Source: Loktanella sp.
GTDB taxonomy: Bacteria; Pseudomonadota; Alphaproteobacteria; Rhodobacterales; Rhodobacteraceae
Assembly: GCA_017390475.1 (NCBI GenBank)
Contig: JAFPBO010000013.1
Coordinates: forward strand, 227,701 to 291,700
Direction: 5' to 3'
DNA: 64,000 bases
The notes under the pieces: model-generated
Databases searched by the model: none
What the model saw: the letters and a program-made list of their open reading frames with translations, nothing else
Told to the model about the DNA's origin: nothing
Made by a program: the position numbers and the translations under genes
Part shown: positions 1 to 64,000 of the stretch, piece after piece
Layout of the letters: each line of letters opens with the position of its first letter
How positions within the stretch are numbered: the stretch's first letter is position 1

Positions 1-1238
1 CCGTCGAACACCATGACCTGCCCATTTGCGCGCAGGATCACCTGACCATCGGCGCTGGCGATATCGACCGTGGTGCGTTCCATCTGCGCTGCCGCCATCT
101 GGCTGGCGAGCGTGCGTTTGTAGATCAGGTCGTAAAGTTTGCGCTGATCGGCATCCTTGATATCGGCCTGATCGGCCCCGATCATCATCTCTGTCGGGCG
201 GATACATTCATGCGCTTCCTGCGCGTTCTTGGCCTTGTTCTTATAGATACGCGGCTGGTCGGGCAGGTATTTCGCGCCGAATTTCGCCTTGATCGCATCG
301 CGCGCGCCGGTCACGGCCTCGGGCGCCATGTCGATGCCATCGGTCCGCATATAGGTGATCAGACCGGCCTCATAGAGCCTTTGCGCCACGCTCATCGTCT
401 GTTTCGCGCCCATGCCGAATTTGCGGCTCGCCTCTTGTTGCAGGGTCGAGGTCATGAAGGGCGGGCTGGGGTTGCGGGTGGCGGGTTTCGCCTCCACGCT
501 CGTGATCTTCAGATCGCGGCTGTTGATCGCCTGCACGGCCATTTCGGCCTGTGTCGCATTGGCCAGATCGAATTTATCGAGCTTTTTGCCCGCAAGCGTG
601 GTCAGCCGTGCCTCGAACATCTGGCCGCGGGGGGATTCAAGTTGGGCTTTGACGGTCCAGTATTCCTGATTGCGGAATGCCTCGATCTCCATCTCGCGTT
701 CGACGATCAGGCGCAGGCAGACAGATTGCACCCGGCCTGCGGATTTGGCACCGGGGAGTTTGCGCCACAGCACCGGCGACAGGTTGAAGCCGACCAGATA
801 ATCCAGCGCGCGGCGGGCCAGATAAGCCTCGACCAGCGGCGCATCGACCTGACGGGGTTTTTTCATCGCCTCGGTCACAGCGGTCTTGGTGATCGCGTTG
901 AACACCACGCGGCTGACCGGTGTGTCGGCGCGGATCGCCTTTTTGGCGGTCAGCGCCTCGGTCAGGTGCCATGAAATCGCCTCTCCCTCGCGGTCGGGGT
1001 CGGTGGCGAGGATCAATTCATTGTCGTTTTTCAGCGCGTCAACGATGGCCTTGATATGCTTTTTGCTATCGGTCGCGATTTCCCATTTCATGTCGAAATC
1101 GTCATCTGGCAGGACCGACCCATCCTTGGGCGGCAGATCACGGACATGGCCATAAGACGCCAGAACCGTATAGCCCCGGCCAAGATATTCGTTGATTTTC
1201 TTGGCTTTTGCGGGGGATTCGACGACGACAACGGGCAT
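1..1238 (-). CDS. topA: DNA topoisomerase I, N-terminal part (runs off left edge)
   Basis: Type IA topoisomerase, which relaxes negative supercoils by single-strand passage. The gene reads leftward from an ATG at 1238 and is cut by the window edge after about 412 codons, so the C-terminal zinc or basic domains are not visible. The N-terminus MPVVVVESPAKAKKINEYLG opens the Toprim domain. The metal-binding motif DPDREGEAISWHL lies near residues 78-90. The motif ITYMRTDGIDM places the catalytic tyrosine at about residue 296. dprA lies directly upstream on the same strand, with a dispersed repeat between them. Identification is firm; only completeness is unknown. Confidence 0.96.
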   Translation of the reverse strand, partial: MPVVVVESPAKAKKINEYLGRGYTVLASYGHVRDLPPKDGSVLPDDDFDMKWEIATDSKKHIKAIVDALKNDNELILATDPDREGEAISWHLTEALTAKKAIRADTPVSRVVFNAITKTAVTEAMKKPRQVDAPLVEAYLARRALDYLVGFNLSPVLWRKLPGAKSAGRVQSVCLRLIVEREMEIEAFRNQEYWTVKAQLESPRGQMFEARLTTLAGKKLDKFDLANATQAEMAVQAINSRDLKITSVEAKPATRNPSPPFMTSTLQQEASRKFGMGAKQTMSVAQRLYEAGLITYMRTDGIDMAPEAVTGARDAIKAKFGAKYLPDQPRIYKNKAKNAQEAHECIRPTEMMIGADQADIKDADQRKLYDLIYKRTLASQMAAAQMERTTVDIASADGQVILRANGQVMVFD

Positions 1239-1322
1239 GGGAATCCTTTTTCTGCACGGCTTGCGTTAAGTGGCGCAAGATGTGGTGACTGGGGCGCGAA
1301 TGTCAATGATGCGAAAAACCTG

Positions 1323-1357
1323 CATCTTCCGAGCCCAAGTATCCCCGCCGGAGGCAT
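1323..1357 (-). repeat. Dispersed intergenic repeat, type A
   Basis: A 35-base copy of a repeat found several times in this window. It differs at only three positions from the copy at 23163-23197. Read on the minus strand it has a GC-rich inverted-repeat arm (GCCTCCGGCGGGG), a TA-rich core and the tail CTCGGAAGATG. It lies between the stop of dprA and the start of topA, so it would be in the transcript between two co-directional genes. Its function is unknown. Confidence 0.8.
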
Positions 1358-1381
1358 AGACGTTATACCTGAATGCCCTCC

Positions 1382-2509
1382 CTAGACCGCCCGTGCCAGC
1401 AACCCGCCTGCCTGCCGGGTGATCTTGCCGTCGAGTTCCAGATCGATCAGCGCAGGGGCGACGTGCATTGCAGGCACGGCCAGATCGCGCAGCAACTGGT
1501 CTTCGGCGACCGGGGCAGAGCCGAGGCGGGATAGAATCAGCGCGTGCAACCCAGCGATATTGCGCAGCGCCGGGCGCGCGGGGGCGGCGACCGATGCTGT
1601 GGCGGGCGGAGCAGGGGGCGGGGTCAATGCCTCGATCACATCTTCGGCAGAGCGGACGAGCGTTGCCCCGTCGCGCAACAACATATTGCAGCCAGCAGCG
1701 CGGGCATCGAAAGGATGGCCCGGCACGGCAAAGACATCGCGCGCCTGATCCAATGCGTTGCGCGCGGTGATCAGGCTACCGGATTTCGCCGCCGCCTCGA
1801 CGACAACGACAGCCTGTGCCAGACCGGATATGATCCGGTTGCGCGCGGGAAAATGCCGCGCCTGCGGCTGCAGCCCCAGCGCCATTTCGGACAGGCGCAG
1901 CCCGTCTTTGGCGATATCATGGGCAAGGGCGGTGTTTTCGACCGGATAGATCACATCGACCCCACCGGCCTGCACGGCAATTGTGCCGCCTTTCAGCGCG
2001 CCCAGATGCGCCGCCGTGTCGATCCCGCGCGCCAGACCGGAGACCACAACATAGCCCTGATCGGTCAGGTCTGCCGCCAGTTTGCGCGCCATCCGGGTGC
2101 CCAAAGATGACGCATTGCGCGCGCCGACCAGCGCGATCATCGGGCGCGCCAGCAGTTCAATCCGGCCCAGACACCACACCAGCGGCGGCGCGTCGGCGAT
2201 ATCGCGTAGGGTCGCGGGATAAAGCGGATCATGATCCGTCAATAGCCGTGCGCCAGCGGCCTTGCTCGCCTGCAATTCGGCATGGATCACGGCCAGCGGG
2301 CAGATTTCATAATCCGTTACGCCAGCGGCGCGGGCCACATCTGGCAGGGCGATCAAGGCCTGTGCCGGGCTGCCATATTCTGCCAGCAACCGCCGATAAG
2401 TCGCAGGCCCGACGCGGCGGGAGCGCAATAGGCGAAGGCGGCTGACCACATCCTCTTCCGTGGTGGGGGGGAGTGGGGGGGTGGTGGAAGATCGTGTCGG
2501 TTGGGTCAT
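1382..2509 (-). CDS. dprA: DNA-processing protein DprA
   Basis: DprA (Smf) binds incoming single-stranded DNA during transformation and loads RecA. The 375-residue protein has a proline- and threonine-rich start, then a SAM-like helical region (about 20-65). The Rossmann-like DprA core follows, with ALVGARNASSLGTRMA near residues 126-141 and SGLARGIDTAAH near 160-172. The last 60 residues look like the DprA winged-helix domain. The length is normal for alphaproteobacterial homologues. It is immediately upstream of topA on the same strand, a common pairing. No other competence gene is in the window. Confidence 0.94.
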   Translation of the reverse strand: MTQPTRSSTTPPLPPTTEEDVVSRLRLLRSRRVGPATYRRLLAEYGSPAQALIALPDVARAAGVTDYEICPLAVIHAELQASKAAGARLLTDHDPLYPATLRDIADAPPLVWCLGRIELLARPMIALVGARNASSLGTRMARKLAADLTDQGYVVVSGLARGIDTAAHLGALKGGTIAVQAGGVDVIYPVENTALAHDIAKDGLRLSEMALGLQPQARHFPARNRIISGLAQAVVVVEAAAKSGSLITARNALDQARDVFAVPGHPFDARAAGCNMLLRDGATLVRSAEDVIEALTPPPAPPATASVAAPARPALRNIAGLHALILSRLGSAPVAEDQLLRDLAVPAMHVAPALIDLELDGKITRQAGGLLARAV

Positions 2510-2654
2510 CCCTTGCTCCGCCTATTGCTGAACAAGGACTACGACCGCAGCCTTAATAATGCGTGAATCGCGGCGGTGATTTTCGCAGCGAGACAGAAAA
2601 GATTTCAGTGGTTTGAATTTAAAGGGAATACTTTCCGATCAAACCCAGCCGCAG

Positions 2655-2675
2655 CAGATCGCGCCTGGCGATCTG
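2655..2675 (-). terminator. Stable hairpin downstream of tldD
   Basis: A perfect 8-base-pair stem (CAGATCGC / GCGATCTG) with a 5-base loop lies about 30 bases beyond the tldD stop, in the 194-base gap before dprA. It lacks a T tract, so it may be a Rho-dependent or mRNA-stabilising 3' structure rather than a classical intrinsic terminator. Nothing else gene-like is seen in the gap. Confidence 0.4.
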
Positions 2676-2703
2676 TCGCTGGGGTGTCGCGAATCGTCCC
2701 GTC

Positions 2704-4125
2704 TCAGGCCGCCGCGCCGCCCACCGTCAGCCCGCCGATCAGCAGGCTGGGCTGGCCCACGCCGACGGGCACCCATTGCCCCGCCTTGCCGCAATTGCCA
2801 ATGCCGGGATCAAGGGCCAGATCATTGCCGATCCCCCTGATCTGTTGCAATGCGGTCGCACCATCGCCAATGAGAGTCGCCCCTTTGACCGGCGCGCCGA
2901 TCACACCATTCTTGACCCGATACGCTTCTGTGCAGGAAAACACGAATTTGCCGTTGGTGATATCGACCTGCCCACCGCCGAAACCCACGGCGTAGATCCC
3001 ATCCTTCAGATCCGCGACAAGGCTTTCGGGGGTCGCATTACCTGCCAGCATATAGGTGTTGGTCATCCGTGGCATCGGTGTATGGGCGAAACTTTCGCGC
3101 CGTCCGTTGCCGGTGGGGGCGACGCCCATCAGGCGGGCATTCTGGCGGTCCTGCATATAGCCGACAAGCACGCCGTCTTCGATCAGGACGTTTTTGGCAC
3201 TTGGCGTGCCTTCGTCATCCACGGTGATCGAGCCGCGCCGGTCCGGGATCGTGCCATCGTCCAGCACCGTTACGCCCTTGGCTGCGATCTGCTGGCCCAT
3301 CAGCCCAGCGAAGGCGGATGATCCTTTTCGGTTAAAGTCACCTTCCAAGCCATGGCCAATCGCTTCGTGCAGCAGAATGCCCGGCCAACCGGGGCCGAGG
3401 ACGACATCCATGACACCAGCGGGGGCGGGTTCGGCATCCAGATTGACCAAGGCAATCCGCAACGCCTCCTGCACCACAGGTTCCCAATGGTCGCGGCTGA
3501 TCAATCCGATCAAGCCGGTGCGGCCGCCGCCGCCCATGCCGCCGCTTTCGCGTTTGCCGTTCTCTTCGACGATCACGCTGATATTGATGCGCGACATCGG
3601 GCGGGTATCGGTGACGATGGTGCCTTCGGGGCGCAGGATCACGACCTCTTGGTGCGAGGCACCGATGCTGGCAGAGACCTGCACCACCCGCGGGTCAAGC
3701 GCGCGGGCAAAGGCGTCAATCTCGCGCAGGACGTCGATCTTGGCGGGGAAACTGGCCTGCACCATCGGGTCTTCATCGCTGTAAAGCTTGCGGTTGGTGC
3801 CGATAGGTCCATCGGCCAGCGTGCCGCCGCCATCCCCCACCGCCAGTCGCGCGGTCGCGACAGCCCGGCGCAGGGCATGTTCGTCAATCGTCGTGGCATG
3901 GGCGTAACCGGCGGTCTCACCGCGCACGGCGCGTAGCCCGAACCCTTCGGAGGCGTCAAAGCTGGCGTTCTTGATCCGGCCATCATCCAGCGACAACATC
4001 TCTGATTTGCGCCGCTCGATGAACAATTCGCCGTCATCGGCACCTGCCGTAGCGTCACGCAGCAATTGTAGTGCGACAGCCTCGTCCAGATGGGTATCGA
4101 AGGGGCGAAATGGCGTGTCGGTCAT
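2704..4125 (-). CDS. tldD: Metalloprotease TldD
   Basis: TldD pairs with TldE/PmbA as a zinc metalloprotease that trims unfolded peptides and matures some RiPP or microcin substrates. The 473-residue product carries the family signature LHEAIGHGLEGD at about residues 252-263, whose HEAIGH is the HExxxH zinc motif, and the C-terminal glycine-rich TldD region (VGFGGGQVD, IGDGATALQQI). I chose the ATG at 4125 because AAAGGAA sits at good spacing before it; an in-frame ATG 18 codons upstream lacks such a site. tldE is not nearby. The gene is divergent from the cytochrome oxidase operon, a gene arrangement I associate with Rhodobacterales. Confidence 0.94.
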   Translation of the reverse strand: MTDTPFRPFDTHLDEAVALQLLRDATAGADDGELFIERRKSEMLSLDDGRIKNASFDASEGFGLRAVRGETAGYAHATTIDEHALRRAVATARLAVGDGGGTLADGPIGTNRKLYSDEDPMVQASFPAKIDVLREIDAFARALDPRVVQVSASIGASHQEVVILRPEGTIVTDTRPMSRINISVIVEENGKRESGGMGGGGRTGLIGLISRDHWEPVVQEALRIALVNLDAEPAPAGVMDVVLGPGWPGILLHEAIGHGLEGDFNRKGSSAFAGLMGQQIAAKGVTVLDDGTIPDRRGSITVDDEGTPSAKNVLIEDGVLVGYMQDRQNARLMGVAPTGNGRRESFAHTPMPRMTNTYMLAGNATPESLVADLKDGIYAVGFGGGQVDITNGKFVFSCTEAYRVKNGVIGAPVKGATLIGDGATALQQIRGIGNDLALDPGIGNCGKAGQWVPVGVGQPSLLIGGLTVGGAAA

Positions 4126-4149
4126 TGAAAATTCCTTTGGTCTTTGTTT

Positions 4150-4179
4150 TTTGCCGCAAAAAGCGTCTGTTTGCCGCAA
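4150..4179. promoter_or_regulatory. Direct repeat TTTGCCGCAA in the tldD/ctaC divergent region
   Basis: Two exact copies of TTTGCCGCAA begin at 4150 and 4170, exactly 20 bases apart, two turns of the helix. They lie in the 180-base space between the divergent tldD and ctaC starts. This layout suits a dimeric regulator bound to one DNA face. I do not recognise the factor; oxygen or redox control of aa3 oxidase would be a reasonable guess but is inference. Confidence 0.35.
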
Positions 4180-4305
4180 CAGCAGTTCTTGAGTTGTGCG
4201 TCAGGATATGGGACATGGGCGCAGCAAGACAATGGGATTCCGCCCGTAGCCCGAGCGGACAGACCGGGGCAGGTGCCGCAAGGTGCCAAGATGTTAGGGT
4301 AAGAT

Positions 4306-5133
4306 ATGCGACTGAACTCCTTTGCAACTTCTGTTTGGACCTCGCTGGGACTGATGCTGGCCGGGACGACTGCGATGGCGCAGCAAAATATTGGCCAGGA
4401 TCTGGAAGTCGTCGGCCAGCCGGTGAACGGTGCGATGGGGTTCCAGCCCTCGGCGACGGAATTGTCGCGGGATGTGGTCTGGTTGGACAATATGCTGCTG
4501 GTGATCATCACCGTGATCACGCTGTTTGTCACCGCCTTGCTGGCCTGGTGCATCATCCGCTACAATGCAAAGCGAAACCCGAACCCCGCGACCTTTACCC
4601 ATAATTCACCGCTGGAAATCACCTGGACCGTGGTGCCGATCGTCATTCTGGTCTTTATCGGGGCGTTTTCCTTGCCGGTTCTGTTCAAGCAGCAAGAAAT
4701 CCCCGAGGCTGATATCACAATCAAAGTGACCGGTTTCCAGTGGTACTGGGGCTATGAATATGTCGACGAAGGCGTCAGCTTTGACAGCTTTATGCTGACC
4801 CGCGATGAACTGGAACAGTTCGGCTATGAAGATCAGCACTATTTGTTGGCGACTGACACCGCTGTTGTTGTGCCGGTGGGCGCAACCGTGGTGATGCAGG
4901 TGACTGCCGCCGATGTGATCCATTCCTGGACGATCCCTGCCTTTGGCGTGAAACAGGATGCGATCCCCGGTCGTCTGGCCCAGCTGTGGTTTGCTGCAGA
5001 GCGTGAGGGTATCTATTTCGGCCAGTGTTCGGAGCTTTGCGGACAGGCACATGCCTATATGCCGATCACCGTGAAAGTGGTCAGCCAGGAAGTTTATGAC
5101 GCATGGCTGGCCGACGAACAGGGGCTGTCCTGA
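4306..5133 (+). CDS. ctaC: Cytochrome c oxidase subunit II (aa3 type)
   Basis: Subunit II receives electrons from cytochrome c through its binuclear CuA centre and passes them to subunit I. The 275-residue precursor begins with a signal peptide ending around AMA-QQ (residues 24-26). Two membrane spans follow: [21 protein letters not shown] and the stretch around [15 protein letters not shown]. The periplasmic cupredoxin domain carries [13 protein letters not shown] and [12 protein letters not shown], which together hold the CuA cysteine, histidine and methionine ligands; the aromatic QWYWGYEY patch is intact. It is the first gene of the cta operon. Subunit I (ctaD) is not in the window, as is usual in this group. 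Confidence 0.97.
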
Positions 5134-5139
5134 TCGCGT

Positions 5140-5161
5140 AGGGTGGTTCCTGAGCCACCCT
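5140..5161 (+). other. Hairpin between ctaC and ctaB
   Basis: AGGGTGG pairs with CCACCCT (7 base pairs, loop of 8) just after the ctaC stop. There is no T tract, so full termination is unlikely. It could stabilise the ctaC message and raise the subunit relative to the downstream assembly factors; this is inference. Confidence 0.4.
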
Positions 5162-5213
5162 GCAAGGTCCACAAGAGTGTGACCGGATTGCCCTTTGCCA
5201 AGACAGGTTGCAG

Positions 5214-6152
5214 ATGACAGATATCAGTGCCAATGACCGCAGCTACGAGGCCGGGATGGGTGATTACTTCGCCCTTCTGAAGCCGCGCGTGATGTCGCTT
5301 GTGGTATTCACCGCGCTGGTCGGGCTTTTGGTCGCCCCTGTGCCGGTGCATCCTTTTGTCGGCTTTGTCGCGATCCTGTGCATTGCGGTGGGGGCTGGGG
5401 CCTCTGGTGCGCTGAACATGTGGTGGGATGCCGATATCGATGCGGTGATGAAACGTACAGCGGGCCGCCCGATCCCGTCAGGCCGGGTTGCCCCGGGCGA
5501 GGCGTTGGGTATCGGCCTGGCGCTGTCCGGCTTTTCAATCGTGTTGCTGGCGCTGGCGACGAATTTTCTGGCTGCCGGTCTGCTGATCTTTACGATTTTT
5601 TTCTATCTGGTCATCTATTCGATGTGGCTGAAGCGGGCGACGCCGCAGAATATCGTCATTGGCGGTGCGGCCGGGGCCTTTCCCCCGATGATCGGCTGGG
5701 CCGTTGCCACGGGCGGGGTCAGTATTGAATCGCTTTTGATGTTCGCGCTGATCTTTATGTGGACGCCGCCGCATTTCTGGGCGCTCGCGCTGTTCGTGAA
5801 ATCCGACTATGGGCGCGCCGGCGTGCCGATGCTGACTGAAACCCATGGTCGCGATGCGACCCGCAAACAGGTGCTGATCTATACATTGCTGCTGGTGCCG
5901 GTGGCGTTGGGCCTTGGACTGACCTCAATTGGTGGGCCATTCTACATGGCTGTGGCCGTGGCAATGAATGCCTGGTTCCTGAAAGGGGCGTTTGATATCT
6001 GGCGGCGCGACGATGCTGCCTGCGAAGCCGACAAACATCGGGTCGAAATCAACGTTTTCAAAGTATCGCTTTATTATCTGTTCGCGCATTTTGGTGCGCT
6101 TTTGGCCGAGGCCGCGTTGCGGCTGTACGGCATAGGAGGCTGGTCATGGTGA
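5214..6152 (+). CDS. ctaB: Protoheme IX farnesyltransferase (heme O synthase)
   Basis: CtaB converts heme B to heme O by adding a farnesyl group, the first step towards heme A for aa3 oxidase. It is a polytopic UbiA-family protein of 312 residues. The prenyl-diphosphate motif is [21 protein letters not shown], and the second conserved block is [13 protein letters not shown] place the start at the ATG at 5214 with AGG six bases before it; an in-frame TTG at 5208 would add two residues. Its end overlaps the next small gene by 7 bases, implying coupled translation. Confidence 0.95.
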
Positions 6153-6352
6153 TCCGCGTAGAACATGAACTGCATGAACGCCGCCGTGGGCGGAACACCG
6201 GGGTTGGGTTGCTGCTGGTCGGCTTTATCGCTATCGTCTTTGGCTTGACCGTGGTCAAAGTCCTGCAACTGGATGATATTCGGGAATTTGAAACCTTTGA
6301 CCATGTTGTGCGCCCACAGCTGGTCCCCGAGCCGGAGGTGATGGAACAATGA
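6146..6352 (+). CDS. Small single-span protein of the cta operon (CoxF-like)
   Basis: A 68-residue protein with a charged, arginine-rich N-terminus ([10 protein letters not shown]), one membrane span ([20 protein letters not shown]) and an acidic, proline-containing tail. It overlaps ctaB by 7 bases and ctaG by 4 (ATGA), so it is an integral operon member. A small one-span ORF occupies this position in many Rhodobacterales cta operons. The topology suggests an oxidase assembly or accessory subunit; I cannot assign a biochemical role from sequence. Confidence 0.75.
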
Positions 6353-6963
6353 AACTCTTTCCCCGCTTGACCGGTAAAAACCGCACGGCAGCGCAGGCTG
6401 CTGGCGTTGTGGTGTTGATGGGGTCGCTGGCTTGGGCCTCTGTGCCGTTTTATGACTGGTTCTGCCGGGTCACCGGTTTTGGTGGCACAACCAGTGTTGC
6501 GCTTGGCGACAGTGATCTGATCCTTGATCAGACGATCAAGGTCCGGTTCGATGCGTCACTGGCGCGCGACATGCCCTGGACTTTCACCCCGGTCCAGCGT
6601 GAGGTCGAACTACGGATCGGCGAAACCGCTTTGGTGTTTTACGAGGCGCATAACCCGCTTGACGTACCCATTGCCGGGCAGGCGGCCTATAACGTCACGC
6701 CGTTCGAGGCAGGGGGCTTTTTTGACAAGATCGATTGTTTCTGTTTCACCCAGCAAGTTCTGGCACCGGGCGAGACGGTGTTGATGCCGGTCAGCTTTTT
6801 CGTGGACCCGGCCATTGTGAATGACCGCGAAGGCAAATTCGTGCATACGATCACACTCAGCTACACTTTCTATGAAATCGACGTGCCGTCTGATTATGTT
6901 CAGGCCGCTGGCGATGTCACTGCTTTGACACCGGCGACACAAACCGCCATAGACACGTATTAA
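6349..6963 (+). CDS. ctaG: Cytochrome c oxidase assembly protein CtaG/Cox11
   Basis: Cox11-family periplasmic copper chaperone that inserts CuB into subunit I. The 204-residue protein has one N-terminal membrane anchor (AAGVVVLMGSLAWASVPFYDW). The immunoglobulin-like domain carries the copper-binding motif CFCFTQQ near residue 129. The signature DWFCRVTGFGG following the anchor is also typical. The start overlaps the preceding small gene by ATGA. Length and motifs are complete. Confidence 0.95.
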   Translation: MKLFPRLTGKNRTAAQAAGVVVLMGSLAWASVPFYDWFCRVTGFGGTTSVALGDSDLILDQTIKVRFDASLARDMPWTFTPVQREVELRIGETALVFYEAHNPLDVPIAGQAAYNVTPFEAGGFFDKIDCFCFTQQVLAPGETVLMPVSFFVDPAIVNDREGKFVHTITLSYTFYEIDVPSDYVQAAGDVTALTPATQTAIDTY

Positions 6964-6988
6964 AGACAGCCGATAGGGAACGCACCAG

Positions 6989-7792
6989 ATGGCCCATACC
7001 AAAGACCACGATTACCATATTCTGCCACCCTCCGTCTGGCCTTTCATCGCCGGGCTTGGGGCTTTTGTCATGCTCTTTGGCGCTGTGCTGTGGATGCATG
7101 GATCGGGTCCCTGGATCTTCCTGATGGGGCTGATCGCCGTGCTTTACGTCATGTATGCGTGGTTTGCCGATATGGTCGCTGAAAGCCGCGCAGGCGATCA
7201 CACGCCGGTGGTGCGGATCGGCCTGCGTTACGGTTTCATCATGTTCATCATGTCCGAGGTGATGTTCTTTGCGGCATGGTTCTGGTCGTTCTTCAAACAC
7301 CAGATGTACCCGATGGAAACCTATTTTGGCACCGAATATGTCAAGCCAGAGATCTATGCGATCGACCCCTTTGGCCTGCCGCTGATCAATACGCTGCTTT
7401 TGCTGATTTCGGGCTGTGCGGCGACCTGGGCACACCATGCGCTGGTCCATGAGAACAACCGCAAAGACCTGAAAATGGGTCTGATTCTGGCGATTGTCTT
7501 TGGTGTGATCTTCACGGGCTTCCAAGCTTATGAATATTACATTCTGGTCACACAGGACGGATATACATTCGGTGGCGAGATTCATTACGCCAACTTCTTC
7601 ATGGCGACAGGTTTCCACGGCGCGCATGTGGTGATCGGTGCGATTTTCCTGCTGGTCTGTCTGCTCCGGGCTGAACGCGGCGATTTCACCCCGGAAAAGC
7701 ATGTCGGATTCGAAGCGGCGATCTGGTACTGGCACTTTGTTGATGTGGTCTGGTTGTTCCTGTTTGCTGCGATCTATATCTGGGGCGCGTAA
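6989..7792 (+). CDS. ctaE: Cytochrome c oxidase subunit III
   Basis: Subunit III of aa3 oxidase stabilises the catalytic core and holds structural lipids near the oxygen channel. The 267-residue protein has about seven membrane segments. Hallmarks are [12 protein letters not shown] at the N-terminus, [17 protein letters not shown], and the C-terminal [15 protein letters not shown] and [15 protein letters not shown]. It is the last gene of the operon and is followed 32 bases later by a strong terminator. Confidence 0.97.
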
Positions 7793-7823
7793 GCCGGGGT
7801 GAACCCCGACCTACCCAAACGAT

Positions 7824-7850
7824 AAACGCGCGGCATCCCCGCGCGTTTTT
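7824..7850 (+). terminator. Intrinsic terminator of the cta operon
   Basis: AAACGCGCGG pairs perfectly with CCGCGCGTTT around a 5-base loop, and the descending arm runs into TTTTT. It lies 32 bases after ctaE and 16 bases before surf1, so most oxidase transcripts should end here and surf1 should depend on read-through or its own promoter. Confidence 0.9.
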
Positions 7851-7865
7851 CCTTCAAGGCGGATC

Positions 7866-8546
7866 ATGCTGCGTAAAGTCCTTTTCCCATTGCTGTTGGG
7901 CCTTGCTGGTTGTGGGGTGCTGATCTGGCTTGGTCTGTGGCAAGTGGACCGGCTGGCGTGGAAAGAAGGCATTCTCGACAATATCAACGCAAGGATCGCC
8001 GCTGATCCGCAGCCGTTCCGCATAGATGTGACGGAAGAGGCTGACGAATATCGCCCTGTTACTCTGTCTGGCGCACCTACGGGGCCGGAATTGCATGTGC
8101 TGGTGTCCGGCACCTCTGCTGGCACCGGCTACCGCGTCATTTCACGGTTTGAGACGGATGATGGGCTGGCGATCCTGCTGGATCAGGGGCTACTGCCGCT
8201 GGAAGGCAAAGATGCCGCGCCGCTGCTGGCGCCGATGCAGGTGACTGGCACCTTGCTTTGGCCTGATGATCAGAACAGCAATACGCCGGACCCTGATCTG
8301 GGCCGCAACATCTGGTTCGCGCGCAATGTGGATACGATGGCGGCTGCGCTTGATACCTTGCCGCTGATGGTGGTGGTGTCCGAGGCGACGCCTGCCGATC
8401 CGCGCCTGACCGCCTTGCCGGTGACCACGGCCAATATTGCCAACGACCATCTGAATTATGCGATCACATGGTTCTTGCTGGCGATTGTCTGGGCCATTAT
8501 GACGCTGTTTCTGATCCGCCGCACCTTACGGACAAAGGATATCTGA
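7866..8546 (+). CDS. SURF1-family oxidase assembly protein
   Basis: SURF1 proteins (Shy1, CtaO/Surf1c) help place heme A in subunit I of cytochrome oxidase. The 226-residue product has the expected two membrane spans at its ends (FPLLLGLAGCGVLIWLGLWQVDRL and YAITWFLLAIVWAIMTLFLI) with a periplasmic domain between. Conserved features include LGLWQVDRLAWKE, LDQGLLP and the NDHLNYAITWF block. AAGGCGG precedes the ATG. It follows the terminator of the cta operon and abuts thrC directly (stop and start touch). Confidence 0.92.
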   Translation: MLRKVLFPLLLGLAGCGVLIWLGLWQVDRLAWKEGILDNINARIAADPQPFRIDVTEEADEYRPVTLSGAPTGPELHVLVSGTSAGTGYRVISRFETDDGLAILLDQGLLPLEGKDAAPLLAPMQVTGTLLWPDDQNSNTPDPDLGRNIWFARNVDTMAAALDTLPLMVVVSEATPADPRLTALPVTTANIANDHLNYAITWFLLAIVWAIMTLFLIRRTLRTKDI

Positions 8547-8549
8547 GTG

Positions 8550-9935
8550 ATGCGCTATATCTCGACCCGCGGCACGGCCCCCGTGCTGACATTCGAACAG
8601 GCGATGCTGACCGGATTGGCGCGCGATGGCGGGCTCTATCTGCCCGAGGATATTCCGACGCTGACCTATCCGCAGATCGCGGCCATGGCGGGAAAATCCT
8701 ATGAAGAAGTCGCTTTCGAGGTGATGCGGCCCTTCATCGGCGACACATTCACCGATGCAGAGTTCAAGGACCTGATCGCGCGCGCCTATGCCGGTTTCGG
8801 CCATGCCGCCCGCGCACCTTTGGTGCAGGTGGACAGCAATCATTACCTGCTGGAGTTGTTCCACGGCCCGACCCTGGCGTTCAAGGATTTCGCCATGCAG
8901 CTGATCGGCCAGTTGTTTCAGGCCGCTTTGACCCGGTCCGGCGACCGTGTGACCATCGTTGGGGCCACATCGGGTGACACCGGATCAGCGGCGATCGAGG
9001 CGTTTCGCGGGCTGAAGGCTGTCGATGTCATCATCCTCTACCCGCACGGCCGCGTGTCCGAAGTGCAGCGCCGCCAGATGACCACGCCGGTCGAGGCGAA
9101 TGTCCATGCGCTCGCCATTGATGGTGATTTCGACGATTGTCAGGCGCTGGTGAAGGATATGTTCAACGATTTCGCCTTTCGCGATGACGTGCGGCTGGCG
9201 GGTGTGAATTCGATTAATTGGGGCCGCGTGCTGGCGCAGGTGGTCTATTATTTCACCGCCGCCGTCAGCCTCGGCGCGCCGCATAGGCCCGTGAGTTTCA
9301 CGGTGCCGACGGGAAATTTCGGCGACATCTTTGCGGGGTTCATCGCCAAACAGATGGGCCTGCCGATTGCCGATCTGGTCGTGGCGACCAACCGCAATGA
9401 CATCCTGCACCGGACCTTGCTGACGGGGGCCTATACCAAAGAAGGCGTCACCCCCACGATCAGCCCGTCGATGGATATTCAGGTCAGTTCCAACTTTGAA
9501 CGGGCCTTGTTCTATGCCTATGGGCAAGATGGTGCTGCGGTGGCGGGTCAGATGGATGATCTGAAACAGGGCGGCTTTACGATTTCGCAAGGTGCTTATG
9601 AGATGTTGAAATCTACTTTCAAATCCGGGCGCGCGTCAGAGGAAGAGACATCTGCCACGATCAAAGCCTATCACGCAAACCACGGCGAATTGATCTGCCC
9701 GCACACGGCTGTCGGCGCGCATGTGGCGCAAAGCCATCTGGGTGATGTGCCTATGGTCACGCTGGCCACGGCACACCCGGCGAAATTCCCCGATGCGGTC
9801 AAGGCGGCATCGGGCATTTCCGCACCATTGCCTGCGCGGATGGCGGACTTGTATGACCGCCCCGAACGGGTCACACGTGTCGCGGGCGATCTTGCGGCAG
9901 TGCAAAACGTCATCAAGGAACGGATCACAGCTTGA
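8550..9935 (+). CDS. thrC: Threonine synthase
   Basis: PLP-dependent synthase converting O-phosphohomoserine to threonine. The 461-residue length fits the long bacterial ThrC class. The PLP lysine lies in LAFKDFAMQ, the phosphate-binding loop in GATSGDTGSAA, and the N-terminus MRYISTRG is typical. I prefer ATG 8550 over the adjacent in-frame GTG at 8547. The stop overlaps the TTG start of the next gene. Confidence 0.95.
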   Translation: MRYISTRGTAPVLTFEQAMLTGLARDGGLYLPEDIPTLTYPQIAAMAGKSYEEVAFEVMRPFIGDTFTDAEFKDLIARAYAGFGHAARAPLVQVDSNHYLLELFHGPTLAFKDFAMQLIGQLFQAALTRSGDRVTIVGATSGDTGSAAIEAFRGLKAVDVIILYPHGRVSEVQRRQMTTPVEANVHALAIDGDFDDCQALVKDMFNDFAFRDDVRLAGVNSINWGRVLAQVVYYFTAAVSLGAPHRPVSFTVPTGNFGDIFAGFIAKQMGLPIADLVVATNRNDILHRTLLTGAYTKEGVTPTISPSMDIQVSSNFERALFYAYGQDGAAVAGQMDDLKQGGFTISQGAYEMLKSTFKSGRASEEETSATIKAYHANHGELICPHTAVGAHVAQSHLGDVPMVTLATAHPAKFPDAVKAASGISAPLPARMADLYDRPERVTRVAGDLAAVQNVIKERITA

Positions 9936-11200
9936 CCATTCAACAGCATACTTTGTCCAACGGGCTGCGCATCATCACCGAACAGATGCCGGGCCTGAAA
10001 TCGACCAGCATCGGCATTTGGGTGCTGGCCGGTGGACGCCACGAACGGATTGAACAGAACGGCATCGCGCATTTTCTGGAACATATGGCGTTCAAAGGGA
10101 CGAAAACCCGCACGGCGTTGCAGATCGCCGAACAGATCGAGGATGTGGGTGGCTATATCAACGCCTATACCAGCCGCGAAATGACCGCCTATTATGCCCG
10201 GGTGCTGGAAGATGATGTGGCGCTTGGCCTTGATATCATCTCTGACATCCTGCTGAATCCGCTGTTCGACGAATCCGAGATCGAGGTCGAACGCGGCGTG
10301 ATCCTGCAGGAAATCGGCCAGACTTTGGACACGCCTGACGACATCATCTTCGACTGGTTGCAGGAAGAAGCCTATCCTGACCAACCGCTTGGCCGTTCAA
10401 TCCTTGGCCCTGCCGAGAAGGTCAGCGGTTTTGGCCGGGGCGATCTGGACCGTTTCGTCGGTGAACATTACGGGCCGAACCAGATGATCCTGTCCGCCGC
10501 CGGTGCAGTCGATCACGATGCTATCGTGCGGCAGGCTGAGGCAACATTCGGCCATCTGCCGCGCGTCTCCCGCGCGCCCGGCCTGTTGCAGCCTGCGCAT
10601 TTCCGCGGCGGCGAACGGCGCGAGACCAAGGCGCTGGAACAGGTGCATTTCGCGCTGGCGCTGGAAGGGCCGACTTATACCGACCCCGCGATCTATACCG
10701 CGCAGATCTATGCCACCGCATTGGGTGGCGGCATGTCCTCGCGCCTGTTTCAGGAAATCCGCGAAAACCGTGGGCTGTGCTATACGATCTTTGCGCAGGC
10801 GGGGGCCTATGAAGATACCGGCATGACGACGATCTATGCCGGGACCAGCGCTGAACAGATCGCCGAACTGACACATGTCACGGTTGATGAGATGAAGCGC
10901 GCCGCCGATGACATGTCCGACGCTGAAGTCGCGCGCGCCCGCGCCCAGATGAAGGCGGGCATGTTGATGGGGCTGGAAAGCCCGTCGAACCGCGCCGAAC
11001 GTCTGGCACGGCTGTTGTCGATCTGGGGCCGGATTCCGGGGATCGAGGAAACGATTGACCATATCGACAATGTCACCACGGCGGATGTGAAAACCTTTGC
11101 CGCGCAGATGGCCGGGCAGGCGGGCACCGCGATGGCGCTTTACGGCCCCGCTGATCAGGCCCCGACGCTGGAGGCGTTGAAAGCACGGCTTGCCGCGTAA
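9932..11200 (+). CDS. M16-family zinc protease (processing-peptidase-like)
   Basis: Insulinase/M16B peptidase of 422 residues, related to mitochondrial processing peptidase beta. The inverted zinc motif HFLEH is intact in IAHFLEHMAFKGT near residues 47-60, with the distal glutamate in EVERGVILQEI. The C-terminal half contains GLCYTIFAQAG. The start is a TTG at 9932 inside the TTGA overlap with thrC; the following MTIQQHTLSNGLRIIT matches family N-termini, so a downstream start is unlikely. The physiological substrate in bacteria is not established. Confidence 0.92.
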   Translation: MTIQQHTLSNGLRIITEQMPGLKSTSIGIWVLAGGRHERIEQNGIAHFLEHMAFKGTKTRTALQIAEQIEDVGGYINAYTSREMTAYYARVLEDDVALGLDIISDILLNPLFDESEIEVERGVILQEIGQTLDTPDDIIFDWLQEEAYPDQPLGRSILGPAEKVSGFGRGDLDRFVGEHYGPNQMILSAAGAVDHDAIVRQAEATFGHLPRVSRAPGLLQPAHFRGGERRETKALEQVHFALALEGPTYTDPAIYTAQIYATALGGGMSSRLFQEIRENRGLCYTIFAQAGAYEDTGMTTIYAGTSAEQIAELTHVTVDEMKRAADDMSDAEVARARAQMKAGMLMGLESPSNRAERLARLLSIWGRIPGIEETIDHIDNVTTADVKTFAAQMAGQAGTAMALYGPADQAPTLEALKARLAA

Positions 11201-11784
11201 TGTTGGGGATCAAGCGCAAGGTCAGGATTGAAACTGAACGGCTGACCCTGCGCCCCCCGATGCATACCGACTTTCGCGCCTGGGCCGCATTGCGGCAGGC
11301 AAGTGCGGATTTTCTGGTGCCGTGGGAACCCAGCTGGGCGGCCGATCATCTGTCGCGCAAGGGGTTTACCAATCGGGTCTATTGGGCGCAGCGCTCCATC
11401 GCGCATGGCACAGCCTTGCCCCTGTTCCTGATCCGCCGGTCGGATGAAGCGCTTTTAGGGGCAATTACGTTGGACCACATCAAACGGGGTCCTGCGCAAT
11501 CGGGGATCACCGGTTACTGGATCGGCGCGCCCTATGCCCGCAATGGCTACATGCGCGAGGCGGTCAAGGCCGTGGTGCATCACGCATTCACCACGCTCGA
11601 CCTCAGCCGGATCGAGGCGGGGTGTCTGCCGGAAAACACGCCCTCGCGGAAGCTGTTGGAACAATGCGGCTATAAATACGAAGGTGTCGCGCAAAGCTAT
11701 CTGCAGATCAACGGGCGCTGGCGCAACCATGTGCTTTACGCAAATCTGCGCCATGACAGGCGCGGCAAGACGGATGTGGGCTAA
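11200..11784 (+). CDS. GNAT N-acetyltransferase, RimJ-like
   Basis: A 194-residue acetyltransferase of the RimJ/RimL type that acetylates N-terminal amines of ribosomal or other proteins. ETERLTLRPP starts the fold. GYWIGAPYARNGYMREAVKAV carries the acetyl-CoA pyrophosphate loop region, and RIEAGCLPENTPSRKLLEQCGY is the typical C-terminal block. The start ATG overlaps the stop of the preceding protease gene (TAATG), implying translational coupling. The substrate is unknown. Confidence 0.9.
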   Translation: MLGIKRKVRIETERLTLRPPMHTDFRAWAALRQASADFLVPWEPSWAADHLSRKGFTNRVYWAQRSIAHGTALPLFLIRRSDEALLGAITLDHIKRGPAQSGITGYWIGAPYARNGYMREAVKAVVHHAFTTLDLSRIEAGCLPENTPSRKLLEQCGYKYEGVAQSYLQINGRWRNHVLYANLRHDRRGKTDVG

Positions 11785-11787
11785 GTA

Positions 11788-13200
11788 ATGCTGAATGCGG
11801 TGACAGATGATTTTGTGGATCACCTGCGCGGTACTCTGGATGCGGCGGCGTTCAAGCAAGACACAGCGTCCTATTTCACCGAACCGCGTGGCCGTTGGCA
11901 CGGGCAGGGGCTGGTCGTGGCCCCCGCCGATACGGATGCTGTCGCTGCTGTCGTGAAAGCCTGCGCTGAGGCGCGGATCGGCATCGTCCCCTATAGCGGC
12001 GGCACCGGGCTGGTGGGCGGGCAGGTGATGCCGGATGGCCCGGCCCCGGTGGTGCTGTCGCTGGAACGGCTGAACAGGATTCGTGCGATCTATCCGTCTG
12101 AAAACGTGCTGGTCTGCGATGCAGGCGTCATCCTTGCCAATGTCCAGCAGGCCGCGATGGATGTGGATCGGCTGTTCCCGCTGTCGCTGGCCTCGGAAGG
12201 GTCTGCCCGGATTGGCGGGTTGCTTGCGACCAATGCAGGTGGAGTCAATGTTCTGCGCTATGGCAATGCCCGCGCGCTCTGTTTGGGGCTGGAGGTCGTG
12301 CGCCCGGATGGCACGATCTGGCATGGGCTGACGCGGCTGCGCAAGGACAACACTGGTTATGATCTGCGCAATCTGATGATCGGGGCGGAGGGGACTTTGG
12401 GCATCATTTCCGCCGCTGCCCTGCGGTTGGTGCCGCGCCCGGCAAAGGTGGGGGCGGCGATGCTGGCGGTTTCATCGCCCCAAGCCGCGCTGGATCTGCT
12501 GGCGTTGGCGGGCAGCCACATTGGCGACGGCGTGCAGGCGTTTGAGCTGATCCACCGGCAAGGGTTCGACTTTCTGGCCGAGGTCGGGCCGGACCTGCGG
12601 CAACCCTTTGAAACTATCCCCGAATGGAGCGTGCTGATCGATCTGGGCCTGCCCGCAGGCGGCGATCCGGATGCGGCTTTGGAAAACCTGTTCGCCGCCG
12701 CATTCGAGGCAGACTTGGTCACGGACGGCGTCATCGCGCAATCAGTCGCGCAACGGCAGGCGCTGTGGGATATCCGCGAAAACATCCCCGAGGCGAATCG
12801 CCGGATCGGGTCGATCTCGTCGCATGATATCGCGCTGCCGCTAAGTGCTGTGCCGGATTTCATCGCGCAAGCTGGCGCCGCCTTGCGGGAATTGGGCGAT
12901 CTGCGGATCAATTGTTTCGGCCATCTGGGTGACGGCAACCTGCATTACAACCTTTTCCCGGCAGCGGGGCGGCAGCGCGATGATTATGATGCGGTCAAGG
13001 CTGACGCGGTCCGCGTGATCTATGATCTGGTCGCGGCCTTGGACGGGTCCTTCAGCGCCGAACATGGCGTCGGTCGTCTGAAAGTGGCTGATCTGGAACA
13101 TTACGGCGACCCGGTGAAACTGGCGATGCTGCGCGCGATCAAGCAGGCGTTGGACCCTTTGGGGATCATGAACCCTGGCGCTGTGCTGCGTGAGGGATAG
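11788..13200 (+). CDS. FAD-binding oxidase (GlcD / D-2-hydroxyacid dehydrogenase family)
   Basis: A 470-residue flavoenzyme of the VAO fold, related to glycolate oxidase GlcD, D-lactate dehydrogenase and D-2-hydroxyglutarate dehydrogenase. The PP-loop region reads IVPYSGGTGLVGGQ and the FAD site continues through SEGSARIGGLLATNAGG. The C-terminus has the metal- and substrate-binding block NCFGHLGDGNLHYN, plus AEHGVGRLK and LDPLGIMNPGAVL. GlcE and GlcF are not adjacent, which favours a D-2-hydroxyglutarate or D-lactate dehydrogenase over glycolate oxidase. Exact substrate is uncertain. Confidence 0.88.
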   Translation: MLNAVTDDFVDHLRGTLDAAAFKQDTASYFTEPRGRWHGQGLVVAPADTDAVAAVVKACAEARIGIVPYSGGTGLVGGQVMPDGPAPVVLSLERLNRIRAIYPSENVLVCDAGVILANVQQAAMDVDRLFPLSLASEGSARIGGLLATNAGGVNVLRYGNARALCLGLEVVRPDGTIWHGLTRLRKDNTGYDLRNLMIGAEGTLGIISAAALRLVPRPAKVGAAMLAVSSPQAALDLLALAGSHIGDGVQAFELIHRQGFDFLAEVGPDLRQPFETIPEWSVLIDLGLPAGGDPDAALENLFAAAFEADLVTDGVIAQSVAQRQALWDIRENIPEANRRIGSISSHDIALPLSAVPDFIAQAGAALRELGDLRINCFGHLGDGNLHYNLFPAAGRQRDDYDAVKADAVRVIYDLVAALDGSFSAEHGVGRLKVADLEHYGDPVKLAMLRAIKQALDPLGIMNPGAVLREG

Positions 13201-13214
13201 ACCTGTGGCGCCGC

Positions 13215-13247
13215 GCCTCCGGCGGGAGTATTTTTGGAAAAAAGAAG
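13215..13247 (+). repeat. Dispersed intergenic repeat, type B (left member of inverted pair)
   Basis: Starts with the GC arm GCCTCCGGCGGG seen in type A copies and ends with the type B tail (GGAAAAAAGAAG). Its last 24 bases are an inverted match, with one extra T, to 13386-13410. It begins 14 bases after the stop of the FAD oxidase gene. Confidence 0.75.
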
Positions 13248-13249
13248 TT

Positions 13250-13385
13250 GTTAAGAACGATGCGCTATCCAGATGCCACGGTACAGGCTGGAGAGTCGAT
13301 GACCGTGAAATGAGAAGACGCCAGATCCCGGACCTTAGCCGGGTCAGCCTGTAGCGGGCAGCGGGGTCGGGCGCGCTTTTTACAT
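13250..13385 (+). ncRNA. Candidate structured RNA between converging genes
   Basis: This 136-base stretch has no coding potential and lies between two inverted repeat copies. ACAGGCTG and CAGCCTGT form a closing stem, with a CCCGG/CCGGG hairpin inside. The 3' side reads GGGCGCGC followed by TTTTT, which resembles a terminator on the plus strand. The order of blocks loosely recalls a 6S-type rod (GAGAAG, then GTCAGCCTG, then GCGGGCAGCG), but this is an impression only. It may equally be the body of a larger repeat unit. Strand is inferred from the T tract. Confidence 0.3.
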
Positions 13386-13424
13386 CTTCTTTTTTTCCAA
13401 AAATACTCCCCGCGCGGAGCGCAT
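13386..13424 (-). repeat. Dispersed intergenic repeat, type B (right member of inverted pair)
   Basis: On the minus strand the copy begins ATGCGCTCCGCGCGGGGAG and continues to the type B tail (GGAAAAAAAGAAG). It starts at the last base of the apt stop codon. The same arm occurs at 35850-35886. Confidence 0.78.
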
Positions 13425-13954
13425 TAAGTTCCTTCAAAAGCGCACAGGCTATGCACCTGCATCCCAAGTTTTGCCAACCTTTCAGCGCCACCAAGGTCCG
13501 GCAGGTCGATGATGAAGGCGCAGCCGATCACCTCTGCCCCCAGCCGTTCGATCAGCCTGATCCCGGCCTCGGCGGTGCCGCCGGTCGCGAGCAGATCATC
13601 GACCAGCAGGACCTTTTCACCCTGTTGCAGGGCGTCGTCGTGCAATTCCATCACCGCCTCGCCATATTCCAGCTGATAGGCTTGGGTGATGGTCTTGCCG
13701 GGCAATTTACCTTGTTTGCGGATCGGCACGAAACCGACCGAGAGTTGATGCGCGATCGCACCGCCGAGGATGAAGCCGCGCGCCTCTAATCCCACGACCT
13801 TGTCGATGGGGGTGCCAGCATAGGGATGCAGTAGTTGGTCAATCGCCATGCGAAAGCCGCGCGCATCGCTGAAGAGTGTCGTCACATCGCGGAACATGAT
13901 CCCTTCATGCGGGAAATCGGGGATCGTGCGGATGTAATCGCGGACGGTCTTCAT
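13424..13954 (-). CDS. apt: Adenine phosphoribosyltransferase
   Basis: Converts adenine and PRPP to AMP. The 176-residue protein is full length, with the PRPP loop [16 protein letters not shown] near residues 118-133 and the N-terminus [20 protein letters not shown] typical of Apt. Its ATG overlaps the stop of mtnP by ATGA. MtnP releases adenine, so the two enzymes form a consecutive salvage pair. A repeat element abuts the stop codon. Confidence 0.97.
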
Positions 13955-14838
13955 GGGGCGGCTTTCGTAAGGACGCGTCCGGCGACGGCGTCGAGTTTGG
14001 CAACAAGGGCAAGGTCACGTTTGTCGGGGGCGGTCATCACCGCATGATCCAGCGCACGGTCGCAGCCATGCGGGCAGGGCGCGCGATTGCTGCCCAGCAG
14101 GTCCGGCAGGCGGGTGATCAGGTCGCGTGCTTTGGTGCCGTTGCCTTGCAGAGTCGCGATGATCGCGGTGATATCGACCGCGCCGTGGTCAGGATGCCAG
14201 CTGTCATAATCGGTGATCATCGCGACAGAGGCATAGCAAATCTCGGCCTCGCGGGCGAGTTTTGCTTCGGGCATATTGGTCATGCCGATCACGTCACAGC
14301 CCCAGCTGCGATAGAGTTTGCTTTCCGCCATGGATGAAAACTGCGGCCCTTCCATTGCGAGGTAGGTGCCGCCGCGGTGGACCTTGATGCCTGCCGCCTT
14401 TGCCGCTGTTTCGCACGCCTCTGACAGCCTTGGGCAGGTCGGATGGGCGAGGCTGACATGCGCCACGCAACCCGTGCCGAAAAAGGATTTGTCGCGCGCG
14501 AAGGTCCGGTCGATGAATTGATCGACGATGACGAAATCGCCGGGCGCCATGTCTTCGCGGAAGGACCCGCAGGCGCTGACGCTGATGATATCGGTGACAC
14601 CCAGCCGTTTCAGCGCGTCGATATTGGCGCGATACGGCACTGTCGTTGGCGAATGCACATGGCCGCGCCCGTGCCGTGGCAGGAATGCCATTTTCACGCC
14701 CTGCAATATGCCGGTCAGAATCGCATCCGATGGCGTACCCCATGGGCTGTCGACATGGACCCATGCGGCATCCTGCAAGCCATCCATATCGTAAATGCCG
14801 GAACCGCCGATGATTGCGAGATAGGTTTCCTGTGTCAT
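13951..14838 (-). CDS. mtnP: S-methyl-5'-thioadenosine phosphorylase
   Basis: Cleaves methylthioadenosine to adenine and 5-methylthioribose-1-phosphate, clearing the by-product of polyamine and homoserine-lactone synthesis. The 295-residue protein carries the N-terminal phosphate-binding motif [23 protein letters not shown] and the [12 protein letters not shown] block shared by MTAP enzymes. The start is one of two adjacent ATGs (14841 or 14838); I prefer 14838 for its spacing from GGAG. It sits between a flavin-reductase-like gene and apt with overlapping ends. The rest of the methionine salvage cycle is not in the window. Confidence 0.95.
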
Positions 14839-14840
14839 CA

Positions 14841-15446
14841 TCACTCTCCCGGGCGGGTCAGGCTGAACAGCTCGCGCACCACCGCGTAATCGCGATAGCC
14901 GAGGCGGGACAGCGGGTTGAAGGTTGTCACATCGAAGATACCGTCGACCAGGCAATTGTCGCGGATATGCACGCCGGTGACCTCGCCAAAGACCGCGAAA
15001 TTGGCGGCACCGGGCAGGGTCACGATCTGGGTCAGTTTGCATTCCAGCGTGGCCGGGGCCTGTGCCACGCGCGCGCAGTGAATCGTTTCGCATTCAACTT
15101 TGTCGATTCCTGCCAGCGCGAATTCATCTGTTTCACGTTCCCACGGGCCAGATGTCTGGTTCATGACATCGCGCATCGCATATTCCACAATATTGACCGC
15201 AAAAACCCCGGTTTCACGAATATTGCCGACACTATCCTTGGTGCCGTCGCGGTCGGGTTTGGTACTGGTCGAGGCGAACATCACTTGCGGCGGTTCATAG
15301 GCCACGGCGTTGAAAAACGAATAGGGTGCAAGGTTATCGCGCCCATCCGCGCCACGTGTCGCGATCCAGCCGATGGGCCGCGGGCTGACGATGGCATTGA
15401 ACGGGTTATGCGGCAGATTATGGCCGTCTTTGGGCATATAAAACAT
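14841..15446 (-). CDS. Flavin reductase-like FMN-binding protein
   Basis: A 201-residue protein of the flavin-reductase-like (DIM6/NTAB, split-barrel) family. NPFNAIVSPRPIGWIATRG at the N-terminus and NLAPYSFFNAVAYEPPQVMFAS form the FMN-binding half, and NCLVDGIFDVTTFNPLSRLGY is the usual end. ATG 15446 starts close to the domain; an upstream reading frame extension is unsupported. Its stop overlaps the first possible mtnP start (TGATG), so it heads the mtnP-apt operon. Its substrate or oxygenase partner is unknown. Confidence 0.85.
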   Translation of the reverse strand: MFYMPKDGHNLPHNPFNAIVSPRPIGWIATRGADGRDNLAPYSFFNAVAYEPPQVMFASTSTKPDRDGTKDSVGNIRETGVFAVNIVEYAMRDVMNQTSGPWERETDEFALAGIDKVECETIHCARVAQAPATLECKLTQIVTLPGAANFAVFGEVTGVHIRDNCLVDGIFDVTTFNPLSRLGYRDYAVVRELFSLTRPGE

Positions 15447-15516
15447 CAAGGGGACCTTTTCCTGACAACGCCCAAGGGGTAGCGTGGCCGGACATTCTTG
15501 GCCAGATGAAAGACGC

Positions 15517-16032
15517 ATGCAAAGACTATCCATTACCCTGGCCCGCGAATCTGCCGATGATTACTGGGAGGCGGAAGCGCTGTATGATCTGTGCTTTTCG
15601 CCCGGCCGCACCGCGCTGTCATCCTATCGTCTGCGCGAGGATGTGCTGCCGTTGACGGACCTCTGCTGGACCGCGCGTGATCCGGATGGTGTGCTGGCAG
15701 GCGTGATCCGTTGCTGGCCCTGCTATGTAGGCGATACGCCTGTCGTGTTGCTTGGGCCGGTTGCTGTCCATCCGACGCGGCAGGGCGAAGGTATTGCCGG
15801 GCTGCTGATCTATCGCGTCATGGATATGGCACAGCAAAATGGCTGGACGCGGATCCTGCTGGTGGGCGATCTGCCTTATTACAGTCGGTTTGGCTTTCAC
15901 CGGCTGACCGGGGTCGAGATGCCCCCCCCCACCAACCCGGACCGGGTGCTGGGGCTTGATCTGGTCACAGACGCCTGGGACCGGATCAGCGGAATTGTGC
16001 GCAAGGCGGATGATTGCATTTCGCCGCAATGA
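15517..16032 (+). CDS. GNAT N-acetyltransferase, YhbS-like
   Basis: A 171-residue acetyltransferase similar to predicted YhbS-type GNATs. GPVAVHPTRQGEGIAGLLIYRVM contains the acetyl-CoA loop, and LVGDLPYYSRFGFHR is the characteristic YhbS block (Y-x-R-FGF). I chose the ATG at 15517 over a GTG at 15484 because GAAAGA precedes it and the domain starts at once. A run of eight C bases around residue 139 encodes PPP and would be a frameshift-prone site. Substrate unknown. Confidence 0.85.
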   Translation: MQRLSITLARESADDYWEAEALYDLCFSPGRTALSSYRLREDVLPLTDLCWTARDPDGVLAGVIRCWPCYVGDTPVVLLGPVAVHPTRQGEGIAGLLIYRVMDMAQQNGWTRILLVGDLPYYSRFGFHRLTGVEMPPPTNPDRVLGLDLVTDAWDRISGIVRKADDCISPQ

Positions 16033-16047
16033 CCCCATTTAAATGAC

Positions 16048-16848
16048 ATGGACAAAGATATTGCCATGGATGCTCTGACCCCGCTCGTGGTGCCTGCGCC
16101 GCTGGATGACGACGCGCATGCGCGGATCGCGAGCCTTGCTGCTCGGCAAAAAAAGGCCAATGGCGTGATGATGAAGGCGATCACCTTTGTCGGTGGTCAG
16201 GTTGAGGATGGGCTGAAAGTCCTGCCCAAATCGGTCCGCAAGCAGTTGAACGATGTGACCCGCCACGGCCTGCGCCGCAGTTATGATGTCGCGGCCCTGT
16301 CGCGCGGCGGATTGGGCGCGCGCTTTGGGTCGGATCAGGCGCATCGTGTCGTGGGCACGATCTCTGGTGCGATTGGTGGTTTCGGCGGCCTGCCGACGGC
16401 ATTGGCGGAATTGCCTGTGGCCACCACATTGATCTTTCGCGCCGTGCTGCATGTCGCGGCGGAATACGGTGAGGACCCGACATCAGACGAGACGCGGATG
16501 GAATGTCTGGCCGTTTTTGGATCAGGCGGGCCGGGCACGGCGGATGACGGTGTCGATACCGCCTTTATCGGCGCGCGGATCAGTCTTTCAGGTGCGGCGG
16601 TCAATACGCTGATCAGCCGTGTCGCGCCAAAATTCGCTGCCGTCTTGTCGCAGAAACTGGCGGCCCAGACGGTGCCGGTACTGGGGGCCTTCGCCGGGGC
16701 GGGCACTAATTATGCATTCGTTAATTATTATGTTGCCTTGGCTCACGTGCATTTCGGCCTGCGCCAGCTTGCCCGCGAACATGGCGAACAGGCGGTGCTT
16801 GACGAATTCCACCGCGTGCTTGCGGCGGGGCGCCTGCCTCAGACCTGA
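16048..16848 (+). CDS. EcsC-family protein
   Basis: A 266-residue protein matching the EcsC family, named from the Bacillus Ecs locus but without a known activity. Features are the lysine-rich N-terminal helix (AARQKKANGVMMKAI), the glycine-rich central block GTISGAIGGFGGLPTALAELPVATTLI and a C-terminal VPVLGAFAGAGTNYAFVNYY. The hydrophobic stretches suggest membrane association. It follows the GNAT gene by 15 bases. Its last 10 bases overlap the end of the converging ptsP. Confidence 0.82.
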   Translation: MDKDIAMDALTPLVVPAPLDDDAHARIASLAARQKKANGVMMKAITFVGGQVEDGLKVLPKSVRKQLNDVTRHGLRRSYDVAALSRGGLGARFGSDQAHRVVGTISGAIGGFGGLPTALAELPVATTLIFRAVLHVAAEYGEDPTSDETRMECLAVFGSGGPGTADDGVDTAFIGARISLSGAAVNTLISRVAPKFAAVLSQKLAAQTVPVLGAFAGAGTNYAFVNYYVALAHVHFGLRQLAREHGEQAVLDEFHRVLAAGRLPQT

Positions 16849-19079
16849 TAGACCAGCCAGTCGCTGACCGCGCGGCGCACGGATTGGTCGCCTTTGGCGA
16901 TGGCGGCATCCATCATGGCCTTGACCTCTGTCAGATCAACGCGGCGCAGCATATGTTTGACCGGCCCGACAGAGGCAGGGCGCATCGACAAGGTGCGCAA
17001 GCCAAGGGCGGCAAAGCATAAAGCCTCTACCGGGCGCCCGGCGTCTTCGCCGCAGAACGACAAAGGCGTATCGGCGGCGGCGCAGCGGTCGATCACGTGC
17101 TTTACCAAAGCCAGAAAACTGATGTCGAGCGTGTCATAGCGCCGGCGCACCCGTTCATTTTCGCGGTCGGCGGCAAAGAAGAACTGTTTGAGATCGTTGC
17201 CACCAATGGAAATGAAATCAGCTTCTTCAAAAAACACATCCGGCGCAAAGGCGAGCGACGGGGTTTCCAGCATTGCGCCCACTTCGATCTTGGCGGGGAT
17301 CGGATGACCCAGCCTGATCTCGCGTTCGACGGCCTTGTCCATTTCCGCCTTTGCGTCGCGGAATTCGGAAATCTGCGTGATAAACGGGAACATCACCGCC
17401 AAGGGTCGCCCGGCAGAGCCGCGCAGCAAGGCCTGCAATTGCATCCGCAACACGCCGGGTTTGTCCAGCCCAACCCGGATCGCGCGCCAGCCCATCGCCG
17501 GGTTGGGCTCGTCATTGGGTTTCATGTAGGGCAGCACCTTGTCTGACCCGATATCCAGCGTGCGGAACGCCACCCGGCGTCCATCCGCGGCATTCAGTAC
17601 CCGGTCATAAAGCGCCGAAAGCTCGCCGCGCTTGGGCATCTGATTGCGGATCAGGAACTGCAATTCGGTGCGGAACAGCCCGACCCCTTCGGCGCCTGAT
17701 CCGGCCAGCGATGGCAGATCGGCAATCAGCCCCGCGTTCATCTGCAAGGAAATCAGCGCGCCGCATTTGGTTTCCGCTGGCAGATCGCGGATCGAGGCAT
17801 AGCGTTCCTGCGCCCTTGCCTGCATGGCGATCTTGTCGCGGAATGCGTTCTGGACCGTTTCGTCGGGGCGCAGATGCACGATGCCCTGATCGCCATCGAC
17901 AAGGATCGTATCGCCGTTCAGTGCTTCGCGGGTGATGCTCTTGGCGTTGATCACCAGCGGGATGGCCCAGGCGCGGGCGACAATCGTAGCGTGGCTGCCA
18001 ACGCTGCCTTCTTCCAGTATGATCCCGCGCAGTTTCTTGCCATACTCCAGCAATTCCCCCGGCCCGATATTGCGCGCAACAAGGATCGGATCATCCGGCA
18101 TATCGGTGCGGTCTTCGCCCTGACCGGTCAGGATGCGCAGTAACCGGTTCGAGAGATCGTCGAGGTCATGCAGGCGTTCGCGCAGATAGGGATCAGGCGA
18201 TTTCGACAGCCGCGCGCGGGCGAGAGATTGTTCTTTTTCCACCGCGGCCTCGGCTGACAGCCCGCTTTGGACATCATCCTGCATGCGGCGCATCCAGCCG
18301 CTGGAATTGGCGAACATGCGGTAGGCTTCCAGCACCTGCACCTGTTCAACATCAACGGACCGCGCGCCCAGAAGCATGTTATCCACCGATTTGCGCAAGG
18401 TTTCGACGGCGTCGTTCAGCCGTGCTTTTTCCTTTTCGGGATCGTCAGAAATGGGGTTGGTCACCACGACACGCGGTTCATGCAGATAAACCCGGCCCGC
18501 GCTGGTGCCTTCCTGTCCGACGGTGCCGCGAAAGATGACGGGTTTCTGATGCAACGCCGACAAGGCAGCACCTTCGCCGACGAAAGCGCCAAGTTCGGTC
18601 ATCTCTGCAATGACCATCGCCACGATTTCGAGTGCATAGACCTCGTCCGGGGTCATGATCCGTTCGGTCTTGGTCTGGACAACCAGCACACCCAGCACAT
18701 CGCCCAGACGCTGGATCGGCACACCACAAAAGGACGAATAGCGTTCCTCGCCCGTTTCAGGCATGTAGCGAAAGCCTTTTTCGGCGGGGGCATTGGCGGT
18801 GTTGACGATGCTGCCGCTTTTCGCCGTGCGGCCAACCAGACCTTCGCCCAACCGCATCCGGGTCTGGTGGACTGAGTCCTGTTCCAGACCCTGCGTGGCG
18901 CAGAGTTCCAGCGTTTCGGAATCGCGGAACAGATAGATCGAACAGACCTCTGCCTCCATCGACGAGGCGATCAGGTCCACAACACGGTCCAGCCGTGCCT
19001 GGCCTTCGCTATGGCTGGCAAGCGCTTCGCGCAACCGGCCCAGCAGTTTGCGGCTTTCGCTTTCTGACCGTTCTGGCAT
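16839..19079 (-). CDS. ptsP: Phosphoenolpyruvate-protein phosphotransferase, nitrogen type (EI-Ntr)
   Basis: First enzyme of the nitrogen PTS; takes phosphate from PEP and passes it to NPr. The 746-residue protein has an N-terminal GAF domain (about 10-160), then the phosphohistidine domain with GSVGSHATIVARAWAIP (histidine near residue 356) and the PEP-binding TIM barrel with GVGLFRTELQFL and SFCGEDAGRP. It lies 35 bases downstream of lysC on the same strand, an arrangement recurring in alphaproteobacteria. No sugar-specific EII genes are nearby, in line with a regulatory PTS. Confidence 0.95.
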   Translation of the reverse strand: MPERSESESRKLLGRLREALASHSEGQARLDRVVDLIASSMEAEVCSIYLFRDSETLELCATQGLEQDSVHQTRMRLGEGLVGRTAKSGSIVNTANAPAEKGFRYMPETGEERYSSFCGVPIQRLGDVLGVLVVQTKTERIMTPDEVYALEIVAMVIAEMTELGAFVGEGAALSALHQKPVIFRGTVGQEGTSAGRVYLHEPRVVVTNPISDDPEKEKARLNDAVETLRKSVDNMLLGARSVDVEQVQVLEAYRMFANSSGWMRRMQDDVQSGLSAEAAVEKEQSLARARLSKSPDPYLRERLHDLDDLSNRLLRILTGQGEDRTDMPDDPILVARNIGPGELLEYGKKLRGIILEEGSVGSHATIVARAWAIPLVINAKSITREALNGDTILVDGDQGIVHLRPDETVQNAFRDKIAMQARAQERYASIRDLPAETKCGALISLQMNAGLIADLPSLAGSGAEGVGLFRTELQFLIRNQMPKRGELSALYDRVLNAADGRRVAFRTLDIGSDKVLPYMKPNDEPNPAMGWRAIRVGLDKPGVLRMQLQALLRGSAGRPLAVMFPFITQISEFRDAKAEMDKAVEREIRLGHPIPAKIEVGAMLETPSLAFAPDVFFEEADFISIGGNDLKQFFFAADRENERVRRRYDTLDISFLALVKHVIDRCAAADTPLSFCGEDAGRPVEALCFAALGLRTLSMRPASVGPVKHMLRRVDLTEVKAMMDAAIAKGDQSVRRAVSDWLVYQV

Positions 19080-19114
19080 AGGTCCCCCGATATCCAGCGG
19101 ACCGATCTGTCGGA

Positions 19115-20353
19115 TCAGTTCGCCTTGTCCAAATCAAATGCATCATGCAGGGCCTGCACGGCAAGTTCCATGTATTTCCTGTCGATCAGCACAGAAATCT
19201 TGATCTCGGAGGTTGTAATGACCTTGATGTTGATCCCCTCTGCCGAGAGCACCTTGAACATTTTCGCAGCCACACCGGTATGGCTGCGCATCCCGATGCC
19301 GACGACGCTGACCTTGCAGACACCTTCATCGGCGACCAGATCGTGGAAATTGATCGCACCTGACGCCTTGGCATCCTGCATTGCCTTTTCGGCGCGCAAA
19401 ACCTGATCCTTGGGGCAGGAAAAGGTCATATCGGTGCGACCTTCCTCGGATATGTTCTGCACGATCATATCGACGTTCACCCCGGCCTCTGACAGCGGGC
19501 CAAAGATCGCGGCGGCAATGCCGGGGCGGTCAGCGACCGAGATCAGGGTCATTTTCGCCTCGTCGCGGGAATAGGCGACACCGGCCACAACATTGGATTC
19601 CATGATTTCCTCCTCATCGCAGACCAGCGTTCCGGCGCTGTCCGATGGTTCTTCAAATGATGACAGCACCCGCAGGCGCACTTTATAGCGCATCGCCAGT
19701 TCGACGGACCGTGTTTGCAGGACCTTGGCCCCAAGCGAGGCCAGTTCCAGCATTTCCTCGAACGAAATCTTATCCAGCTTGCGCGCCTTGGATGTGATCC
19801 GGGGATCGGTGGTATAGACCCCGTCCACATCCGTGTAGATATCGCAACGTTCCGCACCAAAGGCGGCGGCAAAGGCAACGGCCGTGGTATCCGACCCGCC
19901 ACGCCCCAAAGTGGTGATCCGTCCGGCAGCGCTGACGCCCTGGAACCCGGCGACCACAGCCACCTTCATGCCTTCGCCGAATTTGGCGGTGATGTTCCTG
20001 GTCGGGATTTCCTCGATCCGGGCGCTTGCATGGGCATCTGTCGTCAGAACCGGCACCTGCCAGCCTTGCCAGCTACGCGCGGGGATATCCATTTCCTGCA
20101 AGCGCAAAGCCATCAACCCGGCGGTGACGTTTTCACCTGATGACACGATCGCATCATATTCGCGCGCATCATAAAGCGGGGATGTTTCCGACACCCAGCC
20201 CACCAGTTCATTGGTCTTGCCCGACATAGCCGAGACGATGACGATCACGTCATAGCCATTGGCGACCTCCAAAGCGACCCGTTTGGCCGCCCGCGCGATC
20301 CGGTCCAGATTGGCGACCGAGGTGCCGCCGAATTTCATCACAAGCGTGGGCAT
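19115..20353 (-). CDS. lysC: Aspartate kinase
   Basis: Catalyses the first step towards lysine, threonine and methionine. The 412-residue protein has the kinase signature VMKFGGTSVANLDRIARAA at residues 5-23, the catalytic region GRGGSDTTAVAFAAA, and two C-terminal ACT domains (around 265-400; ISVADRPGIAAAIF and KVSVVGIGMRSHTGVAAKMF) for feedback control by end products. It is co-directional with ptsP. A separate thrC lies at 8.5 kb. Confidence 0.96.
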   Translation of the reverse strand: MPTLVMKFGGTSVANLDRIARAAKRVALEVANGYDVIVIVSAMSGKTNELVGWVSETSPLYDAREYDAIVSSGENVTAGLMALRLQEMDIPARSWQGWQVPVLTTDAHASARIEEIPTRNITAKFGEGMKVAVVAGFQGVSAAGRITTLGRGGSDTTAVAFAAAFGAERCDIYTDVDGVYTTDPRITSKARKLDKISFEEMLELASLGAKVLQTRSVELAMRYKVRLRVLSSFEEPSDSAGTLVCDEEEIMESNVVAGVAYSRDEAKMTLISVADRPGIAAAIFGPLSEAGVNVDMIVQNISEEGRTDMTFSCPKDQVLRAEKAMQDAKASGAINFHDLVADEGVCKVSVVGIGMRSHTGVAAKMFKVLSAEGINIKVITTSEIKISVLIDRKYMELAVQALHDAFDLDKAN

Positions 20354-20422
20354 GGGTCATCCTTGCAACCGTGGCATTTTGTCCGCGCGTGTCTACTGGG
20401 GCGCGGTGTAAAGCGCAATTGC

Positions 20423-21067
20423 TTAGTAAGGGTGCGCCTGGCCGTCCCAGGTCTCAAAACAGCCCGTATTCGCAAGGCCAAGCGCAGCAAAGCGGCCAAT
20501 CAACCCGGTGGCGCTTTCGTCCACACTGATCTCGGCAGCAGCGCCGCCCATATCCGTGCGCACCCAGCCCGGATGATAAATGCCGACACTGATGCCTTCG
20601 GGTTTCAGGTCCGTCGCCAGATTTCGGCCAAGGTTCAACGCGGCAGCCTTGCTCGCGCGGTAAATGTAGCTGCCGCCCGGCGCGCGTGTATGCGACGCCA
20701 TCTGCGAAGAGATGATCGCGATCTTGCCTGCTTTCGCACGGCGCAGATGCGGCAGAAATGCCTGAACGGTCAGGAACACACCGGTAACATTGGTAGCAAA
20801 ACCATCAGCCCACATCTGCGCAGGATAGCCATCGGTCAGTGACTGGCCTTTGTCAGCATAGACACCCGCATTGCACACCAGCAGATCAATCGCCATGTCA
20901 CCCATGCGCGCAGCCAGATCAGCCACAGACGCCGGATCGGTCACGTCAAGCCTGTGCAGATCACCCGGGCCGCGCTGCGTGCCGGTCACCGTTGCCCCAT
21001 CGGCGTGATACTGGTCGAATATCGCTTTGCCGATGCCGCGATTGGCACCTGTGATCAGGACATGCAT
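20423..21067 (-). CDS. Short-chain dehydrogenase/reductase
   Basis: A 214-residue SDR. MHVLITGANRGIGKAIF carries the nucleotide-binding TGxxxGIG, LLVCNAGVYA the NAG motif, and the catalytic Ser-Tyr-Lys are in IISSQMASH and IYRASKAAALNLG. It resembles the CsgA/sniffer-like SDRs that lack an obvious fixed substrate. It lies 7 bases from DUF1178 and 69 from lysC on one strand, so it is probably co-transcribed with them. Substrate unknown. Confidence 0.9.
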   Translation of the reverse strand: MHVLITGANRGIGKAIFDQYHADGATVTGTQRGPGDLHRLDVTDPASVADLAARMGDMAIDLLVCNAGVYADKGQSLTDGYPAQMWADGFATNVTGVFLTVQAFLPHLRRAKAGKIAIISSQMASHTRAPGGSYIYRASKAAALNLGRNLATDLKPEGISVGIYHPGWVRTDMGGAAAEISVDESATGLIGRFAALGLANTGCFETWDGQAHPY

Positions 21068-21073
21068 TTGCGG

Positions 21074-21463
21074 TCAGTTCGCTTTCTTGGCAGGGATAAA
21101 GGGCAGCGGCAGTACAGGAATGCCATCCTCGGCCAGCTTGCGCGCCTCTGCCAGATTTGCCTCGCCATAGATCGGGCGGTCGGGGATCAGCCCGTCATGC
21201 ATGTCGCGGGCCTCTTTCACGAAAGACTTGCCGACATAGTCAGCACTGCTTTCAATCTTCTTGCGCAGCGCGGCGATCTGATTCGTCGCTGGGGCAGGGG
21301 CTGTCGCAATCGCCGGGGCCATCACCGATTTGCTGACCAAAGTGGACCCGCAGATCGTGCATGACACCATCTTGCCTGCCACCAGCTTGTCAAAAGCATC
21401 GCCGGACTGAAACCAGCTTTCAAACTGATGGTTCTGGTCGCATTTGAGGTGGAAACGGATCAT
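21074..21463 (-). CDS. DUF1178 family protein
   Basis: A 129-residue protein of the DUF1178 family, widespread in alpha- and betaproteobacteria and without a defined function. The start MIRFHLKCDQNHQFESWF and the following VSCTICGST give paired cysteines suggestive of a zinc ribbon. The C-terminal half is helical (NQIAALRKKIESSADYVGKSF) and ends PLPFIPAKKAN. It lies between NUDIX and SDR genes in the same orientation. Confidence 0.9.
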   Translation of the reverse strand: MIRFHLKCDQNHQFESWFQSGDAFDKLVAGKMVSCTICGSTLVSKSVMAPAIATAPAPATNQIAALRKKIESSADYVGKSFVKEARDMHDGLIPDRPIYGEANLAEARKLAEDGIPVLPLPFIPAKKAN

Positions 21464-21519
21464 GCCTGCGGATCTTTCTGTGATCCCGTATATTTAGGGT
21501 TTTCAGCCGTGACTGCAAG

Positions 21520-21990
21520 TCAGCGCAATTTGCCGGGATCAAAGTTTGCCACAATCTGACACAGGCCAGGCTCGTCCAGTTTACGCACGGCCTTTTCAAG
21601 GCTGAACCACTTGCGGCGACGCTGGTGCTGTTCTGGCCAGTCGGTCAGCACATGCGACACATGCAACGGATAAACCATCGCAACAATCGGCGCGCTTCTG
21701 TGGCGCAAGGGCTTGATATAGCTGTAAACCCCAAGGCAGATATCCAGCGCCTCGCCGCGCAGCCCGGCCTCTTCATAGGCTTCCATCGCGGCAGCAGCAG
21801 CAGGCGTCTGGTTATGCATCGGCCAGCCTTTGGGCAAAATCCAGCGGCCCCGGGTGCGGCTGGTCACCAGACAGATCTGCACCTTGTCATTCTTGACCCG
21901 CCAGCAAAGTGCGGCGAATTGTGCGCGCACATCCGTCTTGCGTCCGGTGCGGAATTTGAGGGCCATTTGCTGCGCAGGTATGTTCACCAT
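21520..21990 (-). CDS. NUDIX hydrolase
   Basis: A 156-residue Nudix hydrolase. The Nudix box is relaxed but recognisable: GWPMHNQTPAAAAAMEAYEE followed by AGLRG, near residues 56-80. Such proteins in alphaproteobacteria hydrolyse diphosphoinositol- or nucleotide-like compounds. I use ATG 21990; a TTG nine bases upstream with AAGG ahead is an alternative. Only 33 bases separate it from the divergent deacetylase-family gene. Confidence 0.88.
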   Translation of the reverse strand: MVNIPAQQMALKFRTGRKTDVRAQFAALCWRVKNDKVQICLVTSRTRGRWILPKGWPMHNQTPAAAAAMEAYEEAGLRGEALDICLGVYSYIKPLRHRSAPIVAMVYPLHVSHVLTDWPEQHQRRRKWFSLEKAVRKLDEPGLCQIVANFDPGKLR

Positions 21991-22023
21991 GGTCCCCAAT
22001 TTGATCTACCTTATATAACGCGC

Positions 22024-23178
22024 ATGACCAGATTTACGCATGCGCAACCGGCTCCGACAACCCCCAAGCCGAAATTTATCGGCGCGGAAATCTATCGTGG
22101 TTCGACCTATGGCACCTGGCATCCGCTGCGGGTGCCGCGGGTGTCCACGGTGATGGATCTGACCCGTGCGCTGGGCTGGCTGCCTGCGGCGCAACTCATC
22201 ACCAGCCCGCGCGCGAAACTGGCCGCGTTGACGGGTTTTCACACATCCGGCTACCTCGCGGCGCTGCAAGCTGCCGAAGCGGCACAAAGCGTCACCGACG
22301 ACATCCGCGCGCGGCACGGCCTTGGCACACCGTCAAACCCCGTTTTCACTGAGATGTTCCGTCGCCCTGCCACCGCAGCAGGCGGGTCCTTGCTGGCGGG
22401 GGAATTGCTGCGGCATGGCGGAATCATCTATTCCCCCGCAGGCGGCACCCACCACGGGTTGCCTGACCGCGCCAATGGCTTTTGTTATCTCAACGACCCG
22501 GTGCTGGCGATCCAGTCCTTGCGGCGCAACGGGGCCCAGCGCGTGGCCTATATCGACATCGATGCGCATCACCCGGACGGTGTCGAACATGCCTTCGCTC
22601 ACGACCCCGACACGCTGCTGATGTCTACCCATGAGGTCAACCGCTGGCCGCGCACCGGCGCGCTGCATGATCAGGGCGCAGGTCAGGTCTTCAACCTGCC
22701 TGTCCCCGCAGGCATGCATGACGATGACATGGCGCTGATCCTGAATGAACTGATCCTGCCCGCCGTCACTGCCTTCCGCCCCGATGCCATCGTGCTGCAA
22801 TGCGGTGCTGATGCCGTGACCGAGGACCCGCAATCGCGGCTCTGCCTGTCCAACAACGCCCATTGGGCAGTAGTCGCGGCCCTACGCAACATCGCACCGC
22901 GCTATCTGGTGCTGGGCGGCGGCGGCTATAACCCGTGGTCGGTCGGGCGGCTGTGGTCCGGTGTTTGGGCGATACTGAACGACAATGAGATCCCGGATCA
23001 CCTGCCAGCGGAGGGCCAATCCATCCTGCGCGCCCTGCACTGGGACGGCATGACAAAGCGGCACCAACCACAGGACCATTGGATCAACAAGCTGCGCGAC
23101 ACACCCCGGCACGGCACGATCCATGATGAGGTCCGCGCAGGCGTCGCCCATCTGAAAAACCGCATCTTCCGAGCTTAA
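22024..23178 (+). CDS. Histone deacetylase / acetoin utilization (AcuC-like) family hydrolase
   Basis: A 384-residue zinc amidohydrolase of the HDAC/AcuC/acetylpolyamine amidohydrolase superfamily. GGTHHGLPDRANGFCYLND holds the catalytic His-His pair. DIDAHHPDGVEHAF and QCGADAVTEDP supply metal ligands, and LGGGGYNPWSVGRLW carries the transition-state tyrosine. The substrate could be acetylated lysine, acetylpolyamine or another amide. No Shine-Dalgarno site is visible before the ATG and a TATATAAC lies 8-15 bases upstream, so the transcript may be leaderless. The last residues (RIFRA) and the stop are encoded by a repeat element. Confidence 0.9.
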   Translation: MTRFTHAQPAPTTPKPKFIGAEIYRGSTYGTWHPLRVPRVSTVMDLTRALGWLPAAQLITSPRAKLAALTGFHTSGYLAALQAAEAAQSVTDDIRARHGLGTPSNPVFTEMFRRPATAAGGSLLAGELLRHGGIIYSPAGGTHHGLPDRANGFCYLNDPVLAIQSLRRNGAQRVAYIDIDAHHPDGVEHAFAHDPDTLLMSTHEVNRWPRTGALHDQGAGQVFNLPVPAGMHDDDMALILNELILPAVTAFRPDAIVLQCGADAVTEDPQSRLCLSNNAHWAVVAALRNIAPRYLVLGGGGYNPWSVGRLWSGVWAILNDNEIPDHLPAEGQSILRALHWDGMTKRHQPQDHWINKLRDTPRHGTIHDEVRAGVAHLKNRIFRA

Positions 23179-23197
23179 ATATCCCCGCCGGAGGCAT
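23163..23197 (-). repeat. Dispersed repeat, type A, overlapping two converging gene ends
   Basis: A 35-base copy, 32 of 35 identical to 1323-1357. The sequence TTAA at 23175-23178 within its core supplies overlapping TAA stops for both strands: 23176-23178 for the deacetylase-family gene and 23177-23175 for waaA. The element also encodes the last four or five residues of each protein. Confidence 0.85.
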
Positions 23198-24509
23198 CGA
23201 CTGCGCCGTCAGGCGCAGGATGACCCGCCAGGGCAAGCGGTAAAGCAGCCAGCGTGCGTTCCACCGCCCCCGCATGTTCCGCGTAAAACGCCGTGATCCG
23301 GGCCTCTGACACAGCCACCGGCGTCGTCACTGCCGCCAGCAGATCTGCCTCGGTCCGGACGTTGTGACAGACACCTGCCGCAATCGCCTCGACCGCCGGA
23401 TAGGCGATGGTCCAGATATGCGGCCCCACGATCACGGGTTTGCGCAGGGCCAGTGGTTCGATGATATTATGCGCGCCTTTGGTGACGAACCCACCGCCGA
23501 CGATGGCGCGGTCACATAGCGACAGATAAAAATACATCTCACCCATGGAATCGCCCAGCAGTACATCAATCTCGGGCAGATCGTCCGCGTGCAGCTGCGC
23601 ATCCAGCACTTCCGAACGGCGCGCAAAGCGCAGCCCGGCCTCTGTCAGCATCCCTGCAACCGCGTCAAACCGTTCCGGCGCGCGCGGTACATAGACAAAG
23701 AATGCGTCCTTGGTCTGGCGGATCATGTCGATATAGATCGCATCCTCGCCCTCGACCACGCTGGTCAGGGTGAAGGTCGGACGTCCCCGCGTCAGCCCCT
23801 GCCGCGATCTTTCCGCCGCATCCAGCTGCGCCTGCGGGATCGGCTGATCAAAGCGGAGCTCGCCCGTGACATGGATATTATCCATGCCCGCAGCGGCAAA
23901 GCGTTCCGCCTGCAACGCCGATTTCACGAATCCTCCGGCAAAGCCCCCGGTCAGCGCCGCGCGCAGACCCCAACCGGCCATATCCTTGTCGAAACTTTTC
24001 TGCGGATATTGCGCATTGCACATGAACAAGGGCACGCCGCCCGCGCGACAGGCCATGATCATGCGCGGCCAGATCTCGATCTCCATCACCAGCCCGTATT
24101 TCGGCGCAAAACGGCGCAGGAATTGGCGATAGGCAAAACCCATGTCAAACGGCACCCAGACCACCTGCACCTGGCCTGCGGCAATCTCGGAACTGAATTC
24201 GCGCAAGGCTTCCCGCCGCCCGGCGGGGGTGAAATGGGTGGTCAGCACACGCTCGCCCTGCGCCAGCAGCGCCCGGATGAGCGGCGTGGCGGATCGCATC
24301 TCGCCCAAGGACACCGCATGGACCCAGACCGGGTGGTGCAATCGCGCGGTGACCAACCCAAAGCGTTCGGCGAGATGCAGACCATAATCAGGGTCTTTGC
24401 GGGCGCGCAACCGCAGATAGATGATCACGACCGGCAGCAAGACCCACCAGACCAGCGCATAAAGCACCATCGCCACATGCAGCCGAAGCGGGGGAAAACG
24501 CTTATTCAT
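23175..24509 (-). CDS. waaA: 3-deoxy-D-manno-octulosonic acid transferase (GT30)
   Basis: Transfers Kdo from CMP-Kdo to lipid IVA in lipopolysaccharide core synthesis. The 444-residue protein has an N-terminal membrane anchor (VLYALVWWVLLPVVIIYLRL). The catalytic-glutamate block is VWVHAVSLGEMRSATPLI, MEIEIWP is conserved, and the C-terminal CMP-Kdo region has IVGGGFVTKGAHNIIEPLAL. It overlaps the preceding GT30 gene by 8 bases. Its last residues, VDASGGDI, come from a repeat element. A second GT30 paralogue sits upstream, so which one acts on lipid A cannot be decided from sequence. Confidence 0.88.
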   Translation of the reverse strand: MNKRFPPLRLHVAMVLYALVWWVLLPVVIIYLRLRARKDPDYGLHLAERFGLVTARLHHPVWVHAVSLGEMRSATPLIRALLAQGERVLTTHFTPAGRREALREFSSEIAAGQVQVVWVPFDMGFAYRQFLRRFAPKYGLVMEIEIWPRMIMACRAGGVPLFMCNAQYPQKSFDKDMAGWGLRAALTGGFAGGFVKSALQAERFAAAGMDNIHVTGELRFDQPIPQAQLDAAERSRQGLTRGRPTFTLTSVVEGEDAIYIDMIRQTKDAFFVYVPRAPERFDAVAGMLTEAGLRFARRSEVLDAQLHADDLPEIDVLLGDSMGEMYFYLSLCDRAIVGGGFVTKGAHNIIEPLALRKPVIVGPHIWTIAYPAVEAIAAGVCHNVRTEADLLAAVTTPVAVSEARITAFYAEHAGAVERTLAALPLALAGHPAPDGAVDASGGDI

Positions 24510-25755
24510 GGCGCGGTTTCACCAGTGTGGCGAGGGTCCTGGCAAGCGTATCTGTCGCAGCACTGGCGCTTTGCGCCGCCTGCCGCGCTTTGCCCGCAAC
24601 CTGCGCCAGATCGGGCCGCATCAGGGCTGCTGCAATCCCTTCCGCGTCACGCACGGAAATTGCACCGCCTGCGGAATCCAGCACTATGAAATCAGCGACA
24701 AAATTCGCCACCTCCGGTCCATGCAGCAAGGCGCAACCCAATTGCGCGGCCTCCCAAGGATTATGGCCTTGGGTCGCGTCAAGAGTCCCGCCGATCAGCA
24801 CAGAATCGGCAAGGCGATACACCAATCCCAGATCGCCAAATGTATCGCAAATCCACAGCGGATCATCCGCACCGGGCAGCGCGCCCTGCGATTTCAGCGG
24901 GGCAGGGCCGGGCAGATCACGCCGGTCAGGGTGGCGCGGTGCCACGATCAGCAAGGCATCCGGGACCTGCACACGCAATATCTCATGCGCCGCCAGTGCT
25001 GCCGCCTCATCCGCCGGATGCGACGGGGCCACGGCCCAGACAAACCTTGTGCCAATCGCCTCCTGCAAGGCTTGCAACTCTGCCGCATCACAGCCCAAGG
25101 CAGGCGCTGCGGGTTTCAGCGACCCGCTGACCTGTGCCTTGGCGCCAAGTGCCGTCAGATGCGCCGCCGTCGCTGCATCCTGCGCCGTGATCAGCGCCAT
25201 ACGTGTGTAGAGGTCGGGATAGAGACCCGCAGCTTTGCGATGTCGCGCAAAGGCTGCATCATTCATCCGCGCTGCCACAATGGCCTGCGGCACGCCGCGC
25301 CGGTGCAGATCATGGACAAACCCCGGCCATAGATCCTGTTCCGCCCAGAGACACAGATCCGGCTGGAAATGGTCCAGAAACCGCCGCCGATAGGCGGGCG
25401 CATCCAGCGGCAAAAACTGATGGATCGTGCGCGGTGGCAATTGCGCGCCAAAGACCTTGGCCGATGCCGCAGTCGTCGATGTCACCAGAAAACGCAAATC
25501 AGGCGCGATTGCCGCCATTCGCGTGATCAGCCCGCGCAGCGACAACACCTCGCCCAGTCCGACTGCATTGATCCAGACCAGCCGCCCGGCTGGGCGCGGG
25601 GCCATGCCGCGTGCTGTCTTTTCCACCCAGCGCGTTGCATGTTCTTTCCCGCCTTTGCGCCTGCGCGCCAAGACCCGTTCGGCGAACAAGGGCACCAGTT
25701 GGCTTGCCGCCAGATAGGCGCGCAGCGCCAGCCCGGTCCTAGCCTTGCTGGTCAT
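24502..25755 (-). CDS. Second GT30 (Kdo transferase-like) glycosyltransferase
   Basis: A 417-residue paralogue of WaaA. It keeps the catalytic glutamate context (VWINAVGLGEVLSLRGLI), WAEQDLWPGFVH in place of MEIEIWP, and the C-terminal LIGGTLDATQGHNPWEAAQLG. The N-terminus lacks the clear membrane anchor of the neighbouring WaaA. It overlaps neuC by 17 bases and waaA by 8 bases, so all three are translationally linked. It could add a second Kdo or another 2-keto sugar acid; that is inference. ATG 25755 was chosen since it starts at the domain. Confidence 0.82.
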   Translation of the reverse strand: MTSKARTGLALRAYLAASQLVPLFAERVLARRRKGGKEHATRWVEKTARGMAPRPAGRLVWINAVGLGEVLSLRGLITRMAAIAPDLRFLVTSTTAASAKVFGAQLPPRTIHQFLPLDAPAYRRRFLDHFQPDLCLWAEQDLWPGFVHDLHRRGVPQAIVAARMNDAAFARHRKAAGLYPDLYTRMALITAQDAATAAHLTALGAKAQVSGSLKPAAPALGCDAAELQALQEAIGTRFVWAVAPSHPADEAAALAAHEILRVQVPDALLIVAPRHPDRRDLPGPAPLKSQGALPGADDPLWICDTFGDLGLVYRLADSVLIGGTLDATQGHNPWEAAQLGCALLHGPEVANFVADFIVLDSAGGAISVRDAEGIAAALMRPDLAQVAGKARQAAQSASAATDTLARTLATLVKPRHE

Positions 25756-26863
25756 GAAAGGTCTTTTGCAAAGGCGCGTCCCAGAATGCCGCATCCGCCA
25801 GCACCGTCGCAAATCGCCCCGCCGCCGATCCGCCGCCAAAGGCATCATGGCGCGGATAGGCCTTGCCCCATTGGTCTTTCAGAAACTGCGCAATCCCATC
25901 CGTATTCGCGGCATCGGCAAAAAACACCGAAGGCGATTTCGCTCGGTTGGTCTGCCGTGTCCCGATATCCAGTGATGGCAGGCCCAGAAACGGCGCCTCG
26001 CGCACACCAGCAGATGAATTGCCGACCATCACGGCAGCATTTTTCATCAACTCGCTGAAATGGGCAAAGCGCATTGACGGTAGCACGCGGAAGCGATCCT
26101 TGGGCAAATCAGCGATCACATCAAAAATCGTCGCCGATCCGGGGTCGTTATTCGGGGCGATCACCACGAAATCACGCGCCGACGCGACCAGCGCACCGAA
26201 CAAGGCCTGCGCCTGCGCGCCCATGCTGGCGGCCTCGGATGTCACCGGATGAAACACGCAGATCCCGTAATCGTCAAAGGGCAGGGCATAACGCTCTTTG
26301 ACCTCGGCCAGGGTCACCCCCGACGAACCGGCATGAAAATCGAGTTCCGGCGATCCGATTGCGTGAATATGGCTGGCCTGTTCCCCAAGCGACATCACCC
26401 GGCGCGCCGCATCATCGGAGGATACGAAATGATGGCTGGCCAGCTTGCTGTTACAATGGCGGTAAATTTCATCAATCGTGCCGCTGACCTCGCCGCCTTC
26501 GATATGGGCGCAGCGGATGTAATTGGTGGCACAGACAAGTGCGGTCGCCAGTGCCTCGACCCTATCACCGTGGATCACGACCAGATCGGGTCGATGTTCA
26601 TGGATGAAATCGGAAAAACCGATGACGGTCTTGGCCAGGATCATATCCTGCGGATCACCGGGGCGCTGGTTGAGGAATTCATGCACCGTGACACCCTTGG
26701 TCCGATGCACCTCCAGCTTGGTCAGCCCGTAGTTTTGCAGCATATGCATGCCGGTCACAAAAAACGATACCGCAAAACCCGCATCACGCGCGGCAATTGC
26801 CAAAGGTTCCAGCTTGCCAAAATCGGCGCGGGTGCCTGTTACAAACAGAATGGATCGGGGCAT
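25739..26863 (-). CDS. neuC: UDP-N-acetylglucosamine 2-epimerase, hydrolysing (NeuC-like)
   Basis: A 374-residue enzyme of the WecB/NeuC superfamily. The N-terminus SILFVTGTRADFGKLEPL is the NeuC signature, followed by VVIHGDRVEALATALV, HIEGGEVSGTIDEIYRHCNSK and VGNSSAGVREAPFLGLPSL. NeuC-type enzymes release UDP and give ManNAc or a related sugar for sialic, legionaminic or similar nonulosonic acids. No neuA or neuB is in the window. ATG 26863 is the start; the open frame further upstream runs through tRNA-Cys and is not coding. It heads the GT30 pair. Confidence 0.85.
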   Translation of the reverse strand: MPRSILFVTGTRADFGKLEPLAIAARDAGFAVSFFVTGMHMLQNYGLTKLEVHRTKGVTVHEFLNQRPGDPQDMILAKTVIGFSDFIHEHRPDLVVIHGDRVEALATALVCATNYIRCAHIEGGEVSGTIDEIYRHCNSKLASHHFVSSDDAARRVMSLGEQASHIHAIGSPELDFHAGSSGVTLAEVKERYALPFDDYGICVFHPVTSEAASMGAQAQALFGALVASARDFVVIAPNNDPGSATIFDVIADLPKDRFRVLPSMRFAHFSELMKNAAVMVGNSSAGVREAPFLGLPSLDIGTRQTNRAKSPSVFFADAANTDGIAQFLKDQWGKAYPRHDAFGGGSAAGRFATVLADAAFWDAPLQKTFHDQQG

Positions 26864-26990
26864 GGTGTTTCCGTCACAAAAACGCTGACCTGCACCGTAT
26901 CGCCGCGCTGCACAAAAGAAAACCGCGATTGCCGCCCGCGTTATCCGCTTGACGCCCGGCGCGCGGGTCCGGTAAAGGTCCGCCCAGGCT

Positions 26991-27064
26991 GGCGAGTGGG
27001 CAGGTAGGTTATGCAGCGGATTGCAAATCCGTGTAGACCGGTTCGATTCCGGTACTCGCCTCCA
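26991..27064 (+). tRNA. tRNA-Cys (GCA anticodon)
   Basis: A complete 74-base cloverleaf. The acceptor stem GGCGAGT pairs with ACTCGCC, the anticodon arm CGGATTGCAAATCCG carries GCA, and the T arm reads ACCGGTTCGATTCCGGT. The discriminator T is followed by an encoded CCA. Confidence 0.97.
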
Positions 27065-27214
27065 GCACATCCTGTCACTAGCACAGATTTTCCGCGCTTG
27101 CCGTGCCTTTGCGCAAAACATCGCGAGTGCGGCGGGAATGCGCGATCAGCCGTTGCCGCTCTGTGTCGGATATGGCATCAAGCGGTAACGCTACTAAACG
27201 AAAGAGTTTAGATT

Positions 27215-27868
27215 TTGACCGATTTTACCACACGCCGCACAATGATGGTCGATACGCAAGTCCGGCCATCCGACGTCACCCGGTTTCCGATCATCGACGC
27301 GATGTTGTCCATCCCGCGCGAAGATTTTGTGCCCGATGCCCTGCGCGAAGCCGCCTATGTCGGCGAAAATCTCGATATCGGCAAAGGCCGTATCCTGCTG
27401 GAACCGCGCACGCTCGCCAAAATGCTGGAACTGGCCGATGTGCAGCCCAGCTTTGTTGCGCTCGATATCGGTTGTGGCCTTGGCTATTCAACGGCGATTC
27501 TGGCCAGCCTGTGTGATTTCGTCGTCGCCGTCGAAGATGACGAAGAGCGCGCCGAAGAAGCCCAGTCATTGCTGTCCGGCCATGGAATCGACAATGCCGC
27601 CGTGATGGCCGGGCCGCTGATCGCGGGATCGGCCAAGTCAGGTCCCTATGACCTGATCATGATCCAGGGCGCTGTCGAAATTGTCCCTGACGATTTGCTG
27701 GCACAATTGCGTGAAGGCGGGCGGATCGTCTGTGTTTTTGCCGAAGCTGCGTTAGGTGTGGTGCGGGTCGGGCACAAGATTGACGGGACGGTCAACTGGC
27801 GCTTTGGCTTCAATGCCGGTGCGCCGGTCCTGGCCGGGTTCAGCCGGCCTGTGGCTTTTGCGCTCTAA
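27215..27868 (+). CDS. pcm: Protein-L-isoaspartate O-methyltransferase family protein
   Basis: A 217-residue SAM-dependent methyltransferase of the PCMT family, which repairs isoaspartyl residues. MMVDTQVRPSDVTRFPIIDAM is the alphaproteobacterial N-terminal signature, and LDIGCGLGYSTAIL is SAM motif I near residues 84-97. The start is a TTG at 27215; the next methionines are ten codons in. In many alphaproteobacteria this gene precedes tolC and popZ, as here. True isoaspartate activity of this short subfamily is less certain than the fold. Confidence 0.87.
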   Translation: MTDFTTRRTMMVDTQVRPSDVTRFPIIDAMLSIPREDFVPDALREAAYVGENLDIGKGRILLEPRTLAKMLELADVQPSFVALDIGCGLGYSTAILASLCDFVVAVEDDEERAEEAQSLLSGHGIDNAAVMAGPLIAGSAKSGPYDLIMIQGAVEIVPDDLLAQLREGGRIVCVFAEAALGVVRVGHKIDGTVNWRFGFNAGAPVLAGFSRPVAFAL

Positions 27869-27926
27869 TTAAATTGCGCTGCCTATGCTGGGCGGCATGA
27901 CCGAAGATATCACCGAGGGCACCAGA

Positions 27927-29300
27927 ATGTTCAAACGCAGCGCAATGGCCGGATTGGCGATGATGATGACCCTGGTGGCCGCCCCGGTCGCCAAGGCAGA
28001 GACTTTGGCTGATGCCCTCGTCGCGGCCTATACCAATTCCGGCTTGCTGGATCAGAACCGTGCCTTGCTGCGCGCCGCTGACGAAGGTGTTGCGCAATCG
28101 GTCGCGGCGACTTTGCCGGTGATCAACTGGTCGATTTCCACCAGCCGCAGCTTTAACAGTGCCGCCACCCCGCCGATGTCACGCACGACCAATTCGACCA
28201 CTGCGCGCGTTGCGGGATCGCTTGCCATCTATGATGGTGGCGCGAATCGGCTGGCGATTGAAGGTCAGAAAGAACTGGTGCTCAGCACACGTCAGTCTTT
28301 GCGCAGCGTCGAACAGGACGTGCTGTTGCGCGCGGTCCAAGCCTATATGAACGTGCGCCGCGAACGGGAATTCGTGCAGTTGCGCCAGAACAACCTGAGT
28401 CTGATCACGCAGGAATTGCAGGCCGCCCGCGACCGTTTCGAAGTGGGTGAGGTGACCCGCACCGATGTTTCACTGGCCGAAGCCCGGCTCGCCGGATCGC
28501 AAAGCCTGCTGGCCGCTGCACAGGGCAGCCTGACCACCGCAATCGAGGAATATCGCGCAGCGGTCGGCGTCGCCCCCAGCGGTCCGGGCGCAGCCTCGCC
28601 CGCCCCGGTGTCGCAATCGCTGGACGAGGCCAAGGCCTTTGCCGTGCGCAACCATCCCAGCGTGCTGGAAGCCCAGCATTCCGTTGCGGCTGCCGAGCTG
28701 AATATCCAGCGGGGCGAGGCGGCGCTGAAGCCGAACCTGTCTCTGGAAACCTCTGTTGGGGTGAATCAGGACTTTGACGAAAGCGCGCAGATTGGTCTGA
28801 CCTTTGGTGGCCCGATTTATCGCGGTGGCGCGATTTCCAGCCAGATCCGGCAATTGCAGGCTAATCGTGACGCCTCGCGCGCGGGCCTGCATCTGACCAG
28901 GATCGGCGTCGAACAGCAGGTCGGCAATGCCTATTCAGCCTTGCAGGTTGCCCGTGCCTCGGCCAGTGCATCCGATCAGCAGATCAGCGCCGCCCGCATC
29001 GCCTTTGAAGGTGTGCGCGAAGAAGCGACATTGGGGTCACGGACCACGCTGGATGTGCTGAATGCTGAACAGGAACTGCTGGACGCGCAGGCCAACCGGA
29101 TCGCCGCCGAGGTGGACGAGGTGATCGCCTCTTACGCCGTTCTGGCAGCGATGGGTCTGCTGACCGCCGACCATCTGCGGCTGCCGGTGCAGCAATATGA
29201 CGTCAACGCCTATTACAACCTTGTTCAGGGCGCGCCGACGGCCCGTTCGGCACAGGGTCAGGCGCTTGATCGTGTGCTGGAGGCTTTGGGCCGCGAATAA
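27927..29300 (+). CDS. tolC: TolC-family outer membrane efflux channel
   Basis: Outer membrane exit duct for tripartite efflux or type I secretion. The 457-residue precursor has a signal peptide ending VAKA-ET (about residue 24). It shows two repeats of the OEP domain with long helices, the RAVQAYMNVRREREFVQLRQ coiled-coil stretch, VGEVTRTDVSLAEARLA, and the second-half equivalent LGSRTTLDVLNAEQELLDAQ. GAGGG precedes ATG 27927. Adaptor and inner-membrane pump genes are not adjacent. Confidence 0.94.
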   Translation: MFKRSAMAGLAMMMTLVAAPVAKAETLADALVAAYTNSGLLDQNRALLRAADEGVAQSVAATLPVINWSISTSRSFNSAATPPMSRTTNSTTARVAGSLAIYDGGANRLAIEGQKELVLSTRQSLRSVEQDVLLRAVQAYMNVRREREFVQLRQNNLSLITQELQAARDRFEVGEVTRTDVSLAEARLAGSQSLLAAAQGSLTTAIEEYRAAVGVAPSGPGAASPAPVSQSLDEAKAFAVRNHPSVLEAQHSVAAAELNIQRGEAALKPNLSLETSVGVNQDFDESAQIGLTFGGPIYRGGAISSQIRQLQANRDASRAGLHLTRIGVEQQVGNAYSALQVARASASASDQQISAARIAFEGVREEATLGSRTTLDVLNAEQELLDAQANRIAAEVDEVIASYAVLAAMGLLTADHLRLPVQQYDVNAYYNLVQGAPTARSAQGQALDRVLEALGRE

Positions 29301-29370
29301 TCAACCGGTTGTTTTTAGGCCGGTCTTTCGTTACGCTTTGCCAACCCGACAGCACGCACAAGGTACAGGC

Positions 29371-29946
29371 ATGTCCAATATGACGCGGTCAGATGATATC
29401 GATGATCTTGTGTCGTCAGTGCGTCAGCTGGTGGCAAATGAAGCCAATGCAAATCCGCGCAAGATGCCATCGCTTGATCGTCTGGTGCTGACCCCTGCAT
29501 TGCGGGTTGATACGGTCGATATTGCGCCCGACCCCGAACACCGCAACGCTGACGCGTCCGGTGAAACCGCACCGGATGATGGCGGCGGGTCACCCGCGTT
29601 TGACGACCTTGTTCAGGCAAAACCGGACAGTGACCCAGCCCCCGAACCTTTGCGTCTGGAAGAGGCGAGCGAGGCCGATCTGAACGATCTGGCCGCGTTG
29701 GACGGTGCCGATCTGTCACCCACCGCCGGGGATGATCGCTCTGTCGATCTCGAAACCCGGGTCGTCACGGATATCGTCATGCAGGACATCGGCGGGCAGC
29801 CTGACGATGCCGTCTTGCGCGACGCTGTGCTGCGGGTCCTGCGCGAAGAGCTGGCAGGCGATATGGGCGAACGGATCACCCGCAATGTGCGCAAACTGGT
29901 GCGGCGGGAAATCAATCGGGTGCTTGCTGCGCGCGATTTTGACTGA
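29371..29946 (+). CDS. PopZ-like (DUF2497-type) pole-organising protein candidate
   Basis: A 191-residue acidic protein with the three-part layout of Caulobacter PopZ. The N-terminal helix ([15 protein letters not shown]) parallels the PopZ start (EEILASIRRIISED). A long acidic, proline-rich and probably disordered linker covers about residues 50-135. A C-terminal helical region follows ([20 protein letters not shown] and [14 protein letters not shown]). Position supports this: popZ follows pcm and tolC in several alphaproteobacteria. Sequence identity in the tail is modest, so the role as a polar hub is inferred. Its 3' end overlaps cobQ by 35 bases. Confidence 0.6.
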
Positions 29947-31396
29947 CAACTGGTCCGGCCAAGGCCAGAAGCGCGTCAATGTTCAGATGCTGTTCCAGAT
30001 GATCGGCCAGCGCGTCCAGCGTGGTCTGCACCTGTGCATTGTAATCGTAATGGCTGACAGGTTTGCCGATCTGCGCAAAATAGGCCGTACGAAACGCATC
30101 CGCCCCAAACAGCCCGTGCAGATAGCAGCCCATCACCCGACCATCGGCTGATGCCGCCCCTTCACCGCGCCCGTCCAGCGACAGCCAGGCGCGTGCGCAA
30201 TCGGGGCCGGTCGTATCGCCCATATGGATTTCATAACCGCTGACCTTGTCGCCGGTCGCCAGATAGGTCGCCTGCGACAAGGTCAGCCGTTTGTGTGGCT
30301 GCATCACCGTTGTCACATCCAGATGGGCCAGCCCCGGCACGCTGCCCGGCGCGCCCTCGATCCCATCAGGATCGGCGATGGTCTGGCCCAGCATCTGATA
30401 GCCGCCGCAAATGCCCAGCACGTGCCCGCCGCGCCGGATATGGGCGGCAAGGTCGATGTCCCAGCCCTGCGCCCGGAAATGCGCCAGATCGGCAACGGTG
30501 GATTTCGATCCCGGCAGGATCACCAGATCGGCGTCAGCGGGCAGGGGACGGCCTGCCTCGATGATATCAACGCTGACGCCGGGGGTCCCGGACAAAGGGT
30601 CCAGATCGTCGAAATTGGCGATCCGATTCAGCCGTGGCACGGCGATGCGGATATTGCCGCCCTGACGGCTTTTGATGTCCATGACGTCTTCGGCAGGCAG
30701 TTTCCACGCATCCGCAAACCAAGGGATGATGCCAAGCGGTGCCCAGCCGGTGCGTGCGCTGATGATCTCCATCCCTTCGGCGAACAGTGTCGGATCACCG
30801 CGAAACTTGTTGATCGCATAGGCCTTGACCAGCGCGCGATCATCATCCGGCAGCACCGCATGGGTGCCGACCATCTGCGCGATGACACCGCCCCGGTCGA
30901 TATCGCCGATCAGCGCGACCGGGATCTGTGCCGCACTGGCAAAGCCCATATTGGCGATGTCACCGGTGCGCAGGTTCACCTCTGCCGGGCTGCCCGCGCC
31001 TTCGATGATGATCAGATCGCGGCCCTGCGCCAGCCGGTAAAAGCTATCCAGCACCGCAGGCAGCAATGTCGCTTTATGCTTGCCATAATCGCGCGCCTTC
31101 AGCGTGCCGGTGCGTTTGCCCTGCACGATCACCTGCGCCCCGATATCGGTTTCGGGTTTCAGCAGGACCGGGTTCATGTCGATCACCGGGTCCAGCCCGC
31201 AGGCCAGCGCCTGCAACGCCTGCGCGCGGCCAATCTCGCCGCCATCGGCGGTGACGGCGGCATTGTTCGACATATTCTGCGGCTTGAACGGCGCGACAGA
31301 CAGGCCACGGCGGACGCAGGCGCGTGCGATCCCGGCCACCAGCATGGATTTGCCGACATTGGACCCGGCACCCTGGATCATGATCGCTTTGGTCAT
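29912..31396 (-). CDS. cobQ: Cobyric acid synthase
   Basis: Amidates four side-chain carboxyls of adenosylcobyrinic a,c-diamide in cobalamin synthesis. The 494-residue protein has the ATP-binding start [20 protein letters not shown], the dethiobiotin-synthetase-like domain, and a type I glutamine amidotransferase domain with the nucleophile in [14 protein letters not shown] and the histidine in GCYLHGLFG. Of two adjacent ATGs I use 31396. It stands apart from other cob genes. No cobalamin riboswitch was seen upstream. B12 made here would serve MetH at 57-61 kb. Confidence 0.95.
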
Positions 31397-31468
31397 CATT
31401 TCCCCTTTGCCGATGTTCATAGGCAAGCGGGTGGCGCAGGGGAAGTGCGACCGCATGTCCTGCAACGA

Positions 31469-31496
31469 AATACGCGGCCCCGCAGGACCGCGCATT
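31469..31496 (-). terminator. Hairpin terminator after the zeta-subunit gene
   Basis: A 12-base-pair stem (two G-T wobbles) with a TGCG loop, flanked by AAAAT and ATTTC, lies 28 bases beyond the stop of the zeta gene. It separates that gene from cobQ on the same strand, implying that cobQ has its own promoter. Confidence 0.55.
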
Positions 31497-31523
31497 TTCA
31501 TACCGTCAGCATGGGCGCTGCTT

Positions 31524-31847
31524 TCAGGCGGCGCGTGCTTCCTGCTCGGCCGCGTTGCGACGTTCGCTTTCTTCGCGCGACAGGGCAACCGATGTGCGGA
31601 TGCCTTTGCCGACAAATTCCATCAGGCCGTTGACCACACGTTCGTTCGGGTCGATGCCTGCACATGACAAGACTTCACGACCGTCGCGCGAACGGGCCCA
31701 GCGGGCGATCTGTTCGGGACCATTGCCATATTTCTTGTCATCAGCGATCGCGTCATCCAGCGCAGCAAGCACGACGGCAGCAAATAACTTGCGGGCACGG
31801 TTGCCCTGTTCGTTGTTGAACGCTGTTCCGTCGACGAAATCTCTCAT
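31524..31847 (-). CDS. F1-ATPase inhibitor zeta subunit (DUF1476)
   Basis: A 107-residue member of the DUF1476 family. In Paracoccus this protein is the zeta subunit that blocks ATP hydrolysis by the F1Fo-ATP synthase. The N-terminus [20 protein letters not shown] contains the inhibitory segment, followed by the four-helix body ([22 protein letters not shown]). The family is alphaproteobacterial. No atp genes are nearby. Confidence 0.9.
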
Positions 31848-32067
31848 TTTGTGTCCTTTTTTTGCTCTTGCGGTTCCGCGTGACCGCCCTTATGCACTTT
31901 CAAAGGCGATTCGGGCACCCTGTTTTGGAATGGCTGCCATGCACGGAATGCATAGCTAGGTGTGCCTTACGCGTAGATTTAGTGATCTTGCCAGTCTGTC
32001 ATCACCCATATATAGGCGGGGGTGATTGCCATACAAGTCTTGGCCCCATTCTGTCATGAAGTGACCC

Positions 32068-32631
32068 ATGCCCAAAATCAACGGTAACGAAATTCGCCCC
32101 GGCAATGTGCTGGAACATGAAGGCTCTTTGTGGGGTGCCGTCAAGGTTGACCACGTCAAACCCGGCAAAGGCGGTGCCTTCGCGCAGGTCGAGCTCAAGA
32201 ACCTGCGTGACGGTCGCAAGCTGAACGAACGTTTCCGCTCTGCCGACAAGGTCGAACGCGTGCGGCTGGACCAGAAGGATCAGCAGTTCCTGTTCGAATC
32301 CGATGGCATGCTGACTTTCATGGACAGCGATACCTATGAACAGATCGCCCTGCCTGTCGATATCCTTGGCGATCGCCGCCCGTTCCTGCAGGACGGTATG
32401 GTCGTGCATATCGAATATTACGGCGAAGAGGCATTGAACGTCACCCTGCCGCAAAAGGTCGTCTGCAAAGTGGCCGAGACTGAACCAGTGGTCAAAGGTC
32501 AGACTGCCGCGAACAGCTTCAAACCTGCGATTCTGGACAATGGCGTGCGGGTCATGATCCCGCCTTTCGTCGGCACGGATGAAGATATCGTAGTGAACAC
32601 CGAATTGTTCGAATACGTCGAACGCGCCTGA
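32068..32631 (+). CDS. efp: Translation elongation factor P
   Basis: EF-P relieves ribosome stalling at polyproline stretches. The 187-residue protein shows the N-terminal KOW-like domain with the modified-loop sequence [17 protein letters not shown], where the loop lysine is the expected modification site, then two OB domains and the signature near FIDGDTYEQ (here FMDSDTYEQ). The length is normal. A dispersed repeat follows the stop by about 30 bases. Confidence 0.97.
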
Positions 32632-32660
32632 CCATGACCGGCGGCGCTGCGCGCCTTGGT

Positions 32661-32693
32661 GCCGCCGGCGGGGATATTTTTACTCGGAAGATG
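32661..32693 (+). repeat. Dispersed intergenic repeat, type A
   Basis: GC arm GCCGCCGGCGGGGA, TATTTTTA core and the CTCGGAAGATG tail. It fills most of the 69-base gap between the converging efp and ygfZ genes, ending 7 bases from the ygfZ stop. Confidence 0.8.
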
Positions 32694-32700
32694 GGGGGCG

Positions 32701-33435
32701 TCAGTCTGCCATCGTCACCGTCGCGTCACCTGCCTGCATCGGTCCGGTGGCGCGGTCGAACCGCAGATAGGCAATCGCCTGATCGCCGCTGATCGTGTGC
32801 AACACCCCGACTTCCTTGCCATCAGCACTGATCATATCGCCGGTGCAGGCTTTGCCCTCAACGCGAACCCGCGCCAGCCCTTTGCGTAATTCGGTCTTGT
32901 GCTTCATCCGCGCGACAAGTTCTTGGCCCACATAGCAGCCCTTGCGGAAATCGACGCCATGCAGTGCCTCGAACCCGGCTTCCAGAATATAGGTGTCTGG
33001 TGTCAGTTCGATCCCGGTCTCGGGGATCAGATGCGCCACGCGCAAAGCGTCCCAATCAGTACTGTCACCGATATCGCTATCGCCATAATGCCGCCAGCCA
33101 AGGGCTGGATGACGCGGATCAGCCAGCGCACCCGGTGGCATGTCACCGGTGCCGCGTGAGACGACCAGATCGGTCTGTTCAATCTGCACATCGGCGCGCA
33201 GCCGATACATCGTCAGCCGCTGCGCCAGCGCCGCAGCATGGCTTTGTGCGACATCGATCAGAAACCGGTCATCCTGCCCGATCACAAAGAAATCGGCGAT
33301 GAATTTGCCCTGTGGCGTCAGCAGGGCGGCATAGATGAGTCCATCCGTCGCGCGGGTCACGTCATTGGTGATCAGCCCTTGCAGGAATTCCACGCGGTCC
33401 GCGCCAGAGACAGACAGCACAATGCGTTCAGACAT
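32701..33435 (-). CDS. ygfZ: Folate-binding Fe-S cluster maintenance protein YgfZ
   Basis: A 244-residue GcvT-like, folate-dependent protein that supports assembly or repair of certain iron-sulfur enzymes (IBA57 family). The diagnostic motif KGCYVGQE is present in RKGCYVGQELVARM near residues 168-181, as is the N-terminal VEFLQGLITNDV. ATG 33435 has AGGAAA upstream. The neighbour across the divergent region is a class V aminotransferase. Confidence 0.93.
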   Translation of the reverse strand: MSERIVLSVSGADRVEFLQGLITNDVTRATDGLIYAALLTPQGKFIADFFVIGQDDRFLIDVAQSHAAALAQRLTMYRLRADVQIEQTDLVVSRGTGDMPPGALADPRHPALGWRHYGDSDIGDSTDWDALRVAHLIPETGIELTPDTYILEAGFEALHGVDFRKGCYVGQELVARMKHKTELRKGLARVRVEGKACTGDMISADGKEVGVLHTISGDQAIAYLRFDRATGPMQAGDATVTMAD

Positions 33436-33556
33436 AGCAAATTTCCTTTTCTTTCCGGCCATGTCTGACAGATGGGGATGCCGACAGAAAGGGGCAAGGT
33501 TGACGCCGCCCGGCGTGGCGGTAATGTCCACCGGTAACCTTTCAGAAAGTCATACG

Positions 33557-34732
33557 ATGTCTCTTGCAAATGGTCGGGCCTATCTGGCTATCCCCGGTCC
33601 TTCTGTGATGCCCGATGCGGTTTTGCGCGCGATGCACCGCGCCTCCCCCAATATCTACGAAGGCGAATTGCATGACCTCACCGCCAGCCTGATCCCTGAT
33701 CTGCAAGCCGTCGCGCTGACATCTGCGCAGGTCGCGATCTATATCGGCAACGGCCATGCCGCGTGGGAGGCGTCGCTGGCCAATATCCTGTCGCCTGGCG
33801 ACAATGTACTGGTGCTGGCCACGGGCCGGTTCTGCATCGGCTGGGGTGAAGTCGCCGCCGGTCTGGGTGCTGTGGTCGAAACGCTTGATTTCGGGGAAAG
33901 CGCGCCGATTGATCTGGGGCGTGTCGCAGAACATCTGGCCGCTGACAAAGCACATCGGATCAAGGCCGTTCTGGCCGTCCATGTCGATACATCGACCAGC
34001 GTCAAGAATGATATCGCGGGCCTGCGCCGCGTGCTGGATGAGGCAGGCCACCCCGCCCTGCTTTGTGTGGATTGCATCGCCTCTTTGGGCTGCGACCGGT
34101 TCGAGATGGACGCATGGGGCGTCGATCTGATGGTGGCAGGGTGCCAAAAAGGGCTGATGACGCCCGCGGGGATGAGCTTTGTCTGGTTCAACGCCAAGGC
34201 CGATGCCGCGCGCGGGACCTGTGTGACCAGCTATTGGGACTGGCGCCCGCGCGCCGCGCCAGAGCAGTTCTATCAGTATTTCTACGGCACCGCGCCGACC
34301 CATCACCTGTACGGCCTGCGCGCGGCGCTGGATATCATCAAGGCCGAAGGGCTCGACAACGTCTTTGCCCGCCATGCGACATTGGCGCAGACGATCTGGG
34401 CCGCCTTTGATTGCTGGTCTACCGAAGGACCATTGCATCTCAACATCGCCGACCCTGCGCAAAGATCGCATGCAGTCACATCCGCCGGGATCGGGTCATC
34501 CAAGGGCGACGCGCTGCGCCGCTGGTGCGAAGACAAATGCGGGCTCACCTTGGGGATCGGGCTGGGCCGGACCCCGGTCGATGCCTATTTCCGCATCGGC
34601 CATATGGGCCATGTGAACCCGCCGATGATCCTTGGTGCGCTGGCCACCATCGATGCCGGGCTGAAGGCGCTGCAAATCCCGCATGGGTCCGGCGCGCTGG
34701 AGGCTGCCACCCGCGTCATCGCCGCCGCCTAG
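33557..34732 (+). CDS. Class V aminotransferase (serine-/alanine-glyoxylate type)
   Basis: A 391-residue PLP enzyme of the alanine/serine-glyoxylate aminotransferase and PucG family. IPGPSVMPDAVLRAM opens the fold, CIASLGCDRFEMDAWGVD is the PLP-aspartate block, and the PLP lysine is in AGCQKGLMTPAGM near residue 200. The end (RIGHMGHVNPPMILGAL) matches glyoxylate aminotransferases. Its substrate pair could be serine/glyoxylate, alanine/glyoxylate or ureidoglycine. The stop shares the palindrome CTAG with the converging hisC. Confidence 0.87.
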   Translation: MSLANGRAYLAIPGPSVMPDAVLRAMHRASPNIYEGELHDLTASLIPDLQAVALTSAQVAIYIGNGHAAWEASLANILSPGDNVLVLATGRFCIGWGEVAAGLGAVVETLDFGESAPIDLGRVAEHLAADKAHRIKAVLAVHVDTSTSVKNDIAGLRRVLDEAGHPALLCVDCIASLGCDRFEMDAWGVDLMVAGCQKGLMTPAGMSFVWFNAKADAARGTCVTSYWDWRPRAAPEQFYQYFYGTAPTHHLYGLRAALDIIKAEGLDNVFARHATLAQTIWAAFDCWSTEGPLHLNIADPAQRSHAVTSAGIGSSKGDALRRWCEDKCGLTLGIGLGRTPVDAYFRIGHMGHVNPPMILGALATIDAGLKALQIPHGSGALEAATRVIAAA

Positions 34733-35835
34733 CCGCGCGCGGCCTGCAACGCCTGTGGCAGCATCTGTGCGAAGGTCGCGATCTGGTCTGCCGGGCCGCA
34801 GCTGACACGGATGCAGCGGTCTTGCGGGGCGACAAAGGGCATCCGTACGAAGATACCGCGCGCGACAAGTTCTGCCAGAACCTTGCGCGCAAAGTCACCG
34901 TCCTTGCCGCAATCAATCGCGACGAAATTGGTGGCAGAGGGCAGGGCGGTCAGGCCATTGGCCGCTGCGATCCGGCCAATCTCGGCCCGTGAGGCGGCGA
35001 CCCGATCGCGCACGTGATCCAGCCATGCTTTGTCTTCAAACGCCGCCAGCGCACCTGCCTGTGACATCCGGCTGAGGCCGAAATGGTTGCGCACTTTGTG
35101 AAACCCCGCGATCACATCCGCCGCGCCGATGGCATAGCCGATCCGCGCGCCCGCCATGCCATGCGCCTTGGAAAAGGTGCGCAGGCGGATCACATTCGGC
35201 GTTTCAACCGGGATATCAGCGGCGGTGCCATCTGGTGCAAGGTCGATATAGGCCTCATCCAGCAACAGCAGGCAATCATCGGGCAGTTCGGCGATCATCC
35301 GGGTAATCACGTTCGCCTGATGCCAACTGCCCATCGGGTTGTCAGGGTTCGCGATATAAACCAGTTTCGCACCTGTTTCATGCGCCTTGGCGACGAGGGC
35401 ATCGGGGTCTTCATAATCGCCCTTGTAAGGCACTTTTTCCAACCGCCCGCCAAAGCCCGCGACATGATAATTGAAGGTCGGATAGGCCCCGTCCGAGGTG
35501 ACCGCCACATCACCCGGCGCGATATAGAGCCGGACCAGCAGGCCGAGCAGCCCGTCGATGCCTTCGCCGACAAGGATATTGTCCATGCCCACGCCGTGAT
35601 GCGGGGCGAGCGCCGCGCGCAGATCATGGCTTTGCGCATCGCCATACATCCAGACGTCACTGGCGGCCTTTTGCATCGCGGCGATGGCCTTGGGCGAAGG
35701 GCCAAAGGCGCTTTCATTCGCGCCCAGCCGTGCCAGAAACGGGGCACCCCTGTCGCGTTCCTGCGTTTCAGGGCCGACAAAGGGCACCGTGGCAGGGAGA
35801 GAGGCAGCAAGCGGGGTCACTTTGGGGTGGGTCAT
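34729..35835 (-). CDS. hisC: Histidinol-phosphate aminotransferase family protein
   Basis: A 368-residue class I/II PLP aminotransferase. LGANESAFGPSPKAIAAM is the HisC N-terminal signature, YIANPDNPMGSWH and LLLDEAYIDLAP follow, and the PLP lysine is in RTFSKAHGMAGARIGY. Such proteins make histidinol phosphate or act on aromatic amino acids. ATG 35835 has AAGGTGA upstream. A type B repeat lies just ahead of the ribosome-binding site, between valS and this gene. Confidence 0.88.
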   Translation of the reverse strand: MTHPKVTPLAASLPATVPFVGPETQERDRGAPFLARLGANESAFGPSPKAIAAMQKAASDVWMYGDAQSHDLRAALAPHHGVGMDNILVGEGIDGLLGLLVRLYIAPGDVAVTSDGAYPTFNYHVAGFGGRLEKVPYKGDYEDPDALVAKAHETGAKLVYIANPDNPMGSWHQANVITRMIAELPDDCLLLLDEAYIDLAPDGTAADIPVETPNVIRLRTFSKAHGMAGARIGYAIGAADVIAGFHKVRNHFGLSRMSQAGALAAFEDKAWLDHVRDRVAASRAEIGRIAAANGLTALPSATNFVAIDCGKDGDFARKVLAELVARGIFVRMPFVAPQDRCIRVSCGPADQIATFAQMLPQALQAARG

Positions 35836-35849
35836 GGCAATCACCTTTT

Positions 35850-35886
35850 ATGCGCTCCGCGCGGGGAGTATTTTGGGAAAAAAGAA
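35850..35886 (-). repeat. Dispersed intergenic repeat, type B
   Basis: The plus strand reads ATGCGCTCCGCGCGGGGAG, a TATTT core, and the tail GGGAAAAAAGAAG. The arm is the same as the right-hand copy at 13386-13424. It sits between the valS stop and the hisC ribosome-binding site in the shared leftward direction. Confidence 0.78.
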
Positions 35887-35919
35887 GCAGGGGCCAGGGG
35901 GCGGCCCGCTGCCATGGAG

Positions 35920-38900
35920 TCAGCCCAGTTCCTGCAACCGCGCGATGGCGGCCTTGATCTGGGTGTCTTCGTTTTCGCGCAGGGCGAGGTTGCCTTTTGC
36001 TTCTGCCACAACGTCCTCCGGGGCAGAGGCGATGAAAGCCGGATTGTTCAGCCGCCCACGCAAACCGCCGAGTTCCTTGCCCAGTTTTTGCAGGGTCTTT
36101 TCCAGCCGCGCGATTTCCGCCGCGACATCGATCAGCCCTTCCAGCGGCAGACCGAAGGTGCCGCCTGGCATCGGGATCGTGACGCAGCCTTTGGGGAAGG
36201 CGTCCACATGGGTCAGGCTGTCGATCCGCGCCAGACGCTGGATCAGGGCGGCGTTATTGTCCCAAGCGGACTGGCCCTTGGCATCCAGCCCCGTGACCAG
36301 CAGCGGCACCTGCGCCCCGGCTGGCACATGGACCTGCGCGCGCGCGGAACGGGTGTTGTCGATCAGCGCGATCACCCAGTTCATCTCACGGTCAGCCTCG
36401 GCATCGACCAATTCGCTGCCATAGCTCGGCCAATCGGCGTGGCAGAGCATCTTGGCGCGATTGTCGGCCAGCCCCCAGAGTTCTTCGGTAATGAAGGGCA
36501 TCACCGGATGCAGCAGGATCAGGCATTGATCCAGCACCCAGCGCAGGGTCTGTTCGGTTTCCAGTTTCGCCGCCGCATCATCGCCCTGCAGGATCGGTTT
36601 GGAAAATTCCAGATACCAGTCGCAGACCTTGCCCCAGGTAAAGGCATAAAGCGCATCCGCCGCATCGTTGAACCGGTAGGCCTGCAGCGCCGCATCAACA
36701 GTTTCGCGCAATTTGCCGGTCTCGCCGATGATCCATTTGTTCAGCGTCAGGGTCGCGGCGGGGCGGGCGGGGTCACCGGGATAGGGAATATTGTAGTGGT
36801 CTGCAAAACTGAATGCATTCCAAAGTTTGGTCCCGAAATTGCGATAGCCCTTGATCCGGTCCTCAGAGATCTTCAGCACGCCGCCGATGGCTGCCATCTG
36901 CGCATTGCTGAACCGCAAGGCATCCGCGCCATATTGGTCGATCATATCCAGCGGGTCGATAACGTTGCCCTTGGTCTTGGACATCTTCTCGCCCTTCGCA
37001 TCGCGGACAAGCTGATGCAGGTAAACCGTATGGAACGGGTCCTGTTCCAGCACCGCCTGTGACATCATCATCATCCGCGCGACCCAGAAGAACAGGATAT
37101 CCTGACCGGTGATCAGCACATCGCCGGGGAAATATTTCATCGCCGGATCATCATTGGGCCAGCCGAGCGTGCCGAAAGGCCAGAGGCCGGAGGAGAACCA
37201 TGTGTCCAGCACGTCAGGGTCCCGCCAGACCGGGAACACCAGTTTCATCGGGTCTTGCGTGACATTGTAATCGGCAAGGCCTGCCGCGAAACGGTCAATG
37301 GCTTCGGCCTTGTCCGCGACTTCGATGATCTGCGCATGGCTGAGCGGGCTGGGCAGATCGGCATTGTCGAAGGTGAAGGCGGCTTTCACCGCTTCCAGAT
37401 CTGTCCCGCAATGCATGACCGTGCCGCGATGGACCATCCCGTCAAGCAGCAGACCCAGCAATTCGGTTTCATCCAACGTGCCGGACGGGTTCGCCTCATC
37501 CGCCACCCCAAGGTCAAGGCCGTACCACACAGGGATCTGATGCCCCCACCACAGTTGCCGGGAAATACACCAAGGCTCGATATTTTCCAGCCAGTGATAA
37601 TAGACTTTTTCGCCGCTTTCGGGGATGATTTTGGTGCGACCTTGCTTGACCGCCTCCAGCGCCGGGCCGACGATTTTGGCAGTATCGACGAACCATTGGT
37701 CGGTCAGCATCGGTTCGATGACAACGCGGGAGCGATCGCCGAAAGGCTGCATGATCTTCTTGTTTTCGACCAAGGGGATGTGGGTGGGTTCTGGTTCGGG
37801 CGTGGCATGAGGTCCCGGATCAAGTCCGGGATTGCGTGGCGCTGCGCCCGCGTCATCCGCAGTCCCGGCCCCCGCGCCGGGACCTCCCAAGACGACCGCC
37901 GGATTGGGCACCATCACCGCCAGCCCCTCTGCAGTCACATCCGCCACCACACGCGCCCGAGCCTCGAACCGATCTAGCCCGCGATATTCATCCGGCACAA
38001 GGTTCATCGCGGCGATCTTGCCTTCGTCGAACCCTTCCTCACCGGTTGCAATACGCTGCGCGATCACCGCCTCTTCGGCATAGGGCCGCCCATCGTCGCG
38101 CATATACCCTTTTGTATCCATCAGCCCATACATCGGGATGCCATTGCGCTTGGCGACTTCGTAATCGTTGAAATCATGCGCCCCGGTGATCTTGACCGCG
38201 CCTGACCCGAAATCCGGATCAGGATAAGGATCGGTGATGATCGGGATCAACCGGCGGTGTTCCTTCGGCCCCACCGGAATTTCGCACAGCTTGCCGACAA
38301 TCGGCGCATAGCGCGGGTCATCCTTGTGCACGGCCACCGCGCCATCGCCCAGCATGGTTTCAGGCCGGGTGGTCGCGATAGAGATGTAATCCCGCGTCTC
38401 GCGCAGGGTCACATTACCGTCTTCATCTTTCTCGACATATTCATAGGTTTCACCCGCCGCCAGCGGATATTTGAAGTGCCACATATGGCCGTCGACTTCG
38501 ATATTCTCGACCTCAAGGTCAGAAATCGCTGTTTCGAAATGCGGGTCCCAGTTGACCAGACGCTTGCCGCGATAGATCAGGCCCTTGTTATACATATCCA
38601 CGAAGACCCGGATCACGGCATCATGGAAATTGCCGGGGGCTTCGGTGTCAGGCGCGCTTTCGGCACCGGACATGGTAAAGGCCGACCGTGACCAATCCAT
38701 TGAATCGCCCAACCGCCGCGCCTGTTGTTCAATCACGCCGCCTTTGTCGCCTTTCCACTCCCAGACCTTTTTCAGAAACGCCTCGCGCCCCATGTCGACC
38801 CGTTTGGGTTGCCCCGTCGCAGCAAGGTCCTTTTCCACCATCAGCTGCGTCGCGATCCCCGCATGGTCCAGCCCCGGCTGCCACAAAGTGTCATAGCCCT

Positions 38901-39117
38901 GCATCCGTTTCCACCGCGTCAGGATATCCATCAGCGTATGGTTAAAGGCATGGCCGACATGCAGATGCCCCGTCACATTGGGCGGCGGCAGCATGATGCA
39001 GAACGTCTCGTCCCGGCTGGCATTGGCCCCGGCTTTGAAGGCACCGGCCTCTTCCCACATTTTATACAGCCGCGCTTCGGCCTCGGCAGCGTTGAAGGTC
39101 TTTTCCATCGGCATCAT
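35920..39117 (-). CDS. valS: Valyl-tRNA synthetase
   Basis: Class I synthetase charging tRNA-Val with an editing domain against threonine. The 1065-residue protein has the HIGH-type motif [15 protein letters not shown] near residues 47-61 and [12 protein letters not shown] near 710-721. The C-terminal coiled-coil arm ([19 protein letters not shown]) ends the protein. AAGGACG supports ATG 39117. It is about 70-80 residues longer than many bacterial ValS. Residues about 411-436, rich in Gly, Ala, Pro and Asp, are encoded by a hairpin-forming repeat inserted in frame just before the [18 protein letters not shown] block. Confidence 0.97.
37811..37884 (-). repeat. Hairpin-rich palindromic repeat within valS
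   Basis: The outer arms GGTCCCGG and CCGGGACC close the 74-base unit. Inside are TCCCGGA/TCCGGGA (loop of 5) and GTCCCGGC/GCCGGGAC (loop of 6) hairpins. The unit resembles hairpin elements usually found between genes in alphaproteobacteria. It is read in frame as part of ValS, giving a Gly/Pro/Asp-rich insert. A related hairpin cluster is at 45822-45877. Confidence 0.75.
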
Positions 39118-39240
39118 TCACGTCCTTTTTGGGCTTGGTGTCAGATACCAAGCACAGCCCGCAAGGGAAAGGCCTTGTTCGGGGCTGGACTTGGGGGGCT
39201 GGCCCGCTAGGCTCTGACCAAAGCAGCGCAGAGGATCAGC

Positions 39241-41526
39241 ATGGAAAAGTTCGGCAAAAGCCAGTCGGTCACACGGGTCGAGGATCTGCGCTTTCTCACA
39301 GGTACAGGCCGCTATGTCGATGATGTTGCCCCTGACGGCGCACTTTACGCCTGGTTCCTGCGCGCCGGTGTCGCCCATGGCACCATCACCACGCTCGATC
39401 TGGAGGATGCCCGCAATATGCCCGGCATCGCCCTGATCGTTACCGCCGATGATCTGATCGCCACTGGCGTCAAGATCGGGCTGGCGGGCAAGGTCCTGCC
39501 CAATGCTGCCGCCCCGATCCGCCCGATCCTTGCGCAGGGCCGCGTCCGCCACGTGGGCGAGCCGATTGCCATGATCGTCGCCGAGAGCCTGATCGCCGCA
39601 AAAGACGCGGCAGAGGCTATCGTGCTCGACATCGACGACCTCCCCGTCCACACGGGTCTCGCCATCGGCGACGAGGCGATCCACCCAGAGGCCCCCGACA
39701 ACCTCGCCTTCGACTGGGCACTGGGTGATGCCGATGCTGCGGAACAGGCCATCGCGAACGCTGCCCATGTCGTCACCACACAGGTCTTTGACAACCGCGT
39801 CATCGTTAACGCGATGGAACCGCGCGGCTGTTTTGCAGAAATCACCGATGGCCGCCTGCATGTCGCCGTCAACGGCCAAGGCGTCTGGAACACCAAACGC
39901 GACCTGATGCATCATTTCGGGCTGTCCGCAGATGACCTGCGCGTCACCACCCCCGATGTCGGCGGCGGTTTCGGGATGAAGGCGATGCGCTACCCCGAAC
40001 CTTTCTGCGTCGCCCATGCCGCCCGCGTCCTGGGCCGCCCGGTGCGCTGGATCTCGGAACGAACCGAGGCGATGCTGACCGACAACGCCGGTCGCGACCT
40101 GACGACGACAGCAACACTTGCCTTTGATGCTAACTATCAGATCACCGCTTACCGCGTTGATACGATTGCGAATATGGGCGCTTATAATTCCCAATTCGCG
40201 CAAGGTATCCAGACCGAACTCTTCTCCAAGGTCCTCATGGGCACCTATGACGTCCAGACCGCCCATATGCGCACGCGGGGCATTTATACCAACACCACCC
40301 CCGTCGACGCCTATCGCGGGGCCGGGCGGCCAGAGGCGATTTTTGTCCTCGAACGCAGTATGGATGCCGCCGCCCGCGCGCTGGGCGTGGACCCTTGGGA
40401 ATTGCGGCTCAGGAACTTCATCAAGCCTCAACACTTTCCCTATACCAGCGTCACGGGTGTCACCTATGACGTGGGGGATTTTGTGCGCGTGTTGGACAGG
40501 GCCGGACAGAATGCAGACCGTGACGGTTTTGCCGGGCGCAAGGCGGCCTCGGCCCTGCAGGGTAAATTGCGCGGGCAGGGGCTGTGCTATTACATCGAAA
40601 GCATCCTTGGCGATCCTGATGAAACGACGGCGGTGGAATTCACGCCGGATGGCGCGCTGATCTATGTCGGTACGCAGTCGAACGGGCAGGGGCATGAAAC
40701 CGTCTATGCACAATTTCTGTCCGATCACACCGGCATTCCCGCAGGCAAGATCAAGGTGGTGCAAGGCGACAGCGACCTGATCCCCAAGGGGGGCGGCACC
40801 GGCGGGTCACGCTCCGTCACGGTGCAGAATACCGCCACGCTGGCGGCGGTGGATGTGATCCGCACGGCCTTCACCGCCTTTCTCGCCGATCAGGAAGGAG
40901 TCGATGCCGCGCAGATCAGTTTTGACGATGAACGTTTCCGCATCAATGGCTCCAACCTGACGCCGACGATGCTGGAGGTCGCCGATATGGCCTGCGCCGC
41001 CGGGCGCGAGGACCTTCTGCGCCATAAAGCCACGATCACCCTCGACAACCGCAGCTTTCCCAATGGCGCGCATGTGGCCGAGGTGGAAATTGACCCCGCC
41101 ACAGGCGTTGTCACCATCGACCGCTACACCGTGGTCGATGATTTCGGCAACCTCATCAACCCGATGCTGGCCGAGGGGCAGGTCCACGGCGGCGTCGCCC
41201 AAGGCATCGGGCAAGCCCTGACTGAACGCGCAGTATTCGACGAAGACGGCCAACTCCTGTCCGCCAGTTTCATGGATTATGCCATGCCCCGCGCCGATGA
41301 CCTGCCGATGATCGGTTTCGCATCCGAACCGACCCCGTCGATCTATAATCCGATGGGCATGAAAGGCTGTGGCGAGGCCGGCACCGTCGGCGCGCTCGCC
41401 GCGATCAGCAATGCGGTGCTGGATGCGTTAGAGGATGCAGGCGTGAAAGAGATCGACATGCCCTTCACCCCGCATCGCGTCTGGCAGGCGATCCAAGCCG
41501 CGCAAGGTGACAATGCAACTACGTGA
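39241..41526 (+). CDS. Xanthine dehydrogenase-family molybdopterin subunit (CoxL-like)
   Basis: A 761-residue molybdenum hydroxylase large subunit. VEDLRFLTGTGRYVDDV is the usual start, DVGGGFGMKAMRYPE and AYRGAGRPEAIFVLER bind the molybdopterin cytosine dinucleotide, and the catalytic glutamate is in MKGCGEAGTVGAL near residue 725. AYRGAGRPE rather than AYxCSFR puts it with form II, non-classical CO-dehydrogenase-like enzymes. The [2Fe-2S] and FAD subunits it would need are not adjacent. The substrate is unknown. It overlaps the DUF2235 gene by 14 bases. Confidence 0.88.
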   Translation: MEKFGKSQSVTRVEDLRFLTGTGRYVDDVAPDGALYAWFLRAGVAHGTITTLDLEDARNMPGIALIVTADDLIATGVKIGLAGKVLPNAAAPIRPILAQGRVRHVGEPIAMIVAESLIAAKDAAEAIVLDIDDLPVHTGLAIGDEAIHPEAPDNLAFDWALGDADAAEQAIANAAHVVTTQVFDNRVIVNAMEPRGCFAEITDGRLHVAVNGQGVWNTKRDLMHHFGLSADDLRVTTPDVGGGFGMKAMRYPEPFCVAHAARVLGRPVRWISERTEAMLTDNAGRDLTTTATLAFDANYQITAYRVDTIANMGAYNSQFAQGIQTELFSKVLMGTYDVQTAHMRTRGIYTNTTPVDAYRGAGRPEAIFVLERSMDAAARALGVDPWELRLRNFIKPQHFPYTSVTGVTYDVGDFVRVLDRAGQNADRDGFAGRKAASALQGKLRGQGLCYYIESILGDPDETTAVEFTPDGALIYVGTQSNGQGHETVYAQFLSDHTGIPAGKIKVVQGDSDLIPKGGGTGGSRSVTVQNTATLAAVDVIRTAFTAFLADQEGVDAAQISFDDERFRINGSNLTPTMLEVADMACAAGREDLLRHKATITLDNRSFPNGAHVAEVEIDPATGVVTIDRYTVVDDFGNLINPMLAEGQVHGGVAQGIGQALTERAVFDEDGQLLSASFMDYAMPRADDLPMIGFASEPTPSIYNPMGMKGCGEAGTVGALAAISNAVLDALEDAGVKEIDMPFTPHRVWQAIQAAQGDNATT

Positions 41527-42580
41527 CTGGTTATTTGGTCTTTTCGGGCGCAAGGCGCGTACGGAAGAGGGCGCAACCCGCCAACGCGGCCCCGCCACCC
41601 ATGTGATCATCATGGATGGCACCATGTCATCGCTGGAACAGGGCGCGGAAACCAACGCAGGCCTCACCTTCAAACTGCTGCGCGAAGTGAGCCAGCCTCA
41701 TAATGTCACGCTTTATTATGAGGCGGGTATCCAATGGCGCGACTGGTCCAGCACGATTGACGTGATCACCGGGCGCGGCATCAACCGCACGATTCAGCGC
41801 GCCTATGGCGTCATCGCATCCCGCTACCGCCCCGGCGACCGGATCGTGCTGATCGGCTATTCCCGCGGCGCTTTCGCGGTCCGGTCACTGTCCGGCGTCA
41901 TCGGGATGATCGGGCTGGTCCGCGCGGACGCCGCGACCGAACGCAACATCCGCCAGGCCTATCGCCATTACCGCCTTGGCGGACGCAGCAAATATGCCGC
42001 TGATTTCCGCCGCCTGCATTGTCACGACAACGTGGAAATCGAGGCCGTCGCCGTCTGGGACACGGTCAAGGCCTTGGGCCTGCGCCTGCCATTTATCTGG
42101 CGCTGGGGGCAGGAACAGCATGCCTATCACAGCACGGAACTGGCCCCGCATGTGCGGCACGGTTTTCATGCGCTGGCCCGCGACGAAAGCAGGCGGGCCT
42201 ATGCACCAGTGCTCTGGTCCTGCCCAAAGGGATTTCAGGGCCATGTCGAACAGGTCTGGTTTCGCGGCAATCACGCCGATGTCGGCGGTCAGGTCCGCGC
42301 CTTTCCCGCCGCGCGTCCCCTCGCCAATATCCCGCTGGTCTGGATGCTGGAACGGCTCGAATCCTGCGGCCTGCCTTTGCCCGCAGGCTGGCATGCGCGG
42401 TTCCCGCAGGATGTAAACGCGCCCTCGATCGGCAATTGGCACGGCTGGGCGCGGCTCTTTATCGCGCGGCGCAGGCGGGTGATCGGACGCGACCCGTCCG
42501 AACGGTTGCATGACAGCATCGTGCAGCAGCCCGCGCGCCGGTCACGGCTGCGTTGGCTGCATAATCAGACAGGTGGTTGA
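41513..42580 (+). CDS. DUF2235 family alpha/beta hydrolase
   Basis: A 355-residue predicted hydrolase. IIMDGTMSSLEQG corresponds to the usual DGTxN start, the nucleophile elbow is IGYSRGAFAVRSLSG near residues 115-129, and VAVWDTVKALGL and WFRGNHADVGGQ supply the conserved Asp and His. Some DUF2235 proteins are phospholipases, including type VI effectors, but no secretion genes are near. ATG 41513 has AAGG upstream and lies inside the preceding gene's end. Its tail overlaps the converging thioesterase by 39 bases. Confidence 0.85.
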   Translation: MQLRDWLFGLFGRKARTEEGATRQRGPATHVIIMDGTMSSLEQGAETNAGLTFKLLREVSQPHNVTLYYEAGIQWRDWSSTIDVITGRGINRTIQRAYGVIASRYRPGDRIVLIGYSRGAFAVRSLSGVIGMIGLVRADAATERNIRQAYRHYRLGGRSKYAADFRRLHCHDNVEIEAVAVWDTVKALGLRLPFIWRWGQEQHAYHSTELAPHVRHGFHALARDESRRAYAPVLWSCPKGFQGHVEQVWFRGNHADVGGQVRAFPAARPLANIPLVWMLERLESCGLPLPAGWHARFPQDVNAPSIGNWHGWARLFIARRRRVIGRDPSERLHDSIVQQPARRSRLRWLHNQTGG

Positions 42581-43027
42581 TCCGGTGGCATAAAGTTTGC
42601 CATCCACAGCCCCACGAATTTCGCCATGTGCCACACCCGTGGTGCGTCCTGCATGATCGCTGGTGCCTGTCGCCAGAATCTCCATCCCCACAGGAATGGC
42701 GCGGGTCAGGTTCACCTTATATTCCAAGGTCGTATAGACAGACCCTTTCGGGATCAACGTCATCACCGCGCAAGCCATGCAACTGTCGAGCAAGGTGCCA
42801 TACCAGCCGCCATGCACCCCGCCCATCGGGTTGGTGTGCTGAAACTCCGGTGTACCACGGAAACTGACGCGCCCGGCGCTGACCTCATCCAGATGATAAT
42901 CCATGATGCCAGAAATCGGCGGGCGGCTGATTTCGCCCCGCTGCATCGCCAGCATGAAATCCAGTCCGGACATCGACAGCATCGTCGCCAGATCGGGCAT
43001 ATCGGCAGGGGATTGGGCAATGAACAT
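42542..43027 (-). CDS. PaaI-family thioesterase
   Basis: A 161-residue hot-dog-fold thioesterase. The conserved block FQHTNPMGGVHGGWYGTLLDSCM contains the GGVHGG motif typical of PaaI and uncharacterised acyl-CoA thioesterases. KVNLTRAIPVGMEILATG is the next conserved strand pair. ATG 43027 is preferred over a TTG 18 bases upstream. It follows metF on the same strand by 38 bases. Substrate unknown. Confidence 0.87.
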   Translation of the reverse strand: MFIAQSPADMPDLATMLSMSGLDFMLAMQRGEISRPPISGIMDYHLDEVSAGRVSFRGTPEFQHTNPMGGVHGGWYGTLLDSCMACAVMTLIPKGSVYTTLEYKVNLTRAIPVGMEILATGTSDHAGRTTGVAHGEIRGAVDGKLYATGSTTCLIMQPTQP

Positions 43028-43065
43028 GGGACAACCTTCGGACAATTTCGCCCGAAGCTGCCGGT

Positions 43066-43932
43066 TTATGCCACGTTTTGCAACTGCCCTTTGGGTGCGA
43101 TCCCGAGCGCATGACAGACATCGCGCGTCAGTTCCGGCCGGTTGAGCGTGTAAAAATGCAGATGATCCACCCCGCCGCGCAGCAGGTCATCGCAAAGCTC
43201 GGTGGCAAGCGCCGTGGCCAGCAGATCAGTCGTGCCATCGCGGGTCGCCGTGGCAAAGGCATCATGGATAACCTGCGGAATATGGGTGCCGCATTGGGCC
43301 GCGAATTTCTGCGTGCCGGTCCAGTTTTCAATCGGCAGGATCCCCGGCAGGATCGGCGCGGTGATCCCGGCCTTCACACAGGCATCGCGAAAGCGAAAGA
43401 ATGTATCGGCCTCGAAAAAGAACTGCGTGATCGCCGAGGTCGCCCCCGCATCGATCTTGCGCTTGAGGAAAGCAATATCCGCCGCCTGATCTACCGCCTC
43501 TGGGTGCTTTTCAGGATAGGCTCCGACGCGGATGGTGAACTGACCTGTGTCGGCCAAAGCCTCGATCAATTCCACGGAACTCGCGAACCCGTCAGGATGG
43601 GCCGTGAATGTCGTCTGCCCCTTGGGCGCATCGCCGCGCAGGGCGACAATTTCGCGCACGCCCGCCTCGGCATAGCTTTGAGCGATCTCCAGCGTTTCTT
43701 CCCGCGTCGCATCCACGCAAGTCAGGTGGGCGGCGACGTTCAGCCCGCTGGTCTTATGGATCGTGCTGACCGCCTCATGCGTCAGCTTGCGGGTGGTGCC
43801 GCCCGCGCCATAAGTCACCGACACGAATGTCGGTGCCAGTGGGGCCAGCGTATTGACGCAATCCCACAGCCGGAATGACCCTTCGAGCGATTTGGGCGGG
43901 AAGAATTCAAACGATAATGACGGCGTGGACAT
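43066..43932 (-). CDS. metF: 5,10-methylenetetrahydrofolate reductase
   Basis: Reduces methylene-THF to methyl-THF, the methyl donor for MetH. The 288-residue protein is a normal-length FAD TIM barrel: LSFEFFPPKSLEGSF at the start, FVSVTYGAGGTTRKLTHEAV, and HLTCVDATREE. It is transcribed divergently from the metR-type regulator, with a MetR-like box between them, and faces the same pathway as metH at 57-61 kb. Confidence 0.96.
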   Translation of the reverse strand: MSTPSLSFEFFPPKSLEGSFRLWDCVNTLAPLAPTFVSVTYGAGGTTRKLTHEAVSTIHKTSGLNVAAHLTCVDATREETLEIAQSYAEAGVREIVALRGDAPKGQTTFTAHPDGFASSVELIEALADTGQFTIRVGAYPEKHPEAVDQAADIAFLKRKIDAGATSAITQFFFEADTFFRFRDACVKAGITAPILPGILPIENWTGTQKFAAQCGTHIPQVIHDAFATATRDGTTDLLATALATELCDDLLRGGVDHLHFYTLNRPELTRDVCHALGIAPKGQLQNVA

Positions 43933-43978
43933 GGAGATACCTCTTGCTTACCCCGTCTTTTTGTCATGTTTACAGAGT

Positions 43979-43991
43979 TGAGGCAAATTCA
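43979..43991. promoter_or_regulatory. MetR-type operator between metF and metR
   Basis: TGAGGCAAATTCA matches the enterobacterial MetR consensus TGAANNNNNTTCA with one mismatch. It is 47 bases from the metF start and 33 from the regulator start, where a LysR-type activator would bind. Confidence 0.5.
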
Positions 43992-44023
43992 TAACCTTCA
44001 CTAAGATCATGAAGGACATTCAC

Positions 44024-44929
44024 ATGCATATCGAATTCCGGCATCTGCGCACGATCAAGGCGATCCATGACACCGGCGGGCTGGCGCGCGCCGCCGATCT
44101 GCTGAACATGACGCAATCGGCCCTGTCGCATCAGATCAAAGGGATCGAGGAACAGGCGGGCGTCGAACTATTCGTGCGTCGGTCGAAACCTTTGCGCCTG
44201 TCCTCGGCGGGGATGAAAATGCTGGCGGCGGCGGAAACCATCCTGCCGCAGGTCACCGCATTGGAGGCAGAATTCAGCGGGCTGGTGTCCGGCAAGGCGG
44301 GTCGTCTGCATATCGCCATCGAATGCCACGCCTGTTTCGAATGGTTGTTCCCGGTGCTGGAACAATTCCGCAAAGCCTGGCCCGAGGTTGATGTCGATAT
44401 CCGCCCCGGTCTGGCCTTTGACGCGCTGCCTGCCCTGCGCAAGGAAGAGGTGGATCTGGTCGTCTCATCGGACCCAGAGGCTTTGCCGGAAACCGATTTC
44501 ACCCCGCTTTTCGATTATGAACCGGTTTTTGTGGCATCGTCCCAGCATCCGCTGGCATCCAAGGAATGGATCGAGGCGGAACATTTCCGTGGCCAGACCC
44601 TGATCACCTATCCGGTGGATCGCGCGCGGCTGGATATCTTTTCGCAATTGCTGACCCCGGCCAAGGTCGAACCGGCGGCGATCCGGCAGGTTGAACTGAC
44701 GGCGGTGATCCTTTTGCTGGTCGCGTCCAACAGGGGTGTCGCGGTGCTGCCCGATTGGGTGGTGCAGCAGGTGCGCTATTCGTCGGATTACATCACAAGG
44801 CGTCTGACATCGCGCGGGATCACCCGCAGGCTTTATGCCGCGACAAGGTCTGATGATACGGCCAAGCCCTATATGGCGCATCTGATCCGGCTGGCGCGGC
44901 AGGAAGCAGTGAAATTGCAACGCGGCTGA
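44024..44929 (+). CDS. metR: LysR-type regulator, MetR-like
   Basis: A 301-residue LysR-type regulator. The N-terminal winged helix-turn-helix is RHLRTIKAIHDTGGLARAADLLNMTQSALSHQIK, split here as LARAADLLNM and TQSALSHQIK. The effector domain has HIAIECHACFEWLFPVLEQF, a block characteristic of MetR, which senses homocysteine. ATG 44024 has AAGGA seven bases upstream; an earlier ATG at 44009 lacks one. Divergence from metF and matching boxes at metF and metH support the name. Confidence 0.87.
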   Translation: MHIEFRHLRTIKAIHDTGGLARAADLLNMTQSALSHQIKGIEEQAGVELFVRRSKPLRLSSAGMKMLAAAETILPQVTALEAEFSGLVSGKAGRLHIAIECHACFEWLFPVLEQFRKAWPEVDVDIRPGLAFDALPALRKEEVDLVVSSDPEALPETDFTPLFDYEPVFVASSQHPLASKEWIEAEHFRGQTLITYPVDRARLDIFSQLLTPAKVEPAAIRQVELTAVILLLVASNRGVAVLPDWVVQQVRYSSDYITRRLTSRGITRRLYAATRSDDTAKPYMAHLIRLARQEAVKLQRG

Positions 44930-44994
44930 TGCCTTGCCCTTAGGTGCATTGCCGCCTATAGGCAGCCCTTGATCCCGAACCAAAGGCAAGACAG

Positions 44995-45783
44995 ATGGCT
45001 GGCAGCGCAAACCTGAACGTGATGATGAAAACCGCCCGCAAGGCGGGGCGCGCCCTGCTGAAAGACTTTGGCGAGGTCGAACAATTGCAGGTCTCCACCA
45101 AAGGCCCCGGCGATTTCGTCAGCCGCGCCGACAAAGCCGCCGAGGCGATGATCCGCGAAGACCTGCTGCATGCGCGCCCCTCCTACGGCTTTCTGGGCGA
45201 GGAAGGCCGCGAGATCGAAGGCGAAGACCCGACCCGCCGCTGGATCGTTGATCCGCTGGATGGCACCACGAATTTCCTGCATGGTCTGCCGCATTGGGCG
45301 GTGTCCATCGCGCTGGAACATAAAGGCCAGATCGTGGCTGGCGTGATCTATGACCCGACCAAAGACGAAATGTTCTATGCCGAAAAAGGCGGCGGTGCCT
45401 GGCTGAACGAAAGCCGTCTGCGCGTCTCTGGCCGTCACAAGATGATCGAGAGCATTTTCGCCACCGGCCTGCCCTTTGCCGGGCGCGCCGATCTGCCCGA
45501 AACCCTGCAGGACCTCGCGCGGATTTTGCCCACCTGCGCCGGTGTGCGCCGGTTCGGGGCGGCGGCACTTGACCTCGCCTATGTCGCCGCGGGCCGCTAC
45601 GACGGATTCTGGGAACGTGGCTTGAAATCATGGGACATGGCCGCCGGTCTGGTCATCGTGCGCGAAGCGGGCGGCATTGTGGAACCGTTGCGCGCTGAGG
45701 CGGATATTATCGGATCAGGCGAAGTGATCTGCGCGAATGAGGCGATCTTTGCCACCTTTGCCAAGGTCATCCGCAAGGCGTAA
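44995..45783 (+). CDS. suhB: Inositol monophosphatase family protein
   Basis: A 262-residue magnesium-dependent phosphatase. WIVDPLDGTTNFLHGLPHWAVS holds the core metal motif DPLDGTTN, LGEEGREIEG supplies the upstream glutamates, and WERGLKSWDMAAGLVIVREAGG is the C-terminal motif. Substrates could be inositol phosphate, histidinol phosphate or another sugar phosphate; SuhB is the nearest general name. A composite repeat begins 10 bases after the stop. Confidence 0.9.
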   Translation: MAGSANLNVMMKTARKAGRALLKDFGEVEQLQVSTKGPGDFVSRADKAAEAMIREDLLHARPSYGFLGEEGREIEGEDPTRRWIVDPLDGTTNFLHGLPHWAVSIALEHKGQIVAGVIYDPTKDEMFYAEKGGGAWLNESRLRVSGRHKMIESIFATGLPFAGRADLPETLQDLARILPTCAGVRRFGAAALDLAYVAAGRYDGFWERGLKSWDMAAGLVIVREAGGIVEPLRAEADIIGSGEVICANEAIFATFAKVIRKA

Positions 45784-45792
45784 CGCCTTGAT

Positions 45793-45903
45793 CATCTTCC
45801 GAGTATAAATATCCTGGGGGAGCCCCGGACCCGGTCCGGGGCGGGGGCAAAGCCCCCCGTCCCGGATGACATCCGGGAAAAGATGAGTAGTTATAGAAAT
45901 AAG
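45793..45903 (+). repeat. Composite repeat: type A half-element plus three hairpins
   Basis: Begins with CATCTTCCGAGTATAAATAT, the type A tail and core, but the GC arm is replaced by a cluster of hairpins. These are GCCCCGGAC/GTCCGGGGC (45822-45842), GGGGGC/GCCCCC (45843-45857) and CCCGGATG/CATCCGGG (45861-45877). The remainder (AAAAGATGAGTA... then AGAAATAAGAAG) resembles the repeat at 61011-61038. It fills the 126-base gap between suhB and the converging rhomboid gene and probably also ends transcripts. Confidence 0.72.
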
Positions 45904-45909
45904 AAGAGC

Positions 45910-46647
45910 TTAACGCCGCACCACCGGCACTGAACTGCGCCGATATTGTGCCTCGGGGTGGGGCGGGTGGCCATCAGTGCGCTGCCAGTAGCGCTGCGCG
46001 CCGCGCCGCAGCCACAACGGCACGGTCAGACCCAGCCCGAGCACAAACCCGCCCGCATGCGCCCAATAGGCGACGCCGCCTGCAGATGAATCGACGGCCA
46101 GCCCGCCCACGACCTGAATGCCGAACCACAGGCCCAGCATGATCCACGCCGGAATTGGCAGGATGCGGAAGAAGATGATGAAGAACACGAAGATATCGAC
46201 GCGCGCCTTGGGAAACAGCAGCAGATAGCCACCCATGACGCCTGCGATAGCCCCGGATGCGCCGACCATCGGGATTTGGGAATAGGGATCGCCGATATAT
46301 TGCGCGAGGCTCGCGCCTATGCCGCAGGCAAGGTAGAAGGCGAGAAAGGGCAAATGACCCATCTCCTCTTCCATATTGTCGCCGAATATCCACAAAAACA
46401 ACATGTTGCCGGCGAGATGGAAAAAGCCGCCATGCAGAAAGATCGATGTGACGAGCGCGCCCGCATTCTGTCCTTCGGATAGCAGTACGGGGATCAGGGC
46501 ATAGTCAAAATAGAATTGCCCCAACTGCTCGTTGGTTTGCAGCGCCACCAACCCCCAGAGATAGACCGCGATATTGACCCCGATCAGGGCCAATGTGACG
46601 AAGGGTGTCGCCTGAGACGGGTTGTGGTCGCGGATGGGGAGCATCAT
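45910..46647 (-). CDS. Rhomboid family intramembrane serine protease
   Basis: A 245-residue polytopic membrane protein. The catalytic serine is in the GxSG motif of VGASGAIAGVMGGYLLLF, the catalytic histidine in GVAYWAHAGGFVLGLGL, and the conserved L1 loop is HGGFFHLAGNMLFLWIFGDN. Six or seven spans are evident. The start is one of two adjacent ATGs (46647 or 46644). It lies 31 bases downstream of putA on the same strand. Substrate unknown. Confidence 0.92.
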   Translation of the reverse strand: MMLPIRDHNPSQATPFVTLALIGVNIAVYLWGLVALQTNEQLGQFYFDYALIPVLLSEGQNAGALVTSIFLHGGFFHLAGNMLFLWIFGDNMEEEMGHLPFLAFYLACGIGASLAQYIGDPYSQIPMVGASGAIAGVMGGYLLLFPKARVDIFVFFIIFFRILPIPAWIMLGLWFGIQVVGGLAVDSSAGGVAYWAHAGGFVLGLGLTVPLWLRRGAQRYWQRTDGHPPHPEAQYRRSSVPVVRR

Positions 46648-46678
46648 GCCGCGACCATTTCTGCCTTTGGGGCGGTGG

Positions 46679-49600
46679 TCAAGTGGGCGTTGTGCCGCCC
46701 ACCTCTGCCAGCAATGCGGCATTGCCGCCCGCCGCTGTCGTGTCGATGCAGACATGCCGTTCGTGGCTGGCATGGGCGGCGTCGGGCTGGCTGGTGATCA
46801 GCGCGGTGATCGGGCCAGAGCGTTGTGACAGGGCGGTCTCTATCTCCCGCCCGGTATCGGCATTGCCCCACCAGATCACGCCTGCCAAGGGGGAGAGGGT
46901 CGTCAGCGCCTCGTGCGGCAGGTCGCCATCCGCGCTGATGCCGACACCGCCCAAGGCGTTGATCGCCGCGACCTGATCTGCCGCAGCCGTGGCTCCTGGC
47001 CCCATGCAAAGCACCGGGCCGCGCGCGTGCAGACCGTGGCGGTTTGATTCGCCGGTGGGGCCGGGCAGGTCGGTGGGTGTCTGTGCCGGGGGCATTTTGG
47101 CCTCGGTGAGCTGTTTTTGTAGGCTGGTCAGGTCGGCGGCTTTGTCCCAAGCGCCATCCGCCGTGGCGGTCTTTGGTGCAGCAAAGCGGGGCAGGTAATG
47201 CGGCCCGCCCGCCTTTGGCCCGGTGCCGGACAGACCTTCACCGCCAAACGGCTGGCTACCGACAATCGCGCCGATCTGGTCGCGGTTGACGTAGATATTG
47301 CCTGCCTTGACCTTTTCGACCACAACCTGCACCCGGTCGTCGATACGGGTATGCAGGCCGAAGGTCAGACCGTAACCTATGGCATTGATATCATCGATGA
47401 CGCGGTGCAGATCGCGGGCCTTGAAGGTCGCGACATGCAGGACGGGGCCGAAAATCTCGCGCGTCATATCTGCGATGCCCTTCACCTTGATCACGGTGGG
47501 GGCGATGAAATGGCCTTGCGCGGGAACGTTGATTTGATGCAGGACACGACCGTCGCTGGCAGCCTGGGCGATGTGCTCTGCGATCGCCTTGTGTGCAGCG
47601 GCGTCGATCACCGGGCCGAGGTCGGTGGACAAAGCCCAGGGATCGCCCACGGTCAGTTCATCCATCGCGCCTTTGAGCATGGTCAGGAGTTTTTCGGCGA
47701 TATCTTCCTGCACATAAAGGCAGCGCAAAGCCGAACAGCGTTGCCCGGCCGACCGGAAGGCCCCGTTGATGATATCTCGCACGGCATGTTCGGGCAGCGC
47801 GGTGCTGTCCACGATCATCGCATTCAGCCCGCCGGTTTCGGCGATCAGCGGTGTGCCGGGCGCGCAATGTTGCGCCATGCTGGCGCGGATTTTTAGCGCG
47901 GTGGCGGTTGATCCGGTGAAGGCCACGCCGTTCACGCGGGCATCGGCGGTCAGGGCGGCCCCGACATCGCCACCTCCGGGCAGGCATTGCAGCGCACTGA
48001 CCGGCACGCCTGCAGCGTGCAGATGCTGCACGGCGCGGAAACCGATCAGCGGCGTCTGTTCGGCGGGTTTGGCCAGCACCGCATTGCCTGCAGCGAGGGC
48101 GGCGGACACCTGCCCCAGAAAGATCGCCAGCGGAAAGTTCCACGGGCTGATGCAGGTCCAGATGCCGCGCGCCTGCATCTCGGGCCTGGCCTGGGCGGCA
48201 TAGAAGCGCAGGAAATCCACCGCTTCGCGCAATTCGGCGACAGCGTCGGGCAGGGTCTTGCCCGCTTCGCGCGCAAGGATGGCGAAAAGCGTGTTGGCAT
48301 CTGCCTCCAGCGCATCGGCAGCTTTGTTCAGCACCTGCGCGCGGGTGCTGTATGGCGCGTCCCAGATCGCGGCGGTGGCAAGAGCATCAGCCACGTCATC
48401 CTGTGTGGCGGCGGTCACATGGCCCACGATGTCCGAGGGCAGCGCGGGATTGTGGATTGGGACAGAAGATGCTGGCCTCCGGCGGGGATATTTCGGCTCG
48501 GAAGATGTCAGGGGGCCTGCGACGAAGGCGGTGTCGCGCAGGAGCTCGCGGTCCTTGTTGATATGCCGGAGCGTGGGTTCATGGGTCAGGTCCCAGCCGA
48601 TGGAATTGATCCGTTCCGGGCGGAACAGATCCGGGCCTTTGGGCAGGTCAGGGCCTTGGCCGAGCTTGTCAAAGGGGCAGGCGGCGACCACATCTGCAGG
48701 GACGGATTCATCGACGATCTGGTTGACGAAGCTGGAATTGGCCCCGTTTTCCAGCAGGCGGCGGACCAGATAGGCCAGCAAATCTTCATGTGCGCCGACG
48801 GGGGCGTAGATCCGGCAGCGGGTGTTTTCGGCTTTCAGCACGATCGTATGCAGGGTTTCGCCCATGCCGTGCAGGCGCTGGAATTCGAACCTGTCAGTGC
48901 CGCGCCCCAGGATCTGCGCGATATCGAGCACGGCAGCGACGGTATGCGCGTTATGGGTGGCGAATTGCGGATAGATCCGGTCTGTCATGCCCAGCAATTT
49001 GCGGGCATTGCTGATATAGCTGATGTCCGTGTGTTGTTTGGCGGTGAAAACGGGGAAACCGTCAATACCCTGTACCTGGGCACGCTTGATCTCGCTGTCC
49101 CAATAGGCGCCTTTGACCAGACGCACCATGATATTGCGGTCCAGATCATTGGCCATCTGGTAAAGCTGGTCGATCACCAAAGGCGCGCGTTGCCCGTAAG
49201 CCTGCACCACCACCCCGAAACCGCCCCAACCGGCCAGCGCCGGATCTGCGAGCACAGCCTGAATCACGTCCAGCGACAGGGTCAGCCTGTCCGCCTCTTC
49301 CGCATCGATGTTAAAGCCCATGCCCGCGGCCTTGGCCTGCAAGGCCAGTGCGCGCAGGCGGGGCACCAGTTCATCCATGACACGCTGTTCCTGCGCCACC
49401 TCATAGCGGGGATGCAGGGCCGAAAGTTTCACCGAAATACCGGGATTTTCGGCGACCGATCCATATGTGCAATGCCCGGCGATGGTTGCGATCGCCCTGG
49501 CATAGGCTGTCTGGTAATGTTGCGCATCAGCGGCTGTCCGTGCCGCCTCGCCCAGCATGTCATAGCTGTAGGTGAAACCTTTCGCCTGCATGCCTTCGGC

Positions 49601-50152
49601 GCGTTTCATCGCCTTTTGAATCGTTTCGCCCAGCACGAATTGCCGCCCCATCTCGCGCATGGCGCGGCCGACGGCGGTGCGGATCACCGGTTCGCCCAGC
49701 CGTTTAACGGCAGAACGCAGGTGCCGCGTGATGCCGGGCTTTTCATCATCAAGCACACGACCCGTCAGCATCAGCGCCCAGGTCGAGGCATTGACCAGCG
49801 ACGAGGCCGAATGCCCCAGATGCTTGCCCCAGTCCGACGGCGCGATCTTGTCTTCGATCAGGTCATCCATCGTGTCGGCGTCGGGGACGCGCAGCAAAGC
49901 CTCGGCCAGACACATCAGCGCGATGCCTTCGTCGGTGGACAGGCCGTATTCGGCAAGAAACACCTCCATCAGCCCCGGATCGGCGCTGTTGCGGATCTGG
50001 GTGACCAACGCAGCCGCGCGGCCCGAAATGCGCGCGCGGTCGGTATCGGACAGGGCGGCGCTGCGCACCAGCGCTGTCACCGCGGCGGTTTCATCGCCGT
50101 AGATCTGGGCATTGATCGCATCGCGTAACGACAGGGCAGCATCACCGTTCAT
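46679..50152 (-). CDS. putA: Bifunctional proline dehydrogenase / P5C dehydrogenase
   Basis: Oxidises proline to glutamate in two steps with substrate channelling. The 1157-residue protein lacks the N-terminal ribbon-helix-helix of E. coli PutA, so it is not self-regulating. The FAD-linked PRODH barrel (about 180-480) has VKLSALHPRYE and GFNIDAEEADRL. The aldehyde dehydrogenase domain (about 565-1040) has FRSAGQRCSALRC with the catalytic cysteine. The C-terminal domain of type B PutAs ends TTAAGGNAALLAEVGG. Residues about 549-559 in the linker are encoded by a dispersed repeat. AAAAGGA precedes the ATG. Confidence 0.95.
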   Translation of the reverse strand: MNGDAALSLRDAINAQIYGDETAAVTALVRSAALSDTDRARISGRAAALVTQIRNSADPGLMEVFLAEYGLSTDEGIALMCLAEALLRVPDADTMDDLIEDKIAPSDWGKHLGHSASSLVNASTWALMLTGRVLDDEKPGITRHLRSAVKRLGEPVIRTAVGRAMREMGRQFVLGETIQKAMKRAEGMQAKGFTYSYDMLGEAARTAADAQHYQTAYARAIATIAGHCTYGSVAENPGISVKLSALHPRYEVAQEQRVMDELVPRLRALALQAKAAGMGFNIDAEEADRLTLSLDVIQAVLADPALAGWGGFGVVVQAYGQRAPLVIDQLYQMANDLDRNIMVRLVKGAYWDSEIKRAQVQGIDGFPVFTAKQHTDISYISNARKLLGMTDRIYPQFATHNAHTVAAVLDIAQILGRGTDRFEFQRLHGMGETLHTIVLKAENTRCRIYAPVGAHEDLLAYLVRRLLENGANSSFVNQIVDESVPADVVAACPFDKLGQGPDLPKGPDLFRPERINSIGWDLTHEPTLRHINKDRELLRDTAFVAGPLTSSEPKYPRRRPASSVPIHNPALPSDIVGHVTAATQDDVADALATAAIWDAPYSTRAQVLNKAADALEADANTLFAILAREAGKTLPDAVAELREAVDFLRFYAAQARPEMQARGIWTCISPWNFPLAIFLGQVSAALAAGNAVLAKPAEQTPLIGFRAVQHLHAAGVPVSALQCLPGGGDVGAALTADARVNGVAFTGSTATALKIRASMAQHCAPGTPLIAETGGLNAMIVDSTALPEHAVRDIINGAFRSAGQRCSALRCLYVQEDIAEKLLTMLKGAMDELTVGDPWALSTDLGPVIDAAAHKAIAEHIAQAASDGRVLHQINVPAQGHFIAPTVIKVKGIADMTREIFGPVLHVATFKARDLHRVIDDINAIGYGLTFGLHTRIDDRVQVVVEKVKAGNIYVNRDQIGAIVGSQPFGGEGLSGTGPKAGGPHYLPRFAAPKTATADGAWDKAADLTSLQKQLTEAKMPPAQTPTDLPGPTGESNRHGLHARGPVLCMGPGATAAADQVAAINALGGVGISADGDLPHEALTTLSPLAGVIWWGNADTGREIETALSQRSGPITALITSQPDAAHASHERHVCIDTTAAGGNAALLAEVGGTTPT
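48475..48507 (+). repeat. Type A repeat translated in frame inside putA
   Basis: A 33-base copy whose GC arm is GCCTCCGGCGGGGA and whose tail is CTCGGAAGATG, matching the intergenic copies. Within putA it is read on the opposite strand as SSEPKYPRRRPA, at the junction before the P5CDH domain (VPIHNPALPSDIVG). Confidence 0.82.
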
Positions 50153-50195
50153 GGCAGAATCCTTTTCAAGTTGGGGACAGCATAGCCGATTGCTT

Positions 50196-50212
50196 GCAGT
50201 CGTTTCGACTGC
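50196..50212. promoter_or_regulatory. Palindrome in the putA/putR divergent promoter region
   Basis: GCAGTCG-TTT-CGACTGC is a perfect 7-base inverted repeat, 44 bases from the putA start and 46 from the putR start. A site for the Lrp-type regulator encoded alongside is the obvious candidate. Lrp proteins bind degenerate sites, so assignment is tentative. Confidence 0.45.
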
Positions 50213-50257
50213 TATGAATGTATTTGCAGGGCAATTAGATCAAAAGGCGGCGTTTTG

Positions 50258-50749
50258 ATGACTGAAAAGAATGGTGAACTGGATAAATTCGATAGAAAAA
50301 TCCTTGACGTTCTGGCGGTCGAGGGGCGGATCAGCATCACTGATCTGGCGCGCCGCATCGGATTGTCAAAATCGCCGACTCAGGCGCGGTTGCGCCGGTT
50401 GGAGGAAACCGGCGTGATCCGTGGTTATCGCGCACTTTATGATCCGATCCGGCTGGACCGTGACCATGTCGCCTTTGTCGAGGTGCGCCTGTCCGATACC
50501 CGGGAAAAGGCGCTGGCTGCCTTCAATGCCGCCGTGCTGCGGGTGCCCGAGGTCGAACAATGCCATCTGATCGCAGGGGCCTTTGATTACCTGCTCAAAG
50601 TGCGCACCGCGGGGATGAAAGGCTATCGCGCGGTGCTGGCGGAAAAGATATCGACCTTGCCGCATGTTGCCAATACGTCGACCTATGTCGCCATGCAGGC
50701 GGTCAAGGAAGAAGGGCTGTCGCCGGTTGCACCCAGCCCCGATGCGTAA
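50258..50749 (+). CDS. putR: Lrp/AsnC-family regulator (PutR-like)
   Basis: A 163-residue Lrp-type regulator. LDKFDRKILDVLAVEGRIS and ITDLARRIGLSKSPTQARLR form the helix-turn-helix, and the C-terminal RAM/AsnC effector domain includes VPEVEQCHLIAGAFDYLLKV. It is divergent from putA. In Rhodobacter capsulatus an Lrp-like PutR activates putA in response to proline, and the same arrangement here supports that role. ATG 50258 has AAGGCGG upstream. Confidence 0.88.
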   Translation: MTEKNGELDKFDRKILDVLAVEGRISITDLARRIGLSKSPTQARLRRLEETGVIRGYRALYDPIRLDRDHVAFVEVRLSDTREKALAAFNAAVLRVPEVEQCHLIAGAFDYLLKVRTAGMKGYRAVLAEKISTLPHVANTSTYVAMQAVKEEGLSPVAPSPDA

Positions 50750-50808
50750 TGGCAGGAACCTGCTTGCCGCCGGAGGCTGGCACGCTTAGGAATGGCGACA
50801 CATCGCGT

Positions 50809-50894
50809 GCCCGCGTGGTGGAATGGTAGACATCGGAGACTTAAAATCTCTTGGCCGCAAGGCCGTGCCGGTTCGAGTCCGGCCGCGGGCACCA
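50809..50894 (+). tRNA. tRNA-Leu (UAA anticodon)
   Basis: An 86-base class II tRNA. The acceptor stem GCCCGCG pairs with CGCGGGC, the anticodon loop reads CTTAAAA (UAA), the long variable arm is TTGGCCGCAAGGCC, and the T arm is GCCGGTTCGAGTCCGGC. The 3' ACCA is encoded. Confidence 0.97.
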
Positions 50895-50927
50895 GATGTC
50901 ATCACCTGATCGGATCGCCCGCATGCA

Positions 50928-50955
50928 AAAAGCGGCCGCTTGGGCGACCGCTTTT
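50928..50955. terminator. Bidirectional terminator between tRNA-Leu and csbD
   Basis: AAAAGCGG pairs with CCGCTTTT, with a further CGC-TTGG-GCG stem inside. The A and T runs on the two flanks let it terminate both the rightward tRNA and the leftward csbD transcript. Confidence 0.85.
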
Positions 50956-50976
50956 CGGTAGTATCGGCAGAAAAGG

Positions 50977-51174
50977 TCAGGACTTGCTGGCCCAATCGTC
51001 GATCTGCTTTTCGGCCTCGTCTTTGGTGATGCCGTATTTTTCCTGCAGTTTGCCTGCCAGCTGGTCGCGTTTGCCGTCGATCTGTGTCAGGTCGTCGTCA
51101 GTCAGCTCGCCCCATTTTTCCTTGGCGCTGCCGGTCATCTGCTTCCATTTACCTTGAATGATATCCCAGTTCAT
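50977..51174 (-). CDS. CsbD-family stress protein
   Basis: A 65-residue, highly charged CsbD/YjbJ-like protein. [20 protein letters not shown] is the family signature, followed by [18 protein letters not shown]. Members are abundant under general stress, but the molecular role is unknown. AAAGGAG precedes the twin ATGs (51177 and 51174). A shared terminator lies just downstream. Confidence 0.92.
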
Positions 51175-51283
51175 CATCGTCTCCTTTGGTTATCCTTGAC
51201 GTCTGCCTATGCAACGAGAACGGGCATGCTTTGGTTCCGTCGCGCGGCAAATAAAGCCCCGGATAAATGCCCGCTGCGGCGGA

Positions 51284-52192
51284 TCAGCCTGCGCCGATGA
51301 TCAACAGAACCAGCGGGATGGTGATGACAGCGGCAAGCGTCTGTGCGGTGATCAGCCCGGCCATATAGGTGCCGTCGCCGCCGAATTGCCGGGTCAGCAC
51401 ATAGGCGGTGGGCGCGGTGGGGATCGCAAAGAACACGATCAGCACCAGCGCCTCGACCCCGGTCAGGCCAAAGGCCAGCCCGATCAGCCCGGCCAGAACC
51501 GGCATCACGCATAGCCGGGCCACTGTATTGGCGGAAATGGCGATCCCGTCCGACCGCAATGTCGCAGGCCGCAGGGCCGCCCCCACGCATAGCAGGCCAA
51601 GCGGCAGGCTGGCCTGACCCAGCAGCCTGACAAAGGCATCGGTCCCGAACGGCAGGCCGATCCCGCTCAGCGCCAGCGTGATCCCCGCGATACAGGCGAG
51701 GATCAACGGATTGCGCATCATCATCAGCAGCAGGTCAAGGAAGCGCTGACCGCCGGTTTTGTCACGCAAGGCCATGATCGACAGCACATTGACCAGCGGC
51801 ACCATGACCGCCAGCATCACGGCGGCGCGTTCGATTCCCATGCTGCCGGACAGGCTCGCCGTCACGGCAAGGCCCAGATAGGTGTTAAAGCGTATCACCC
51901 CCTGCAAAGTCGGGCCGAAACGCGCGGCGGGCGACGGTTTGAACCTGCGCCAGATATAAAGAGCCACCGCAGCAATGCCGACGGTGGCCACACCGGCCCC
52001 GCCCAACCGCCAGATCGCCGGATCGCCCAACGGGGCCGTGCCAAGACTGCCGATCAGCAAGGCCGGGAAAAGGATATAGTAATTGACCCGTTCGGCAGCG
52101 GGCCAGAAACCGGGGTCGGGAAAGCCGGACCGCGCCATGACAAAACCAAGGCAGATCAGCGCGAACAGGGGCCAGATTGTCAGGATTATCAT
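51284..52192 (-). CDS. AEC-family transporter
   Basis: A 302-residue auxin-efflux-carrier-like (AEC) membrane protein with about ten spans. It shows the family's two-fold layout: PLFALICLGFVMARSGF at the start, FNTYLGLAVTAS and LASLPLGLLCVGAAL-type motifs in the middle (QASLPLGLLCVGAALRP), and IPTAPTAYVLTRQFGGD near the end. Bacterial members export or import small carboxylates; the substrate is not inferable. It stands alone between csbD and the ECF operon. Confidence 0.85.
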   Translation of the reverse strand: MIILTIWPLFALICLGFVMARSGFPDPGFWPAAERVNYYILFPALLIGSLGTAPLGDPAIWRLGGAGVATVGIAAVALYIWRRFKPSPAARFGPTLQGVIRFNTYLGLAVTASLSGSMGIERAAVMLAVMVPLVNVLSIMALRDKTGGQRFLDLLLMMMRNPLILACIAGITLALSGIGLPFGTDAFVRLLGQASLPLGLLCVGAALRPATLRSDGIAISANTVARLCVMPVLAGLIGLAFGLTGVEALVLIVFFAIPTAPTAYVLTRQFGGDGTYMAGLITAQTLAAVITIPLVLLIIGAG

Positions 52193-52269
52193 ATGGACCG
52201 GTCACTCTATGCCTTGCTTGGGTTCAGCCCTAGCATTTCCCGGCGACCGACTGCCAGAGGATAAGACGG

Positions 52270-53019
52270 TCAGCGACGATGCGCATGGGCAATGTGACCT
52301 TGATGGGTCAGGGAATGCGGCACCTCTTGCCCATGCTGCGCCATCAGACCGGCATCGCCAAGGATATCGCGCGCCGGGCCATCGGCCACGATACGGCCCG
52401 CATCGATCACGATCACCCGGGGGCAGAGTTCCAGCACCAGTTCCAGATCATGACTGGCGATCAGCAGTGCCTGATCCATATCCTGCAACAGCGCAATCAA
52501 CCGTCGGCGGTTGCGCAGGTCCAGCGCGGCAGAGGGTTCGTCAAGCAGCAACAGCCGGGGGTCCATCACAAGCACACCGGCCAGACAGGCCAGCCGCCTT
52601 TCACCACCTGACAGGTGATGCACCGGCCTTTCGGCCAAGGCCGCAATCCCGACCCGGTCAAGCGCGGCGGCGACAGCACGGTCCAGCGCCGCGCCCGTCA
52701 GCCCGATGTTGCGCGCGCCAAAAGCCACATCCTCTGCCACAGAGGGGCTGAAAAGCTGATCCTCCGCCTGTTGAAAGACAAATCCCATGCCGGGATGAAA
52801 ACCGCCCGGTGCCAGCGTTTCTCCGTCCATCTGCACCACGCCGCTACTGGGCCGGACCACACCGGTCATGCAAAGCATCAGACTGGTCTTGCCCGCGCCA
52901 TTCGGCCCGATCAGCCCGACACGTTCGCCCTGCGCCAGTTGCAGCGTGACGTCTTGCAAGATCTGATCGCCGCCGGGGCGGGTCAGGGACAGGGCTTGGG
53001 TCTGTAAAAGCGGGATCAT
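52270..53019 (-). CDS. nikO: ECF-type nickel/cobalt transporter ATPase
   Basis: The 249-residue ATPase of an energy-coupling-factor importer. Walker A is GPNGAGKTSL at residues 38-47, the ABC signature LSGGERR, and Walker B LLLLDEPSAALD. GFVFQQAEDQLFSPSVAEDVAFG is typical of CbiO/NikO ATPases. The C-terminal tail is histidine-rich (HGQEVPHSLTHQGHIAHAHRR), plausible for Ni or Co handling. Its start overlaps the end of the next gene upstream by 4 bases. Confidence 0.92.
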   Translation of the reverse strand: MIPLLQTQALSLTRPGGDQILQDVTLQLAQGERVGLIGPNGAGKTSLMLCMTGVVRPSSGVVQMDGETLAPGGFHPGMGFVFQQAEDQLFSPSVAEDVAFGARNIGLTGAALDRAVAAALDRVGIAALAERPVHHLSGGERRLACLAGVLVMDPRLLLLDEPSAALDLRNRRRLIALLQDMDQALLIASHDLELVLELCPRVIVIDAGRIVADGPARDILGDAGLMAQHGQEVPHSLTHQGHIAHAHRR

Positions 53020-53741
53020 ATCAGATGTTCCATCGCCAGCAATCCGGCCGCAAGGGCAATCAGTACCCCCAGCGCGATCTTGTCGGACCCTGCGACCAAA
53101 GGCATCTCTGGCAAGGCCGCGCCCGGCGCGCCATGTCCGCGCAGGATCATCGCGTGATAGACCCGTTCAGACCGTGCATGGCTGCGCAGCAGCAGGCTGG
53201 CCAGAATCCAACCGGTCTGGCGCAGTTGACCAAACCAGCGTTGTTGCCCGCCGCGCAGCCGCATCGCGGTCTGCATCCGGGTCAGATCATGGCGGAAATC
53301 CTCGATATGGCGCAGGGTCAGCAGCGCCATATCCACCAGCAGCGCAGGCAGGCGCAAGCCGCGCAGGGCGTTGATCAGATGGGGCAGGGGCAAGCCGCCC
53401 AGAAACACGGTGATCAGCGCGAAAATGCACAGAAACCGCAAGGCAATGCCGGTGGCGGCACCCAGCCCCTCTGCCCGCAGGGTGACCGGGCCAAGATCTG
53501 CCAAGATGATGTCGCCACTGGTGAAAGGCAGGATTGCGACAATCCCCGCCACCACCAGACCGGGCAAGCGCAAGGCGCGCAACAGCCGGGCAGCGGGTGT
53601 GGCGGACAGAAAGATCAGCGCCAGCGTGAGGCTCACCATGCCGCCAAGTGCGGCAGCCCCGTGCAATGCGGAAAAGGTAAAGGCCAGCCCCAGCACTGCG
53701 ACGGTCCGCAACCTCGGGTCCCGGATCGGCTCAGCGCGCAA
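53016..53741 (-). CDS. nikQ: ECF-type nickel/cobalt transporter transmembrane protein
   Basis: The T component (CbiQ/NikQ, 241 residues) that couples the ATPase to the substrate-binding subunit. It has about five to six membrane spans and the two coupling-helix motifs characteristic of ECF-T proteins, here MRLRGGQ and MILRGHGAPG. It overlaps the upstream nikM-like gene by 11 bases and the ATPase gene by 4, so the complex is translated as a unit. Confidence 0.9.
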   Translation of the reverse strand: MRAEPIRDPRLRTVAVLGLAFTFSALHGAAALGGMVSLTLALIFLSATPAARLLRALRLPGLVVAGIVAILPFTSGDIILADLGPVTLRAEGLGAATGIALRFLCIFALITVFLGGLPLPHLINALRGLRLPALLVDMALLTLRHIEDFRHDLTRMQTAMRLRGGQQRWFGQLRQTGWILASLLLRSHARSERVYHAMILRGHGAPGAALPEMPLVAGSDKIALGVLIALAAGLLAMEHLI

Positions 53742-54366
53742 TGATCATCTCGGGGCTGGTGCGGCGCAGGAAGGTCAGGACAGCGGCAACGATCATGCCT
53801 TCGGCCAGGGCCAGCGGCAGATGCGCGATGGCCAGCGCCATGATTGCGGCGCGTTCGGTTACGGCATCAAGATGGGCAGGCAGACCGGCCAGCAATACCG
53901 TGGTAAACAGGGCGACAGCCAGCAAGACAGCCCCGGCCCCGGTGGCAAAGGACACCAGCGCCCGCATGACCGGATGCGCAAAATGGCCCATGCTACGCAT
54001 CAGCCCGAAAGCCGCCAGCGCAGGTAGCCCAAGGATCACGCCGTTCACACCCAGCGTAGTCAGCCCGCCATGGCCGAACATCACCGCCTGAAACGCCAGC
54101 CCGATCAGGATCGCCGGGATCGCATACCAGCCCAGCATCGCACCCATCAGCCCCGACAGCATCAGATGCACCGATGTCGGCGGGATCGGGATATGGATCA
54201 GGGAGGCCGCGAAAAACGCCGCTGTCATCATTGACGCCCGCGGTAATGCCGCGCGCGGGTCAGGCTGGGCCGCGATCCGGTTCAGGCTGATCGCGGTCAG
54301 CCCGCCTGCGGCAACCCAGCCACCCAAGGTCAGCCCAAGGGGCAGGATACCGTCGGGGATATGCAT
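53731..54366 (-). CDS. nikM: ECF-type nickel/cobalt transporter substrate-specificity subunit
   Basis: The S component (CbiM/NikM, 211 residues) that binds the metal. The N-terminus MHIPDGIL is invariant because the free amino group, Met1-His2 backbone and His2 coordinate Ni or Co, which fixes the ATG at 54366. TSVHLMLSGLMGAMLG supplies the third ligand region. Nickel and cobalt versions cannot be told apart by these motifs; the operator upstream favours nickel. Confidence 0.9.
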   Translation of the reverse strand: MHIPDGILPLGLTLGGWVAAGGLTAISLNRIAAQPDPRAALPRASMMTAAFFAASLIHIPIPPTSVHLMLSGLMGAMLGWYAIPAILIGLAFQAVMFGHGGLTTLGVNGVILGLPALAAFGLMRSMGHFAHPVMRALVSFATGAGAVLLAVALFTTVLLAGLPAHLDAVTERAAIMALAIAHLPLALAEGMIVAAVLTFLRRTSPEMIIAR

Positions 54367-54824
54367 CAGGCGGCCTTGGCCGGACGCGGGCGGCGGAAAT
54401 AAAGCGCTGTGCCGATGGCGCCCCAGAATACGCAGGCGATCATGAGCAGGCGTTGCGCCCATGTCAGGCCCGCGCTGCCTTGGGTGATCGTGGTGGTGCC
54501 ATCGGCCCCGACCTCGACATAGCTTATCGCGCCATGCCCGGCCTCGCGCACCTGAATGGCCCAGCGGCCCGCGCGGTCATCGGGGGTAAAGACGAAATGC
54601 CCGGTGGCATCGGTCTGCCCGACCAGCCAAGGCTGGGCCGGATCGTCAGGCGGGAAGACCGCGACCTGCGCATTGCCCATCACCTCGCCCGTGTCATAGC
54701 GGGCCTGAATGCGGATGGCATCCACCTCTGCAACATCGACAAGGGCGCCATGGGCAAAGGCAGGACCGGCCAGCAGCAGCATGGCCAGCCCGGCGATCAG
54801 AGGCTTAGCGCAGGCTGACAGCAC
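54366..54824 (-). CDS. nikL: NikL-like accessory subunit of the ECF transporter
   Basis: A 152-residue protein with a signal peptide (ending PAFA-HG), an extracytoplasmic beta-domain, and one C-terminal membrane span (LMIACVFWGAIGTALYF). A mature N-terminus starting with histidine is typical of NikL proteins, which help nickel reach NikM. I choose GTG 54824 because GAGGG lies six bases upstream; ATG 54842 is an alternative. Its stop overlaps the nikM start (TGATG) and its start overlaps the upstream gene. Confidence 0.78.
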   Translation of the reverse strand: MLSACAKPLIAGLAMLLLAGPAFAHGALVDVAEVDAIRIQARYDTGEVMGNAQVAVFPPDDPAQPWLVGQTDATGHFVFTPDDRAGRWAIQVREAGHGAISYVEVGADGTTTITQGSAGLTWAQRLLMIACVFWGAIGTALYFRRPRPAKAA

Positions 54825-55548
54825 AATGACCCTCACCGACATGACCGACATGCAGACCGGACAGGGCAATCTCTTGCGTGCCGCCAGCGGCGAAATCGTC
54901 AAACCCCAGTGCCAGTCGGTTCATTGAATCTGTCGCCTCTCTGTCAGCCCGGCCGAACACATGATCCAGATGGAAGGTCAGTTCAAGATCAGCCTCGGCC
55001 CCATCGGTCACAAAGCCTTTGCGATCATCGCCGACATATTCGCCGCAGGTGTAATCATGGCCATCCGCGCTGGTCAGGGTGAAATCGACAGTTTCACCGT
55101 CGCGGGTGGCGGTGCCGATCAGGACCATGGATTGACCGGCCCAATCGCCGGTTTCTGCTGGGACAATTGACCAGGTGACGGCGTTGTAATGCCCTTCGGG
55201 CGCGGTGATGCTGCCGATCCGGACGCGGCCATCGGCGTCAGTGTCGGTCAGGTCGATGGTCAGTTGTTCGGTATCGTCAAAAGTGACGGTGGTTTTGGCG
55301 TCAGGGGTGCCGCCAGCCGCGGCATCATAGGGCGTGTTGGTTTGCATGGCGGTGACGCCCGCCAGCGTGACGTAGATATGATCAAACCGCAGGTCCCAGC
55401 CGTCGCGGGTTAGGGCTGGGGCCACAAACCCTTCTGTGGCAAGCTCTTCGCCATTGGCGAAAAGGGTCAGCGTGCCTTCGGCGGCGGCGGCGCTGGCCAA
55501 CAACAGGCCAGCAAGCAGGGTGGATGACACAAGGCGGGGCATGGGCAT
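54805..55548 (-). CDS. Secreted predicted metal-binding protein of the ECF operon
   Basis: A 247-residue periplasmic protein with a clear signal peptide (LLAGLLLASAAAAEG). The mature protein has a beta-rich N-terminal part, one CGEY site and clustered histidines: ELTFHLDHVFG and the end GLHVGHVGEGHC. It resembles MbnP-like or NikK-type extracytoplasmic metal-binding proteins by layout rather than by a firm family match. It is the first gene of the operon, directly after a NikR-type dyad, and overlaps nikL by 20 bases. Nickel or cobalt capture in the periplasm is the likely job; this is inference. Confidence 0.65.
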   Translation of the reverse strand: MPMPRLVSSTLLAGLLLASAAAAEGTLTLFANGEELATEGFVAPALTRDGWDLRFDHIYVTLAGVTAMQTNTPYDAAAGGTPDAKTTVTFDDTEQLTIDLTDTDADGRVRIGSITAPEGHYNAVTWSIVPAETGDWAGQSMVLIGTATRDGETVDFTLTSADGHDYTCGEYVGDDRKGFVTDGAEADLELTFHLDHVFGRADREATDSMNRLALGFDDFAAGGTQEIALSGLHVGHVGEGHCAVSLR

Positions 55549-55564
55549 GGGCTGTCCTTTGGTC

Positions 55565-55596
55565 GCGTATGCAAATGTAATTTATTTTGCATACGC
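55565..55596. promoter_or_regulatory. NikR-type operator upstream of the ECF operon
   Basis: A near-perfect dyad, GTATGC-N16-GCATAC, extended outward to GCGTATGCAAA/TTTGCATACGC. E. coli NikR binds GTATGA-N16-TCATAC, the same half-site length and the same 16-base spacing. It lies 17-48 bases before the first gene's ATG, where it would block transcription. No nikR gene is in the window. Confidence 0.65.
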
Positions 55597-55631
55597 CACC
55601 CCCCGGCGAAGTGTCAACCGACCCCTCTGCG

Positions 55632-56693
55632 TCAGCTTGTTGCAGGTTCAGGCGGGTGTTCAAGCATCGCCAGACTTTGTTGCAAATCCTGCTGCGGAAT
55701 GTCGCGGGCGATGATGACGATCCGGCTGGTCTGGTCGCCCTCGGGCCAATTGGTCAGCGGCTGGGGTGGCTCAAAGATATGCTGTACACCGTGAAAGACA
55801 AAAGGCGTCGGCAGGTCTTGAATATGCACGATGCCCTTCATCCGCAGGATATCCTGCCCGCGCAGCGCGATCAGCGTATCCAGCCAGAGATCGAACAGAT
55901 CGGGCGCAATCGGCCTGGTCAGCGTGACCGATGCCGTGGTGATCCGGTCATCGCTGGCATGATGCGACAGCGGGGTGAACCGCGTCTTGGCCTGCGGCAG
56001 CCCGGACAGACCCGCCAGCGGATCAGATGCCGGGGCGGCGGACAGCCAGTCCAGCGCGCGATCATGCGCCATCGCCCGGCGCTGGGCGCTGAGGCCGAAG
56101 AGCACACCGGCAGGCACCGCGCCATTGCTGGCGATGATCCGTTTCGCGCCGGGGTTCAGCCGGTCAAGCCGCTGTTCCAGTCTTTGCAATGTGCTGTCAT
56201 CGGCCAGATCACGTTTTGTCAGCACGATCCGGTCGGCCATGGCGACCTGCGCCTGCGCCTCTGCATGGCGGTCCAATGTTGACAGGCCAAGGACCACATC
56301 CACCGCCGTGATGATCCCGTCGAGCACGAAATCAGGGGCCAGCACCGGATCGACCAGCAAAGTGTGATGGATCGGGCCGGGGTCAGCCAGCCCGGTGGTT
56401 TCAATCACCACCCGATCAAAACGCAATTCGCCCACCGCACGCCGCACCAGCAGGCGCGACATGGTTTTCGCCAGATCGCCCCTGATCGTACAGCAGATAC
56501 AGCCCGCAGGCATCAGCACGACATCTTCGGCGGCAGATTCGATCAGGTCGTGGTCCAGACCGGCCTCGCCGAATTCATTGACGATGACGGCGACGCGACC
56601 TGCGGCGGGATCATGCAGCAGCCGGTTCAGCAACGTGGTTTTGCCCGCGCCCAGAAAACCGGTCAGCAAGGTCACGGGAATGGGATTGGTCAT
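55632..56693 (-). CDS. COG0523-family GTPase (CobW-like zinc metallochaperone)
   Basis: A 353-residue G3E GTPase. Walker A is GFLGAGKTTLLN at residues 12-23, the metal-binding CxCC motif is GCICC at 64-68, ETTGLADPGP is the switch region, and LTKRDLAD the base-recognition NKxD equivalent. The C-terminal CobW_C domain ends normally. COG0523 proteins load zinc or help in cobalamin synthesis. A Zur-type palindrome upstream points to the zinc-starvation subgroup rather than CobW proper. Confidence 0.88.
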   Translation of the reverse strand: MTNPIPVTLLTGFLGAGKTTLLNRLLHDPAAGRVAVIVNEFGEAGLDHDLIESAAEDVVLMPAGCICCTIRGDLAKTMSRLLVRRAVGELRFDRVVIETTGLADPGPIHHTLLVDPVLAPDFVLDGIITAVDVVLGLSTLDRHAEAQAQVAMADRIVLTKRDLADDSTLQRLEQRLDRLNPGAKRIIASNGAVPAGVLFGLSAQRRAMAHDRALDWLSAAPASDPLAGLSGLPQAKTRFTPLSHHASDDRITTASVTLTRPIAPDLFDLWLDTLIALRGQDILRMKGIVHIQDLPTPFVFHGVQHIFEPPQPLTNWPEGDQTSRIVIIARDIPQQDLQQSLAMLEHPPEPATS

Positions 56694-56734
56694 GGCGGGC
56701 TCCGGGTTGTGGCGGGGATGATCCTATGATTGTT

Positions 56735-56746
56735 ATGTTATAACAT
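56735..56746. promoter_or_regulatory. Zur-type operator
   Basis: ATGTTATAACAT is a perfect 12-base palindrome matching the core of known Zur boxes (such as the E. coli core AATGTTATANTAT). It is centred 47 bases from the COG0523 start and 26 bases from the divergent small gene, so it could repress both. Confidence 0.65.
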
Positions 56747-56765
56747 TGATTGCAACAAGGCCCAG

Positions 56766-57044
56766 ATGTCAGATCCTGCACCCCCGCGCCTGTCTGCTTT
56801 GATGCGGGACAAGGCTGTGATGCTCTGGCATATCCAGCGGGTCCGGCGGCTGGTGCGCGATCATGGGCCTTTCGGCGCGCAATGTCTGATCAATGTGACC
56901 GAAGTGATCTGCACCGATCCCACTTGCCCCGGCCCTGCGACGCAGATCAATGTCACCGGATTTGACCTGATCCGCCGTACCTATCTCGTGCATCGTCCCG
57001 CTGCGGCGATCACCGCGGCGGATATCGCCTGCCTGCCGGTGTGA
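56766..57044 (+). CDS. Small CxDPxCP-motif protein divergent from the COG0523 GTPase
   Basis: A 92-residue protein with a helical, arginine-rich first half (WHIQRVRRLVRDHG), then a conserved-looking VTEVICTDPTCPGPATQINV segment whose CxDPxCP could bind a metal or dock on a partner. I do not recognise a characterised family. AAGG precedes ATG 56766, and the Zur-type palindrome lies 20 bases upstream. The pairing suggests a function in zinc limitation with the GTPase. Confidence 0.7.
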   Translation: MSDPAPPRLSALMRDKAVMLWHIQRVRRLVRDHGPFGAQCLINVTEVICTDPTCPGPATQINVTGFDLIRRTYLVHRPAAAITAADIACLPV

Positions 57045-57063
57045 AACATTGGTGCCGTCATGT

Positions 57064-57107
57064 TGAATCAAATTCATAATAATATTGCCTGACATGAATT
57101 TGTTTCC
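57064..57107 (+). promoter_or_regulatory. Two MetR-type boxes upstream of metH
   Basis: TGAATCAAATTCA (57064-57076) matches the MetR consensus TGAANNNNNTTCA exactly, and TGAATTTGTTTCC (57095-57107) matches with one mismatch. Their starts are 31 bases apart, three helical turns, as expected for a LysR-type tetramer. Confidence 0.6.
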
Positions 57108-57134
57108 GGCAAGGCTTTGCGTTAAACGGGACTT

Positions 57135-57154
57135 GGCACATTCATGTGCCTTTT
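57135..57154 (+). terminator. Hairpin with T tract in the metH leader
   Basis: GGCACA-TTCA-TGTGCC followed by TTTT lies 19 bases before the metH ATG and downstream of the MetR boxes. It could terminate the small upstream gene, but if metH is transcribed from the MetR boxes it would act as an attenuator. No known riboswitch pattern was recognised around it. Confidence 0.55.
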
Positions 57155-57173
57155 GTCGTTTGATCGGAGCGTT

Positions 57174-60100
57174 ATGTCTACTATCCTGCCCAAATCCCCT
57201 GCCTTTGACCGTATCGCGGCCGCCGCTGCTAAGCGTATCCTGATCATGGATGGCGCAATGGGGACGCAAATTCAGGCGCTCGGGTTCAACGAGGGTGACT
57301 TTACCGCCCATGGTGCCGGATGTGCCTGTCACCCGCGCATCTTCAGCGATGAACCTTTGCCGCAGCAGGGCAACAACGATCTGCTGATCCTGACGCAGCC
57401 GCAGGCGATCGAGGATATTCATTATGCCTATGCCAAGGCGGGCGCGGATATTGTCGAAACCAACACCTTCTCATCGACCACGATTGCGCAGGCTGATTAC
57501 GGCTTGGAACATCTGGTCTATGACCTGAACTTCAACGGTGCGCGGCTGGTGCGCCAAGCGCTGGACCGCGCTACGGCAGAGGACGGGCGCGAAAGGTTCG
57601 TCGCAGGCGCGCTGGGGCCGACGAACCGCACGGCGTCGATGTCGCCCGATGTGAACAACCCCGGCTATCGCGCCGTGACGTTTGAGGAATTGCGCGCGGC
57701 TTATGCTGAACAATTGCGCGGGTTGATCGACGGCGGTGCCGATCTGATCCTGATCGAGACGATTTTTGACACGCTGAACGCCAAGGCCGCGATCTTTGCT
57801 TGTGAAGAGATTTTTGCCGCCAACGGGCTGCGCCTGCCGGTGATGATTTCCGGCACGATCACCGACCGGTCGGGGCGGACTTTGTCGGGGCAAACGCCGA
57901 CGGCGTTCTGGCATGCGGTGCGCCATGCCGATCCGCTGACCATCGGGCTGAACTGCGCGCTGGGCGCGGCGGAAATGCGCGCGCATCTGGCGGAATTGTC
58001 GGGCGTGGCGGATACGCTGATCTGCGCCTATCCCAATGCGGGCCTGCCCAATGAATTCGGTGAATATGATGAAAGCCCGGAATTCATGGCCGAACAGATC
58101 GGCGAATTCGCGAAATCTGGGCTGGTCAATATCGTCGGCGGTTGCTGCGGGTCCACGCCGGAGCATATCCGCGCGATTGCAGATGCTGTGGCGGGCTATA
58201 AACCCCGCGTGGTGCCGGATCATGTGCCGCTGATGCGCCTGTCGGGGTTGGAGCCTTTCACCCTGACCAGCGACATTGCTTTCGTGAACGTGGGTGAGCG
58301 GACGAATGTCACGGGCTCTGCCCGGTTCCGCAAGCTGATCACCAACCGCGATTATGCGGCGGCGGTTGATGTCGCGCGTGATCAGGTCGAGAACGGTGCG
58401 CAGATCATCGATGTGAACATGGATGAAGGCCTGATCGACAGCAAACAAGCGATGATCGAATATCTGAACCTGATTGCGGCTGAGCCTGATATCGCCCGCG
58501 TGCCGGTGATGATCGACAGTTCCAAATGGGAGGTGATCGAGGCCGGCCTGCAATGTGTGCAGGGCAAATCCATCGTCAATTCGATCAGCATGAAAGAAGG
58601 CGAAGAGGCGTTTCTGCATCAGGCGCGCCTGTGTCGTGCTTATGGGGCTGCGGTGGTCGTCATGGCCTTTGACGAGGCGGGGCAAGCCGATACCGAGGAT
58701 CGCAAGGTCGAAATCTGCACACGCGCCTACAAGCTGCTGACCGAACAGGTCGGTTTCCCGCCCGAGGATATCATCTTTGACCCCAATGTGTTCGCCATCG
58801 CGACGGGGATCGAGGAACATGACAATTACGGCGTCGATTTCATCAACGCCACGCGCCGGATCAAGGCCGATCTGCCGCATGTCCATATCTCTGGCGGTGT
58901 CTCGAACCTGTCGTTCAGTTTCCGCGGCAATGAACCGGTGCGCGAGGCGATGCATGCGGTGTTCCTTTATCACGCCATTCAGGTCGGCATGGATATGGGG
59001 ATCGTCAATGCGGGTCAGCTGGCGGTATATGACAGCATCGACCCTGATCTGCGCGCGGCTTGTGAAGATGTGGTGCTGAACCGCACGCCGGATGCGACCG
59101 AGAATATGCTGGTGATTGCAGAACGGTTCAAATCAACCGGCGCGCGGGAAGCCAAGGAACGCGATCTGAAATGGCGCGACTGGTCGGTGGAAAAGCGGCT
59201 GGAACATGCTTTGGTCAACGGGATCACCGAATTCATTGATGCCGATACGGAAGAGGCGCGTTTGCAGGCCGACCGTCCGCTGCATGTGATCGAAGGGCCG
59301 CTGATGGCGGGGATGAATGTGGTGGGCGATCTGTTCGGCGCGGGCAAGATGTTCCTGCCGCAGGTCGTGAAATCCGCCCGCGTGATGAAACAGGCGGTCG
59401 CGGTGCTGTTGCCCTATATGGAAGAAGAGAAACGCCTGAAGGGTGGCACCGGGCGCGAATCTGCGGGCAAGGTGCTGATGGCCACGGTCAAAGGCGATGT
59501 GCATGATATCGGCAAGAATATCGTGGGCGTCGTGCTGGCCTGCAATAATTACGACATCATCGATCTGGGTGTGATGGTGCCGGTGGCGAAAATCCTTGAG
59601 GTCGCGAAGGAAGAGGATGTCGATATCATCGGTCTGTCCGGTCTGATCACGCCGTCGCTTGATGAAATGGTCCATGTCGCGGCAGAAATGGAACGTGCGG
59701 GGCTTGATATTCCGCTGCTGATTGGCGGCGCGACGACCAGCCGCGTGCATACGGCGGTGAAAATCCACCCCAATTATGTGCGCGGTCAGGCGGTTTATGT
59801 GACCGATGCCAGCCGGGCGGTGGGTGTTGTATCTGCTTTGCTCTCGCCAGAGCAGAAGGTGGGCTATGTCGATGGCATCCGCGCGGAATATGAAAAGGTC
59901 GCGGATAATCATGCGCGGTCGGAACTGGCTAAGAAACGCATGCCATTGCCCACGGCGCGCGCCAATGCGCTGAAGATCGACTGGCAGGATTATCAGGTGC
60001 CTGCGCCGACATTCCTGGGCACCAAGGTCTATGAAGATTGGGATCTGGCGGAATTGGCCCGCTATATCGACTGGACGCCGTTCTTCCGGACCTGGGAGTT

Positions 60101-60938
60101 GAAGGGGATTTATCCCAAAATACTGCAGGATGAAAAACAGGGCGAGGCGGCGCGCGCGCTGTTTGCCGATGCGCAGGCGATGCTGGCGCAGATCATTGAG
60201 GAGAAATGGTTCCGTCCGCGTGCGGTGGTCGGGTTCTGGCCAGCCAATGCGGCGGGGGATGATATCCGCCTGTTCACCGACGACAGCCGGAGCGCTGATC
60301 TGGCCACCTTGCACACGTTGCGCCAGCAGGTCAGCAAGCGTGACGGTCGGCCCAATGTGGCCTTGTCCGATTTCGTGGCCCCTGTGGGGACGCCGGATTA
60401 TGTCGGTGGTTTTGTGGTCACTGCCGGGGTCGAGGAGATCGCCATCGCCGAACGCTTTGAAAAAGCGGGCGATGACTTCAATGCGATTCTGGTGAAGGCA
60501 CTGGCGGATCGGTTTGCAGAGGCTTTTGCCGAGCGGATGCATGAACTGGTCCGCCGCGAGCTGTGGGGCTATGCGCCGGATGAAAACCTCGCGCCGACCG
60601 ATCTGATCGGCGAGCCTTATCGCGGCATCCGTCCGGCACCGGGTTATCCCGCCCAGCCCGACCATACCGAGAAGGTGACTTTGTTCCGTCTGCTTGATGC
60701 GGAGGCCGCGACTGGCGTCACTTTGACCGAAAGCATGGCGATGTGGCCGGGATCATCGGTGTCGGGGCTGTATATCGGGCATCCGGACGCCTATTACTTT
60801 GGTGTCGCCAAGGTCGAACAGGATCAGGTGCTGGATTACGCCGCCCGCAAGGATATGCCGGTGGCCGAGGTCGAACGCTGGCTGGGTCCGGTGTTGAATT
60901 ATGTGCCGCAGCCCAAGTCCGCGCTGGCGGCGGAGTAG
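57174..60938 (+). CDS. metH: Cobalamin-dependent methionine synthase
   Basis: Transfers the methyl of methyl-THF to homocysteine via methylcobalamin. The 1254-residue protein has all four modules: the homocysteine domain with zinc cysteines in GLNCALGA and [10 protein letters not shown], the pterin domain ([16 protein letters not shown]), the B12 domain with [11 protein letters not shown] placing the cobalt-ligand histidine at 777, and the SAM-binding reactivation domain ([29 protein letters not shown] in form [15 protein letters not shown]). GGAG precedes ATG 57174. It depends on B12, matching cobQ and Co/Ni import elsewhere here. Confidence 0.97.
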
Positions 60939-60944
60939 TGCGAG

Positions 60945-60965
60945 GCCCCGGGTCAGGCCCGGGGC
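60945..60965 (+). terminator. Hairpin after metH
   Basis: GCCCCGGG-TCAGG-CCCGGGGC, a perfect 8-base-pair stem, begins 7 bases after the metH stop and is followed by GTTTG. The T run is short, but the stem is very stable. Confidence 0.6.
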
Positions 60966-61010
60966 GTTTGCTGTTGTGAGCGCTTTCCTGCAGTTGCACC
61001 CGGGTAAGAT

Positions 61011-61038
61011 GAGTATTTTGGGAAATAAGAAGATGGGG
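61011..61038 (+). repeat. Dispersed intergenic repeat, type B without GC arm
   Basis: GAGTATTTTGGGAAATAAGA then AGATGGGG. It shares the TATTTTGGGAAA core with the copies at 13215 and 35850 and the AAATAAGAAG tail with 45793-45903. It lies between metH and the converging gbcB gene. Confidence 0.6.
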
Positions 61039-61059
61039 CGTCATGGGGGGCTTGCCGAT

Positions 61060-61079
61060 ATCTTCCCCGCGGGGAAGAT
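61060..61079. repeat. Perfect 20-base palindrome, copy 1
   Basis: ATCTTCCCCGCGGGGAAGAT. It shares its central 16 bases with a second palindrome 108 bases to the right. Both lie in the 251-base gap between the converging metH and gbcB genes. Confidence 0.85.
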
Positions 61080-61167
61080 CGGTGATGCCTGGCATGGCCA
61101 GTTTGAACAGGGAGAGCCGATGCGGGGTGAAAAACCCGCGCGGGCGCATTTTCAACAGAGTGCGGAT

Positions 61168-61187
61168 ACCTTCCCCGCGGGGAAGGT
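61168..61187. repeat. Perfect 20-base palindrome, copy 2
   Basis: ACCTTCCCCGCGGGGAAGGT, 2 bases from the gbcB stop. Between the copies the only notable structure is GGGTGAAAAACCCGCGCGGG, a small hairpin; no gene is seen. Confidence 0.85.
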
Positions 61188-61189
61188 CG

Positions 61190-62266
61190 TTATATATCGA
61201 CGGTGACGCGCCCCAGCGGATTCGAGCAACAGGCAAGGATATAGCCATCGGCGATATCTTCGTCTGATATCCCGCCGTTATGGACCATATGCACCTCGCC
61301 CGCGGTTTTCCTGATCTTGCAGGTGCCGCAGAGGCCGAAGGTGCAGCCTGACGGGATGTTCAGCCCGTTGGCGCGGGCGACGGCCAGCACGGTGTCGGTT
61401 TCGGTGCATCTGGCCACCACGCCTGATGTGGCAAAGGTGATCTGCGCGCCGGTATCGGCATCGGGGGTGATATCGTTGATCTCGGGCGCGTCGGCGGCTT
61501 TTTCCACCGGGGCCTGAAAGCTTTCCTGATGATAGCGGTCCATATCGAACCCCAGTGCGTTCAGCATATCGCGCACCGCCTGCATGAAAGGTTCCGGGCC
61601 GCAGCAGAACACCTCTCGTTCCAGATAATCGGGGGCCATCAGCCCCAGCATGATCTGGTTCAGCCGTCCGTGATAGCCATGCCAGACGCGGAACGGATCG
61701 GGTTCCTCGACTGTATAGCGCAATTGCAGCCCTGGCACCCGGTTGGCGAATTGGTCGAGCCTTTCGCGAAAGATGATTTCGGACGGGCGGCGGGCGGCAT
61801 GGACAAAGACGATATCGGGCATTTCGCCGCTGTCCCAGGCCCAGGTGGTCATCGACATCATTGGGGTGATGCCAGAGCCTGCGGAGATAAAGAGGTATTT
61901 ATCCGCAGGCGCGCGGTGAAAGCTGAAGATACCGGCGGGACCGAATGCCTTGATCTTCATCCCCGGACGCAGATGATCGAGCATCCAGCGGGTGCCGATG
62001 CTGTCCTTTTGCGCCTTGACCGTGACCGAGATCGACAGGGGCCGCGACGGGCTGGACGATATTGTATAGGTGCGCTGCACCGATTGCCCCGGCACCGGCA
62101 GGTCGAGCGTCAGGAACTGGCCGGGCTGATAGTCGAACCATGCCCCTGACGGCGCGCGAAAGGCGAAAGTGGTGACATCCTTTGCCTCGGGGATGACCAT
62201 GACGCATTCGAGCCATTCATCATCGCGCCAGGCGGCGGTGCTGCTGATCCTTGTCGGGGTGGCCAT
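61190..62266 (-). CDS. gbcB: Glycine betaine monooxygenase reductase component
   Basis: A 358-residue reductase with the order FAD domain (RTYTISSSPSRP), NAD domain (ISAGSGITPMMSM, FCCGPEPFMQAV) and a C-terminal plant-type [2Fe-2S] ferredoxin (CTFGLCGTCKIRK, then ILACCSNP). It passes electrons from NAD(P)H to the Rieske oxygenase GbcA encoded 3 bases upstream. The pair demethylates glycine betaine to dimethylglycine and formaldehyde. Related reductases serve stachydrine or carnitine demethylases, so the substrate rests on the partner. Confidence 0.87.
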   Translation of the reverse strand: MATPTRISSTAAWRDDEWLECVMVIPEAKDVTTFAFRAPSGAWFDYQPGQFLTLDLPVPGQSVQRTYTISSSPSRPLSISVTVKAQKDSIGTRWMLDHLRPGMKIKAFGPAGIFSFHRAPADKYLFISAGSGITPMMSMTTWAWDSGEMPDIVFVHAARRPSEIIFRERLDQFANRVPGLQLRYTVEEPDPFRVWHGYHGRLNQIMLGLMAPDYLEREVFCCGPEPFMQAVRDMLNALGFDMDRYHQESFQAPVEKAADAPEINDITPDADTGAQITFATSGVVARCTETDTVLAVARANGLNIPSGCTFGLCGTCKIRKTAGEVHMVHNGGISDEDIADGYILACCSNPLGRVTVDI

Positions 62267-62269
62267 GGG

Positions 62270-63508
62270 TTATTCCGCCGCGATTGCGGGCTGCGGTGTC
62301 AGCCGATTTGTCATCAGGCCGGCATACCAATCGACGAATTGAATCACGCCTTCTTCCTGTATCGGGGAATAGGGGCCGGGTTCATAGGCGGGGGACAGAA
62401 TGCCCTTCTGGTTTTCTTCGACGACCTGCCGATCTTCGTCATTGGTGTTCAGCCAGACCTCTGTCAGGGTTTTCAGATCGTAATCCACGCCTTCGACCGC
62501 GTCTTTGTGGACCAGCCATGTTGTCGTCACCTCGGTCTGGGTCGCCGAGATTGGCAGCACGCGGAAGGTGATCGCATGATCGCCCAGAAAATGATTCCAG
62601 GTGTTGGGATAGTGATAGAACAGCAAAGTACCCGCATCATTGAACGGCATCGCCCCCATGCGCCGGGCCACCGCCGCCTTGGTCGACATTGTATAGCTTT
62701 CTGCATTGTTCAGCAGCGGCACCCGCGCCAGCCGCCATTGCATGTCGGGGGCATGGGTGAAGCGTGACGGCAGGCCAGCCGCCTCGCATCTTGTCCAATG
62801 GGTCAGGATTTCGGCGCTGGCCTCGTCCGGGCCGGACATGGCGGCGAATTTGGGATTATCCGAAAAGGTCCGGCACAGTGACGGATGCGAGCCGGAACAA
62901 TGATAACATTCGCGGTTATTCTCGATCACCAGTTTCCAATTGCCGTTTTCCACGATGGTGGAACTATGCGCAACTTTGGCATCCTTCAGTCCTGACGGGG
63001 CCAGGAAAGAGCTGAGCTGCTTGGCCAGATCGGCGATTGGCGGTGGCACCTGGGCCAGACAGACAAAGACCATCCCGCCCAGGTCGACACAATGCACCTT
63101 TTTCAGCCCATGCGCGGTGGGATCAAACCCGTCACCCATATCGCGGGCATAGAGCAGTTTGCCATCCAGCCCATAGGTCCATTGATGATATGGACAGACC
63201 AGATTGGGGGTCGATCCGGTTGCCGTGGCGCACAGCCGCTGCCCCCGATGCCGGCAGACATTGTGAAAGGCGCGGACCATACCGTCATTGCTGCGCACGA
63301 TCACCACCGGATAGTCCCCGATCTGCAGCGTCGCGAAATTGCCGGGCTTTGGCAGCGCGGGGGCGGGCAGGGCAAACAGCCATTCGCGATAGAAGATCTG
63401 GTCGAGGTCGATCTGATACACGCCTTCATCACAATAAAGGTCGCGTTCCAGCGCATGATCGGCGCGGCGGGCCGTCAGAGTGTCGCGCATCTGGGCTTGG
63501 GTCAGCAT
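62270..63508 (-). CDS. gbcA: Glycine betaine monooxygenase, Rieske oxygenase component
   Basis: A 412-residue Rieske non-heme iron oxygenase. The Rieske cluster is held by CRHRGQRLC and CPYHQWTYGLDG near residues 86-112, and the mononuclear iron histidines are in NNRECYHCSGSHPSLC near residue 200. DALERDLYC-like and QIFYREWLF segments at the N-terminus match GbcA and choline monooxygenase. GAGGACC precedes the ATG. With gbcB it feeds methyl groups into the folate pool. No dgc, sox or gbdR genes are in the window. Confidence 0.88.
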   Translation of the reverse strand: MLTQAQMRDTLTARRADHALERDLYCDEGVYQIDLDQIFYREWLFALPAPALPKPGNFATLQIGDYPVVIVRSNDGMVRAFHNVCRHRGQRLCATATGSTPNLVCPYHQWTYGLDGKLLYARDMGDGFDPTAHGLKKVHCVDLGGMVFVCLAQVPPPIADLAKQLSSFLAPSGLKDAKVAHSSTIVENGNWKLVIENNRECYHCSGSHPSLCRTFSDNPKFAAMSGPDEASAEILTHWTRCEAAGLPSRFTHAPDMQWRLARVPLLNNAESYTMSTKAAVARRMGAMPFNDAGTLLFYHYPNTWNHFLGDHAITFRVLPISATQTEVTTTWLVHKDAVEGVDYDLKTLTEVWLNTNDEDRQVVEENQKGILSPAYEPGPYSPIQEEGVIQFVDWYAGLMTNRLTPQPAIAAE

Positions 63509-63867
63509 GGGTCCTCGCTTTGCGCATGTTCCGCGCGGATGGGAATGAAATGCCTGCGTCGTGGCAGGTCTGAGGTCACATTAGCTGTGGGGTTGCGCCG
63601 CAACCGCCGAAATACGACCTAAGGCTGACGATGCGCGCCGCGCTGTGCTGCAGCATTTCGGATTCGGACGGGCAAGGCGGGTGATTCCGGAAAGATTCGG
63701 CTTAGGGCTGGCCGTGATGGCGCGATTCTGCGGGTGCAGCATGTGTGTGCCGGATCGGTTGCTACTATATATAGTGCGCGGTGCGCCTTGTTTTTATGCC
63801 AATCGTCAACCCACGCTGCGCCGACAGAAAAAATGCGACCGAAGTTACAAATTCTTCAGAAAGGGGG
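63509..63867. other. Non-coding stretch upstream of gbcA
   Basis: About 360 bases without a convincing gene; the reading frames are short and lack family features. It presumably holds the gbcA promoter. The one structural feature is ACTATATATAGT (63764-63775), a perfect 12-base palindrome about 256 bases from the gbcA start. Confidence 0.6.
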
Positions 63868-64000
63868 TTGCGGGTGTGTGCTACTAACCGTAGAACCCCC
63901 CTCACCGGCGGCGCAGAGATGCAGACGACGGGGCGCAGGACGGGACGGACGGTTGGGAACGACGGGAAGTTTTGGAGGGCGGTAAGAAGAAATTCTGAGG
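63868..64000 (+). promoter_or_regulatory. Candidate strong promoter and leader reading off the right edge
   Basis: TTGCGG (63868-63873), a 17-base spacer and TAGAAC (63891-63896) make a sigma-70-like promoter. The leader after it is GC-rich and non-coding and ends AAGAAGAAATTCTGAGG. The setting recalls the region ahead of rRNA operons in Rhodobacterales, so a 16S gene may begin just outside. This is inference; no rRNA sequence is visible. Confidence 0.4.

Follow-up and report, generated by a model that had tools for sequence, protein, structure and literature searches.

How does a repeat that otherwise lies mostly between genes come to be read in frame inside putA, and does the DNA or the protein set the residues that it encodes? 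The locus lies in a 64,000-nt stretch of Loktanella sp. DNA (the window), part of a 4.13-Mb genome in 56 contigs that is called G000 where genomes have to be told apart. A preliminary description of the window had placed a copy of a dispersed type-A repeat within the gene, and the following features frame the question.

46679..50152, − strand: putA, bifunctional proline dehydrogenase / P5C dehydrogenase, 1157 aa (from the ORF and Pfam domains)
48475..48507, + strand: dispersed element (33 bp), type A, lying antisense to putA (boundaries from an alignment of 49 copies)
48476..48505, − strand: codons SSEPKYPRRR of PutA, encoded by the element

The repeat copy in the PutA linker

The 33-mer at 48475-48507 on the + strand is GCCTCCGGCGGGGATATTTCGGCTCGGAAGATG, and the exact type-A pattern gave 33 matches in the genome, the putA copy included, with none for the reversed pattern, confirming that the segment is a copy of a dispersed repeat lying in frame within putA. 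It is antisense to the gene, an orientation that the preliminary description does not mention, and its open frame suggests that the segment is translated into protein. The 33 bases comprise two bases of a T codon, the codons for SSEPKYPRRR and the opening base of the codon that follows; of the read-through peptide originally proposed, SSEPKYPRRR is thus encoded by the repeat, but the final "PA" falls just outside it. SSEPKYPRRR begins at residue 550, between the Pfam domains Pro_dh (residues 180-477) and Aldedh (562-994), in agreement with the proposed position at the PRODH/P5CDH junction. The best solved-structure match of the protein was PutA 5kf6. A gene divergent to putA (50255-50749, +) resembles, by eye, an Lrp/AsnC-type regulator.

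PutA alignments covered 30 genomes and later 67 usable genomes of 70, and 147 linker rows were compiled, 67 from whole genomes and 80 from named loci, 12 of the latter representing the same genomes. In a weight-matrix scan, 17 of the 147 rows (15 distinct genomes) scored 32-57 bits, whereas the rest reached at most 6.6 bits and the maximum among 18,952 control windows was 10.5 bits; chance resemblance of the linker to the repeat is already excluded by these scores. Ordinary protein evolution, with a linker peptide under selection as protein whose likeness to the repeat is accidental, would be at ease with a variable linker in which odd residues are unsurprising. It is nevertheless hardly credible, both because of this gap in scores and because the peptide changes strongly between the spellings, or dialects, of the element (SSEPKYPRRR, SSCPENSGRR, SFCPQYSRRR and SYGDKYPRRR in PutA) while the DNA follows the dialect.

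In all 17 rows, from 15 genomes, the repeat lies exactly 8 residues before NPA. Measured in one and the same frame, repeat-bearing linkers are 28 residues long (27 in locus L165). Once duplicates had been removed, 120 rows lacked a recognisable copy, and their linkers were of 23 residues in 80 cases and of 28 in 13. The gap of 11-12 residues that had been predicted for relatives did not appear: most relatives that lack the repeat had a gap of 5 residues in the alignments, being shorter and carrying unrelated residues at the site. Homologues thus do not all share the same residues here, which would have spoken against an insertion. The proposed in-frame insertion therefore stands as an extra in-frame segment at the domain junction, but with a net gain of five residues and no clean 33-bp insertion in the alignment. 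The net change is +5 and not +11 residues, and a portion of the former linker was replaced or lost.

Codon conservation of the putA copy was modest (31 of 1187 windows were equally good), which counts against the explanation preferred below. The notion that the repeat records a former junction between separate prodh and p5cdh genes was discarded, given its antisense orientation and the outgroup PutAs that are fused but lack it. In locus L039 (putA of G040), the frame is broken just upstream of the element, with two overlapping matches in different frames, through an assembly error or a real event.

Architecture, placement and spread of the dispersed element

Alignment of 49 dispersed copies revealed a conserved block of 33 positions with sharp boundaries, in which arms of 19 and 11 bp that hardly vary enclose a variable spacer of 2-3 nt, with variable flanks on either side; the copies were chosen by arm similarity, so that the invariance of the arms, though not the variable spacer or the sharp ends, arises partly by construction. 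The exact type-A pattern was present in 5 of 56 genomes of the genus, and the reversed pattern in none. A looser pattern with the core GGCGGG gave 83 matches in the 4.1-Mb genome against none reversed, and was found in at least 48 of 56 genus genomes and at least 142 of 198 family genomes (one per genus). These counts are lower bounds because other dialects carry GGCGGA cores. An apparent absence of the repeat family from G017, G011, G028, G036 and G046 was dropped for the same reason, these genomes carrying such other dialects. Besides the putA copy, the window contains the following copies.

1323..1355, − strand: dispersed type-A copy with one core substitution, 27 nt after a same-direction gene
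13215..13247, + strand: copy of another dialect (GAGTATTTTTGGAAAAAAGAAG tail); in G042, sequence matching the upstream flank of this copy is followed by an element of a different dialect (match on one side only)
23163..23195, − strand: dispersed type-A copy overlapping the ends of two predicted convergent genes
32661..32693, + strand: dispersed type-A copy, 30 nt after a same-direction predicted gene

Genes were predicted with a simple gene finder trained on the same genome. A same-strand gene lay on the 5' side of 39 of 50 type-A copies, 33 of which were in sense direction 6-36 nt past its stop codon, a placement found at 0.9% of random sites (6.6% of intergenic ones) drawn from the fetched stretches, themselves chosen around copies. 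The remaining copies had an opposite-strand gene on the 5' side (9 of 50, which counts against a gene-end signal) or lay wholly inside a predicted gene (2 of 50: the putA copy and a probable start misprediction in L094); seven more overlapped a gene end. Type A thus lies mostly between genes, as had been stated, and the putA copy is the only one of the 50 that is clearly in a gene. Among 32 copies sampled from eight other genomes, 18 were within 45 nt after a same-strand stop codon, 9 had an opposite-strand gene, 2 had none and 1 was in a gene. Type-A copies in G000 are often preceded by a GC hairpin or by A-rich sequence (AAAAACTTTTATG, for example), and the element may belong to a larger module at gene ends.

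Element matches occurred in 23 plasmid records. One match, in a Phaeobacter plasmid, falls between gcvP and gcvH and is antisense to the two genes, at odds with the gene-end rule; the two Paracoccus records examined are almost unannotated, so that the lack of an overlapping feature is meaningless there.

Intrinsic terminators lie at gene ends and combine a stable GC-rich stem with a run of T after it. Here, the gene-end placement was strong and the fold weak: the element alone gave −4.9 to −8.6 kcal/mol in four dialects on both strands, and windows around the copies averaged 0.75 sd below shuffles, with 9 of 50 below −2, both of which count against the preferred explanation. Terminator-like sites between 12600 and 32500 of the window were not more frequent than chance (23 versus 18.0 expected, sd 5.2), a further point against it, and one of them overlapped the copy at 13215. 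The weak fold of the isolated element thus does not reveal a classical terminator, and neither the fold nor the site count shows a stable terminator hairpin.

REP elements with their RAYT transposases carry a GTAG or CGTC tag beside a hairpin. The present element is likewise short, GC-rich, dispersed and mostly intergenic, but it is not a clear palindrome, and PF01797 (REP-type Y1 transposase) had no match in G000 and exceeded the cut-off in 8 of 56 genus genomes, which ruled out REP/RAYT as the driver. Phage or viral carriage was rejected because two element patterns had no exact match in IMG/VR and the element none in a phage collection. Rfam gave two tRNAs in the window at gathering scores and no described RNA family on the element. 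By title and abstract, the open-access literature searched, outside which most subscription papers lie, yielded no paper describing the element, and the short string GCCTCCGGCGG occurs in a few papers.

Inverted pairs of copies about 50-180 bp apart were seen in four genomes (G005:C11:169196/169372, G022:C1:1162889/1163049, G042:C2:24337/24497 and G166:C3:127410/127464). The window also holds a second repeat with a palindromic core (CTTCCCCGCGGGGAAG) at 61053-61081 and 61161-61189, and similar sequence follows element copies in L105 and L107.

Fixed addresses and changing spellings

The putA copies of nine genomes were each compared with dispersed copies of all nine. The nearest ones were those of the own genome in seven cases (one tie); the own genome ranked second for G002 and third for G038, and a random pairing did equally well once in 200,000. 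The panels were hand-picked subsets (9-19 copies per genome, 49 for G000), and the pairing tests, here and for cobN below, ignore relatedness. In the sister species G000 and G055, each putA copy matches the spelling of its own genome.

In a quick PutA tree of 86 rows, many of them fragments, a clade of 16 species (SH-aLRT 98) shares the 28-residue (+5) linker throughout. Five of its members have recognisable copies, in the A dialect in G052 and G038 and in the C dialect in G002, G003 and G004. The other 11 linkers, scored in a fixed register that replaced a scan-based test favouring longer linkers, are A-like in exact register (identity 0.45-0.61, p ≤ 0.002 in 10); the linker of G054, a 72% complete genome, fits better as C (p = 0.003) than as A (p = 0.017). 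The C spelling was also above chance, though below A, in some of these relics (G019, p = 0.006; G028, 0.009; G046, 0.010), and the A-like relics of G017 and G011 group with G004 (97). A single longer linker with two spellings and decayed relics argues that the spelling changed in place inside putA. Within this clade, the address is therefore common by descent, and the spelling was altered inside the coding gene, most simply from A to C. Decayed putA copies in G045, G006, G009 and G019, which have kept related dialects, count against the preferred explanation.

Over the whole tree, the minimum number of changes is 8 for a recognisable putA copy and 10 for the longer linker, which does not show a single origin for the whole family; outside the 16-species clade, loss, regain and gene exchange appear indistinguishable for the putA copy. 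The patchy distribution behind the first of these counts is what would be expected if the putA linker and a loop in cobN (below) were hot spots for recurrent independent insertion, each lineage receiving its own dialect with no rewriting in place. We regard such recurrence as unlikely: the distance to NPA is constant in 15 of 15 genomes, a whole clade has the longer linker with its diverged members relic-like in register, and intergenic addresses, too, are common between genomes. A comparison of 85 sampled copies yielded 14 pairs from different genomes, at 12 addresses, with homologous flanks (11 on both sides, 3 on one). The tails differed in all 14 pairs, which by reading comprise 7 of clearly different dialects and 7 of species variants of one dialect. 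Intergenic addresses are therefore, like in-gene ones, shared between genomes with changed spellings.

The second known in-gene address is cobN. A sampled copy of G007 lies inside this gene (TIGR02257), antisense and in frame, and is read as FILAKKLPPEA; G000 likewise has at least one further in-gene copy, of another dialect, in cobN. A search with cobN gave matches in 55 of 56 genomes of the genus and in 50 of 61 of the family, a part of the latter distant. Of the 69 genomes aligned, 49 had the element at the cobN address, antisense and in frame: 44 of 50 within the genus and 5 of 19 in other genera, xG121 and xG122 less exactly. The site is empty in other genomes (e.g. DPFI-HADGFALSIH in G012), and the loose pattern behind this count matched 7 times elsewhere in 197.6 kb of cobN DNA, both strands counted. 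In-frame occurrence in this second gene strengthens the idea of in-frame insertion that was first put forward for putA, and at both addresses the element is antisense.

The spellings at cobN vary between species, and among 30 loci some differ in length by one codon with the frame always open; dialects with different tail lengths join a common flank (mostly GGGTC, in some GGATC) and keep the frame. In 8 of 12 genomes, the cobN copy was nearest to copies of its own genome (3 uniquely, 5 tied with relatives), a match equalled in 0 of 200,000 random pairings of hand-picked panels of 10 copies per genome. The exceptions, which ranked other genomes first, were G007 (own genome at rank 2), G055 (3), G003 (6) and G004 (8); for G003 and G004, the panel search pattern would miss the dialect concerned. 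G000 and G016 have a rare cobN spelling in common (GAGTAGTT...ACAAAGCGAAG) while their nearest relatives G055, G029, G044 and G040 have type A or a variant, so that spelling and tree disagree within a close group. The cobN core GCCTCCGGC is replaced by CCCTCCGGG in G051, G027, G030, G034 and xG152 and by CCCTCGGGG in G033, the first and ninth bases changing together as if paired; this joint change hints at a small stem in the element.

A proposed gene-end signal, its possible respelling and known systems

Conserved addresses and genome-wide spellings, together with copies that lie in sense behind stop codons and antisense within genes, fit a strand-specific gene-end signal. The explanation we prefer, with a confidence that is about evenly balanced, sees in the putA segment an old copy of such a signal, in frame and antisense, its address inherited and its spelling rewritable to the dialect of the genome. 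The dispersed element occurs throughout a bacterial family that is mostly marine, and it would act in one orientation only, in transcription end or RNA 3'-end processing, through recognition by a putative trans-acting factor. In putA and cobN the element is reversed and would thus leave the mRNA of the host gene unaffected, and the in-gene copy may be tolerated as a translated loop or linker, a harmless passenger. Its spelling would at times be rewritten to match the other copies of the genome, taking the loop of the host protein along with it.

For the respelling itself, either a dedicated replacement process or selection with a co-evolving factor may be responsible, and ordinary gene conversion is unlikely because the shared homology is short, about 11 bp on one side. 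We propose only tentatively the more specific form, in which a trans-acting system of this bacterial family overwrites 33-36-bp elements at fixed addresses with the current dialect and so rewrites the PutA and CobN loops in frame each time the dialect changes.

A selfish mobile unit could produce the fixed addresses, the sharp boundaries and sweeps of one dialect if it targeted resident copies via the shared core GCCTCCGGCGG and replaced the rest, with gene-end placement reflecting tolerance and not function. The sharp 33-bp boundaries would suit it, as would the cobN dialects of different tail length on a common flank, in frame, and the short common core, only about 11 bp on one side, from which ordinary homologous conversion appears unlikely. 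We consider the selfish unit possible but doubtful, since the Y1 transposase and virus searches gave the results described above and since tolerance alone would not lead one to expect so strong a preference for the sense direction behind stop codons.

The loop residues appear to be set by the spelling of the DNA and not by the protein, with the warning that species differences in such loops need not mean protein adaptation. Common addresses with swapped spellings also provide fixed landmarks for studying repeat homogenisation within a genome.

An uptake-sequence-like motif, whose dialect is homogenised by molecular drive via DNA uptake as in Neisseria, would be an improbable alternative. In its favour, lineage dialects are described for the Neisseriaceae DNA uptake sequence, a genome-wide motif with intergenic copies at gene ends and others in genes (PMC3630211), as found here. 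That sequence is, however, a 10-12-mer in thousands of copies (PMC3630211), whereas the present element has 33 bp, about 80 copies, a bipartite structure with a variable spacer and dialects that differ by many bases.

The best-known case of dispersed repeats read in frame inside bacterial genes is that of Rickettsia, whose palindromic elements form a strong hairpin. The present case extends such reading to a short gene-end element in two metabolic enzymes outside the group of Rickettsia, and the parallel drawn in the preliminary description is only partly apt. In-frame reading inside protein genes is common to both (here in putA of 15 genomes and cobN of 49 of 69), but the putA copy is antisense, old in at least one clade and at a fixed address, and it has 33 bp and a weak fold of −4.9 to −8.6 kcal/mol in place of a strong palindromic hairpin. 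The Rickettsia elements are about 150 bp long and occur in many unrelated genes (PMC10969869). The element described here is found mainly at gene ends, changes its spelling between dialects, and has two known host genes in which its copies are antisense, clear in-gene copies making up 1 of 50 type-A copies in G000 and 1 of 32 copies in the eight other genomes.
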